Part shown: positions 1-64,000 of the stretch, piece by piece
Position numbering within the stretch: the stretch's first letter is position 1
How the letters are laid out: every line of letters starts with the position of its first letter
Assembly: GCA_029964075.1 (NCBI GenBank)
Contig: CM057135.1
Span: forward strand, 17,882,863 to 17,946,862
From: Patiria pectinifera
Lineage: Eukaryota; Echinodermata; Asteroidea; Valvatida; Asterinidae
DNA length: 64,000 bases
Direction of reading: 5' to 3'
The notes under the pieces: model-generated
Databases searched by the model: none
What the model saw: only the letters and a program-made list of their open reading frames with translations
Told to the model about the DNA's origin: nothing
Translations under genes and position numbers: made by a program

Positions 1-791
1 ATGTAATTAAACCCTGGTTATTTAAGTTGAAAAGTTTACCCTTGAGAAAGTTTTTGTTAAAGCTGACCATAGAATTTGGTAGTCAGAAAAAAAAGAAAAA
101 AAGGAAAGTGATATTCAAAGATTTGTTGAAATATGAGGATCAAAAGGCCATGATCTATGTTTTCGTATTTATTGATGTAAGAAAATATTGGGAAAAGAGA
201 AAGAATTGTTCAAACCTGTATAAGTTTAACGTTAAAAGTTAGTGTAACCGAGTTTAAATTTTAAAGTTGTAACTTGTTCGATGTGTTTAGTAACCAAGTT
301 TATACTCAAAGTTATGACGGCATACATGTACAATTTTAATAATCCACTGAATCAGCTGAAGCGATTGTTATGCTTACAAAACGAAGGATGTAACTGGAAT
401 AGGAACACTTTCTGTTTTTAGTAATCATTTGAAGCAAAGTGGATAACATTGTAAAATTAACAATTTCAGGGACTGAAAAGTCTGGGGGAGGGTCATGTGA
501 CAAATCACGAACTACACGTTTTACATTAGTCTCCCTTATCTCAACTGTATGAGCCAAATAGCACTGTTAAGTGGGTGTGTCTTTAGTCACCTACTGAAAT
601 CTGATTGGTCAAATCCTTTTGTATTGAGTAAAGCACACGTGTACAAGATTATAGGGATGTTGGCCTATAAAAGGCAGAGCTGATGAAATAAAACTCACTT
701 CTTGATCAGGTGGGGCCGAAGAAGTCAAACCAATCTCCTGTGCCTAATTTATTGTTGATTGTCTAATTAATTATACTTGGTTAAAGGGTGT
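1..791. other. AT-rich stretch without a recognisable gene
   Basis: No coding signal was recognised. The only structured part is near 565-800, where a TATAAAA-like box is followed by AATAAAA. This vaguely recalls a regulatory or solo-LTR arrangement, but no matching second copy or flanking duplication was found. Confidence 0.4.
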
Positions 792-897
792 GGTCCACAG
801 TGATCCACATTAAATCCACCCGTGATCCACCCGAATCCACCCCCCTTTCCACAGTGATCCACCCAATCCACAGTGATCCACCCAATCCACTAGATCG
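792..897. repeat. Short imperfect tandem repeat of TGATCCACCC
   Basis: About eight imperfect copies of a 9-20 bp unit built on (TG)ATCCACCC / AATCCACAG follow each other. It is a degenerate minisatellite. The reading frames that cross it are by-products of the repetition. The next 650 bp up to 1545 hold no recognisable gene. Confidence 0.7.
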
Positions 898-1545
898 CCC
901 CGCCCCCGAATCAAACCACAAGTAATCCACACTACCACTGAGGCATAGAAGGGCTCAACAAGAAGCATCCCGGAGCTGTGGCATTCAACCGCAGGTGCTG
1001 ACGTCATTAGACCTGGCAGGGCTAGGGAAACCGATTGGCTACGCACGTTACAGTATGTTGCCCAAGACTGGTCAAAATATCAACAGGTTAAACAGTTGTT
1101 TCAAAATGTTGTATATTTTGTCCCAAAAAATATGTGAATAGTTGTGGTAAGTGCTGACCAATTCTATAATCCTGTACTATCCTGACTTTTTAGTGAAAAT
1201 CACCATTTCCTCAGGATTAGAGCAAAGTAACCGAAATTTGCGCTTATTTATGTCATTACATGTAAACTCTGGAGGTACAACAAAAATCCTAATTTATCTC
1301 ATCTTTCTGACCCCCTCTTCCAAGCGATTTACCCTTTCTGATTGGTGTGGACCACTGAGTAGCTATAAGTGCAAGCTTTTGGATGTTTTAAGTAGTCAGG
1401 CCATAGTGAATTTGACCCAAAGATTTGATAGCGCCCTGGACACAAGATGGATCACTAACCCCAAAATGTGCGTCAATGATTAAAGTACGTGTATGCACTG
1501 GACGCCATTTTAGGAAGCAAAATTATTGATAAATGCACTCCACGT

Positions 1546-4500
1546 TTACACATCAGTCCAGCCCTTAGGTGGCAGTGTCCCTGATTTGTGTAGGGCAGCA
1601 AGACGTGAAAAGTAACTGGCTATCTGCTGGGCAGTCAACCAGTCATCTCTCTGGAACTGACTTTTGAAGCGCTGGGAAACAGTTTGTGGGTTTTCTTTTT
1701 TTCCTGTGTTAACACCAACCATGAATTGGGCAAGCAAAAAATCCTTGACTAGCTGTGAGAACCTCTTCTTCGCCTTGGACACTTTGCAAGCCCATCCAGA
1801 TTGGATTGCCAGGGACATGGAGGCTGAAGCTGCTTCTTCTGATCTCACCATCACACCACCTTGACTTGAATGAGAGGTGCCAGCTCGCATGTCACCAATC
1901 TTTTCAGCCCACTGACGTGCAATTTGGTCATAGTGAGATTCCTTAAGGGGACGAAACATATGACGTCCTGCTGCCAAATGATTAGTGAGGAGCTCATCAG
2001 TGGGGAAAGTTTTGACACAATTTGATTCCGTGCAGGAGAACGGGACATCATCCCTTTGTTGACGAAATGCCCCCGTTACAACTTTGGGCTCTGTGTATTG
2101 CCCAACAGTGCAATTGGTGATCAGTGGTACGAGTGGTTGCTTCATCAATTTTGCGTATGGATGGAACTGGTCGCTGATGTTGTAAGCAAGCCAGGAGCGC
2201 ACACCACCTTCCTCAAAGCAGTATCCCTAAAATATCACTTTTGTTGTATTATTTGTAATTCTTTTCTGTAATGTAATTATTTCATGTCATTTATTGATTT
2301 GATACTGTGGAAAATAAATGAACCTTGAACCTTGAAATTGGTATAGTTGGTAACACCCGGCCATTTCAAAGTCCCACGTGAAGAAGGCATGTCACCAATC
2401 TTCAGAACGGATGCTTAGCATCCTCTCACACCATTGTAGGACTCTAAGGCAGAGTGCATGTCGTCAGCAGTGAGTACGTTGTTCATTGATGTACCGCTCA
2501 ATGTGGGCTTTCATTGGCGCTATTTTTCGATCACATATATTTTTACCTGCCTGTACCTCAGAGAAGTCATATCTGAGAATGTCGATGTTCACCTTCTTAG
2601 AGAGATCTGCCATGGAAAGGATAAGAGGTGCACAATGATAGCATCCTGCATTATCTGACCTTAGATAGACTTCATTGATGTTGGGACGCCTTCGTTTCAG
2701 CTCAAGCAACGAGGCTTCCAATACTGATAGGACGCTCCACCAATTCTGAACACATTGCTGGATAAGATGGACGAAGCACAACATCTGAAGATAAAAAGAG
2801 AAACAAAATTTTATTTTGATGGTGCAAGATTTAAATTCTGGGATAAAGAATTGAAACTATTATTTATTTTATTTACCCCTTCGCCGATGTGTAGTGAGCA
2901 CTGTACAGGTATATTCAGTGCTTTCCTTGGTCCTGCGAACAAATATGGTAAAGTCAAGTGGTTTTTGAACTCCGTTCATTTCCCATCCCACATGCCAGTG
3001 TTTTCGTTTAGCAGTACTCGAAAAAGACTGGAGTATGCAGTGCTCACCACACATGCTCTTACAATAAGGTTTCATTGACAACCCATTGTGAGCACTGGAG
3101 AGGATCTGCTTGTAATTTTTGCACTTTTTTTGTTATTAAATCTGCAAAGTCAATAGAAAACTGGGAATGGTACAAAGTATTTTCAGTGATTGTATCATCA
3201 AACTCTTACCTCAAATTCAATACCAGATTTCACTACAGCAACCGTCACATGCCAGGATATCCCTCTCTTGCCAAACCAGTCTTGTTGGGCTTCCCTAAAT
3301 CGCCTGGGCAAAAACTTCATTTCCCAATCCATGGTCAAATGTGCTTGTGAAGAGGTGAGATTCCCAAGTATATCTCCTTTGCACTTTGCCTGAGCCATTG
3401 ATCGCACAGCATGATTTTTTAGAGCAATGATGCGGTCCTTGGCATACTCAAAATCATATGCTACTTCATCCTTCTGTGATGGGTACCTGGAATAAATTAA
3501 AGATTCACAATATAAAAAATCAGTGTATTGAATATGAATCATCGAGAAACTTCAAATGGACAGAAAACATTGATGTGTGAGAAGTTTCATACAGGCATGA
3601 GAATGGGTGATGATAAAAAAAACACAGGAAATCCACTTGTTACCTTTATAATAGCAAAAGCGCGTGAATATATTAATGTTTTTACTGGATGTTTATTTTT
3701 GGTTTTAAATGTTGTACTGTGCAATCTGGAGCATTTTCAGTGATTTGTTTAAATGTGTTTGGTGAAATAAATCTTAAAAAACAAAAACAAAAAAAACAAT
3801 GGCAGATAAGCCCTGTGTATGTGTATGCTGTACAATGTGCATTGAGTCTGTGTCTAGACAATTATGCCTTGTTTTCATGTACTACCAAGTGGCCAGACTT
3901 TAATATCTTTTAGACTTTCCAAAGTCCCCACACATGTACCTCTGCTGCAGCAGTAAATTTATTACGGTCAAACGTTAATGAACCGTATCATGAACGAAGC
4001 GAAGAATGAGAGAAGTCTATACCCTGTCATAAACATTGCGTCTTGCTTGCTGCAAATACGCAATGTTTGGAAGAAACAATCACGGCAAATCGGACCGACC
4101 GCTGGGCGGGAATTTATTTCACGAAAGGTAAACTTACAATTTCTGATTCAAGAAGAGAGATTAGCGAAATCCACAAGTACACCTCCTACACCTCATCCCC
4201 CAAATTTTATATCAAATTCACACTGAACTTGAAGACCTCAAATTTGAAAGGGAAAAAAAACGGAATTACGGTTTAAACCCGAAGGTTCTCATGCCTGTTC
4301 ATAGTTCACCCTGAAAAACTTACTTGTATTTCGTGTCAACACTTGATACGAAGAACTTAGCCTTATTTAGCAGAAGACGTAGATCATCACACATGTCACA
4401 GTGTATGTTATGAGGATGACTGCAAGAATCTTTAGTACTCAGTGCGTAAGTCCAACAGTGATCAGGACAAGGATTGTTTTCCTCAACATGGAGTTTGAAG

Positions 4501-7500
4501 TCAGATTTAAGGTATTGGCGGACGCTTCGGAGTCTAGATTTGTGCTCATCTACCCACGAACTTGAAAAGCCTGTAACAATAAAAGCAAAGCTTAGCAATT
4601 AGTTTAGATCCTCAGTATGGTCCTTGCACTTAATCTTGATTCAATTGAGACTTTGGGCATACCAGTGAAAATGCAGCTGTTGATTGAGTGCGGTAGAAAA
4701 CTCACCAAATTCACCAAGCAATCCTATCAATCTGTCCATTGCATCAAACCCTTCAGAGGCCTCGGCAGCAATATTATCCAGACCGGAGAGAGATTTCTTC
4801 TTGGCAGCAGCACAAACCTGTGAAAGAATCAATGCATCATAAAAATTTGAAACTCATTGACCAAAATGATGCTTTAAATGTCCAACCGATAGAAACAAAG
4901 AAAAAAAAAGATGACAAATTTTACAGTAATACATGCCAGTAATACACTAATGCTCGTTCGTCACTTTTGCCGGATTTGCACCATCTGTTCTTCAGTGTGT
5001 TAGCGCTGTGACACTTTGTGATTGTCATCTTCCCATTGTGACATTGCATATTATTGAATTTATTGTCATTTTCCCTCTGGTCTTTGTCTTGATGATTCCG
5101 TCTCTCTTCTTTGTTGTTTGTCCAGTTTTCTCCCTGTCCCTTTGTCTGTGTCATTTTCATAATGTCTGTAAATGCTGTTCTCTACAAGCCCCGGCTTACC
5201 ATTAACAGCCCCATACTTTCCCCTTATTTCTTATTGCTTTTTATTATATTTTATAGTCCTTGTATTGACCTATTTTGTATGTCTTTACCCTATTTGATGT
5301 ATGGAATTGGAAAGTATGAAATAAATGTTTAAAGGGCCAATTTGAAGAAAAGCAAAAAAAATCTGTATTTTTTTGTGCACAAACCAACCATGATGCAGCT
5401 TTGCCTTGAAATATCACATATTTGCTCATGAATATGTAAAATTCATTTTGCATAAAAACACAAAATTCAGAAACAAGTTAAAATAAAACAAATTTGGCAA
5501 TCAAAGGGTGAATTTTTGTCGTCAGATTTAAGACGGAGTTGTTTGAAGTCATAAAAAAATCTTATTTCATAGCCCCTTTAATTGAATTGAATTGAATTAA
5601 AAAATTCACTTACGAGGATTAAAAATTACACAATTCTCACCTGAGTGATACTGAACAGTGAGCTACGACCCAGTGGAGTGAATCCAATCTCGTGACAGTA
5701 AGCTTGATATAGATCAACAAGACGAGACACGACAACAGTTCGTACAACATTTGGGATTTCAATCTTTTCTCCATGAGTGAGTTTCAGTCTCCTAGTCCCA
5801 AATGCAACGTCTTGAACAAACTCTGGGCGCGAGATGAATTGAATGAAGTGATCAACCTTGGTCTTTTGTAGTCTTGATCGTGTTATTGGCTCCAACTCCA
5901 CAGGTTGCACTCCACCACTTTCCTTGGCATGCTTTCTGGCTGCATCTATCCGGTATATGGTGAGCCCTGGAATCAGTTGCTGCAACAATGGAACAAGAAT
6001 AAAAAAAATTGCAACAACTATCATGTAATCATGTTTTTACTGTAAATGCCAGATGCTGAGGATCTTGGCCGAGGGTGAATGTGCTGGTAACCTCTCCCCT
6101 CTTATTATTTGTAGTTTGATAATTTTTATTGTCATTTTAATTGGAATGTTGTTATTTGACTTAAGCTGTATTTTAATTGATTGATTTTCTTATGTTGGTT
6201 GGCAGTCTCCCTATTTATTGTCAATAAGATATGTTTAAAAATAGGGACAGCACTACCATACGGCTAGGGACAGCGCTAACATATATACTAAACTCAGTTA
6301 GTAGCATACCGGCACGTCAACCCGGACGTCGCAGGTTTAAGTACCGCTCAAGTCATCATTTCTTTGTTTACTAAAAATATATCAAAATTTCAATACGATA
6401 CAATCAATTACAGTTAAAACCAGTATGAAAGGTCCCACGATGACGGAAAGAAATTACATCAAACGATTAGTAAAATGTTTGTATGTTGTCTTTGACAAAA
6501 ATTATCGAAAAGTTCAAGGGGAAAATTTACATTGTCTTACCAGTAGTCTTTGCTTTGTCATGTTACGGGCCAATATTGATAAAATCTGTCGCTTGGTACA
6601 CCAGTTGTCTGCAGTTTGATAGCACTTGACTAGAGAACGGGTACTACTATCAACATCTTGACCACTTGGTGATGATTCAGCAGTTGTTTCACCGATGGTA
6701 ATCTTCATGAGCCCATCTTCTTGACCAGGTGCTAAACAATGAAGAACTAAACCAAAGGCTTCCTTTGCCTTCCTTCTATAATAATGGATGGTGCTATCAG
6801 ATGCTTTTTCTAATGACAGACGAAGCTGCCCATCAACAGCAGACATTCCACCCTGAGTAAGAAAAGTGTTCAGGGATCGCAGCTCCACATTCTTTGGTCG
6901 GGGGGTTGGAGCCCAAGAAGAGTCAAGTGCACCTACATCCTGTGTAATATCTCCATTAGTTGATGAGGACTCAGACGTATGCTAGAAATAATCATGAGAA
7001 AATAAAAATAGTGAGATGCGTGCAACATATAGCAGGGTTGAAATACAAAATATATGTACTAAAAGAAGAGTGCTTACAATTCATCTGTAATAAATGAGAT
7101 GCAATATGTCAAGGTCCATTCTTAGTCACTCTCAATACCTCATGAACTGAAGTGCACTCTGTGTCGGTGGGTTGGAGAGATGGTACACCAGCCGGCAATG
7201 TGAAATCACTGGTTGTACACTGCTGCTCTTCTTGTTCCTTAGAGAGCACATCACTAGGTGGTAATTGTTCCGCTGTCTGGTGCGTAACTGCTTGTTTGTG
7301 CTTAGATAGACAACCTCTACAGATACCTGAAAGTCATATGAACAGTGAGAATTACTAAGTGTTAAGGCCGCAGCAGGCTTATTTTTTTTTTTTTAAGTCA
7401 AAGATATAAATAATAAAGCGGGGCGTATGTAACCAACAATATTGAGCAATAGATCCCTTGAACAAAACCCATGTCATAAATTCCCCCCCCCCCAAAAAAA

Positions 7501-8471
7501 AATTAATAAATAAACAAAAAATAAAAAATCTTCTTTTATTATTTTAGATTGACTGTATTTAATTGCACTTATTACTTTTTCTTTTTCCGATGTGGCTGGC
7601 TCTGGAGGATTCGTATAAAAGGAGAAACAAATCTGAAATTGTTCTTGTAAATGGTCTGATGAGCCACATCTCATGAATAAAAGTCAAAACAACAATGTAA
7701 GTGCAGAACAAATATTTGTTTCATTCCCCAAATTGCGCATGTCCAGTGGAGTTCCAACATTCTTTATAATTATATACAAAAAAATCAAAATCCAGCTTCG
7801 GCTAAATATCCACCATGTGTGTCCACTGCCGAAAACCATGTGTGTGGTCCAGAGCTGTGACAACCATCTGACCATGACAACCAGTTTTAATTTTTCACAC
7901 AATAATACATTTCACTGGTCCCAAGTCAACTGCATGATAAGGGATTTAATTGATATAACCTACCCGGAAACAACATCAGTTGATCAGAAATGGACCACGA
8001 CCACGATTGATTCATTTCAGAAATGTGTTTTTGTTTGATTTCTGTCTTCTTACCTGTTCCAACTGTGACCAGGGTACCCCATCGATCAAACACCTCACGG
8101 CTAGTTGCTTTATTCACACCACGGAATGGTTTGCCTTTCCCTTTATGGAGTGGATGACAACATTTCCTTGATGATGTCCAACTCAACCCTAACTTGTATC
8201 TATGCGATGGACATATTGTCTTATCAGCGTATGCATCGACGTCGAACAAACCACATCGCAGGAGGATCAGTTTCCACTCGACATTTACATCATATGCAGC
8301 GACTTTCCACTTCTGCAAATGGCTCCGTATGTTTTTTGTGCATCGATTAAGTTGCACTGTATTTAGTTCGCGCGGATAAGAGGGATTTACACCACATTCA
8401 ATGGCTTTGCTATACTCAAAATTACTAAAATCACATTGCAGCCGCACAGACGGCATGTCCATGGCTGCCAT
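1546..8471 (-). CDS. Nine-exon DDE/RNase H-like transposase-family gene (gene A), lightly damaged
   Basis: Exons inferred from GT..AG sites and frame continuity: 8471-8054, 7326-7139, 6981-6541, 5979-5641, 4817-4706, 4570-4324, 3486-3210, 2784 to about 2330, and about 2226-1546; roughly 1,000 residues. The N-terminal part has a Cys/His cluster around CPSHRY and ICRGC. The middle looks helical. Exon 7 carries MDWEMKFLPRRF, exon 8 YLRSDNAGCYH and YDFSEVQAGKNICDRK. This order of D, D and E resembles an RNase H-fold transposase core. The last exon has a C2H2-like finger (CTESNC..H..H). It matches, from memory, a multicopy family of uncharacterised invertebrate proteins. Two lesions lie in exon 8: a frame change near 2465, after RYINE, and a TAA near 2415, so this copy is probably not fully functional. 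No terminal inverted repeats were found, so a transposon cannot be told from a co-opted gene. Confidence 0.7.
2225..2336 (+). repeat. Retroposon 3' tail (AATAAATGAACCTTGAACC type)
   Basis: A GGAAAATAAATGAACC block runs into tandem TTGAACC units, the form of many LINE/SINE 3' ends. It sits exactly between the last two coding segments of gene A, so it either landed in a very short intron or interrupted the exon. On the minus strand it supplies a poor GT donor. Confidence 0.55.
4940..5335 (+). repeat. LINE 3'-UTR-like insertion in intron 4 of gene A
   Basis: A pyrimidine-rich stretch ends in GAAATAAATGTTTAAAG, and an ATTGAATTGAATTGAATT run lies 250 bp further on. Together they resemble the untranslated 3' part of invertebrate RTE/CR1-like LINEs. 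No reverse transcriptase remains. Confidence 0.4.
6286..6385 (+). repeat. tRNA-like SINE head
   Basis: CTCAGTTAGTAGCATACCGG resembles the D-arm/A-box of a tRNA, and CGCAGGTTTAAGTACC, about 20 bp on, resembles a T-arm/B-box. The cloverleaf is imperfect and an AT-rich tail follows, so a tRNA-derived SINE remnant is more likely than a working tRNA gene. It lies in the intron between exons 3 and 4 of gene A. Confidence 0.5.
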
Positions 8472-8499
8472 TTTGACGAAATGTAATGCGAGGGCGCCC

Positions 8500-9280
8500 T
8501 CTTTCGATACCGCGCGCTAACTGGGTGGGCGGCAACAGGACGTTCCCCTCTTACCGGATCAGTGCGCACCACCAAAGGAAGCCCACCCACACACCCACCC
8601 AATAGGTGAAGTCTGCAAAATGTAGATTTTGTTACGCTCTTACAACAATTCCTGCAAAATGTCAATTAAGGGCAACCAATTGCACTCGGAACTGTCTAGG
8701 GGGCTATGTACGTTTGGTCATGAAAATTAGGAATTTTTCAACTTTGTTGACCGTGAGCAAACAAAAACAAGAAGAGCTGACAGTTTTTTTTTTTTATTAT
8801 TGTAGTGGGATATCTGAACTATATTTACTTTAAGTTTGCTGACTCTCAGCCCTGCATTAAATAAGTTATGGTTTACCGCGTAAAGGACTTCATTTCGTAA
8901 TACAGCTGATACGTGTTTTTCTTACGCCTATATCTCCGCAGTTAATGCTTGTATATCAAAGATTTATATTTCATCGTTTAGAAGAGATTAAACCCTTTCT
9001 TTTGATATGTAAGTCGACAGTAAAAGACTTAGTTTAAGGGCATAAACGAGGCTATAACTTTACACCAGAAACAACACAAATTTACTCCCCGGAAGTCACC
9101 CTTTTTGCTCAAAATTGTCGGTGCCCCGTACTCGGCCACCGTGTGATTATTTATCGAGCTACTCCACCGAGTGGTATCGCCTCAGGTGGGGATCAAATGG
9201 CCAAGATTTGAACTTAATTCGCTGACCCCCCACCTTGTCGATTTTTCAGGATTTTGCATGGTCTTCTCATAAATGCACAC
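8500..9280. other. No gene seen; presumptive upstream region of gene A
   Basis: A 12-bp palindrome (GAGGGCGCCCTC, 8490-8501) and a GC-rich block up to about 8600 sit just upstream of the gene A start and could be a promoter. The remainder is AT-rich and without coding signal. Confidence 0.35.
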
Positions 9281-9832
9281 TTAAGAGGTTATACACAGCA
9301 ACATACAGCTGCGGCCAAAGCCGCTAACTTGGACATATGACCGGTACCACGCCCAGAAAACGTAATCATGCATTATGTAGGTACAGCCTAGGCCTGTGCA
9401 CATCATATATGGCGGCACACGACACCCTGTCCAGAAGGACAAAAATGGAGGATTACAGGTAATTTGCTGGGTTCAACTGAAACATAAAGGAGAAAAACCC
9501 TGGTAAATCAGAGCCCTAAGGGATCGCGGATACGATTTTTACACATCAGCATAGTTTTGAGTTCATTCACTATGACGACTTACAGCATACATGTATCTCT
9601 GCATTTAGGTAAGTCGTCACAAATTTAGGGGGTCCCGAGAGTTCCGACTTAGTTTACTGTACTCAGAAAGCCCATCGACAGCACATGTATGCGTGTTTAT
9701 GCTGAATATGATGACCGCATCTGAACTGCAGACAGTGGCTGCAGCCTGCAGCTAGCTGTTGTTAAGAGGTTCTACACAGCAAAGCACGACTGCAGCCAAA
9801 GCCGATAATTTGGACATGGCTGGTACCACGCG
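9281..9832. repeat. Pair of about 72-bp direct repeats
   Basis: Copies at 9281-9352 and 9762-9832 both begin TTAAGAGGTT and share ACACAGCAA, the GCCAAAGCCG core, TTGGACAT and GGTACCACGC. They are clearly related but about 15-20% diverged. The 400 bp between them hold no gene. Confidence 0.75.
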
Positions 9833-10071
9833 CGGGCATATAAGCATATCATATCAATTCTGTGCTCATGTAAAGTGGCAAGAAAGTCGCCTCTCATGAC
9901 ATAGCCGGAGTGCACGATGGGTAAAAATCTCAACCCTAGAAGGCATCATGGATGCTTTCTAGTTTCTAGAAGTAGGTAATCCGCATAGCAGGGCCTATAG
10001 TACCGAAATACAACTCACCCCTACCACAGATGCAGCAATGGTCCTTATAGATGCTATTTACAAGGCTGTTT

Positions 10072-13000
10072 TTACTTCTTACCCACAGAAACAATCATAA
10101 AACACAAATTTTGTAACTCGCTTGGAAGACCAGATCCATCAACCCATGTCCTGAAGTAACTGACCACAATAGATGTTTCATCTTTTGTCCATCGGTGGTA
10201 TTTCTTTGCATCTGTTATTAAAACAAAGAAAAGTAAGTGTCAGTTTGGTGTAACTAGTGAGCTGATGGTTAGACTATGGACCAGTGCAACTTAAATAGCC
10301 ATGCATTAACCAGCGCGACAGCATCATAAAGCACACACATGCGCATGACACTGGTAAAAATATAGAGAGGAGTGGGATGCACAAACATACAGAGAACGGA
10401 AAAGTCGGAAAGTAAAGGCTTATTATTACCCGAAGTCGGAATTTTCCATCAGGTCTCATTTCAGATCGTAAGGCCAAAAAAAAGTCTCCGGTTTCTGGTA
10501 TGCGCGCGCGTCGCCGTAGCCATGCGCGTCGGCAAAATGAAAAAGGTTTTTTTTTCAATAAAAGATGATGTCTCAAAATCGCCAAACTCACTGGTTTGAC
10601 TGGAATCCTGCTGCTGCACAATTTTAACGTGTTTTTAGATGGGGGCTATGATCGAGAATAAGTTTTATGTGGCCTCTCCGGACTCCCATAAATTTGCACT
10701 AAGTTTAGTCAGGCACCATTTGCAGTCATCAGCCGACATTTGAAGCAAAAAAGACAGGGGAAAAAAAAAGTTGCGTCACCGCACCACTTTTTGGGCAAGG
10801 TCCATACCAGAAACCGGAGCCTTTTTTGTTTTTGCCTTTTATGATCCTTTTTTATTTGGAGCTTGCAACCAACATTGTACCTCCACGGCCAAGGGTCGCA
10901 CCGCGCGTACTCACGCGGCCACGGCCGGCGGCCACGGACGGGCTGCCCACGGCCGGCCCAGCCCAGTGCACTTGTTCTTACGCCCGCCGATACAGTGCGT
11001 GCATGCAAGGCATGACATCCCCCGCACCAGCATAAGCTTTCAAGATTGGCTCTCTCCGGACACAAACGATCGAGTCTAACAAAATGAAACTTTGTTGTGG
11101 ATGGCCATTGAATGACGTCATTAGCCTAATACGGAATACAGGGGCACAGCTACTTGACGATTGGCTTGCAAACTAATACTGAAAAAAAATGAACATTATC
11201 GATCGACAGTAAGGAGAATTTGAAGAAAAGTGTTCACAGCATTGCCACATTATTGCATTTTTGCAGTTGACTTTGCTGAATTCTTACTACGTGCTTTTCA
11301 TGGCAGGGGCACTTTGTGGCCATCAAACATGTACATGTACACAGTACGTGTATACCAGGGTGTCATGTACATGTACCTGACTGTGTACACATGTAGATTT
11401 ACATAAATACATCCGACGTGTGTGTCAAAACGAATGCAGCCCGCGTGCGCGCTTATTCATATTTTTGGGTTGTTTCCTTTTTTTCTTTGTGCATTGCCGA
11501 ACCTCCGAACCAACCACCTTGGTTCGGTTCAGTTCCGGTTTGGTTCGGAAGTGCCATGTTCGATGATTTTTGGTTCGGTTCAACGGTTCGGCAGCAGCAC
11601 TAGCCCTTAAGATTGATAAGGTCTGGAGAACTCTCGGTACGCCTCCCAGGCCGCGGGAAATGTGTCTCAAATTGTCAGGCTCTCTCCAGAGTGTGACCAT
11701 GTGCTGATTTCTGAACATTTGAAATGCGTTTTTACCTTTGTCCGAAGTATTTGTTTCTTGGTTTTTCCTCAATGCTGAAGGGGAGCACTGGTTATGAGGT
11801 GGCACGGGGGTATTCTCAGACGGCACTGTGGAAGTGACACAATGAAAATGTTGAATAACAAGAAAAGCCCCAGTATCTCTAGTATTTCTTGCTTTACTGG
11901 ATGGATTTACTGGTTTTTGGATTTTGACATCAAGATCAGTCACGAAATTGAGGCATATGGCAATGCAAAGTGTATACATACATCGATCGTGCCTATTCAC
12001 CCACAGTTAGTCATAGTGTTAATTGCGGCAAACGGGCAGTTCGCTGGTTTCCAACACAGCTCACACACATCTTATGCATGAACAGCGGTGCGGAATATCA
12101 GCGACACTTCTTTGAGGCATGTGCACTATAAGATGCACATACAAATATTTTTGGCCCCAGGTCAAAGCGTTAAATGGGATGAGCTGACAATTCTAACTCA
12201 CTGGTTTCCAACACTACTCAAGCACCGTACACGCACAAACCGAAGAATGCCAGCGACAATTCTGAACCACACATCACTAGTACGAGCCAGTTCCAGGCGT
12301 ACTTAACTGTCTTTTTGTGGATCATACTATCGCAACCGGACTGAACAAATTGCAATAATTACGCCTAAATCGTACAAGTTGGCATCTCTTGTGGAAAACA
12401 TTGGATACACCTAAATTGTAAAAATGCAAAATTTGTGGGGTTGTGGAATAAAAAAAATCATGAAATTACCAGGAAGAGCAGTAATTTATAAATTAAAGAA
12501 AAATATGTATATACCGTACCCCTTTGTTTGAGGATATTTTGTCTTCCTGGCTGTAGTGCACCTGTGTCCATATCACCTGCAACAAGTAGTTAAACATAGA
12601 TTTAAAGGCTGCTACTTTGAATAAGAATGATGTAATGAGATGCATCCATGTTTTAGAAAATATATATGAATTTTCTACACTGACCACACATCAATTTAAA
12701 AACAGAACACCCATTAGGTTACAAAGCCAGTTCTGCTTCTGGGTGCGACTCTTAAGTTTTAATTGGCACTGATGAAATTAAAAGAAAAAAAAATATAAAA
12801 TTACAAATCAGTTACCACAAAAACCTATCCATCGAACGCTTTAATATTACTTGTATCTTTGCCAACGTACAGAACTACTAGTTTCGGAAGGAAACCCTAA
12901 TGCAGTTGACGTATTTGACTAGTTTTCGACTCACGAAGTACAATGCTTTGATTGCAACTATTCGGGATGGGGATCAGTCTATAGCCGAGATAACCACTGC

Positions 13001-14714
13001 CCAGCAAAAGTTTATGATTTTCTATCAGTTGGAAGCCACAAAAAAGAAATTAAAAGGAAAACATTTGACATATGGGTGTACCTTTATCCATCTGTTGAAG
13101 TCGTCTTCCAACTTTCGTGACTTCCTCTACTGCAGGTGGTGCCTGGTACACATTAGCGTTAACGTTGGCAGTGTGTCCCATATGCTTGTAAAATAAGGCA
13201 CGTTCACCCTCTGGAACCTCCATACTGGCATAGAGTGTACTTGCCCTGTGCCTCATTGATGTTGCTGTTAGCTTGTTGGGCTCACATACTTTAGCCATTG
13301 TGCACACCCGTTGCACACTTTGCCATCCAACTATATGGCTTTGGCTATAGTGTATGCGGGGGAACATATATTTGTTTGATGGGTCCACAGTTTCTGCTTC
13401 TCTGACCTTTGGGTCCGCCAGCGTTTTCATGGCCTGGATGGTATCTTTGGGTATCAGTACAGGGACAAGATGATTGTTCCCTTTCCCTGTTTGATATGTT
13501 AGTTTCATCTCTCCAAACAGCTCTCTGTCCTTTTGATCAACATGATCAAGATATTCTTGATTGATCCACCCTTCATTCAGGGCCTCATCCCATTCACCCA
13601 AAAGCAATCTTGCTGGCTCGCCACCTCGCCGAGCATTGAACAGGGTTATACGTGAAGCTGCCAGGTCTCTTAGTTGTATGAACTCATGTGGTGACCAGAA
13701 AAGGTATTCGTCCTGAAGCATGGTCTGCATCTCCTTGATTGTGTAATCTCGCAGAAGTGAGACATCTTCCTCCTGGGGAAGTTGATCAGGTTTCCGTAGT
13801 TTAACATGCCTATTTCTGTTCAAGGTATATACAGCATCCCCAAACACAAAATCTTGGTTCAGATTGAGGACACTGACGAACTTGTCAATGGAATCGGCAT
13901 ATTCATCATTGCCCTGAATCAAGTGATAGCCTTTCACAACTTTTGCCATTCTTTTCAGTAGGTACAATATGGCAATCTTCAGACCTGCCTTGATCTTGTT
14001 TTGGTTTTCTTGCGTCACATCTGACTTGGTCAGATTGACGATGGCTTCCTGGAGGTGGTCAAAGTTTTTACGGTGTAGCATATCTCCAGATGATTGAGCT
14101 GGACTTGACGTTTCTGCCTTTAATTCCCGAAATTCAAGGAACAGCGAAGCCATTCGCCTCATGTCAGACATTACTGATCTTCTGACCTCCAGCTGTTTGT
14201 CTTGTTTGCGTTTCATTTTGTCGAATAATCGTTGACCGAGCATGCAGATTTCTGGTCCTCCCTGCATATTTGTCCGATTTCATCATCCCGAAAGCCGGCA
14301 AGTATTTCCTCCTTCAACTGTTTGGTGACAAAATGAGGCCGGGGCTTGAGGAAAGATGTTGTCAATGGTGAACAACATTGGACTGAGTCTTTGTTGCAGT
14401 TCTTCTTGTGGTGCCAAAAGAACCTCCGACTGTAGAATCCATTACATCCACTGCATAAGACAATGCTTGTGCCTTTCTTTTGTTTTCTCTGTGTCATGAG
14501 GTTTGATGATTCTCCAGACTTAATGAGTTCTTTATTATGTTCATATATACCCTGCAGCCTGAGTTTCTGGAAGACCCGGTTGCGTTCCCTCTGTGGAAGC
14601 TTTCTCGCATACTTGATGGTTTCTGCGTCCTTGTGTTGGCCACCATATGCCGGTTCAGCTTTCTTTGCAACATCCCACAAAACGGGCAAGGTCTGTGTGG
14701 CTTTTTCCAGTGTT
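10072..14714 (-). CDS. Tyrosine-recombinase-like multi-exon gene (Crypton-type or related)
   Basis: Proposed exons: 14714-13082, 12576-12520, 11825-11736 and 10211 to about 10072; all joins keep frame and use GT..AG. The N-terminal part has a zinc-finger-like CSGCNGFY..H..C. The C-terminal half of exon 1 shows the order expected of a tyrosine recombinase: FNARRGGEPARL (first Arg), TSMRHRAST (His/Arg box), YKHMGHT and then a Tyr in NANVYQAP. The last exon encodes KYHRWTKDET, a Myb-like start seen at the C-terminus of related animal proteins. The frame is interrupted once in the large exon. No reverse transcriptase accompanies it, which favours a Crypton-like DNA element or a domesticated relative over DIRS. 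The true 3' end is uncertain. Confidence 0.6.
10467..10847. repeat. Miniature inverted-repeat element in an intron of the recombinase-like gene
   Basis: Inward-facing arms of about 40 bp share CTCCGGTTTCTGGTATG (10488-10505 and the complement at 10801-10818), each preceded by GGC and an A-rich run. The interior has no reading frame of note. It looks like a MITE of about 380 bp. The GC-rich 10,890-11,010 segment beyond it has no recognised function. Confidence 0.6.
11508..11600. repeat. TTCGG-rich simple repeat
   Basis: Several GGTTCGGTTC/TTGGTTCGG units in a short span. It is a degenerate simple repeat inside an intron. Confidence 0.5.
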
Positions 14715-14859
14715 CTGTGAGATATATACAAAAAAAAGTACAGCAATAAAGGGGACTGCAATCATTGGAGCACTAGCTATTGCTTGTGATGAGTGGTACA
14801 TTGTGAGAAGCTCAGATTGTGCAGAAAATCCTAAGGGAAAAAGCTTGAAATGTTAAATT

Positions 14860-16750
14860 TTTCTCTGCAAAATATCATGATGCAGCACCAGATTCAAAAA
14901 AAGAAAAGCACCAGATTCAAAAAAGAAATGAAAAACAATGGCAGAAAGAGCAGAATCCTGAGACGCAAACACCATCACAAAAGGGCAGCAATAGGGAGAC
15001 CAGCCAAGCAAGATATTATGATGAAGATAACACCTCCAAAACTCATGCAACATGTGGAATTTGCGGCAGTCGACCTTCACATGCAAATTACCTGGCCCTT
15101 GATGCCGTGTTAAACATATTTCCAGCCACAAACTACTCAAACCTGTGTTATGTGCATCTACCATACAATATGCCTACTAACGACTGGTAGAAAGATTTAA
15201 ATTGTCACTGGCAAAAATGCTGCAGTGCCATTTTCATCAACTTTGTTGGAATTTAATTTTAAAAAATGTGTGTCAACCATCGTACCAAAAAAAATTGGAA
15301 ATTGGACCCCAAAAAGTAGGAAGTCGGATTTCCGATTAATCCCAACCCCCTACTACCTAGGGAGTGTGTAATATATTAAAATTGGAAGATTGAGGACTGT
15401 AAGGATTAAAAGCGGAATGGTTTCATTCACAATAAAAAAAATACATAAAATAGATCTTTGACCTTGATCTGTGAAAACTAATCTCAAAAAGTAATTTAAC
15501 CAAATGAGACAAAATTGGGTTCTGAGGGTTTCTCAAGGTGGCCAATCAGCACACCGAATTTCTTTTCACTCTGACATCCAAACATATGATCCTCTTGAGT
15601 GTACATCAATCTGTTACAGTGGATCACAAATAGTAAATGCATGCAATGAGCATATGAAAACGAAAAAGATCCAAACGTGCCCATAATGGGTGTCACCGTT
15701 GTCCTAGCAACGGGTTCTATAACGCTTGAGTAGTTCATCTGTTTGTCCCGTGTCTGTAGTCCGTGTGTGTTTTCCGGGTTTGTGTGTACATAGTTTATTT
15801 GAGTAAAGCGAAAGTAAATAATGCTTTGCTCTAAATATTCATGTTGCCAATAGTCTCGTCTTTTCTTTACTTCTTGCGTTGCTGGGTTTTAACAATGTTC
15901 TAATCATGTGACTTGTGGCCCACAAATCTTTAAACAAACGCTTTTTGCCACTGATCCCTAGAGACAGCGCTGTTATTAATATTTGCTGTGAGTAAAATTT
16001 GGGAATTTTACCGCCGAGAAACCAAGTCTTGGGACGGCGATGATCTCTGAGAGAGCCAAGCATTAACCTGCCACCAGACCGTAAGTTTCAAGTTCTGTTT
16101 ATGTGATTTTGTGTCATTTTCGCTATTTGAATGAGTGACGTTATACACATTTTAGTACATGTGATAACAAACACTATTTTTCGACTGTTCGATAGGTGAC
16201 GTTTACTAAGATCATGCATGAGTGTATTATAGAAGTGCATTCTTGATTGTCTGTGTAACCGAATATTTCAACCATATATTTTTGGCACATTTACTTTTTC
16301 TATCTCTTTTGAAAGTTTTATTAATGTTTTGTAACCCATTAGTCGGTACGTGGAATTGCATTTTCACAATTTTGGGATTGTTTTCATGTTTCCAAGTATT
16401 GAAATTATTATTATCTTCATTGTTTTATGTGCATGTTATATTTTTGTTCACCACTGTGAGCATGAGTGAGAAAATCTGTCCTTTAGCCCCGGGTGGGTCA
16501 GCCACTTATTCCAAGTTTCTGGAAAAGTAATTACCTCCAGGCAGGAGGCCTGACTATGTTCCTTATTTCATTAGACTAGTTGCTTTGTTTTATCACCTCT
16601 TTAGCTACGACTGTTTTTCATAATCCCTATGTGGTTTGCCCAGGAATGTGAGGCACTGGCCAACATTCTGTGGTTCATAAGATTTGAGGCTTTGCATGGT
16701 GGGGTATCGGTATCGTTTCGGTTTGCGGTAACACCATGTGGTAATAACTA
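14860..16750. other. No recognisable gene
   Basis: Apart from short A-rich runs and a few open but unconvincing frames, nothing was recognised. No convincing first exon for the recombinase-like gene was found upstream of 14714. Confidence 0.4.
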
Positions 16751-16754
16751 CTGC

Positions 16755-17830
16755 TTAGAAGATATTAGTTCTGAAAAGAACTTGTCCTGCTTATTATCAA
16801 CTTTGCTAAGTAGTTTTTTTGTTCTGATAAGAACAGTCCTGCTGTAAGTTCTACACGAACTTGTCTTTGGTCTCAACGTTTCGACTAGCCTGCTCTAGTC
16901 ATCGTCAGGAGACTGAAGATAGTTGGAAATGCTACTTCCTTAAGTAGGATTTGTTAGGATTGGGAGTGCTTGCTGGGCATGCCCTGCTCGCTCGGGTGTG
17001 TCAGTTGGATGTGAGCCTTGGGCATTGTGTTGAGGGATGCCCGATGAGCGTCCTGCTTGCTCAACTGTGTCAGTTGGCTGTGAGCCTTGGGCATTGTGTT
17101 GAGGGATGCCCGCTGAGCGTCCTGCTCGCTCAGGTATGTCAGTTGGCTGTGAGCCACGGAAGTTGCAACTTGGAATAACTGAATGCCATATGTTGCTTAT
17201 GAAATAGCCGATATCTTGTGGGACAGTGTCATGTTTGTGGATCTCAATAGCTTATCTGATACGACGGGTGTACCAGTGTTTCTCTGGGGCTATGATTTCC
17301 GCTTGTTCCCAATCAACAACATGATCCAGATCAGCAGAGTGTTTGACAATTGTCGATTTGTCAAGTTCCCCTCTGCGGCCGGGAGCTATGTGTTCTTTAA
17401 GCCTGGTGGTGAGGTCTCTGCCGGTCTCGCCAATGTACACTTTGCCACACGAGCAAGGAATTCGGTAAACTCCTGCTGGACTTCTCGGTTGTGCTTGTCT
17501 TTGTGGGTGTACTTTCGTTTCGAGTTAGTTGTGAGTTCGGTAGTAGACCTTAATATTGGCTTCACGGAGGATTCGATGGATCTTGTGTGATGCATGGCCA
17601 ATATACGGAAGGACTGCAACCGGCATGTCGGGTGTGTTCAGGGTCTGAGACATGCTCGAATCCGGTGCGAGGCTGTGATTCTTTGGTCTATACCCATTGT
17701 CTCTTAGCACTTTATTGAGGTGCTTCAGTTCGGATTGTAGGTGTTCATCATCACTGATGATATGTGCCCTTCGAAGTAGGGTGCGGTTCACCGAGGTTTT
17801 CATATTCCTGAACATATTCCTTCATCCATG
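16755..17830 (-). mobile_element. Penelope-like retroelement 3' end with GIY-YIG nuclease
   Basis: On the minus strand VYIGETGRDLTTRLKEH followed by WEQAEIIAPEKHWYTRRI is the GIY-YIG endonuclease that ends Penelope-like polymerases. Upstream, to about 17815, is the linker region typical of the group. Downstream, to about 16755, is the tail ending in a DDD(S)RLVETLRPK-like motif. The reverse transcriptase itself is missing, so this is a 5'-truncated, broken fossil. Confidence 0.8.
16975..17160. repeat. Tandem repeat of about 70 bp in the Penelope-like tail
   Basis: Just under three copies, spaced 70 and 69 bp, are recognised by CAGTTGG at 17001, 17071 and 17140. They lie directly downstream of the GIY-YIG domain and, in the minus direction, keep a frame open, so they may have lengthened the encoded tail. 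Confidence 0.8.
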
Positions 17831-18225
17831 ATTGAATTTTTGAATCAGCTGGATATCGGATGATAACTATTTTTAAATTGTGATGCCAACTGGCATAAAA
17901 GTGACTACTGGTTGCTTCAAAGATAATTCAAATTATAAGCAGATAATTGTTGCATTATATTTCTGGCCATTGCTTTTATAAGCATGACAATGTTATAGAC
18001 AAAAACAAAGAGTGTCCCCATGTTTGTACAGCAATTCTGAGGCTGATAAAGTCTTAAAGATCAATTTTCTTATTTTATACATATTGATCACAGTCTGTTC
18101 ATAGGTCTTTTGAATTTCAAAATGTGTTAGCTGTGTTAAAACTGGTTCAATACATGAAATTATTAAAGCTTATAACACGAGTAATTTGTGAAATAAATTT
18201 TGAAATTGAAAATGTATGTTGTAGG
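17831..18225. other. No gene; retroposon-like tail at its right end
   Basis: AT-rich sequence ending in GTGAAATAAATTTTGAAATTG (about 18,188-18,208), resembling a LINE/SINE 3' end. Nothing else was recognised. Confidence 0.4.
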
Positions 18226-18234
18226 ATGCCCATG

Positions 18235-18665
18235 TCAATGTCACGATAGCAGTCATGATAGCATTCACAGTGCATCATAGCATGCACATGCTATAAAGCA
18301 TTCAATTCATAGCATGCACAAAAAAAAATAGCATGCAATATAGCATGCACATGCTATCAAAGCATTCCTAATAGCATGCGAATAGCATGTGAATGCTATT
18401 CTCATAGCATGTGAATGCTGTTATAGCATTCACATTCGCAAGCCTAAATAGCATTCTCGATAGCATGTAAATGCTATAGCTCATTTACATAATTCGGGCT
18501 TCTGACATGCTATAAAACTGCTATCAGACTGCTATCCTCAAAGAATGCTATAAAAATTGTTTTAGGAAGTATAGACATGGCTTTTGGGAATGCTATCAAA
18601 TGGCAGTTCTCATAGCATTCGCCTGTTAAAATGCATGCTAAAAGAATGCTAAATGAATGCTACAT
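18235..18665. repeat. Cluster of ATAGCAT/ATGCTAT motifs, possible transposon subterminal region
   Basis: At least 18 copies of ATAGCAT(G/T)C or its complement, in both orientations and with irregular spacing, lie within 430 bp. Irregular two-way clustering of one 8-9 bp motif is unlike a satellite and like the subterminal binding-site arrays of CACTA and related DNA transposons. No terminus or transposase could be attached to it here. Confidence 0.7.
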
Positions 18666-18847
18666 GACAGCAGTCAAGTTTGGTAAGGGATGTGTAGCCG
18701 CTATCACTTCACCCATCATCCCAATGAACTCAGGACCTGGACAAGCAGTGGAGACACCGTCCCACATGAACACTGAACATTCAACTCCGCCCGTCATAAT
18801 GCAGCAAATAAACTGGACTGAAGATTAACTCCCATCACGTGCCCATA

Positions 18848-19935
18848 CTACTTCTTCAACATAACATCAATTTTGCAAACTGGGTTTTTCTGCTTTCGTT
18901 TTCTTAATTTTTCATTACGTGAACATCCCTCTAAAACCCAACACGGGCTACTCGGGTTGGTACGCATTCCAACGAGTGACAGAACATCAAGAGAAAAGTC
19001 ATCAAATGCATCTGTATCTCCATACTTGATTGAAGGAGTGGACATGATGGCTCCAATTTCACTCTGCACGAGTTGTCTGGGTTGTCCATACTTGCCAGTG
19101 AGGGCTTGGAGGGCCTGGGTGTACGGTTGACTGGCGTACAGGAATGACTTGGCAAGCTTTAATGCTCGGCCACCAAGTCTGTCGATCAGTATTTGGAACT
19201 TATACTGTTCGGAAAGATGGGGATGCACATCAATGAGGTTCACCAAAGCCAGCTTGAGGAGGGCGAATTATTTCTCCTTCCCATCAGAAAACTTTGGCAG
19301 GGTAGGTTTGGGGATCGCATGTGATGATGCAACAAGGAGATCCATAACGGTTGGTGTTGATGACGCCGTTAAGGAGGGTACAGAAGCCATTGGGTATGGC
19401 AAGTGCAGAGGACAAGTCCCTGGAGTAGGAATGCCTTGTCTTGGAGTGACATCACTGGTTACCACTGATGCGGGTAAGGTCGCACTCACTGGGGCACCAT
19501 GACAAACAGAGGTCGAAACACAGGGTAGTGTTTGCTGAATGTCCGGTGGTGAGGTCGAGGATGGGGCACCAGATGGAGTCGGATGACAGACAGAGGAGGA
19601 AACACATGAGTGTGCTTGCTGAATGTCTGGGTGAGATGTCACAAGTAGAGCACTTGGATTACCATGACAAACAGAGGATGAAACACCTGCTCGTCAAGTT
19701 TACGAAGTTGCTCATCGGCGGTCTGATCTTCCTGGAGTTGGCACTCCAGCTCGTTAAGACGAATTCTTCTTCTGAGTGTTCGCATCTTAGCTGCATCCTT
19801 ATCACTAAGACCGGATAGGTGTGAGTTACGGGAACTTGATGAGCTATTAGTGCGTTGGCTGCCGGAGTGCTTTGAGGCAACAGACTCATCACGGTTCTCC
19901 TCGGCCAGAACATCATCGGCATGGTGTTCAGTCAT
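18848..19935 (-). mobile_element. Gag-like fossil (BEL/Pao-like retroelement or relative)
   Basis: The minus strand carries a helical acidic start, then LPKFSDGKEK, then LIDVHPHLSEQYKFQIL, PYTQALQALTGKYGQPRQ and a SLVGMRTNPS-like end. This order is known from Gag-like proteins of BEL/Pao-type elements. No protease, polymerase or paired LTRs were seen. It is a partial, broken, old copy. Confidence 0.55.
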
Positions 19936-20756
19936 CGTGGTAAAATCCGCAGGTCGCTGGTGTAGAGGATCCGATTCGAAGGACCATGAAAGAAAGGGCA
20001 GGACAGGAGATTGGTGACGAGTCTATGATTGGTTGATTTGCTCTCCTTTAATTACTGATTGTTCTCAAATTACAATGATGAAGATAATAGCTGAGCTGAT
20101 TAGGTTAATTTACTGATGAAGACTTTAAGCCGTGGAATGGGAGCCGTGAACTGCAATGGAGGTTGTGTAAGCCGTGTGGTAGGCCGTGGTTCTACAAGAA
20201 AACCAAATTAATACAATAATAAATATTGGAACCTACATTTATGAGGTGACATGGAAACACATAAAAATGGACTAAGTTTCATGTAATAATTATCCCCCAG
20301 TATCAACTAAATTATCTAACAAACTGAGAGATTAGATAAGCTATTATAAGCCCCAAATTACACTCAATTAACCAGCAATAATGATTAAATATGAGGGCAT
20401 AATCCTTAGTAAATGATCAATAAAATGTACGTACATGTACCCATAAAACAACATGTGATGAAACCCACGTTATTTACCCATTACAACCCCCCCCCCCCCA
20501 CAAAATATCCCTCAAAATCATCTATGAATCTACTCACTTTTAGCTTCTACGCACAGCCGCTAATGGACGGCATACAGATGATAAGGACAATTTGGGTTAA
20601 CCTGGGATTTTACGTTTGATTGAAGGAATAATTAGGAGATTTATCGGAATGATTTCAGGACAAACGTGACTAAAATTGGAATCACGTTGGAATTTTTCTA
20701 GATTCATAATCACAAGAGGGCGCTATACCAATTTAACGCTTAGACACTTTCGTACC
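19936..20756. other. No recognisable gene
   Basis: AT-rich sequence with a poly-C run near 20,490. An AAGAGGGCGCTAT stretch at 20,713-20,725 resembles a short CTCF-like core, but it is isolated. Confidence 0.35.
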
Positions 20757-20885
20757 GCCCATGTTGCCAGAAATTCGGCATCCGGCACAATAAATGAAAT
20801 AAAACTTTTGACTGTGGCTCATACACATACATGTAAAAATCAGTTGTCATGTGTCATATCTCTATGTGAGTCTGAGTATAAGGAC
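20757..20885. repeat. 120-bp dispersed repeat, copy 1
   Basis: CCCATGTTGCCAGAAATTCG through GTGAGTCTGAGTATAA is repeated with only a few differences at 53,928-54,050. It overlaps the 3' end of the YqaJ-like frame, so the second copy may be a fragment of another member of that gene family. Confidence 0.85.
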
Positions 20886-22152
20886 ATTTTACTTCACAAA
20901 CCCCAATACCACTGCACTCGTACTCAACAATGCCATCTGGGGTTGCTCCTAGGTGTGGAAAGTCTGGATGGATATAATCCACAGTCTGAAACATTAACGT
21001 TGATGTGTTCACTCTTGAGATGTTCCGTGTACATGTTTCGGGCCTCCTTTTCCTTGTTCTCCCCCCAGTCTGTTGCATCAGATGAAAACTGCAAGGTATG
21101 AGGATAACAGATACGTTTGACAAGACTTGTACTGGGTTTGTCCACCAATATATGCGTAGCTGCATGCATGTTGCTGGCAGTGACTCCTCCCACTCTGTGA
21201 GTGTGCCACAGCTTGGATTGAGTTTGTTCGCATGTGCTACATTGAAGGTTTGTATTCTGAGCTGGTGTGACCCTCAGTGTTGTCATGATTTCCGCTGCCT
21301 CATCCTGGAGACTGACGAGACTAGTCTGCAACTTGTCTGACTGTCTAAGCTGAAGAAGATTTTGAGGGAGGGAATCCGTCTTTGGCATGTACTTCTCAGC
21401 AAACTCGTCCTGAAGGCTGATGATGGCTGGTTTGCATTTTACTTTTAACGTCTGATTGCAAGCAGCAATACTTCTGAAGTACTGCGACTGTTCTTCTTCT
21501 GTGGTCTGTTTCACTTCTTTTCTTGGTGTTGCACATCTCTCTTTTAACTGTTATTGCCTTGATTTGGGATTACTGAAGTCCATATCCTTCACCATTTTAA
21601 ACTCAAATTTGTCCAGCTGCTTTGGAACAATCCACTGGCACAGCCTTGAGGTGCAACAATCCTGGTTTATTGTAGCATTGGTATTATGGAATACAGTTTC
21701 ATCAATGTAAAAGAGAAGAGCTGCAATGTGACTGCATACTTCTCCTAAACCTGCTTTTTATGTGCAGTGTCCGTACAACACAATCCCATCTGCTGTTGTA
21801 CACACCCAAGAGTAGCACGGTTATTTTGAGGGCTGCTGTGAATGACGAACTTTACCTGTGACAATAACTTTACTGTCATCACATTTCTTGGATCGAACAG
21901 TCGTAACCCGTCCGTCCACTGTATAAAAAAAGGATAAGCATCAGTTCCCTTGTAAGCTCTCATTTGCTCGCTGGTGTAAAAACTATTGGTTTTCACAAGG
22001 TAGAAAATTATGTCCCTGTATGTTACTTCCGGAAGATCTCGCCAATGTGTACTGTAGCCGCTTGTCTTTGAACCTTTGTTGAGATGTATAAAATCCTCCC
22101 CTAAGTCTGTGATCTTGCGAATGAACCGTCCATAACCTAGGGGATCTTCAAT
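20854..22152 (-). pseudogene. Decayed SWIM zinc finger plus YqaJ-type exonuclease gene
   Basis: Reading in the minus direction from a splice acceptor near 22,152, one meets EDPLGYGRFIRKITDLG, then NSFYTSEQMRAYKGTDAY, a Cys/His stretch ending GEVCSHIAALLFYIDE (SWIM-like), then QWIVPKQL, then TASNMHAATH and finally LGATPDGIVEYECSG with EVKCPY. The last two are the YqaJ nuclease core (D..ExK). The same SWIM+YqaJ order is known from multicopy invertebrate proteins. Reading is interrupted several times, so it is a relic. Its role in any mobile element is unproven. Confidence 0.75.
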
Positions 22153-22659
22153 CTGTTGACAGAAAACTGAAAATACACTTGCTTAATTTCGAGGAAAAAT
22201 TTGACCAACACAGCCAGTACAATAGATATTTGTATGACATCAATTTTTTAAAGCACCTCCAAACAAAATTTCAGGGGCATAATCAATTACATTTACTTGT
22301 TTTTCTTTCACAGAAACTTGTCCAACACTTAGATTTGCTCACGCATTACATATTGACAAAACATTTATACCCAATTTGATTTTTTATTTCATTGCACTTG
22401 TTCTATTTAAAACTTTACAATGCAGTGGCTATCGTAACGTCAAACCTCTATCTGGTTCTCTGACATATTTTTTAATGTTAGGATCTTTAACTGTCGGAAC
22501 CAGACTATCAACTGACTCTCCCTTTAAAAAAAATCCTCCAAAGCCACTGCCGATTACACAGTAGAAAATGAAATCCACTTTTAAAAAAAGCAATCTGGTT
22601 CAATGGGCAGTTACAAATCTGATTTGCAATGGTGTTTTTGCAATAATGATATGGGCTAG

Positions 22660-23120
22660 CACAAGTACTAGAACGTTGGGCAAAAAAAATGCCCAACTTA
22701 TTGCCCAACGTTGGTTCAATAGTCACCATGTACATCTATTGGGCAATTATTACCCAACGGTCGTTGGGCAATGTCTTTACTAAATAATTAAGCAAACGAA
22801 AATGACCCAAAAGTTGGTCATTTAGTACTTCCCAACTTTCGGTTGGCTTAGTTTATCCAAGGGTTGGTAATGATAGGTTTCCCATTTATTTGGCAGTAAA
22901 AGTTACACAATTGTTGGCTAATCATTTTGGCTAATTTGTTGGGCAAATTTCAGAACGTCTGCTTAATAGTTGGGAACTTGCTATGAAATACTTGGGCAAC
23001 TGCGTATCCAGTTTATGACCAATTGTTGGTAAATTCTCGTTCACTGCCATGATACGTTGGGCACAAATCTATTGAAAAAGCTCAATAGTTGGGACTGAAT
23101 CTAACCATAAAATGGGTATT
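22660..23120. repeat. Left subterminal motif array of the CACTA element
   Basis: Ten GTTGGG/CCCAAC hexamers and many more TTGG/CCAA cores occur in both orientations within 460 bp, several as TTGGGCAA. This corresponds to the subterminal repeats bound by TnpA in plant CACTA elements. The binding protein here would be the SAM-domain product (inference). Confidence 0.75.
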
Positions 23121-23299
23121 TCCTTTACAACAGTTGGTTAATAAATGACTTCACAAAAAAAGTTTTGTTTCTCCCTCTTCTTTTTATTAACAAACAATTT
23201 CTACTCAACAAGGCCTTAAAAACATACAGGTTTGTTTTTTCAAATTGAAGAAAAAAATATAAGGAAAGAATAAGTTGTTTCAAATAAATAACATGTTTT

Positions 23300-24600
23300 T
23301 TTTTTCTTTTTGTAAGAAACTTTAAATGTCTTGAGGAGATATGGCAGATGTTACAACATGTCTGTTTGAAAGCAAGTTGTAACATCCACTACTTATCCTC
23401 AAGACTTATCCACAAATTCCAAATAAAAAAACAGGGAAATCCTATTCGTTTCAGAAAAAAAACATTTAAACATCTACATCTTCGGTAAAACCTTAATGGT
23501 TTCTCAAATATAGAAAAACAATTGCTTTGAAACAGAAATGCTTTTATTTTTTCTGAATTTTGTTTGTAACAAACTCAAGCCAACTTCTTGAAGAGAAGTA
23601 ACAGATGTTACAAAATGATGGTTTAGGAAATTGAGTCGCAGGTTTCTTTTGCAAATAAAAAACAACAACAAAAAGTAACATGTTTGTTTTAAAAAAAATA
23701 TGGAATACTACTATTTCCCCTCAAGACTTTGACATTTTCTCACAATAGAACAGATCCAAGAAAATGGAATTTTCAAACAAAGTTGTAAAATCTTGTAAAG
23801 ACCAACTGCAATGGGGTCCCTCTATAAGGACAAACTCGCCTGGTATCCTAAAAATACAGGAACATACATGCTGTATGCACTGCATGTCTGCTGCAGTGTT
23901 TAGAGAACATTTCTGTGTGCACGGTAAGCCTGCAGGCCTCTCAGGCAAACAAGTCGCACTTCTTCTTCAAAAGAAAATATTGAGGACAAGTAGCACATGT
24001 TACAACATGTCTTTTGCAAAACAAAGTTGTAACATCTACTACTTATCCTCAAGACTTTTAAAGTTTCTAACAAATTTCAAATAGAAACAGGAAAAGCATA
24101 GGGTTTCAAAATCTACATCTTGCAAAGACCTTAATGGCTTCTCAAGTATAGAAAAACAATTTGCCTGGAAACAGAAATGTTTTTTTTTCTGGAATTTTTT
24201 TATAAGAAACTTGAGACACCTTTTTTGATGATAAGCAGCAGATGTTACAAAATGATTGTTTCGAAAATATAATGCAAAATGTACTTCACTCTTTCTTGCA
24301 AAAAGAAAACAACAGAATAGAGCATGCATGTTTAAAAAAAGTAATACTACTACTTCCCTCCAAGACTTTGAAAGTTTCTTACAAATAGAACAAATCCAAA
24401 AAAACTCATGTCTTAAACAAAGTTGTAAAATCTTGTAAAGACCAACTGCAATGGGGTCCCTCTATAAGGACAAATCGCCTGGTATCCTTAAAAAATACAG
24501 GAACATACATGCTGTATGCACTGCATGTCTGCTGCAGTGTTTAGAGAACATTTTTGTGTGCAAGGTAAGCACGTAGGCCTCTCAGGCAAGCATTGTCTCT
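23300..24600. repeat. Two-copy direct duplication (about 640 bp) including the end of the SAM gene
   Basis: TCTTGTAAAGACCAACTGCA occurs at 23,791 and 24,431, and about 150 bp after each are nearly identical. The second copy contains the stop codon of the SAM gene. The first is a downstream duplicate of the same exon end. Inside each unit are self-complementary stretches around GATGTTACAAC and GTTGTAACATC. It may supply alternative 3' ends. Confidence 0.75.
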
Positions 24601-27600
24601 GGTCTTGACACCTTCTTGTCTGTACACACACTTCTCAAAGAAAGTCCATACCCCCTGGCACTGCTGTTGGTACTCGAAATCCAGTATGTAGTGCGCTTTG
24701 TAGCACACATCAACTGCTTTCAGGATAGATGGCTGAGGTATGGCTTGCTTCTCAATGATGACGAAGGCATTTCTGGATTCCAGATGATTCGCACTGCTCA
24801 GTGACAGTACAAACGGCTGGGGATGGGTCTTTGGATCAACCTCCTTTAGGTACTGCGGCATGTTGATGATATCCTGCATAAAGAAAAAGAAGTTTATTGT
24901 TTTCTTGCTATCTAATCTTCTTGAAAAACATTCGTTCTCAACACTCCTTGCAGATGACATTTTTAATTCAAACTGAGAGCATTCATTTCAAAACCAAAAT
25001 ACCGAAGCTTACCTTATATGCACTCACACTGAATCCACTAATAAAGAAGTTTATATAAAATGTGTTCTAAATCTTCAAGAGTGGAAGCCGGACACTTAAA
25101 GGGAATGTACAACATTTGCCTTTGTTGTAATATTCAGAAATAAATGGATTGGAAAGAGTATGTTTCTTGCAAATATTGTTGAACTGACTTGTTTCACGTT
25201 TTGGGCTTGTGGAAAAAAAGCACAGAAACCCAATCATGTTCCTATAGTCTGGTTCCCTATCCCACTTTAAATACACACACTTGTTAAAACTGAGCAATTT
25301 ATAGACGTTGGGAAATTGTAAGGTCAGAGAATCAGCCTAGCAGGCTTGCACCCCTTCACAGGTGTGTAATTAATTGCAAAGAAAATGCGGAATAACTAAC
25401 TATGAAAAAGTAGGGGCAGTTTTTGAAGAAAAAAACCTGTTTTTTTCTAACGCTGGTCTTTAATTAAGAATACCCAAGAAACGGAGATAGGAAGAAAGTG
25501 TTGCTTGTTTTTAGAGAAATGTAACATCCACTTACCCGTTGTCTGTCAATGAAAAATCCAACTACATCTTTGATAGTGCTTCTCCCAGCAGCTCCTTTCT
25601 TGGAATTCCCCTCAAAGATGACAGGCACGATGATCAAAGCCAAAATGGACTTCTGATCTATGAGAAATGAAGGACAGAAAAATATTTGTAGAGCTAAAAA
25701 AAGAATGCACGTCTCCAGCCTTGGATTTGAGTCCAGTTATGGGCTGGTCATGCACTGTGGAAAGGTTTTGGGCTTAGGAGGGTGCACTGGGCAAAATAAA
25801 CACTTGTTATGATAAGTTGTCTATCCATTAATTCTGTCTGTGAAAGAAATAAACGCCACACCCATAACAGAGGTGAAGCCAAGTGGGGTGCACTGGTTTG
25901 CTAGTTCCGGTGGTGCTGGCACTTTCAAATATTCAGAGAGAAAAAAGGCAAAATGCTACAGGTGATTGGCAGGGGGTGGGGCCACTGCTGTCTGGACATT
26001 TCTTTGAATTGATGATTTTAAACTTGTGACCCTTACCTTTTGTCAATTTGTCCAGGATCATATCTTGTTGTAGCTCCAATGTCTCCTTCCACAAAGGGCA
26101 CATTCTTGTACCATACTCAATGATAGGGTCGACCATGGCACTCCATCTGTCGTACAGACTGTCAGCTGATAAGGGGTACGCCAAACGATAATCCTGCTCA
26201 ATCTACAGTGAAAATATGGGAGAAATATACATCAAGATAATTGTGTGTTTTAAAGGTCCTGCAAACTTTGTGTGCACTGTCCTCTATATCTACGTCCAAG
26301 GCAGGCCAGCATTTCCATGTTCTAGTGGATTTATTTGTTTTGTCTGGAAAAACTTGTAGGACTCGACTCAACTTGATGTTTGGTGACTCCAATACTGTTC
26401 CATGACTTGGAATATAGGCCTATAACATCTAGTCTGAGTCATCAACAGAAAACATCTTACCATGTTACTGTCCAATAGTCTTGGGAATTCCCGAAGAATC
26501 TCAGCCACAGTTCTCTCCTTATTCTTGATCCACTCTCTTCGGTAGCTAGCTGTCACTTCCATGAACTCCTGTACCTTGTCAGCAGGCTCCACATTATCTT
26601 TGAGCCATTCAATCTTGGACTGGTGATCCTGTGTTGTCTCAGCTGGTTGCTCTGCTTCACCAGTGGCAGCATCTGATGCTAGAATTACAATAGGGACGGG
26701 CAGAACAATTAACCTTTTGTTTTAATAGTCTCTTCACTTCCATTTTGTAATTTGTCACTTTTCTCTATCACACTAGTTCATTTTTGGCATCAGCCAAAAT
26801 AGTAATTGGAATCATAGTCTTGCTAAGGTGTTTTATGATATCTCGCGTGTATTATATTCCCTAAGAAAGATTTTTTGAACAAACATTATAATTGATTAAC
26901 CCTTAGTTTTTAAGGTTCTCGTGTCAAACTGACATTAATGATTAATTGTAAGACAGCACACACAATCCGAAAATTGTTAAAGGATCAGTGACAGAGAAAA
27001 CATGCATTGAAGCTAGATCAGAAGATTATGTCAAGGGTCATCAGAGGACAGATTCCAACCCCTCTCTTTTAAGATGCTGTAGAAGTGTGAGTTAATCCCA
27101 TTGACTGACCATACAGGAAATTGCTTACTTGATGTACATTCTTGATGTGGCTTTGCCTTTTGTACCATGTGCTTACGCACATAGCGTAGGTGCTCTTCTA
27201 AATATCCAGTTGCTGGACATCCTTTCGCTCCTTTGGTGTAAAATGCTTCCTGCATAACAATGAAAGTAGGTACCAGTATAAATATGTCAATATTTAAAGG
27301 GAAGATTTGCAAACATAAAAATTTCCATTCATCATTTGTCAACCCCGGTCAAAATTACAGATTTAGAAAGAGGTCAATCTCGGCATTACTCCTGACAATC
27401 GCATCACAATTATTCTCATTATTATATTCACTCACTATCAAGTTGGGCAATGGGATTTAAAACTGACAACTGTTTCATGCAAATAAATTGTTTTGAGCAT
27501 GTCATATTTTGAACACAATCTGCTTGATATAATGAAAAGGCACTTACGTATCCTGTAGTTCCCTGTGGGTCCTTCAAGCAAGGGGAAGCAGTAACTACAC

Positions 27601-30600
27601 TTTCAGCCAATGCATTTTTTTCAAATGCACCCGGGCTATATAAAACAAAAAATGGAAATATTCAGTTTTGGTTCGCACGATTAGGCTTCTTTAAATTGCA
27701 GCACGCTAAAATATGACATGACATTAATTCAGTCATTTTGCTAAGGATGTAGGATTTAATTTGTTAAACTTTATACATTCCACATTTTTGATGGTTCATG
27801 TAATTCTAAATAAGAGGGAGGGTGGGAAAAAAAACATTATTAGCAACACCAGGGTCTTCGTGTGCACTCCTGCAGCATCAAATAAGGAGTTAGGGTAATG
27901 GTTTGGAATCATTAAAAATAGGCCCTCTAAGGTCTATTAGGTTTATACTTACTTTTTGCCATAACGGGCAATCATATATCCCACCAAAATCTTGACCATG
28001 TTGTGCTTGTCACGTTTGGTGAGGAGTGCAGTCTTCTCAATGTTGTCAATAACACTCCTTCCATCTGCTGACCCATTCAGAATCTTCTTAGCATCCTAAA
28101 ATGAAGGGAATAACACATGATCAGCTTAATAGCATTAAAAACCTCAGAAATGACCCTGCAAAAAGATAACATGAACTTCTCAGACACTTTAACAATATGA
28201 TCAAAATTGTGAACGAGATATTTTATAAATGACTGATCATTATTGTAAATATCAAAGTGTTTAAGATGTGCACATGGAGAAGTTAACAGTGGTAATGTAG
28301 TTTCTGTCATTCAATTTAAATAAATCAACGCTGACGCCTCCAAAATCAATTTATTATTAATAAGAAATAGTGAGACAATGCCATCAGTTTTAAAGAGATA
28401 TTGTTGACTTGCACTCGCAAAGATTTTATTTAGAAGTATTTTGATTACCCGGTACATTACACATACCATGGAGAAACCATGCCCATGCATACACAACGAT
28501 CAGTTAAATACAAAAAAAATATACAAATTTTACATATTACAATAGAAATTGAATCAAACACTTACAAAGAGCATAGCCTTTTGTCTCTTAAGAGGTGGAG
28601 ATGTCCCTGGCATCTGATGTGACAGTGACGGTGAACTGCCTGACTCTGAAGCACCTGATGGGCCTGGGATACTCTCTCCTACACACAGGATGGAATCATC
28701 GTCGGTAAAGTCAGAAGCCGTTGATGAACTGAACAGGGACTGGGAGTCAAAAAGGGGATGCTGCTGAGGTCCAAAGTCAAACACTTGTACTGGCAGTTGT
28801 ATCGGTACTGATTGCTGTGGCTGAAACTTAAAGAAAAATACAGGCACATACATGTCTTAAATACATTCACAAAAATTCACATTTTTTTTGGGGGGGGGGG
28901 GAGGTTTCATCTAATTCCCAAACATCACTTACACGTTTAACCAGCGTTTTATGCAAACTCAATCCTTTTAAAAAAAATTTCACGTAAAGAAAAGTGTTTT
29001 TTGCTTAATTGTTGGGGTGTTTGTATGTTTGTTTGGTATTTTATCTGGGGGGAGGGGGGCGTTACATTGAAAAAAACACAAGAAGGCCACTTTGAAGTTA
29101 ATTTTTAAAGTCACTATCATGTGTACAAACCATACCTTTTATACAATGTTGAATGGAGTTATGATGTACCAGGATAGGTCGTCTTTGTTATGGCACTTTG
29201 TTACATGAAATGGTCGGCTGGCTCGGAGATCTTGTGGGCGTTTGATGATACATTTTGGCTCTTTTGATTCTGACACAGCATAGGCCTGCAGGTGTCGATT
29301 GTAATATCGTGTTTGCCACATGTGCAAGACAAAGTAGATGCTGTTCTGAATTTCCATGATGTAATTCACCTTTGCATACTGTGGTCCGTCATCATCCCAG
29401 TCAACAAGCATCATACAGTTTGGTTTGTATTCATAGGTTTGGATACACACGCTCCCAGAAAACGTCAGCATGTCTTCCATATTACATCCAAGGGAAGCAC
29501 ATACATCAACTGCATCATCCAAAGATGAAACCTGAGCAGGTACTTGGTCTCTGATTTCAGTGTCACACTGTAATGGCCTTCTCAGCAGAAAGTTGCAGCT
29601 CTGTTGTTGCTGATGCCTGTCGGAAACAGTTTTGGCTATGTTTTTGTAGTTATTACAGACACGGGCCCATCGTTTTAGTGGTTTATGCTTAGCTTCTTTC
29701 CACATACTTGAATATTGTGCGAGAGGCCCCAGGAGTCTTGTGAGGCGGGGATAGTGAAGTAGAAAGTGATGCTTGGGAATAAGATGACCCCCAGGAAAGA
29801 GCTCCAAATACAGCTGATGATGGTCTCTTATTAATGCCTTTAATACGTATGTACCAGCAATACTAATTGATGGAGCTACAACTATTTTGTATATATCCAG
29901 AAGCAACAGAAACATTTCCCAGACATCTGATTCCTCGCTAATAAGGTCACCAATGATAAGTGGAAGATACAGAGCTAAACACTTTGATTGAGCTGATTTT
30001 TGACCACTAGAACCCCATGGATTTGTAAAAGCTGATTGTTGTATGGGACTTGGTTGTTTTTTTTTATCTACCGACCCGTAGCTGAACGAAGACAGCCGAT
30101 TGTTAACTGTGCCAAGGGTAAAACATCCTTTTTCAATGAGAACTTTCAGGGTAAGTTTCATTTCCAGTGGAATGATGCCCTCCAAAAAGTCATGCATGAC
30201 ATCTACAGCAGAGTTTTCACTGACATGGAATCCTGTCAGCTTATTTAATTCGGAGGATCGCCGGATACCTGTCTCTGACACATTATTCACAAGAACATCT
30301 GCATCTACACTATCCTTGGTTCGAAGAAGCGCAACATCTTCAACAAGCTGTGTTCTAGTAGTCTCCCTTGGAGCTTTGCAAAATCGACAGGGAAAATTGG
30401 CAATGAAGCTTCCAACAAAACCCAGTACCTCATGAAGTCCTAGGTTGTCACCAATTGCTTGAAAAAGGACAGGTCTAACAGATCCCGTGTACTCTTCACA
30501 TGATATCTTGAGACCTTGTTCTTGCATGTCCTCAAAATCTTTCACAATTGCTGACAGTATTTTGTCGATTCCATACTTTGCAATCTCTGTTCTTTTTCCA

Positions 30601-33600
30601 CATGCAGCCAACAAAATGTTACTGAGTGAAGCTTGGAACTGAAGCGGAAGACACAACAGACTAATATAGAATCCAGCTAGCTTATTTGTGCCTTCTTTTT
30701 GACCCGAGGGGATTACCTGTTTCATAATCGTCGCAGTACAGCAATATTGGAATGACAATGTTGTTTTGTGCTGAAAATTTAGTTTTGTAGTAACTGCCAT
30801 CGAGATATGTTCTCAACAGACAATCATCCTGAGAGGGTTGCTGATTCAGGATTGCTGTCATGATTCCTGGTTGCTCCAAGTGTCTTTTTATCGTCTGAGT
30901 GATGGGAACGTACTGGAAAGTGTCATTTTTCAGGGTTTGACGAACACCTCCAGATGAGCTATCACCTTGTGAAACGAACGATTGACCCAGAACTTTTTCT
31001 TCAGGGCTGACGAGATATCCTTTTTCTCTGAAGTACTTATCCTGGTTGTGCTGAGATCTAAGTTCATTAAATGTTTTTTGTACAAGATCATACTCATCAA
31101 ACACTTGTCCTAGCTTATTGACATCTACTTCCGCTAACTGCATATTCCTTCGAACCTCCTGCATTGTAAACTGAAACCTTTTGTGCATGTGATTAAACAC
31201 CACTTTGATCAACTCTTCAACTTCAAGTATCACTTTCTGAATGCTGGAATAAGGCATACTTGATGCTCTCATGCTTGCTATGAAATATGAAACAGATTCA
31301 AAGAGCTCATCTTCACCTGTCCACTCATCAATGTCATCATGTGGCTCATCAAACTCATCATTCTGCTCCATTTCAATTTCTGAATCAGATGTTTCCTGTG
31401 GCATATTAGACCTATATATAGCTGCTGCAGTGTCTGTGTGCTCTGCCAAAATGTGGCGCCTATATGATGACAGATGGTGAAATGTTGCCAGACAACCATC
31501 TTGTCTGCAAATAACAATGGTGGAAGTGCCAGAATGCACACCATGGATATATTTCAAATGGTTGAATAAGTCTTTGATGCCACCAGAGATTTCAATCAAA
31601 CATTTGTAGCACAGCATTATCCCTGATCACAAGTGCCTTAGGCCAAACAAAAAAATGGTGTGTTTACGGTAACGGCCTGAAAAAAATCCAGGTAGGTAGG
31701 TAGGAAAATAATTTTATTTTGTAATTTTTTTTTTCATTTCAGTTCTGCATGCCCATGCGTGTTCTTTCGCAAAAAAAAAAGTATAAAACCACTATTCAAG
31801 CATTCAAGATATTCAATTGATACATTTCAATCCAAATTAATTTGTATCGTCGGCCAGGGTTCTCCCCAGGATTTTTTTCAAACATGTGGGGGAAGATTTG
31901 CTGTGATTCAACAACCCGAAAATGTTTGAACTTTAGAAGCTCTCTGGTGCATTTTAGAGCAAATCTGGGGGTCTTTATCTTAAGATTTGTCCTTGAAATT
32001 CAGAGGAGATCTTGTAGGTTATTAATATTTTTGTAATTAAAGAAAAAAAATCAAAATTGTTAACTTAAAAAAAAAATAAACATTTCACAACCTGTGTTTC
32101 ATTGCTTCCTAACTAGAAAAGTATGCATTACATTTACATGTAAGTTTCAAATTAAGAAATTAAGGTGGAGAAAAAAAACAACTTTTGCTTCCAATTACAT
32201 GCCTTTCAAAATAGCGTCAGTAGGTCGAAAAATTATTTCGCCAATTTTTTGGGGTGCTGATTAATGGAGCATCATTCGTACTAATCATAGAGCAAGGAAT
32301 CATGTTTATTTTGTGCCTGGATTATTTTCATTTGCGCCACGAAAATGATCAAGACTGGCTATCGGGGGGTATGGTGTAAGCGCAGGATAGTATGCGCATG
32401 CGTACAAGTGCAAGTCCGTACCCCCCGCGGCGCGCTCCGAGCGATCGAACCCGAAAATGACTGCGATATCAGCGCGCGTGCTCGTTTCAAGTGTTAGGTT
32501 GGCTCAGTGCGGAAAGGGCATATTTTTCATCATTTTGGCCTAAAAACAGACAGAATCCACCGATGTTTGTTTGGTGCACATAACGTGAGTATGTCATGAG
32601 GTATTGTACGGAGTTTAGGGGTAAACTGTGCAGCGGTTCTGTGGGAAATGGCTTATTTGGAATGGACGTTTTTGTACTTAATTAGTGTTTTGTATTTTAT
32701 TCTGACTCTATGAGGCTCCGCTCACGCGGAGCCTCATAGTTCTAGGAGTACTCACGGCCCACGTGGCCGAAAATCTTGCACTACTGCAGAAACACACTAC
32801 GATGTTTCGCCACAAGTTCGAGCTTTGCAATCTCGTCATTTTAATGGAAAACACATACACAGAAAGTAAAGATCACGTTCTGTGAATTAATTCGCAGAAA
32901 TTCTCTTTCTCCAGCGATGTTTGTTTGGTAATATTTTTACGATCCAACTTCGGCCCACTACATTATCATGCTGTATGATACGAAGTATGGACCGGAGAGA
33001 GGCAGTAGTCACTGGTTCCGGTCCTTCATCATAGCATTGATTCCGTTAGCTGGCGAAGGGAACCAGTGTACCATGCTGTATGCTAGCTAGCTGCTGATGG
33101 TCGACAGAACACGTCATTGTGTGCATTTTGATCACACATGCATCGGAAAACATGATTTTGGTCAAGATTTTGAAATAATGGCGTATGTAACGATCAAATT
33201 GTGCATTTTAATGACGTGTATGATAATTATATTGTGCGTATCAGGGGCTAAAAAATGTGATCGGCATTTTTTTGTCGGCGTATCGGGCAGATACGCAGTA
33301 CGCACGTTTGTATGTGGGGAGAACCATGCCGTCCGTCGGCCAGCCAGGCGTACCCCGATGCGTTTGTGCAAAAATAATCGTACTTCGTAGTTTGAGAGTT
33401 CAAGTTTTGAGATCGTCGCGATTTTCGCACGTTTAACACAGGTATGTTTGTGTCAAATCATGGTCAGATTCAAGTGTGGAAAATGTTTTTTGTTCGTGGC
33501 AAATAATTAAAAGTACTTGAAATGTTTGAAATTTGTCAATTATCAACCTTCAAAATGGCAATAAAAAGTTTGAGGTCGGCAATTTGGCCGAAAAAATTCC

Positions 33601-34678
33601 AGGTCGGTCGGGTTACCGTAAACACACCATTTTTTTTGTTCGGCCTTATCACAAATACTACCAACTCACATGATTCTTCCACTTTTTAACAAACTTCACC
33701 CGTACACCAACTTTCGGAATAAGTTGCACTATATCTGCTTCTGTCAGCAATCGAAGGGCCATCATGTCTATGCCATTATCTGTAAGAAAAAAAAAGAGCA
33801 TTAAGTTAGTCGCCGGGTAGTTTTAATAACATGTATGAATAGCTACACTTTATACAGACTGTTTTGGTTATTTTTTTAAATGTTATTCTTTGTTTGGTTT
33901 AGTTTTGTGTATCATTATTTTTCTATAGGGATATTGTTCCCAAATGTTGGAGAATAATCATCCAACAATTTCCTAAGAAAATATGAGCTTAGCCAAATGT
34001 TGGGTAGAAGGAAGCATATATTCCCAATATTGAGGGACAATAGGACTGGCACCACAATTTATGGGCAGACCCCCGTTATTTGGGCAAAATAGTAATAAAG
34101 AATTGGGAGATAAAAGTACAAAATACTCAACATTTTAGAAAAGCAAACAAACATACCCAATTTTTAAGGAGAATGGGAACAAATGCCCAATGTTTGGACA
34201 TTAGGAGCATGCATATTCCCAATCTTTGGGAAAGAGGGGCCTAAATTACCATGCCTTGCACATTATTAATACTTTAGCTCAGCTCATTATATCCAAATTG
34301 ATTTATTATCAAAATGTTAGGAATAATATATCACAGGTAATGATTCTTGAGTTACGGTGAAGAGAATGATGAGGCTATGGAAAACGATAGACCTGGCATC
34401 ACTCATGCTTAACGTAGGCCTATATCGATTATGGACTCAGCTTGCACTTTGCATTAAGAACTGCAACCCTGGGCTAGCCGCACATTAGCAAACATTTGCT
34501 TTCAGCATAGAGCTTTCAGACAGGCACATGCACACGTAAATTCATGTACCATAAGTTATCTTTATAACAGTAAGACCTATATTCTGATACATGCTGCAAA
34601 ATTCTCACCTATAAACACGTCCATTAGGGTGCTAACGCCCCACTTCTCCAGCAAGCCTAGTACTTCGTGATCTGCCAT
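24541..34678 (-). CDS. SAM-domain protein, SAMD3-like family; TnpA-analogue candidate, intact
   Basis: Exons: 34678-34609, 33779-33670, 28826-28566, 28095-27953, 27635-27548, 27249-27129, 26678-26461, 26202-26037, 25657-25536, 24873-24541. All nine introns are GT..AG, the exon lengths add to 1,632 bp, and the frame is open for 543 residues. Residues 1-60 form a SAM domain (LLEKWGVSTLMDVFI, then LRLLTEADIVQLIPKVGVRV), followed by a Gln/Ser/Pro-rich linker. The rest follows SAMD3-like proteins: KHNMVKILVGYMIARYGK, CLKDPQGTTGY, a coiled acidic/basic stretch, FPRLLDSNMIEQDY, and a C-terminal ILKAVDVCYKAHYILDF with VWTFFEKCVY. The intactness of a ten-exon frame inside a transposon implies recent selection. 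Proposed role: nuclear DNA-binding or oligomerising accessory factor for transposition. The role is inference. Confidence 0.85.
29139..31617 (-). CDS. TNP2-like (CACTA) transposase nested in intron 2 of the SAM gene
   Basis: The first part encodes two C2H2-like fingers (CYKC..H..H and CRQDGC..H..H), an acidic region, then VIPILLYCDDYETGNPLGS. The second encodes FQASLSNILLA, a CRFCKAPR cysteine pair, DVMHDFLEGIIPLEMKL and PKHHFLLHYPRLTRLLGPL with KHKPLKRW, a motif order known from animal EnSpm and related TNP2 transposases. The two parts are in different frames that meet at a short A run near 30,705 (GGGTCAAAAAG). Dropping one A gives a continuous match, so it is a one-base insertion, an assembly slip or a +1 shift site. 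A splice acceptor (GATCAG) lies just before the ATG. Confidence 0.75.
31635..33648. mobile_element. 2-kb non-autonomous DNA element inserted in the SAM gene intron
   Basis: The ends are inverted copies sharing ATGGTGTGTTTACGGTAAC next to GGCC(A/G)AACAAAAAAA. TCACAAGT lies just left and TCACAAAT just right, an 8-bp target duplication with one difference, as expected for hAT-type elements. The interior has no transposase. It holds a perfect 14-bp-arm hairpin at 32,708-32,739 (CTATGAGGCTCCGC / complement). Insertion lies 21 bp past the donor of SAM exon 2 and 17 bp before the transposase ATG. Confidence 0.7.
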
Positions 34679-35083
34679 TTCGACTCGACTGTGCATGTGC
34701 AGTGCAGTAACGTAATAACGTGGCCGTGCGCGCGCGTGTGCACGCCGTACGTACGTTGCAACGTTGTCCTCTAATGCGCGTGCGCACGGTGATTGAATTC
34801 CCAACAATTGGAAACCGTAACCCGATCCATTGCAATCATGCCCATCTGCTGAGATTATTATCCCACTTTCTACCCAACACTTCGTGGTTGGATCAAGCAG
34901 TGTAATAATGCATATTAATTGGGCAATGTTTATCCAACTAACCTTACTAAAAAAAACATCCATCGTTGGTCAATTTTTTTACTTGCCCAACCCCAAAATT
35001 TACTAAATTGTTGAGCAAAAATTCACCAACAATTTGCAAACGGAGTTTACCCAGTGTTATTTTGCCCAGCATTTTTAACAGTG
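33920..35083. repeat. Right subterminal motif array of the CACTA element
   Basis: TTCCCAA, TTGGGCAA, GTTGGG and CCCAAC units in both orientations surround SAM exon 1 (34,609-34,678). The promoter of the SAM gene must lie within or beside this array. Binding of the encoded protein here could therefore both mark the end and repress its own promoter, as TnpA does in maize (inference). Confidence 0.6.
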
Positions 35084-35086
35084 TAG

Positions 35087-36020
35087 GCATACTAACTAGT
35101 ATTAGTATTAGCCGTTGAAAATTTCATTACCGCTGCCATAACGATAGCCACTACCTTTCTCATAATGTGAAAACAAAAAATAGGCCTTAATATGGGCCTT
35201 ACTTTAGGCATGAATAATCTTGGCCCAATTGAATAAAAAAAAAGCACAGGCCTGGCTTTAGCCGGCGCTAAGCCCTGACACATGAAGTGTTTATCTTACA
35301 TAACAATATATGAGCCAAACACCTTAGCACCAAAGTATGTTTAAATGGTGATGAAATTAATCACTCATTCAATCAGTCATGTTAATATTTTAACAACTTG
35401 ACATGACATAGGGCCTACACCCTGGCCTAGCCCTACATAGATGGCATCCGACATGCATAGGCCAGTGCTACTACTGTACTAGCATTTATGCTGCTAGGCC
35501 CTAATTTGTAAAAAAAAAAAAAAAAAAAGCACACACACACCCACACACATACACACACAAATAATAAGGCCCTTTTCCCCCAAGGAAACATTAGCAGCAC
35601 GTTATTTATATTGATGGGGAACATTTGGCCCGATCATAGCGTAGTACGTGTATAAATAGGCAGGATAGTCGCTACGTCCGACCAAAGATCCGGAGTATAT
35701 ATGGCCTACTTGCACTGCAGCCTTCTTACTTTTCACTACAAGCACAACGGACCGGACCAACACGGCAAAACTCGTTTTACTTTCATTTGTAAAAAACAAG
35801 TATGTAATTTTGTAGGCAACAACAGGCCTAGTTCTTTGTGCTTTAGAATCGAGAAAATATGTTACCAAAAGCCTTGTTAAACAAGTGTTAGCCACTACAA
35901 ACCTGAAGTTTTTCCGCATAACTTGAAAAGTGTGGGCGAGACGTGCACGGCGCCGCCGCCTCCATTGTGTCATCTGTCATGGCGGCGCATAGCAACGCGT
36001 CCTGTATACGAAACAACACA
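35087..36020. other. No complete gene; CA microsatellite and a promoter-like GC patch
   Basis: A poly-A run and an ACACACAC microsatellite lie at 35,509-35,562. At 35,940-36,005 a GC-rich patch with GTCATGGCGGCG (YY1-like) and CATAGCAACGCG (X-box-like half) precedes, on the minus strand, an open stretch starting MTDDTMEAAAP and reaching a possible donor at about 35,912. It may be the first exon of an unidentified minus-strand gene, but no partner exon was recognised. Confidence 0.3.
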
Positions 36021-36023
36021 ATA

Positions 36024-36620
36024 CTATCAGCCAAGAGACTAACACCGTTAAAAGAAAGTTCATATCTATTACCACTTTTAAATAATGAGCCACTTCCTGT
36101 TTTGGCCTTTTTTGACCGGAAGCGAGGGTCACGTGATTGCACGCACAATGAATCAAATAAAGACCTTAACCTACTCTACCAATTGCCGGCAACAGAATGC
36201 TGCGGACGCGTACGGTTGATGTCTTATGCATGTTTTAATATTAAAAAGTGTCATAATTCAATCGCCCATAAATAACCATTAGATGACGTCATTATGACGT
36301 CATCATTACACAATATTGTTTGAATTAGGGTTTTTGCTTGGACAAAGACTGGTGTGAATGAATTACTGGCAGAGAGTCGAAAATGCCCTTCGAAAATCAA
36401 CAATTTTTTTCTAAATTTCTGTGTACAAAGTCTATTGGAAAAATTAAATATTCAAAAATCTGTAATAAATTAGTCGATGAGGTCACCATGACGTCATTCT
36501 TGGGGAAACAATGTCACTATGGGGTCTTTACATGGGACAAGTTTCATTAGAATACGAGTTGTTTTAGGCCCAAAGTGCCGCGGTGAATAAACGTGTACAA
36601 AGTCTATGGGATTTGGGGTA
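36024..36620. repeat. CRE-rich repeat family, copy 1 (partial)
   Basis: Begins with CTATCAGCCAAGAGACTAAC, contains the CTTCC..CCGGAAG palindrome, GGGTCACGTGATT, three TGACGTCA palindromes, and ends near GTACAAAGTCTATGGGATTT. Related copies lie at 37.4-38.45, 38.6-39.3 and 42.3-42.8 kb. No coding potential. About 800 bp of featureless AT-rich DNA follow it. Confidence 0.75.
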
Positions 36621-37424
36621 GGAGCAAGAGGGGGAAAAAAACACCTAGAGCTTCGCGTTTGTTGTTACAAACGCAGACGCGGTCGGGTAGACAATTATTT
36701 TATAAAACACTGTCCAGTTTTATATAAGAACATGTACAAAGGATAACGAAATTTACACTGTCTGATAAAATTAATCATTTTGTTTAAAAATGTTTCTTTC
36801 AGGTAGTGATCAATGTCAGTATGTATTTTTTTATTTTTTTTACGTAGAAAAAGTGAATATGGGTAGTGAATACTGATGTTATTCGGAGAAGATGCATGTT
36901 CATTGATTTGCATGTATTCATGTGTCCGATTATAACTTTAAATGGTATGCTGTAACATGAACTCCCAATACCATTTGCCTAAAAAAAAACCCGAAATAAT
37001 ACTTACTATCCGAAGGTAAATTTATAAATAGAAACAAACATTTATATTCACCAAATCGCCGCTCAGAGTTCGTACGAGGATGCCTTTCTGGGTGGCGCCA
37101 CGAACAGCGTAAGTTCATGCATTCTACTTTCCGAGTCACAGCGTGCATGCAGTATAGTGTACAGAGCTTAACCCCCATTATGAAACTGCGCATGCGCGCA
37201 TTTCTGTCTTGCCTTTTTTCAAGACGAAGACGCGCGCAGCGATCTATTTTAGTCGTACACGCGTTACAACAGTATTTCTCCTCAGACTTTCTCAGGGACT
37301 ACGTACTAATAACTAGACATGTACATATACATGTACGCCCGCGAAAAGCAAACGAAAAGCCAAGATACGTTCAGTGGGCGTGCGCGCCCTATGCTGTGGC
37401 CGAACGGCGACGCGCTATGCTTTC

Positions 37425-38450
37425 ATTACATTTTTGGGCGACGGACTACTGTAAAGGTATTTTTGTCGGCGGCGGGTCACGTGTGTGAACAATTAGACAC
37501 GCCACGAACCTGGCACAGTTGACGCCAATGTATAAGCTATCATTCAATGGACAATTCACGATTATATATCTCAGGATTTATTTATTTTTGAAAAATAGAA
37601 GGTCTTTTTGTTGTAACTTCCGGTCTGATGACGTCATCATTTTAAAACTTCACACATGTGTTGTTTGCATGAAGCTCATATATACCAGTTTTCAGGCGAT
37701 TACAAAACACTTCGCCACAGACATCTATTCAAAATGCATTTTGGACATTCTTAAACCTGCCGCTAGAGGGCGGTCGAGAATTGCATGACGTCACTGGTAC
37801 AAGTTTTGAAGAATATTGTCTGGCCAGAGACTAACACCGTTGAGAGCAAGTTCATATATATTTCCAATTTTAAATAATAAGCCAATAAAAAGCCACTTCC
37901 GGTTTCGACCGGAAGCAAGGGTCATGTGATTTTACGTACACGTTAAAAATAGACATTAATTTACTCTTTCACTTGCCGCAAACAGCAAGACGACAGATCT
38001 CATTATTGATTTTATATAGATTTTTAAAGATAAAAAAATATCTAAGTTTAATTGCACGTTACGTGACGTCATCATGCCATCATTGTTCCGAGCACAATCT
38101 TAGCATTCCGTCTTTACTTGGTGTTACTTCGATGAAGATGCCCCATTGAAAAGTGGCCAAAAATGCCCCATTGAAAAGTGGCCAAAAAGGTCCCTTGAAA
38201 AAGAAGGGCACAAAGTGGAAAAAAACTGTGTAAAAAGTCAAAGGGCTCAAATAAATATTCAAAATTTCATAATAAATTACATGATGACGTCATCATTACG
38301 TCCATCTTCGCCAACGATCTTTGCTATTGGTATGTTCTTTGACTATGTTAAGTTTCAATGTCATAATGAGTGTGCTTTATGACTAAAATGCTGACGAGAA
38401 AAATCGTGCACAAAGTCTATGGGATTTGTTATAGAAGACCAAGCGTCTTG
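37425..38450. repeat. CRE-rich repeat family, copy 2 (longest)
   Basis: Starts GGGCGACGGACTACTG and TTTGTCGGCGGCGGGTCACG, then TTGTAACTTCCGGTCTGATG with TGACGTCATCAT, then GCCGCTAGAGGGCGG, then the GAGACTAACACCGTT block, and ends in CAAAGTCTATGGGATTTG. It holds four TGACGTCA palindromes, and within it GCCCCATTGAAAAGTGGCCA is repeated in tandem near 38,140. No gene. Confidence 0.75.
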
Positions 38451-38597
38451 AGCACAAGACTACGCGCCACATGTTTGGCCCCGTTCCAACAAGCATGACC
38501 ATGATGAAATATAAAATGATCTGCACTGAATGCATGTACATGTACAATGTCCTGTAGATGCAGTGTACTCACGCACACCCAGCTCTACGCTTTCATT

Positions 38598-39300
38598 GAA
38601 TTTTTGAGCGACGGACTACCGTTAGGGTATTTTTGTCGGCGGCGGGTCACGTGTGTGAACAATTGACAATTGACGCCAATGTTTAATCTTTCATTTAATG
38701 GACAATTTAAGATTATATATCTCACGATTGATTTTTTGGCGATTTTTGAAAAATAAAAAGTCTTTTCGTTGTAACTTCCGGTCTGATGACGTCATCGACT
38801 TCAAACTTCACACTTGTGTTGTTTGCATGAAGGTCATCATATATACCAATTTTCAAAAGATTACAGCAAACTTCACCACATACATCTATTCAAAATGCAT
38901 TTTGGACATTTTTAACCTGCCGCTAGAGGGCGCTCTAATATTTCATGACGTCATCGGTCACAGTTTCGAAAAGTACTTTCTTGCCAAAGACTAACATCGT
39001 TGAAAGCACGTTCATATATTTTACCATTTTTAAATAACAAGGCACTTCCGGGTTAGACCGGTTTCGACCGGAAGTAAGGGTCGTATCATTTGACACCCAC
39101 AAAGTATTTGAAGACCCAGTATTATTCTATTGACCGCCGTTAAAAACAAGTTCCGGTCTCTCACGGTTGATTTTATATCGATTTGTAATGATTAAAAAAT
39201 AGAAACATTAAATTGCTCGTAATTTGATACCTGATGACGTCATCATGACGTCAGGACAATATGCACTACTCGGGATCAGGCTCGATATGTGTTCGAAGTT
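38598..39300. repeat. CRE-rich repeat family, copy 3
   Basis: Adjacent to copy 2 in the same orientation and in the same module order, with TTGTAACTTCCGGTCTGATG, GCCGCTAGAGGGCGCTC, ACTAACATCGTTG and a double TGACGTCATCATGACGTCA at its end. Offset from copy 2 is about 1.17 kb, so the two form a tandem pair. Confidence 0.75.
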
Positions 39301-40440
39301 ACAAGTTTATATCTTGATCGGTTTAGGAGTAAACCCGCAGAGAAGTATTGTCCGGGAAAAAAAAAATTCATCGGAACAATTCAAGCCAGTGGCCGGGTTG
39401 TGCCCGACCACTAAACAAAAATCAGAACAGAAACGATGCTTTTCCGCTTTTAAGCGGAAAAGCAAAAAGAAAAAAAATCTTAACGAAGACAAGTGACCTG
39501 ATATTTTCAACACAGTACCCCGAACGCTCCCTTTCGCTATACTGCAGTAACACACAATGACATTATCATCTTACTGACTGAGCGGCATCTGTTATTTAAT
39601 AACAAAAAACAAAAAACAGGCCTAAGAATACGGATATGAGACCCACGATTTGTCAAAAAAGAGACCACAATAATGGGAATTCAAGTTGTTCCTAGTTGCA
39701 AAACAACACCCGTTTGATAATGCGCGAATGTAGGGAAAAACACTGCCCTAGATCGACTTTACCGTTTTCACGAAGAGCAAAAGTGCATTTTACCCCGTAA
39801 AATGACTGCGGGGAGGGCAAAACGCATTTTAGCGTTTTCACGAACAGACAAAAGTGTTTCTTTAATAATTAAGCAATTTTAATTAATTCCTTTGCAAAAG
39901 ACTTAGTAGTTTTTGTGTCATTTGACATCTGAACTTTCGTGTGGTAACATTGGTTGATTGGAAAGGTTAGAGCGCCATTGATCATTTACACGATAAAACC
40001 AAAATGAATAAAAAGGTTAATAAGAGCTTGGTTTAAAAAACATCGATTTGGCAATTGTATCTGCCGGGTCCCGCGTATGTACCCAGATAGTCGTACAAGA
40101 ATACACGCAATTACCGCCTAATTAAGAGCTAGATGACGGTGACCATAATCTAGGCTATAATTGCGAGTTAAGGGCTCATACGAGTTGAATAACCTCCGGG
40201 GCATGAACTTATGACACACAAAAGTAAAATCAACTTTAAAAATATCGCGTGCAGTCACAAAGGGGCGTCACGCTTCCGCAACCATGATTCAGGATCACGA
40301 GTATTTCACAAGCCGTTGTGCAATCATGGTACAAAAGACCTACGCAGCCTATATGCAGGGGCACTGTACATGTACATTTACAATGTAGATTTCAATCTGA
40401 ATGGATTTACTTTTGAACTGCTCTTAAAATCAACGTATTT
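39301..40440. other. No gene; one short hairpin
   Basis: A 12-bp-arm hairpin (GCTTTTCCGCTT and its complement, 2-base loop) lies at 39,438-39,463. It does not match the histone 3' stem-loop consensus. Nothing else was recognised. Confidence 0.4.
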
Positions 40441-40444
40441 CGAT

Positions 40445-40840
40445 TGTAATCAGCAAGGTAAGCAGCCTGTTATACATTCATGAATATATCTTTAAAAGTT
40501 TCCAATCTGTCTTTACTTTTTTTTGCCTGTTCGGATTCACTGATTTTCTGTTTTTTTTACTCACACTGTACAAACTCTTGTGTGTGGGTACAGTGAACTC
40601 TGTACCAATGTTAACGTCTGTGCGCTGTACACGTACACATAAGACATGCGCTACATTGCATAGGGATTAAAGACTCAGTAGACCCCGTTTTATTGATTAT
40701 TGAATCTTGTGGCGTGGTTGATAGGCGAGACTATCAAAATTATTATGTTGTGTTAACACACGGATCAGTTGGGTGTAAAGACAGATTGGAAACTGTTAGA
40801 TAAATGAATGTAGAGTAGGCTGCTTACCGTATTGATGATT
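40445..40840. repeat. Miniature inverted-repeat element
   Basis: Arms of about 60-70 bp: GGTAAGCAGCC with TTTCCAATCTGTCTTTAC at 40,457-40,516, and the complement at 40,773-40,828. The 250-bp interior is non-coding. Differences between arms are few. It is a MITE-like foldback; target duplication not resolved. Confidence 0.7.
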
Positions 40841-40914
40841 ATACACGACATGTAAACAATACGAATTTTGGATTAGTCACATATTGCAGGGCGTTGCATC
40901 ATCTGATTGAAGTT

Positions 40915-41172
40915 GTTGAGTCATACTGACAACGTCATCAATATAACAATTGATTTTGCGCGTGGCAAATGGGTCATCGGTTCTTAGCAAGAGCCGTTCT
41001 CCATAGAGATTGCATAGGAAACGAATGGTTTTTAATTACAGTACGGATTTTGTACAATATGCAAGTTTGTCTATGAGTCATCTGCCAATGTCAGCAATAT
41101 AACAATTGATCGTGCACATGGCAAATGGGTCATCGGCTCTTGCAAGAGTCGCTTGCCATAGAGAATGCATTT
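40915..41172. repeat. Pair of about 100-bp direct repeats
   Basis: Both copies share AATATAACAATTGAT, GGCAAATGGGTCATCGG and GCAAGAG, offset by about 156 bp. The following 1.1 kb, up to 42,330, is AT-rich and without a recognised gene. Confidence 0.7.
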
Positions 41173-42334
41173 AAAAACCCTGTGCGTTAGAGTATACGGG
41201 TGTGATTGCCAGTACCATTCGTTTTGACTTTTTGTCTTGTCATTTTGTTTACCCTAGCTTAAAACACCTAAAAAAAATCCCACTACAGTCAAGCTCTCGT
41301 CGATTATAAAATAACTGATCTGTCCTCAAGAAAAACAATGAGATTTTTAATTTTTTTTATTTCTTTATAATAAATTTGAACATAATATGATCAGACCGAC
41401 GGGTAATAAAGGTTTTTCTAGGTGGAACAAAGCCACGCTGCGTGATTATGCGCAGTGATAGAATATACCGTACAATAAAAATGTTTTTCTTACTGGTAAA
41501 GTCAATATCGAGGGGATAAAAAAAAAATAAGAAAGTCAATTGAGAAACTTGAATAACAAGACGCTGCGTCAACTTGAATCAATCGTAGACGATTATAATT
41601 TAGAAAATGTACCGATGGGGTTATAAGGGCCTCTTTCTGAAAAAAAAAGATATAATCTAGGCGATAAAGACATATAGACAACCCGAAGACTTTACAGAGT
41701 CAGCTTTTAGAGAAACAAGACGTTTTGAAAATTACTATAGAAACTGGGAATTAAACCTTTAGTCTTTATAGCCACGATTTAGTCAGGATTTTTTTATTCT
41801 CACAAGGAACTAATAGTCAATAAAATCAAGTCTGAATTGAGAGAGCTCAGAGGTTTAAAGTAGAGCTTCTACTAAAAATAAGATATCGAACTAGAAATTG
41901 TGGTTGTGAACCATCTGTTGGACCCATAGACATATAAGTAGAGATCTATGTCTCTTTGCAACAGAAGATAGGACTTTTCCACATTATGATTTGTTTTTTA
42001 TCAATAATACGTCCCTGAGTATGCATGAACATAAAATCTGTCAAAGTTAGCCGGAAATCGGCTAAAACGGTCACTGTGGACAGGATTTGACCTCAGCAAC
42101 ACGTGCGCTGTGCGCGGGCTGACCGACATACGATATGTACAACGTACGTGCATGGACATGTACATGCACATTGTGGTCGTCCTTGGCATGTTTCAAAGCG
42201 GAGGTATTGTCAACCTGAAGTTCTAAGCGTGCGCAGGGCATGTCCGAGTTTGCTTATTGCCTTGGAGCTTTGAAATGTTTTAGACCTACCCCCTAAATAG
42301 ACAATTAGAGTAAAAACTAATATGAAAACTGCCA

Positions 42335-42835
42335 TGGTTGATTTTTGAGGAATTTTCTAAGGAAAAAAGGGTCTTTTCATTATAACTTCATAATTCATAC
42401 ACCTTAAACTTCGCACACGTCTTAAGTGGGTCAAGGTCATCATATACACCAATATTTAGGCGATTCCGACAAACTTCGCCACAGACATCTGTTCAAAATA
42501 CATTTTTGAAAATTTTCAACCTGTCGCTACAGGGCGCTCAAAATTACATGACGTCATCAGTAGATGATTTGAAGAATACTATCAGCCAAGAGACTATCAC
42601 CGTTAAAAGCAAGTTCATATCTATTACCACTTTCAAATAATAAATCACTTCCGGTTTAGGCCTTTTTCGACCGGAAGCAAGGGTCACGTGATTTCACGTA
42701 CACTGAATGAAATAAAGACCTCAACCTACTCTACCACTTGCCGGCAACAGAATGCTTCGGACGCGTACGGTTGATTTCTTATGCATTTTTAAATATTACA
42801 AGTGTCACAATTTAATTGCCTATTAATAAACACCG
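42335..42835. repeat. CRE-rich repeat family, copy 4
   Basis: Carries the CTGTCGCTACAGGGCGCTC module, ACATGACGTCATCAG, CTATCAGCCAAGAGACTATC and the CGACCGGAAGCAAGGGTCAC block. It is closest in sequence to copy 1, with which it shares ACGCGTACGGTTGAT. It ends directly before the LINE. Confidence 0.75.
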
Positions 42836-42879
42836 GAAGTAGAAAGCAGAAAGCCGTTTTTAAAGTCAAATAAAACGGG

Positions 42880-45800
42880 TTTTTAAAGGAGAGATCCATG
42901 AGCTATTTAAAAAGGATGAAAGATCCCTTAGGAAATCAAAGGGTTAGGATGGTCGGGATGAGAAGGGGAACTGAGCCACCCCTTCCCCATGAAGTATCCC
43001 ACATGACCTGCGTCTCAAAAGCCTCTCCTAACCAAACTCTTTCTGCTTGGCTTCATGCGCCGATCCCTGTTTCAAGCCGATGGCAAAGGTGTGGAAGGCG
43101 AGATTCTTGCGCCTGAAAACCAGATCGCTCCGGGCAGGTGGGGGGTCGTTATCCATGGGAGGTAGCCCACCTAGGAGAAGGAAAACTCTGATTTCAAACC
43201 CCCATGTCCAGGGTGATGGGACGTACAACCAGGGGCAGGTAGGGCTCCGAAGCCTTGGTCGGCAACCTAATTAGGAGAAGGTCACTCCAAATTAAAACCC
43301 GACGGTTCTGGGAGAGGAGTTGCGACCACCCATAACTACATTCGCATTGAAAAGCCAGAAACATGAGTATGAAAACTACAGCAAATCGTATACTGCCAGC
43401 AGTCGGAGTCTGCAGGAGAACAGCGGAAGTGACACGTGCACGCTCGTCTTGCGAGCAGTATGACAGCGTCCACTCAAACCCTGAGGATTCCTCGAGGAGG
43501 GGGCGGCTGACAAGTGCAGGAGATCTGAAGCGCTTACTAAGGAGCAAGAGGAGCTTGACTCTCGCCACCATGAACGTTCGAACGATCAGGGAGGTTTCGA
43601 GAGCCAAGGAGCTAGCAGAGGCGATGAGGAAGCAGACAGTCGCCGTGTGTGGAGTGCCAGGAGCACAGGAGGGTGCATAAAGAAGACAAGAAGGGGGTTT
43701 GGACATTACAATGATAGATGAGTACCAACTCATCACGGCATCAGCATTGAGGAATGAGGCTTAGGCGGCAACCGGTGGGGTTGGACTCATGCTTAACAAG
43801 GAGGCGCAGAAGACGATCATCTGTGCAACTCGGACGTCCAACAGAGTCATCCTTGCTTCTTTCAGAAGCAATCCAATCCTGACCATCGTGGTTGCCTACG
43901 CGCCAACACTCGATGTGAAGAGCGAGGAGAAGGATAATTTCTACAGCGACCTCAGGCACGCAGTAGAGGCCGTCCCAGTCCATAACTTCCTGTGCATTCT
44001 TGGCGATTTCAACGCTAGAATCGGACAGGAGGACGCTACATTCACCTATCATCAAGGAAAAACTAACGACAATGGGGCTAGGATGATAGAGCCGATGGAG
44101 TACTACTCCCTCCTTGCAAGGAACACAATGTTCGAGAAGAGAAGGGGTCGTCTGTGGTCGTGGCTGTCACCAAACGAATCGAAGGCTCAGATAGACTTCA
44201 TCCTGACGTGGCGAAAGTGGCGGAGCAGCGTGGTCGACTCAGGTGCCTACAACACCTTTGCATCTGTGGGGTCTGATCATCGTGTGGTGGCGATAAAGGT
44301 GCGCCTTTGCCACCGAGCGCCTCAAAAGGCAACCAAGAGAAAGGTCCAGTACGAGTGGTGGAGGCTGATGGGTAAGAGCGAGCTGCAGGAGCAGCAACCA
44401 ATCGCTATGGAAAGTTCGTGAAAGCTAACGAGGATGCAGCAGAGGAGTGTATGGACAAGGTGCCCAAGAGGAGGAAGAAGTCTAGGGTAGCAGCGGACCC
44501 TCGAGTTATCAGATCCAGGGAAGACATGGTAGCAGCGTACAGTAAGCTACTCAAGCACCGTTGTGAAACTAATCGGGAAGAGTACAACAACAAGAAGAAG
44601 GTTTTATACCTAACCTATGATGCCATCGAAGAGGAGGAGCTTGCCAACAAGATAAAAAAAGTGGAGGAAGCTCATCTCAACCACAAGCACAGCAAGAGCT
44701 GGAAGCTGATCAAAGAGATCAATGGTACAGGTTCCGCCAGGCTCGCTCAAATCAAGGGCGAGTCCGATGAAGAGCGAGTCAAGGCATGGTACAACCATTT
44801 CAAAAACCTTCTTGGGGCTGAACCAGTGGTGCTGGATGTATAGTCTGAAGTTGAGCGCGTTTTCGGAGACCTAGACATCGAGGATGTGCCATTCACAAGG
44901 GAAGAGTATGACAATGCAAAAAAATCACTGAAGGGATCAATGGAGCACCCACAACATCATCCCTGTTCCAAAATCCGGGGACCTCACATCCACCGACAAC
45001 TACCGGGGCATCAGCCTGAGCTCTGTCATGACAAAAACATTTAACCGGATGGTTCTCAACCGTATCCGCCCTGCTCTAGACCCTCTCCTAAGAACAGCTC
45101 AAAATGGTTTTCGCCAAAAAAGGACAACTGTGGGTCAAATCATTGCACTTCGGAGGATCATCGAGGGCGTCAAGAGCAAGAATCTTCCTGCTGTGATGAC
45201 GTTCATAGACTTCAAAAAGGCTTTTGACTCAATCCACAGTGGGAAGATGCTCGATATCCTTAGTTCATATGGGATACCAAAGAAGCTTGTGGAAACTGTG
45301 GCAGCATCCTACTCTCGCACATGGGCCAGGGTCACCACACCTGATGGAACTACCGAACCGTTTAAAATCTCTGCAGGAGTGCTACAGGGCGATACCCTCG
45401 CTCCTTATCTCTTCATCATTGTGCTGGATTATACTTTGAGGAGGGCCATTGACGGGAGAGAGGTGGAGTTAGGTTTCACCTTGACACAGCGCAAGAGCCG
45501 GCGAGTGCCTCCAGTAACAGTCACCGATCTGGACTTCGCCGATGACATAGTAGTGATCTCAAACACTGTGGAACAGGCTCGTACCCTTTTCCTCTCGGTG
45601 GAGGAAGAATGTTTGAAGATGGGATTACATCTCAACACTGGGAAGACCAAAGTGCTGGCATGCAACACGACTGACGCTACCGTCCACACCAGAGACGGCA
45701 CGCTGTTGAAGATCGTGTCCGATTTCAAATATCTTGGAGCGTATGTCGACTCAAGCGGAAAAGACATCAACACCAGACGAGGATTGGCGTGGTCAGCACT

Positions 45801-45985
45801 TCACAGCATGAAAAAGGTATGGACGTCAGCCATCAGTACAAAGCTCAAAGATCGCTCTTCATCTCCACGATTGAGTCCGTCCTACTCTATGGTGCAGAGA
45901 CGTGGACCCTCACAACCAGGGAGGAGAAGTCACTGGATGGATGCTACACTCGCATGTTCACGGCCGTTTCATCCCCATAGACCGT
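42880..45985 (+). mobile_element. LINE (non-LTR retrotransposon) with AP endonuclease and reverse transcriptase, defective
   Basis: 5' leader to about 43,560, then endonuclease start LATMNVRTIREVSRA. From 43,789 the endonuclease continues with LGDFNARIGQ, KAQIDFIL and GSDHRVV. A coiled linker (44,418-44,840) leads to the polymerase (45,028-45,985): FIDFKKAFDS (motif A), GVLQGDTLAPYLF (B), LDFADDIVV (C, catalytic Asp pair), LHLNTGKTK (D), DFKYLG (E), then SVLLYGAETWTLT. The frame is interrupted by stops near 43,678, 43,760 and 44,419 and by a TAG at 44,841. Between KKSLKG (44,930) and NIIPVPKSGD (44,955) about 35 residues expected of the family are missing. No 3' UTR tail was seen. Clade not assigned with certainty. 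Confidence 0.85.
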
Positions 45986-46034
45986 GCGTAAATAAACTCT
46001 CTGCTGTTTGTTTGTTTTTGTTTCGCTACCCAAT

Positions 46035-46100
46035 AATGAAGCGTGACGTCACGCAGCCAGTCAAGAAAAACATGGCGGCGCGCCGCCAGGAATTCCGTCG
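46035..46100. promoter_or_regulatory. Promoter-like patch with CRE palindrome and YY1-like site
   Basis: GCGTGACGTCACGC is a perfect 14-bp palindrome around a full CRE. It is followed within 40 bp by AACATGGCGGCGCGCCGCC, a YY1-like site inside a CpG palindrome. Such pairs mark many animal promoters. Which transcript it serves is unknown; the RAG1-like gene starts 880 bp downstream. Confidence 0.35.
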
Positions 46101-46532
46101 CTGATAAAATCAAATAATGACAAGAAATCAACCCTCAGTGTCCTAAATATTATATCCTCCATCAAATATCGATGTACAAATACATTTTCTATAAGTTGCG
46201 ATTATCAAATAAAAAAATGTAAATAAAATAAGGGTCTGTGTCATGATTATTTGATGAAAAATTATGACGGAACTATAATGTCCGTCATGTTTCCATCTCG
46301 AAGTAAAATTCCTGTTTATTGTTTTTTGTTTTTTTTTATCTCTACAAGAAGTCAATTATTTTGAGAAAAACTAAATGTTTCGTACTCTTAACTCACTTTT
46401 GTGTGTGGGCAATGGCTCGAATTCCTAATATAATCGAGTTTGGGGGAACTAAATATGGGTCGTCTGCTTTTGAGAGTGTACGCAAAGCCCGCGAAATACG
46501 AGTTGTCAGATAGCCAGTATATTCGTGCAGGA

Positions 46533-46867
46533 TGTCAGACAACGACCGTTTACCAACTCGAATCGGGACAACTCGACCGTTGAAAACTCGATCGTTGAGA
46601 CAACTCGACCGCTGAGACAAGTCGACTTTGACATGGAATCAACTCGAATATATGCGAGATGTTGTACACGTACACGTGTTGCGTTGAGGGTATGTCATCT
46701 TTATGATGACCGTGCGTGGGGCCTGGGTCGTGGGGCCGGATCTGCCCGCAACGGCGCGGCAAGCTCGGTGGCGCGACGTCGAGCGGGGCACATACACACG
46801 GACATCGATGATGTCTCAACGGTCGAGTTGTCCCGAGTCTAGTTGGCAAACGGTCGAGTTGTCCAAA
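46533..46867. repeat. Inverted repeat built from ACAACTCGACCGTT units
   Basis: The left arm (46,537-46,615) and the right arm (46,805-46,865) are complementary over about 55 bp. Each arm is itself two or three tandem copies of GGACAACTCGACCGTT. It resembles a small foldback element just upstream of the RAG1-like gene. Function unknown. Confidence 0.65.
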
Positions 46868-46977
46868 CCACCAAATATTTTATCAACACAAGATACAGAA
46901 GCAAAATGATGATCGACGCACAGTTCGCACTTGGTTGATCAGGTATTTTATTTATTATATAACTTAGCTGCAGTACA

Positions 46978-49900
46978 ATGTTCCGAGCTTTAACTTTTGA
47001 CTATCACAAAAACGTACTTACAAAATTATGTAGAGTTTGTGGCGCAAGAACAGACATAAACAAAGGCTATATATTACCAACCTTGTCTGCAGACAATCGT
47101 AAGGAAATACTGGCTGTATTTGACATTAACACTTGGAGCGATAACTGTGATCAACATCCTAAAGCACTTTGTGAAAAGTGTGCAAGAAAGATAAGGCACT
47201 ACAAGGCAAAAACACAGGATTACAAAAGTGACAGTGTTGCATATGAACATATTGACTGGATAAAGCACCAGAGATCTGGAAACTGTACAATTTGTGAGAA
47301 ATTTCTACTGTCTTCAAGGCCAGGTCGTCCAAAAAAGTGTCAACGAGTCATTGGAAAATCATCCTCTTCTTCTGAAGTTTTGCCTTTTGCCATAACCTCT
47401 CAGACCAGCAATATTTTCACCAACATTGTTAATACTACAATTGAGTCAGATCCCCACCTGGAGATACTTGGAAGAGAGGATGAACACTCCTTATTTACCT
47501 GTCCAATCTGTCTCTGTTTATTGGCTTCACCATGTGTACAGTCTCCATGTGAACATAACTTTTGTGTCAACTGTTTAACAAAGTACTTTCAGTTCAAGAA
47601 CTTGTCTCTGGTACCATGTCCAGTGTGTAAAGCAAGTTTCAATTTCAGAGAAGTATCTCTTAGCTCTCGTATTCTTACAGTGCAGCTGAACAATTTGAAT
47701 TTGATTTGTTCCAAGTGTAGCAAAATAGGAAAACTCCGTCAACTCACAGCACATGATTGTTAACTTTGTTCTACTCCATCAACAAAGGGAAGAGGCACTT
47801 GTTTTTCAAGTACGAATAGGCCTAGTGTAGATAATAGTACAAATCAACAAGAGTCATCCATATCAAATGCTGCTAGGATCCTACGAGAAGAGGCCCTCAA
47901 ACACCCAAAGGGACAGCCAATCCCTTATGAAATAGAAAGAGCGACAGACAGATGGACATGGTTGAAATTACAACAGTCAAACAGAGCAGCTACTCTAAAC
48001 ACAGGCGGACGGGTAAAATTAGTAAGATCATAATTAACAAGTGAAAAATAATGGTATCAATATCCCTCTAGCTCAATCCATTAAATAAATAATATTACAA
48101 CTGAAACTATTCTAAATGACCATCTCACAATTAAAACCTAAATTGCACTCTTCCTGACAAATCAAGTTTAACCTTTGTATTGTAACATTAAAATTTTGAA
48201 ATACATATCATGTGCCTTAACTCTACACAATAAAAAACGATCCGATTGTTACAAGTTTATTGATTTTGCCGCACATCCCCTCTCTAAAATTTACAGTTAC
48301 CTGGGCCCAATTTCTTGGCACTGTTAACTGTTGGCTACAAATCGGTGCTTACGACAGCAGAAAATTGAAAGTTTAAGCGTATTTTATGGGTTAAAAAGGA
48401 AATGTTGCTGATGAGCATGCAGTAAGCAGTGCCATGAAATTGGGCCAAGATACTTGTTTAACTTAATATTTACTTATTTACATATACATGTATATACAAT
48501 ATATATACAATACAATCAATATAGCTCATTGTACTTTTTTTACAATTATGGTGTATTTTTTATGTTGAATTTTAGCCAGCACATGTTCATCAAGTCTCAT
48601 CCCCTGCCCCGCAAAGTACAAAGGAACAATGCTCAGCACCAAAAAAACCTGAAAGCACACCGAGTCCCCCGTCATGTAAACCGACTGTGCCACCAGTAAA
48701 CCGGTCTCTGGCGATGATGCGGGACTGCAATCTTGCATGGGAGCAATTGAGAAAACTGCGGAGGTATTTTACATTACATTTTTGAAAATTATTAACGCTT
48801 TTGATTAAAACATTTTATGAGATGAATTAAATGTTCATAATAATTTATAACCAAAACAGATATGCAGGTCCCGCCATCGCATCAGAACAATCAATGAGGA
48901 CACAGCAGAAACGTCTTCTGAAAGACTACCTTGAGGGAGAACTCGTAAAACTCATGTTCCCAAGTGCCAAGTCTGATGGGTCTCATGGTTTTAGGGTAGA
49001 ATGGTGCCATATGTCACTGTGAACAACCTCAGCATGATGGTGCTGGATTATCTGGACGGACTTGAGGAGTAAGTACTGAACCTGTAAATCAAACAATATG
49101 TTATAAATTTCAATTTAAATGGAAAAAATGTGGCATTTACAAATATATACATGTTTTTTTTTACAGGTGCAATTCCCTGACCTGGCGTAGTGGTGTCATC
49201 CCACCAAACGAAATTTGGGTCGCAATTGGAGGTGACAAAGGTGGCTCTTCGTTTAAGATGGCTTATCAAATAGTTAACGTGAACCATCCAAACAGCCTCC
49301 AAAACACGGTGGTATTCGCGTGCTTTGAGGGGAGCGACACATCTCAAAATTTGAAGAGAACACTTCCCAAAATCATAAGCCAGATCACCACGCTTTCTAA
49401 ACAACAATGGAGGTGAGCAAAAATTTAAAAAGGAAAACGTATATGTTACTTAATCTTAAACATAAAAAAAATTAAAATTACCACGTTTATTGCTCAAAAG
49501 CTTGTATATGCATATTATTTGTGAAACTCTTATTCTCTGCTGTTTCTTTCTTCCCTGAACATGATGAACAGAGGCCGAACGATTCGCTTGCTGTGCTTCG
49601 GTGATTATGAACTCCTGTCCAAGTTGTATGGCACAAATGGACCTAATGGTACTTTTGTCTTTTTTTGGTTAGGTTTGTAATAATGTTGTCCTGGTTATGC
49701 ATAGCTTTGCAAAGTTACAAGCACTGTGTACTCAGTACTCTATGAGGTTTGCAGAAAAAATCTAGGCGAGGGGCAACATTAGATAATTGATTGGCTTTGT
49801 CATTTTTTTTCCTAGCACGATACTGCCGTATTTACTGCTTAGCCAGTAAGGATACAATGCAGGTGCCCATAGCTGAGAGGGGTTCTTCCACCGAGGGAAA

Positions 49901-52380
49901 ACTCGACCAAATCCAGCATCACTACAACAAATTTGTAGATGATGGAAGCAGACGAAAAAAGGGCAAAGACGTTTCCTTTAGCATTGTCGACACTCCAAAA
50001 CTGCCAATCGAAATTGCCCACGTAAGTAATCCTTTGCATGTGTGGTACATATACATGTATATGTGCTTATGTATGTACATGTACATGACTCGTATACAAT
50101 ACATACCGTGTCTCGTACCATGTGTTTTGAAGGTAATCCTGCCCAGTCTCCACATCTCGCTCGGCATCTTCAAGAAGATCTATGACCTCCTGGAGTCCAA
50201 TTGCCACAGCCTAGACGTCAGGTTGTTCAAGCTGCGAGTAGAGGGAGCAGATGAAGATGATGATGATGATGAATTTAACTTCGACCAAGCAGTAGTTGCA
50301 GAAGTAAGGAGGCAGCAGGAACTACAAAACCAACTTCTAGAGAAAAGAGAAAGCCTTGAAGAATTAGAAGAGGAACTGCCCCTTTTTCAACTGCAAAGTC
50401 ATCCACAGGCACAACAGGCACAACAAATACATGGCGAATACAGGGAGATGATATGTAAAGCTGGGCAGCTACACACTGATATCACCGAATTGGTAAAGAG
50501 TCTGATAACATGTACGACTGTTGCAGTACTTGCATGCTTAGATGACTAACATAGCTCATACTTAAACAAACAATTAACATAAAATCTCTCTATTTTCTTC
50601 CCCTCTTAAGGAATCTCGTGCTGCAGCTGTCAACCTTCCCTTTGGTACGGGACCAGTAGCCTGTGGTCTTGACACAGTACTGCAAAAGCACAACGTTTGC
50701 AGACAAGCGTACCATGATAAATCGTTCGTGGGGTAGCTCTACTGAGTGGAGCGTTGAATTACGGGTACCCCTCCATACAAACGCTCCACCGATTTGCCAT
50801 ACTTTGGTAGCACTTACACGGTCGTCATGACGGTATGCATTTTGTGCATGCCCTCGCGAGGACAAGGCCCAAAAAAACTGATAAAGAAAATACAAATGAG
50901 GAAGACAGTAACCCTGGATAGATCCACACATTCATGACATTCCATAAGACCCCTCAAATTGTTTCAAACAACCGGTAATTTTGAAAAAAGAACAAAATAG
51001 TCTGAACTTACTGCTCACAATTAAATGTGTCTGCCGAGTTCCACACAGTCTATTTCACTGACATGACTGATGCATAATTCATTGTGCGCGTGTGTGACGT
51101 CACTATACAAGAAAAACAAGTCGCGCTTAATCAACGACTGTTTCATGTACTGATATGTGCCCCGCACCAAAAACCCACAGTCAGACGGCGCGGGGCACAT
51201 ATGACTACATGAAACAGCTATTGAGTAAGCGCAACTTGTTTTTCTTCAATAGTGACGTCACACACGCGCGCAATGAATTATGCATCAGTCATGTCAGTGA
51301 AATAGACTGTGCAACTCGGCAGACACATTTAATTGTGAGCGGTAAGTTCAGACTATTTTGTTCTTTTTTCAAAATTACCGGTTGTTTGAAACAATTTGAG
51401 GGGTCTTATGGAATGTTATGAATGTGTGGATCTATCCAGGGTTACTGTCTTCCTCATTTGTATTTTCTTTATCAGTTTTTTTTGGGCCTTGTCCTCGCGA
51501 GGGCATGCACAAAATGCATACCGTCATGACGACCGTGTAAGTGCTACCAAAGTATGGCAAATCGGTGGAGCGTTTGTATGGAGGGGTACCCGTAATTCAA
51601 CGCTCCACTCAGTAGAGCTAGTTCGTGGGGTATCACGTGCATAATTGTTGCCAGGTTAATCACATGAACATGTTGCAAGCTGTAGATATATAGTACAATG
51701 TCACTATATTTTGTTAATTACTAATTCAAATCTTTTGACTCAATGGTTTGGCCCCCCCCCCCCCGACAGGTGAAAGTCATAACTGACTTGACGTCAGTTC
51801 CACGATCAGTGATTGCTAACGCCAAATCAGAAGACATTCCCATAGCCGCTTTGAATAGGTTAGAGCGAGAGGCAGCAGTAATCAGCAAGAAATTTGAAGA
51901 GGTGTTGCTACAATTTGCCGACGTTCATCATGGCATCAACCATTCCAATCCCCTGACAGATGATGGAATCCAGCAAATCGGTACTGTACACATTCCCATA
52001 TTATGAAACATTGTTTTCCAATATGTTTAATGAATTGGATTGATTAATTTACAATAAATTTACTTACATCTGCAGACATCAGCATCAAAAACTTCATGCG
52101 GTGTTTCAGGGCCCACTTTCCCAAGGCAAACATCAGTCCCAAAATGCATCTTTTGGAAGACCATGCCACAGATCAGCTCCGAATGTTCAAGGTTGGGTTT
52201 GGTCTTTTAAATGAGCAGGGAGGTGAATTGGTGCATACAGAGTTCAACCGGTCAGGGAGGGTAGTTCAAGGGATGCAGGATCCACTGCAGAAACTTCTCA
52301 GCGTCATGAGACGTCACCATACAACCAACACTCCAGATATTCGAGCAGCTTGTGTCAAGAAGACCTGCAAAGAAGAATGA
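46978..52380 (+). CDS. Ten-exon gene: RAG1 N-terminus/RING-like start plus transposase-like C-terminal half (N-RAG-TP-like), interrupted
   Basis: Exons: 46978-48012, 48576-48763, 48860-49068, 49167-49412, 49572-49648, 49816-50021, 50133-50492, 50611 to about 51681 (with an 887-bp insertion), 51770-51980, 52076-52380. Exon 1 resembles the RAG1 N-terminus: LCRVCGARTD, CEKCARKIRHYK, GNCTICEKF, then a RING finger CPICLCLLASPC..CEHNFC..C..CPVC. Later exons hold WVAIGGDKGGSSFKM, CFGDYELLSKLYG, LPSLHISLGIFKKIYDLLE and LNEQGGELVHTEFN, possible D, D and E positions of an RNase H-like core. It resembles N-RAG-TP elements reported from molluscs. Lesions: TAA at 47,761, after which the frame stays open and coding-like; a one-base shift in exon 3; and the exon 8 insertion. 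Confidence 0.75.
48301..48450. mobile_element. MITE, GGGCCCAATTTC family, short copy
   Basis: Ends CTGGGCCCAATTTCTTGGCA and (complement) TTGGCCCAATTTCATGGCAC are inverted. It lies in intron 1 of the RAG1-like gene and belongs with the element at 52,635-52,890. Confidence 0.7.
50734..51620. mobile_element. Long foldback element with near-perfect arms, inserted in exon 8 of the RAG1-like gene
   Basis: Arms of about 430 bp, starting TAGCTCTACTGAGTGGAGCG on both sides, are almost perfectly complementary around a spacer of about 18 bp near 51,178. A 10-bp duplication GTTCGTGGGG flanks it (50,724-50,733 and 51,621-51,630). Across the insertion the exon resumes in frame (SFVG then YHVHN), so the arrival interrupted a previously continuous exon. 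Arm identity implies a young insertion. The duplication length suits Mutator-like or Foldback elements. Confidence 0.92.
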
Positions 52381-52634
52381 TTTTTTATATACTGTATCAT
52401 TTGATTACTAGGCAACGGTTTGTAAATAATTGAACGGAAACTATAGGCTTAGGAAAAATATGTACGCAAGATTTTTTTTCAGGTACAGAAAATCAGGGTC
52501 AACAGCTACAAAAATGTAGACCTTGAAATGTGTTTAAGGCGTGTGTTGAAATCTCATTTGTGGCATTGAAAAAAAAATGCACATGCATGTAAGGTTCTAA
52601 TGTTACTCTATCAACTCATGGAGGAGTAAGAAGG

Positions 52635-52890
52635 CAGGGCCCAATTTCATGGCGCTGCTTACCGCAAGCAAAAAATGGGCACTTACGGTAGCAAAAAATT
52701 CTGTGCTTACGGCAAATCCTATTTCACAAGTTAGCGAGGAATTTTGGCTTATGCGCATGCATACATCCCGTAACTAAGGATTCTGTGCTTACGGGGTTAG
52801 CGCATAATTTTTCCGCTAGCACGATTAGCACAGAATGATGATCGTCAGCGCGGAATTCTGTGGTTGGCAGCGCCATGAAATTGGGCCCTG
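52635..52890. mobile_element. MITE with perfect 24-bp ends (CAGGGCCCAATTTCATGGCG)
   Basis: CAGGGCCCAATTTCATGGCG plus CTGC is exactly mirrored at the right end. The interior has sub-repeats around TTCTGTGCTTACGG. No clear target duplication. It is a second copy of the family found in intron 1 of the neighbouring gene. Confidence 0.85.
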
Positions 52891-53171
52891 TTCATGTAAA
52901 TATTAGATATATTTGTGTACATGTATATTATTAAAATTGCCTTCTGAATGAGAAGGTTAGAACGTTTTTAACACCTTTTATCACATAGTAGATAAAAGGC
53001 ATTATACTCAGCAAACACTTACCGCCAGCGTCCTGCATGTACAGTAGTTATTCGCGGCTATCACGTACATGTACATCTGGTAGTTAAACGATTTGACCCT
53101 TGACCCTGAGCATGCGGGACAACAACCGGGTTTGTGTCATGACCCATAACCTTTGCATATGTTTTGGTTCA

Positions 53172-53320
53172 TGCAAATGCGCGCGCTGGTATGCAAATTA
53201 GGCAAAAAAGAGTTGTAGCCAATTAGAACCTGTTTATTTTTACAATTGAGCGCGCTCAAATGCAAATTAGACAGGAGAAAGTGCAAGGGCCAATTAGAAA
53301 GTTTGTTGCGCGTAAAGACG
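53172..53320. promoter_or_regulatory. Duplicated octamer (ATGCAAAT) and CCAATTAG modules
   Basis: Two direct copies, about 73 bp apart, each have GCGCGCT, then ATGCAAATTAG, then CCAATTAGAA. A third ATGCAAAT precedes them. Octamer plus CCAAT pairs occur in histone and snRNA promoters, but no such gene follows within 1 kb. Regulatory function is a guess. Confidence 0.35.
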
Positions 53321-53804
53321 CTATTTTTTGGCGGGATTATCGGGTTTTGATCATTCTGTCACAGTCATCCAGAGGAGGCGGAGGGTTTTTACAAATTGGA
53401 TCAGCTTTTCAACAATTAATTTCGCCCACCACCTCCCCAGGCTCCACCTTTGTTAAATGGTTACATGTACATGTGTCACGTCCATTTTTACATGACTTTC
53501 TTTGGCATTTTATCCAGGCAGACAGCCAGTAAACCCCCTGTTTTGCCTTAAAACATTGTAAAACATGGATAGACTTTCGAATATTGAGGATTTTAATTGT
53601 ACAGTATATATATATTTGCATTAATCTTTGAAAATATTCAATCTAAATTGCAGTACTCATAGTGCTCACATGTTTCAAGAGGCTATGCTCCTGACCACAT
53701 GTTCAACAGTGGTGGGAACACATCTGCAATGACTTGTAAACATTGTATACTTTATTCAATCACAAATGCATTTAATCTATCCATTTTGTCTATTAGATAA
53801 CTCA

Positions 53805-53910
53805 GGTCTGGGTCCGGTGTACCCGCTGGGTTGGGTCTGGTGTACCCACTTGTTTGCGGGTATGGTATACCCATTTGGTCTTGGGTCAGGTGTACCCACT
53901 ATTTTTATTG
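53805..53910. repeat. Short tandem repeat of GGGTCTGGTGTACCCACT
   Basis: Four degenerate copies of a unit of about 25-37 bp, recognised by GGT(G/A)TACCC. Confidence 0.7.
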
Positions 53911-53927
53911 AGTGTCCGGCTTTGCCC

Positions 53928-54050
53928 ATGTTGCCAGAAATTCGGCATCCGGCACAATAATTGAAATAAAATGTTTGACTGTGGCTCATACACATACATG
54001 TAAAAATCAGTTGTCATGTGTCTTATCTTTATGTGAGTCTGAGTATAATG
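53928..54050. repeat. 120-bp dispersed repeat, copy 2
   Basis: Matches 20,757-20,885 with few differences and in the same orientation. It shows that the sequence at the end of the YqaJ-like relic is a repeated family. Confidence 0.85.
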
Positions 54051-54169
54051 GGTATATATTTATTTAATACTTAAGTTGTACCCACAATTTTACATAACAT
54101 TAACAGATTGTCTTCAAATTAATTCAAGAAATGAAACTAATGACAGTCAACAAGCTATGTATGGTACTA

Positions 54170-55480
54170 GGCCTACTCCTGGTAGCTTAGGGATAAATAA
54201 AGCAGAAATTAGTGAGAAAATAGGGTTTTTTTGGGCTTCTGCAGGTCAATCAATATCCATTTATAATATACTAATTTAATGAAGTAAATTTCTGCGGTCA
54301 ATAATAAAGAAATAATTTTGTGACAATTTAATTTAAAACATTATCAGAATTATCCAAATCACCAAACTGGAAAAGATCATTATTATAAGGAAGTAGAGTC
54401 ACACACATTGTTGGATTTTGAACAAAACTCTGTCTTTATCTTGCAAGAAACTGTTCCCTTTAGACCTCTAAATGAAAATTAATGAATATGCAAATACTTA
54501 ATCATAAAATGCCGAATGATATATTTATTTGAAAAATAAACAGACAAACACAAACACAAACCACAAACATATAAGCTATTTAACTGACCTTGAACTTGAC
54601 TTGAGGGCTTCTTTTGCTTTTTTGGTTTATCCTGTCGTTTGTCGTCTGTTAAAAAAATCAAACAAAGCAGGAATTAGTGGGAAAATGGTATTTTTTTGGC
54701 TTCTGCAGGTCGATCAACACCAATTTATAACATACTAATTGAATGAAGTTAATTTGTGTGGTAAAAAAATTAAGAAATAATTTTGTGCGGCCAGGAGAGA
54801 GAGCCCTTTCATGTGCCCTTTGGATCCCTGCATGGAAATCAAAGACATGGAAATCACTTAATCATATCAGGCCAAATCATACATTTCCCTGAAAAATAAA
54901 CAAACTCAAACACAAACATATAAGCTAATTAACTGACCTTGAACTTTACCTGATGGTTTCTTCTGCTTTTTAAGTTTGTCCTGTTTGTCGTCTGTTAAAA
55001 AAACATCAGATAAAGCAGGAATTAGTGAGAAAAAAAACCCTTTTTTTTTGCTTCTGTAGGTCAATCAACATCCATTTATAAGTAAATGAATTTAATTTGT
55101 ACAGTCAAAAATAAAGAAATAATTTTGTGCAGCTAGCTAGGAGAGCCCTTTCATTTGCCGTTTGGATCCCTGCATGAAAATAAAAAAAATGGAAGTAACT
55201 TAAGGCCGATCAAATCATACATTTCTTTGAAAAATAAACGAACACAAACATAAGCAAATTAACTGACCTTGAACTTGACCTGAGGGTTTCTTTCCCTTTT
55301 TGGTTTTGTCCTGTTGTTTGTCGTCTGTTAAAAAAAATCAAATAAAGCAGGAATTAGTGAAAAAAAAAATCTCTTTTTTTGGCTTCTGCAGGTCAATCAA
55401 CATCCATTCATCGTTCTAACTTAATGAAGTTAATTTGTGCGGTCAAAAATAAAGAAACAATTTTGTGACAATTTAATCTA
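54170..55480 (-). repeat. Tandem units of about 340 bp, three carrying a lysine-rich micro-exon
   Basis: Units recur at 54,190 (partial), 54,641, 54,987 and 55,320, sharing CAGGAATTAGTG, GGCTTCTGCAGGTC and AATAATTTTGTG. In three units the minus strand shows an acceptor TTTTAACAG, then a 42-45 nt exon coding DDK(Q)QDK.KK.KKPS, then a donor GTCAAG or GTAAAG. The exons are phase 1-1, so each can be added without breaking frame. This is exon duplication by tandem repetition, probably in a minus-strand host gene whose other exons lie to the right. Confidence 0.6.
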
Positions 55481-55554
55481 AAACGTTATCAGACATGATG
55501 TATTCACGAGTTTTGCTTTATTGTTATCAATTTATGTATCCTACCTCACATTTT

Positions 55555-55603
55555 TGTGGAGATACCGAAGCCACTTTTTTCCTGTTTCCTTTGTCCTGAT
55601 CTA
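55555..55603 (-). CDS. Possible exon of the lysine-rich minus-strand gene
   Basis: A stretch from an acceptor (TTGTAG) to a donor (GTAGGA) reads DQDKGNRKKVASVSPQKCE. It is basic like the neighbouring micro-exons, but its end phase does not join the next one, so either it is not used or a boundary is wrong. Confidence 0.25.
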
Positions 55604-57311
55604 CAATGTATAAATATTATTATTGATTTTTTTGTTAAAGATTATCAACGAGTGAAATAATGGCCTTCCCACTCAGTATACATAAACAAAAGCCACTCCC
55701 TGGGTATAATGGTTAAAAACATGTGGAGTATCTTTTCCATATCTACATGTATTCTTCTTAAATCACCATTAACTTAATTAATGACCTTCCTTTGTATAAT
55801 GTGTCATTAATGTAAACAATGGGGGAGGGGGCAATAAGACGGCAAGTGACCGGCAATACATGTGTCTTGTTAAACATGAGCATTTTGAATTTCAATATAC
55901 ATGTACGGGTCGTTCTTCAGTAAGTGTCTACTTTCGTGTCCCGATACTTTGACGCCGTATAGACTGAAAATTCGTTATTCTATGATGTGTTTTTTATTTA
56001 ATTTATGTTAATTAACATATTTCATACAATAAATGATCATAAAAAGCTAGAAAATAAATTGTTCAATGTTATTTATTTTCTGATGTTCGATGTCGACCCC
56101 CGAAAAACCCATGTCCCGATCGCACTATGTAAAAATTCTGATCGTTATATTTATTTGGTGGAGGGACTTTTCTTCAAGAAAATAATCTTAAACACTAGGT
56201 ATTTATTACTTAAATCTATTCAATCCCTCAAAATATGCTATTATAAACCGATTAAGTCCTAAATTTTATCGTTTTTTCCGAAAAATTTTGTCCCGAGGAT
56301 TTCAGTCAGATACCGTCACAAACCTGTGCAGCGCCCTCAATAGTTGATAAAAATCGCTTAGTCCCGCTGTTTCGGTCTTTGAACACGCGCGAAATACAAC
56401 AGTTGGTTGTTGCTTAAGTTGCTCCGGATCATGTGAATAAAAACCCGTCAAAAGCAAGGTTTTCGCTAAATGACAGGTACGTACCTTTATTCAGTGTCAT
56501 ATCCGAACGTTATAGAACCCATTAAATAGAAACAATTATTGTTTTTTTTGTGACTAGTAGTGCAAAGAGATTCGTGACCTGTGCCACTTCCCCAAGCTTC
56601 GCGCCTGGCATCGTCTGAACCGCGAAGCCATGTTGGGTTAAAGGTCAGGGCCATCATGTCCGTCACGCTCAGTTCCGTCACATTACCCTCGGTTTCCTGT
56701 GTGACGGAGATTACAGGCAGTGAAACGGATATGACATTTAATCATATTTTTTGTTTTTGTCATTGTTTTTAGTAATAATTAATTGTAAGGTAAGATTATA
56801 CTTTACCCCAGCTGTATTTTCCTTATTATCACCATCAATTGACATTTTACGAGAATTCATGATTTTAACGTGGAAAAATGTTAACAAATTTCTTGATAGG
56901 AAAAAAATTGATTTGTTTAGATGAGGCCCATAGGGTTTGTGCATAAAAGTGGGGGTATTAAACTTAAGTTAAATCTTTCCAAATTTAATTTTAGTCTTAA
57001 GTTGGGTCAAATTAGCGGCCATTTTGATCTTTCGCCGCCATTTTGGTACATTTGCAATGCAACATTTTAAAGAAATGTCAAATTCAATTACTTCAAAGTC
57101 TATGCTTGTAAAGTATGATGTAAATTTATTTTGTTTTGTAAGTTTAATTTTAAGGTACTTGCTTGGATTCGGTCTGGTAATTAATTCATAAATATAACTG
57201 TATGTTGTTTTGAACCGATACTTGGGCTTCTGCAACTTATTCATTGTTTATTTAATTCTAGCAATACGCAAGTTATTACAGTAAGTTTTCAATTTAATTT
57301 CTCATCACAGA

Positions 57312-59694
57312 ATGGCTCTTACAGCAGCAGAACGCGCCAAACGATATCGTAATCGTCTGAAGAGTGACCCAATACAGAAATCCCGGTACATGGAAAAAGA
57401 GCGGGTTCGCAAGAAAACTAACTATGTTCCTATGGCAGAGAGGAGTGAGCGACAACAGAGGATAACAAGAAGAAGTTGGCGAAGGAGTACAAAGAAATAT
57501 CGTGATGCCAAGAAAGATGTCCATGACGTGCTTCCAGACAGTCCTCCATCAACACCAGAGGTCCCTAATGCTGCAAATCTGCCTCCACCAACTCCACGAC
57601 GACCAGTTGATCGCGGAACGAATTACAACTACTGTTGAAGAATCAATGAAGTCGGCCGTTTGCGACATCCATAACAAAGCATGTATGTATGGAGAGTGTG
57701 AAGCATGCAAGGGGAAACGAGTAAATGTCCAGCTGCCTGCACATGACAAGCAAGTTAAATATCAGCAGTGGGTTACAAAGGAAAAGCTGTATGGTGATGG
57801 AAAGTCAACCAATGTTACTGTGAAAGAGACTTTCGAGATTAGTCTTTCCTCACTGTGCGAGAAATATGAAGCTGAGCTGAAGCCTCGCTTTACAACCCAT
57901 CACTTCAACATTTTTCATCAGTATGCAGAGCTGCGAAAATTGAAGGCTAACCTGGATGGAAATTCTGTTGCAGTGCATATAGATTTCTCTGAAAATTATG
58001 GCTGCAAATACTCGGAGGAGATCCAAAGTGTCCACTTTGGTGGATCCCACCAACAGGCGTCATTGCACACTGGAGTTTATTATACTTACGATGGATGCCA
58101 TGCATTTTGCACCATATCGGCTTGTACTAGACACGATCCCCCTGGGATTTGGGGACATCTTGCCCCAGTCTTGCGGGAAATAAAACAACGATACCCAGCC
58201 GTAACGACAGTGCACTTCATTTCGGACGGGCCCACAACACAGTATAGAAACAAAAAGAACTTCTGGCTGGGATCGACGATCCCAAAGACCATGGGGTTTG
58301 ATAAAGTGACTTGGAACTTCATGGAAGCAGGACATGGGAAGGGGGCACCTGATGGTGTAGGGGGTGTTTTGAAGAGAACTGCGGACTCGCTTGTGTCACA
58401 AGGAAAAGACATCCCGACTGCACATGAACTGTACGAGTCCCTCAAGCCAGTGACAAATATAAATTTGATTCTGGTGGTAGAGGAAGAAATCAACAAGTTT
58501 GACGACAAAATACCAACAGACCTGATCAGCGTCAACGGAACTATGAAAGTACATCAGGTGAGCTTTTTTTATTATTAAATACATGTATTTACATTTTTTT
58601 GATAGCATAAACGGCATGCGTGAAGTATCTGAACTGCAATAACTGAACTAAACCTCTCCATTTCTATTAAATGAACCCAGTTGATTTATTTTAAGGAAAT
58701 AAAAGCGTTGTTGTTTGACAAGTTTATTTAAAACGATTTGGAATATGTTTTGAAACCAGGTTTTTATATAAAGAATTGTTTGCACATAAAATAATATGAT
58801 ATATAACAAGAAACTTTGGGTGATTTTCGAAACCTACATGTATAAGCACATCTTTACAACTAATTTCTGTTAATTTCAACACATACACTTTTCAAGCGTT
58901 TTCCAAAAGGCGTGAACTGGAGCACAATCCCGAAATTTATGGTTAATAGTTTCTTCGCAATGACCAAGATGGCACTTTTCATCATTAATAATATTAACAT
59001 TATTTGGATTATTTCATTTTGTGTGTATGATCCAAAGGTCCTGTTCACCGATGATCCTGAGGTAGTTGACCATCGAGAGCTAAGTTGCTTTTGCAATGGC
59101 ATGCCCTGCTTCAAAACAACACAGGCGAGGTTAAGACGAACGGAGGAACGGACAACCAAGAAAAGGACCACCGAGGAAAGGACAACCGAGGAAAGCGCAA
59201 CGGAGCAAAGGACAACCAAGGAAAGGACAACCAAGGAAGGGACAACCGAGCAAAGGGCAACCGAGGAAAGGACAACCGAGGAAGGGACAACCGAGCACAG
59301 GACAACCGAGCACAGGACAACCGAGCACAGGACAACCGAGCAAAGGGCAACCGAGGAAAGGACAACCGAGCAAAGGACAGTAAGACCACAAAACAGAGTT
59401 ATAAAGCCTGTGACATTCGCGAATGCCAAGATTGGTGAATTCTGCGTTGTAGTATATGAGGGCGAACCGTATCCGGGTCTAATTTGTGATATAGATCAAG
59501 ACTCAATAGAAGTGAGTTCCATGGCAAGAGTGGGGAAAAATAGATTTTTTTGGCCACTGAGGGAAGACAAGATATGGTATGAATATGACGATATCGTCAC
59601 TTGGATACCGCCACCTGAGAAGGTGACTAACAGGCATCACCAGGTTGCTGTAGATTACTGGAAAGAAATTGTTGTAAACCTTAATGTTGAATGA
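57312..59694 (+). CDS. DDE/RNase H-like transposase (gene B), internally deleted copy
   Basis: An acceptor (CATCACAG) precedes the ATG. Exon 1 begins ALTAAERAKRYRNRLKSDP, a basic N-terminus typical of a multicopy animal family. After PPTPRR near 57,600 the reading jumps frame to a region coding SAVCDIHNKACMYGECEACK; the roughly 200 residues usually found between are absent, so this copy has an internal deletion. The core follows: VHIDFSENYGCKY (D), FISDGPTTQYRNK (D), FMEAGHGKGAPDGVGG (E). Donor at 58,558, next acceptor near 59,037; the last exon has LSCFC, a 15-bp-repeat expansion, then VGKNRFFWPLREDKIWY and VTWIPPPEKVT, the family's C-terminus. It lies within a TIR-bounded element, so it is its own transposase, now defective. 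Confidence 0.75.
59136..59392. repeat. 15-bp coding minisatellite (GGACAACCGAGGAAA)
   Basis: About 17 copies, with G/C and A/G variants, encode RTTEE-type repeats between the cysteine cluster and the C-terminal domain of gene B. Because the unit is a multiple of three and lacks stops in several frames, frames stay open on both strands. Confidence 0.9.
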
Positions 59695-59892
59695 TTGAAA
59701 TCAAACAAATATACAGTCGAACACTGATAAGAAGAGGTCCTTGGGACTTTACAAATACCTTGTTATACTATACCTTGTATTAACAGTATTGAAAACAAAG
59801 AAAAATAAAAACTTGGGACCTAATCTTTTCCTATTTAAAAGCGGGATGTCGTAGTAACAGTGCTCTTCTTATCAGTGTTCGATTGTATGCAG

Positions 59893-60325
59893 TGTAGAAA
59901 TGTAGCGTCTTGAAACACACATCCATGCAGGGTTTTTTTTTTTTTAAACAAGATGCAGTGCAATTCCTCTGAAAAACAAAATGTGTGTGTCCTACTGGAA
60001 GCATGTCTTCTTGGGCCATTTAAGAAAAAATGTTTTCTTGCCATTATATCCAATACGTGTAAATGTAGAAACAAATGAATCAAATCAAATATGAATTGTT
60101 CTTAATTTAAAAACAAAGTGTGCAAAAATGTAGCCTCTTGAAACACACATCCATGCGTTTTTTTTTTTTAAACAAGATGCAGTGCAATTCCTCTGAAAAA
60201 CAAACTGTGTGTGGCCTACTGGGAGACACATAAATGTCTTCTTGAGCCATTTAAAAAAAATGTTCTTGCCATTATATCAAATACATGTAAATGTAAAAAC
60301 AAATGACTCAAATATGAATGGTGCG
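59893..60325. repeat. Two direct repeats of about 200 bp
   Basis: TCTTGAAACACACATCCATG through AACAAGATGCAGTGCAATTC and CTTGCCATTATATC occurs twice, offset by about 228 bp. It is a local duplication downstream of gene B. Confidence 0.85.
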
Positions 60326-60566
60326 AAATTTGGTAAAAACAGAAAAACGAGGCTGAAACAAAAACGTGTGCAAACACATGTATGTGACTACCATTCTGAT
60401 ATTTCCAGTGATTTGTTTCATGAAAATGTACTCCTTACTTTATTTCCGTTAACATTAGGAAATACATGTATTACGTTTTACACCAATACAAGAATTGGTT
60501 TTCCACCTGTATGAAAGATTTATACATGTACATGTATACGGTTCAAACTAGAGCATTACCAGATAT

Positions 60567-60662
60567 AATGGTCTCTTGGAACTAAGGTCTGGCTCGCATT
60601 ATTAAACGGGCAAGTCCCAAAACATGCCTTAAATGCGAGCCAGACCTCACCAAGAGACCATT
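60567..60662. repeat. Compact hairpin (about 30-bp arms)
   Basis: AATGGTCTCTTGG and AGGTCTGGCTCGCATT are mirrored at the right side with a short bulge, around a 30-bp loop. It could be a miniature element or an RNA hairpin. Confidence 0.8.
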
Positions 60663-60739
60663 TTTTAAAGTAATGGTTTAGTTCTCACACTTAATACAAT
60701 ACAGAAATGTGCTGGTGATTAGCTTGTAATAGAGTTGAA

Positions 60740-60890
60740 TTGTTTTGAAAATTGTTGTGTTGAAAATTGTTGCATTGGATACCGTTGAAAAGTGTTGCAT
60801 TGAATCAACACAATGATGACTGAATACTGTTAGAAATTCAAATTGTTGCATTGAATACTGTTGAAAAATGTTGCATTGAAAACTTTTACT
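60740..60890. repeat. Degenerate minisatellite around TGTTGCATTGAA
   Basis: About seven imperfect GTTGAAAA(T/G)TGTTGCATT-like units of 18-36 bp. No coding role seen. Confidence 0.65.
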
Positions 60891-61724
60891 AACCGTAGCT
60901 TTAGCATTGAAACAAACAAAATCTGTGCATTCTAGAAGGTCGAATGGCATATTATAAGTTGTGGAAATATATAAACTTGTTTTGACAATTTAATATTGAG
61001 TATTACATGTTGTTCTCAACCATAACAAACTGTTGGAGCCTGATGACAGTTGAAGTCATCTCCGTCACATTACACACCTGAACTTGATCATCTCCGTCAC
61101 GGCTAGTCATATCCGTCACATGACTATTGTATGTCCATCATGTGTGAAATAATACAGGAGTGAATAAAATTATCAGTTGTAATTGATAAATGAACATTGT
61201 GCATCTGCTAATTCATCTGAAGTTTATGTTGTTTAGGAGGAATTTGGTGAAAAATAATGTCACAGTCCCCATTTTTGCTGAAAATCACCACTTTTTGAGG
61301 CAGTAAACTGTTACGAGGGTTTAAAATCGGTACTTTATACTGAAACAATAAAATATTTGGATTTATTTGAGGAGGATACTCTATAGTTTTATAGACTGGG
61401 ACATAAACGTGGATTTGTAGACTAAATTCAGTTATAATTTCCAGGGTTGTTTGTCTTAAAAATGTGACGGATATGACTAAGTGCAATGACTAACCTGGAA
61501 AAAGAAGAGAAAAATTAAATATAACTCTGGTAAAGATTGCGCCAAACCTGATTTTACCATGCCAGAGATGTTAATTTATATGAAAAAATATTCTAAGCTG
61601 TAAAAATTAAGTTTTTAAAATCGGTTTTCCAGAAACGTGAAAGTAGACACTTACTGAAGAATGACCCGTACCTATGGAAGTTCATATCCTAATTTCATAT
61701 AATTGTACATACATGGACACATAC

Positions 61725-61793
61725 CTTGATTTTTGTGCTTTGATGGCTTCCCCTCTGGGCGCATTTTCTCTTTTAAGAGAAAGTCTTTGTCAA
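61725..61793 (-). CDS. Probable exon of a lysine-rich minus-strand host gene
   Basis: Between an acceptor ATTACAG and a donor GTATGT the frame reads DKDFLLKEKMRPEGKPSKHK. The composition resembles the micro-exons at 54.6-55.4 kb. The 5.8-kb transposon lies in the intron between them. Product not recognised. Confidence 0.4.
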
Positions 61794-62464
61794 CTGTAAT
61801 GAGTATGATTTGTTAATATATTAATTATTAAACTTCTGACAAAGTGTCCCAGGAAAGTGTAGATTTGCACGCCCACATTCAAGTATTTTATCCCTCCAAC
61901 TCCATTATTGGTAATATATTTGTGTCCAAACTCGTTTTCTTCCTTCAAAAGGACTTTTCTGCCACTCTTGCCATGTCAACACAGTCATAAATTGCTCGGA
62001 CCCACCCCATCCCCCACAATTTGAATTTAAGGAGGCCAATTGTCCGGTGAAAAAAAAGTGTTGACATTTCAGCACGGATGTGCAAGTTCCCCTTTTTGGT
62101 GATGCCCCCCCCCCCCCAAGTTTGAAAACCGTTCCGTAGCCACTGGCTAGTATATGCTAGTATGTTCGAGGAGCTACGGGGATTCTGTTCCCTAAGCTTT
62201 GGGGATCGAGACCTAATATCCTAGACAAGCCAGGCAAAGTTGTCCAGGGGGACAATCTCGGGGGGGGGGGGCGAAATCTCTGCGCGTCCGCACCCCCACC
62301 AATTAGGAACCTTACCAACTTTGTACAGAAATCGACTCCTCACCAACTTGACACCTGACAAACGATAACAAATTACTGTACATACATGTAGGCAAAACAA
62401 CTTGCACCACTTCTACAATTACACACACAAATTGCTAAATTAATTAAGCAATAAGATTCCTTAC

Positions 62465-62606
62465 CATTTTTTCATGAGAATGGTGCCTAGATAGTGCATT
62501 TTATTCATCTCACCATATGCAAGTGTTTGGTCTAACGTGACTTTGACATCCCGCAAGTGGACAACGCTTTTGACTCCGTCAAGGTGGTATACTACAAGGG
62601 CATATT
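62465..62606 (-). CDS. Probable exon of an unidentified minus-strand gene
   Basis: Bounded by acceptor TTTTACAG and donor GTAAGG, it reads EYALVVYHLDGVKSVVHL and then DVKVTLDQTLAYGEMNKM. The pattern of a short beta-rich module at the start of a protein is seen in BEN-domain and related nuclear proteins, but this is only a resemblance. The phase at its end does not join the 61.7-kb exon directly, so another exon may lie between. A donor-like CATCAG|GTAAGT at about 62,792 could end the preceding exon. Confidence 0.45.
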
Positions 62607-63414
62607 CTGTAAAAGAAAACATGTAAAGCATGTCATATACATGTATACCAATGGAGAATAAGCCCACAGCTACATGTAAATGTGCTAGACATGAATTTGG
62701 GAACACGCGGCGGAGTACAGGGTATATATATGACAGTCTGCTGCCATAGCGAAAAAAGTGTAATACATTTTTGTTTATCATTTATACTTACCTGATGGAG
62801 GAAGCTCGAGGCTAAAAAGTCATAACAGCTCGGGTCGCGAAAAATTTTTTTTAGAGGCAATCACGGAAAATGTTGAGGGGGGAATTCCCCCCCCCCCGGC
62901 CCCTTTAGGGTTAAGACATGAATCTGGGAATGTGAAACATTTCCAATTTTGTTAAATGTTACTGTTAGGAAATACATAGGCCTAGGCCTATAGGCCTAAT
63001 GATAATGTACCTGTCCATTACTCCTAGAAGTATGAATGAGGCTCACTGGAGCCTAGTTCTAGGAGTACCTGTTCATTGTGTTCCTTCCTCCATGGAAATG
63101 ACTCTTTGTAGTTGTACACATGACAATCATGACAATAGGCCTAATCGTGGAACTCTGGAACTTTGGCGTCAGCAGTTTGCAACACTCAGAATCAGATTCA
63201 TGTCTAGTTTCATCATGTTCATGCTACTGCTCATGCTGCTAAAAAGTGCTAGGCCCTTGTTATTATAATAAAACTAGAGTTTTTTATGTTGAACCTACTA
63301 TCATCACCATATCGAGTTGGCCTGGCTGCTTGCCGTGAAGTTGAACGACAGTTATGGGTGTCTTCGTCCATTTTTGGTTGACAAAATCGTTGAGAATGCA
63401 GAGCAATACTGTGA

Positions 63415-63580
63415 TTCGATTACGCATCGAATTCGAACAGGCGCAGTTCTATCATGTCTATAGTCCTAGTGCTTTGCAAAATTCCCGCCGAAATTATACC
63501 CGCCTTTTGTTTTAATTGGTTCCCATACATTCTACAACGAATAACTAATTACCCGCCTTTGGTTTCAATTGGTCGATCAT
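63415..63580. promoter_or_regulatory. Promoter-like region with TTCCCGCC and duplicated CCAAT boxes
   Basis: TTCCCGCC (E2F-like) is followed by two direct copies of ACCCGCCTTTTGTTTTAATTGG-like sequence, each with a reverse CCAAT box (ATTGG). On the minus strand an open stretch beginning MDEDTHNCRSTSRQA lies about 50-100 bp downstream at 63,372. It could be the first exon of the gene whose exons lie at 62.6 and 61.7 kb. Confidence 0.4.
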
Positions 63581-63639
63581 CAGATTTTTTTTTTCAATAT
63601 GCCTTGTACCCTTCGTGTTTTCCTCCGCCAATATTGTAA

Positions 63640-64000
63640 AGTGTCATAGGTACCAGACTAGTCTAGTATCTTACTCGACAACAGCTACCATCATAGTAAA
63701 ACTAATTAGAACCATACTGCCGAAGAAAGAAGAATTGTTCGAGCGCACAAACAGCAGGAGCTGGAGTACGACCCGCGGGTTGACAGGAGTGTGCACTGAT
63801 CCGTCATACCGGGAGTTCTCTCCTGCTGGCACCGAGAGTAATGCGCACGCAACATTCTCCTGCACTCGGGAGTAGCGAGAGTACACGCTCGAACGCAAAA
63901 TGCGAAGTAGTGCAAGTCATGTTAGTGCGCGATATACATGTACGTGTACATGTACTGTGTACATGTACTGCACAATTACGAACGTGTACAGGGCCAGGGC
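63640..64000. other. No gene recognised at the window edge
   Basis: GC-richer sequence with open frames on both strands but no recognisable motif. It ends in a TACATGTAC-rich simple repeat. Confidence 0.35.

Follow-up and report, generated by a model that had tools for sequence, protein, structure and literature searches.

The stretch of Patiria pectinifera DNA analysed here, 64,000 nucleotides long and referred to below as the window, contains at positions 22660-35083 a transposon-like element of 12.4 kb, or ~10.4 kb when a later insertion is subtracted. Ten predicted minus-strand exons, spanning 34678 to 24541, join stop-free into a protein of 543 amino acids with a SAM-like N-terminus, and a transposase fills intron 2 of this gene on the same strand (Table 1). 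The window also carries a non-LTR reverse transcriptase, which together with the spliced gene gives it a eukaryotic appearance.

Table 1. Coordinates of the element's features within the window, with the basis of each assignment.
Feature	Position	Strand	Basis
TAG target duplication, left copy	22657..22659		TSD-matched end pair
Left end: CAC terminus and TTGGGCAA cluster, both orientations	22660..23160		Motif count
Imperfect tandem duplication (23331-23951 and 23980-24592, 78%), includes exon 10 tail	23331..24592
SAM gene exon 10, with stop	24541..24873	-	Predicted exon chain
SAM gene exon 9	25536..25657	-	Predicted exon chain
SAM gene exon 8	26037..26202	-	Predicted exon chain
SAM gene exon 7	26461..26678	-	Predicted exon chain
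SAM gene exon 6	27129..27249	-	Predicted exon chain
SAM gene exon 5	27548..27635	-	Predicted exon chain
SAM gene exon 4	27953..28095	-	Predicted exon chain
SAM gene exon 3	28566..28826	-	Predicted exon chain
Transposase C-terminal frame: second D, CxxC, DVMH, HxxxH, E	29139..30812 (open frame 30812-29142)	-	Motif order
Transposase N-terminal frame, starting with ATG and containing the first D of DDE	30685..31617	-	Open frame and motif order
Nested 2,005-bp TIR element in intron 2, TSD TTA	31641..33645		Inverted ends and TSD
SAM gene exon 2, encoding the rest of the SAM-like domain	33670..33779	-	Predicted exon chain
Third, weaker TTGGGCAA cluster, intron 1	33920..34300		3 sites, 0.28 expected
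SAM gene exon 1, start codon	34609..34678	-	Predicted exon chain
Right end: GTG terminus and motif cluster upstream of exon 1	34780..35083		Motif count
TAG target duplication, right copy	35084..35086		TSD-matched end pair

The SAM-domain gene and the transposase

All nine donors of the ten-exon gene read GTRAG, a sequence present at 19 of the 695 GT dinucleotides on the minus strand of the element, and its nine acceptors end in AG; because the sites were picked by eye, the tally was not made blind. An exon-chain finder run blind recovered 1,857 nt on the minus strand of the element, against a maximum of 1,239 nt and a mean of 706 nt in 30 Markov shuffles; its chain may differ from the one picked by eye. 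One of ten other stretch-and-strand samples of the window exceeded this value (2,370 nt, presumably another gene). Codon scores trained on the transposase favour the annotated frame in six of the ten exons, where 3.3 would be expected by chance, which is a weak preference. Downstream of exon 10, and still inside the left end of the element, possible polyadenylation signals occur at 23548, 23188 and 22890.

The N-terminus of the predicted protein matches the Pfam profile SAM_1 over residues 6-54 (E 0.012; 16.4 bits against a gathering score of 23; model positions 8-57 of 64), the next-best family standing at E 0.097. This region, searched with the first 60 residues as query, exists solely when exons 1 and 2 are spliced together. 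The same 60 residues returned 35 rows from the PDB at E values up to 10, four of which are SAM domains aligned from near the domain start: ANKS6 (0.087), ANKS3 (0.49 and 0.54) and BICC1 (0.62). Designed ankyrin proteins, aligned via a short repeat-like stretch, account for the lowest E values and for most of the 35 rows. The whole 543-residue protein gave no SAM match in Pfam or the PDB and nothing else useful, and NCBIfam returned no match for three proteins, both transposase pieces among them. With fair though incomplete confidence, we take residues 6-54 to form a SAM domain. In its succession of SAM domain, linker and C-terminal part, the predicted protein presumably resembles SAMD3-like proteins.

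The transposase consists of two overlapping pieces that sit in different frames, and the copy is therefore frameshifted. Read across both frames, catalytic-type residues follow one another as D (30732), D (30449), CRFC (30389), HFLLH (29768) and E (29696), so that the C(2)C and H(3-4)H motifs of a DDE enzyme fall between the second D and the E, as judged by motif order rather than by profile alignment. The order D, D, CxxC, HxxxH, E is the one described for EnSpm/CMC enzymes (PMC12730594), and the sequence VDVMHDFLEG is one residue off the strict eumetazoan box A of TRC elements (PMC1636069). Neither transposase piece, nor either of two sub-pieces, matched the Pfam family Transposase_21 (PF02992). 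This profile is defined largely on plant proteins, and for this reason the missing match lowers the assignment to CACTA without excluding it. Folding of the 557-residue transposase frame as a single sequence gave a mean pLDDT of 36 and was useless. Given the missing Pfam and NCBIfam matches and the failed fold, the class of the element rests on motif order, ends and layout, for which an EnSpm/CACTA-type element is the best reading.

Relatives of the proteins were sought in collections of viruses, bacteria and archaea, and none were found. In viral contigs the C-terminal piece of the transposase had no pattern match, and the SAM protein had one pattern match and no relative by tblastn. A degenerate DVMHD.LEG pattern occurred in no viral contig and in four genome contig stretches, whose tblastn matches to the transposase were short (best E 0.066) and are attributed to chance; we likewise put down to chance a weak tblastn match (E 0.17) between positions 5992-5915 and the SAM protein.

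As to the genes, the original prediction had put ten exons of 543 residues in frame and in the same direction on either side of the transposase, which the predicted junctions bear out. It had also placed a TNP2-like gene at 29.1-31.6 kb within an intact SAM gene: a DDE/CxxC/HxxxH transposase does lie there and the SAM gene is open, but the transposase is frameshifted and does not match Transposase_21.

Element ends and subterminal motifs

The outer boundaries read TAG|CACAAG, with the CAC starting at 22660, and GTG|TAG, with the GTG ending at 35083. The element thus has the 5'-CAC..GTG-3' termini by which EnSpm/CACTA (CMC) elements are defined (PMC12730594), and its 3-bp duplication is TAG on both sides, a matching duplication having been the precondition of our pair search. 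Among the six TSD-matched pairs in the end regions the outer pair has the highest inverted similarity, with a score of 9.5. Across the whole window, 0.24% of the 842 TSD-matched CAC...GTG pairs spanning 10-14 kb (two pairs, the outer one included) reach this score, and one unrelated pair elsewhere surpasses it, with the maximum of 10.0. The terminal inverted repeat of the outer pair is poor, consisting of CAC and then an offset TGGGCAAAA, and when the two 500-bp ends were aligned locally, the score of 27 equalled the best of 200 shuffles (27; shuffle mean 19.8).

Inside these termini lie clusters of TTGGGCAA. With at most one mismatch this motif has 64 sites in the window, 47 of them outside three clusters. 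The left cluster, past the SAM gene's 3' end (exon 10), holds nine sites where 0.37 are expected (p 3e-10), the right cluster, beyond exon 1, five against 0.23 (p 4e-6), and the one in intron 1 three (p 3e-3); all three p-values are exploratory, since motif and ranges were picked after inspection. Words of the form TTGGG, GTTGG, CCCAA and CCAAC occur on average 1.0 times per 250 bp across the 256 bins of the window, and the five richest bins, starting at 22501, 22751, 23001, 34001 and 34751, all fall within the three cluster places; bins with a count of five also start at 13251 and 17001. Both ends of the element accordingly carry clustered subterminal motifs, as EnSpm/CACTA elements do. None of the three clusters becomes a stand-alone short element, each yielding zero TSD-matched CAC...GTG pairs in the ranges searched, a search that decayed ends would escape. 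No site of the motif falls in the 362 bp of intron 2 that belong neither to the transposase nor to the nested element, which is uninformative by itself because only ~0.27 sites would be expected there at background.

Interleaving of the two genes and its alternatives

Could the two genes have come together by accident? Intron 2 holds, next to the transposase, a nested element whose ends are inverted repeats (94% over 35 bp in one comparison, perfect over 25 bp in another) and which, by its target duplication and ends, we take to be PIF/Harbinger-like. When this later insertion is discounted, the transposase ATG follows exon 2 after 44 nt and the stop precedes exon 3 by 312 nt. A gap of 44 nt leaves no room upstream for a separate transposon end and promoter, which makes a chance CACTA insertion into a host gene unlikely. 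The locus thus presents, with predicted junctions, the En/Spm-like arrangement of a transposase in an intron of a same-strand multi-exon gene with shared ends, and from the sequence we consider it unlikely that the SAM gene and the transposase are accidental neighbours. What had originally been predicted of the ends also holds: the CAC-starting termini with TAG on their outer sides form the best of the six TSD-matched pairs, the motif arrays at both ends stand out well above expectation, and the nesting of the transposase in a SAM-gene intron within motif-bearing ends is supported, and strengthened by the 44-nt gap.

This bears directly on the possibility that a host SAM-domain gene was hit in intron 2 by an independent CACTA element, the motif clusters being unrelated or belonging to separate short elements. 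Transposons are common in host introns, the outer inverted repeat is weak, and 11 TSD-matched CAC...GTG pairs lie inside intron 2, the best scoring 9.0 against 9.5 for the outer pair. However, each of the five intron-2 pairs listed, out of the 11, has its right end inside the nested element, the space in front of the transposase ATG is too short for an end and a promoter, the same motif is clustered on either outer side of the SAM gene, and none of the clusters gave a stand-alone pair in the ranges searched, so that we regard such an insertion as unlikely. An open SAM gene beside a frameshifted transposase would also suit a host gene captured by the element, or a gene domesticated from it, which now serves the host and whose link to transposition is historical. 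CACTA elements are known to capture host gene fragments (PMC8195511), and acquired genes occur on other transposons, for example TET/JBP in fungi (PMC12730594). Yet neither the packing of the transposase between exons 2 and 3 nor the position of exon 1 behind a terminal motif array is expected of a captured gene, and capture or domestication seems improbable to us.

Two adjacent transposon genes, with exons 1-2 forming the 5' end of the transposase and exons 3-10 a separate downstream gene, are suggested by the frame of exon 3, which runs upstream through an in-frame ATG (ORF 28554-28856). Against this, exons 2 and 3 meet in phase 0 at a junction that has GTGAGT as its donor and AG as its acceptor, and the order of SAM domain, linker and C-terminal part presumably matches that of SAMD3-like proteins; a split of this kind appears very unlikely.

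We consider it probable, from the DNA of this single copy, that the locus is one copy of an EnSpm element with two-gene splicing like that of En/Spm, in which the SAM protein would be a TnpA-like, end-binding partner of the transposase. From the observed gene order, strands, exon frame, clusters, residue order and distances we infer the following course of transcription, splicing choice, DNA binding and end pairing. One promoter region at the right end, behind the motif array, would drive a single minus-strand unit. Splicing of exons 1-10 would yield the 543-residue SAM-domain protein, and the transposase mRNA would arise either by retention of intron 2 or by a direct splice from exon 1 to an acceptor located ahead of the transposase. 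One of four exon-acceptor joins tried, from exon 1 to the acceptor at 31623, runs in frame into the transposase ATG; the pyrimidine tract of this acceptor is poor. If exons 1 and 2 both precede that acceptor, a stop follows after one residue, and translation of the transposase would have to start anew at its own ATG. By analogy with TnpA of maize En/Spm, the SAM protein would bind the TTGGGCAA clusters at both ends, where it would probably polymerise via its SAM domain, pairing the ends and regulating the promoter, and the transposase would cut at CAC...GTG and leave a 3-bp duplication. SAM domains commonly polymerise, and such polymerisation would suit a protein that coats both end arrays and joins them.

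Comparison with known elements and implications

The maize En/Spm element is described as having 11 tnpA exons with the TnpD frame in intron 1, alternative splicing, and a TNPA protein that binds subterminal repeats; the organisation of Antirrhinum Tam1 and soybean Tgmt* is reported to parallel it, Tgmt* with CACTA ends, a 3-bp target duplication and clustered subterminal motifs (PMC2613891). The element described here shares with En/Spm the location of the transposase frame, within an intron of a multi-exon gene, predicted in our case from DNA. It differs in the SAM-like domain of the spliced protein and in the use of intron 2 rather than intron 1, and, unlike En/Spm, Tam1 and Tgmt*, its ends begin with CAC but not CACTA and its inverted repeat is poor. 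TnpA-type proteins are reported to have little similarity between elements (PMC2613891), and an unrelated protein at the same place therefore fits the kind. The SAM protein may reasonably be regarded as a putative counterpart of TnpA.

Also comparable are the animal and fungal TRC elements, relatives of CACTA that include SmTRC1 and whose transposases likewise have CxxC and a DxMH-type motif; their spliced transcripts are described as encoding a Transposase_21 protein and other proteins (PMC1636069). TRC ends, in contrast to those found here, begin with CCC and are flanked by 2-bp duplications, as characterised in three species, and the other TRC proteins are reported as not detectably conserved, with no SAM domain mentioned in the parts of that source consulted (PMC1636069). 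Fungal EnSpm elements with TET/JBP genes resemble the present element in CAC..GTG ends, a 3-bp duplication, a DDE transposase bearing the C(2)C and H(3-4)H motifs, and the presence of an extra gene, which in their case is a dioxygenase and not a SAM protein (PMC12730594). Two CACTA families of Capsaspora have 3-bp duplications (PMC4007536), and CACTA elements in animals are cited by PMC4158355. No paper among the matches listed pairs a SAM-domain protein with a CACTA element, subscription papers and Repbase lying outside the scope of the search; in the available text of PMC10298005, SAMD3 is named in a table only.

The TnpA-type partners known for CACTA transposases come from plants and vary from element to element. 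It is possible, and we suggest it tentatively, that the locus belongs to a widespread animal EnSpm lineage in which a SAM end-binding protein is spliced around the transposase, and that the many-copy 'SAMD3-like' genes of fish and invertebrates are its second gene or domesticated descendants. If real, an animal, SAM-based counterpart would mean that the interleaved two-gene plan is older than the proteins that now fill it, or has been reinvented more often than they have. It would also allow a direct test of whether many annotated SAMD3-like animal genes are transposon genes, and hence on the gene counts, orthology and family-expansion claims that include them.

Duplication and insertion within the CACTA-like element

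The tail of exon 10 of the SAM gene has been copied into the left part of the element by a tandem duplication. Intron 2 of the same gene harbors a nested element, which we take to be PIF/Harbinger-like, going by its inverted ends, which start with GGCC, and the TTA duplication that flanks it.

Features within and around the CACTA-like element
Feature	Position	Strand	Details
GIY-YIG endonuclease domain	17252-17524	-	E 1e-5
YqaJ-like exonuclease domain	20924-21550	-	PF09588, E 2e-6
Tandem duplication	23331-24592		78% identity between copies
Nested element	31641-33645		2,005 bp
Non-LTR retrotransposon	43765-46104	+	Reverse transcriptase
RING-finger frame	46963-47763	+	266 aa

Neighboring nuclease and retrotransposon sequences

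The YqaJ-like domain lies a short way to the left of the element, and the GIY-YIG domain is perhaps, at a guess, a Penelope-like remnant. The non-LTR retrotransposon encodes a reverse transcriptase domain (PF00078, E 6e-31), 5' of which an endonuclease-like frame was spotted by eye.

A possible RAG1 relative

The zf-C3HC4 (RING finger) match in the 266-aa frame exceeds the cut-off, and that to the RAG1 importin-binding profile is sub-threshold (E 4e-4, 20.4 bits versus 23.3). This frame may represent a RAG1-like N-terminus.
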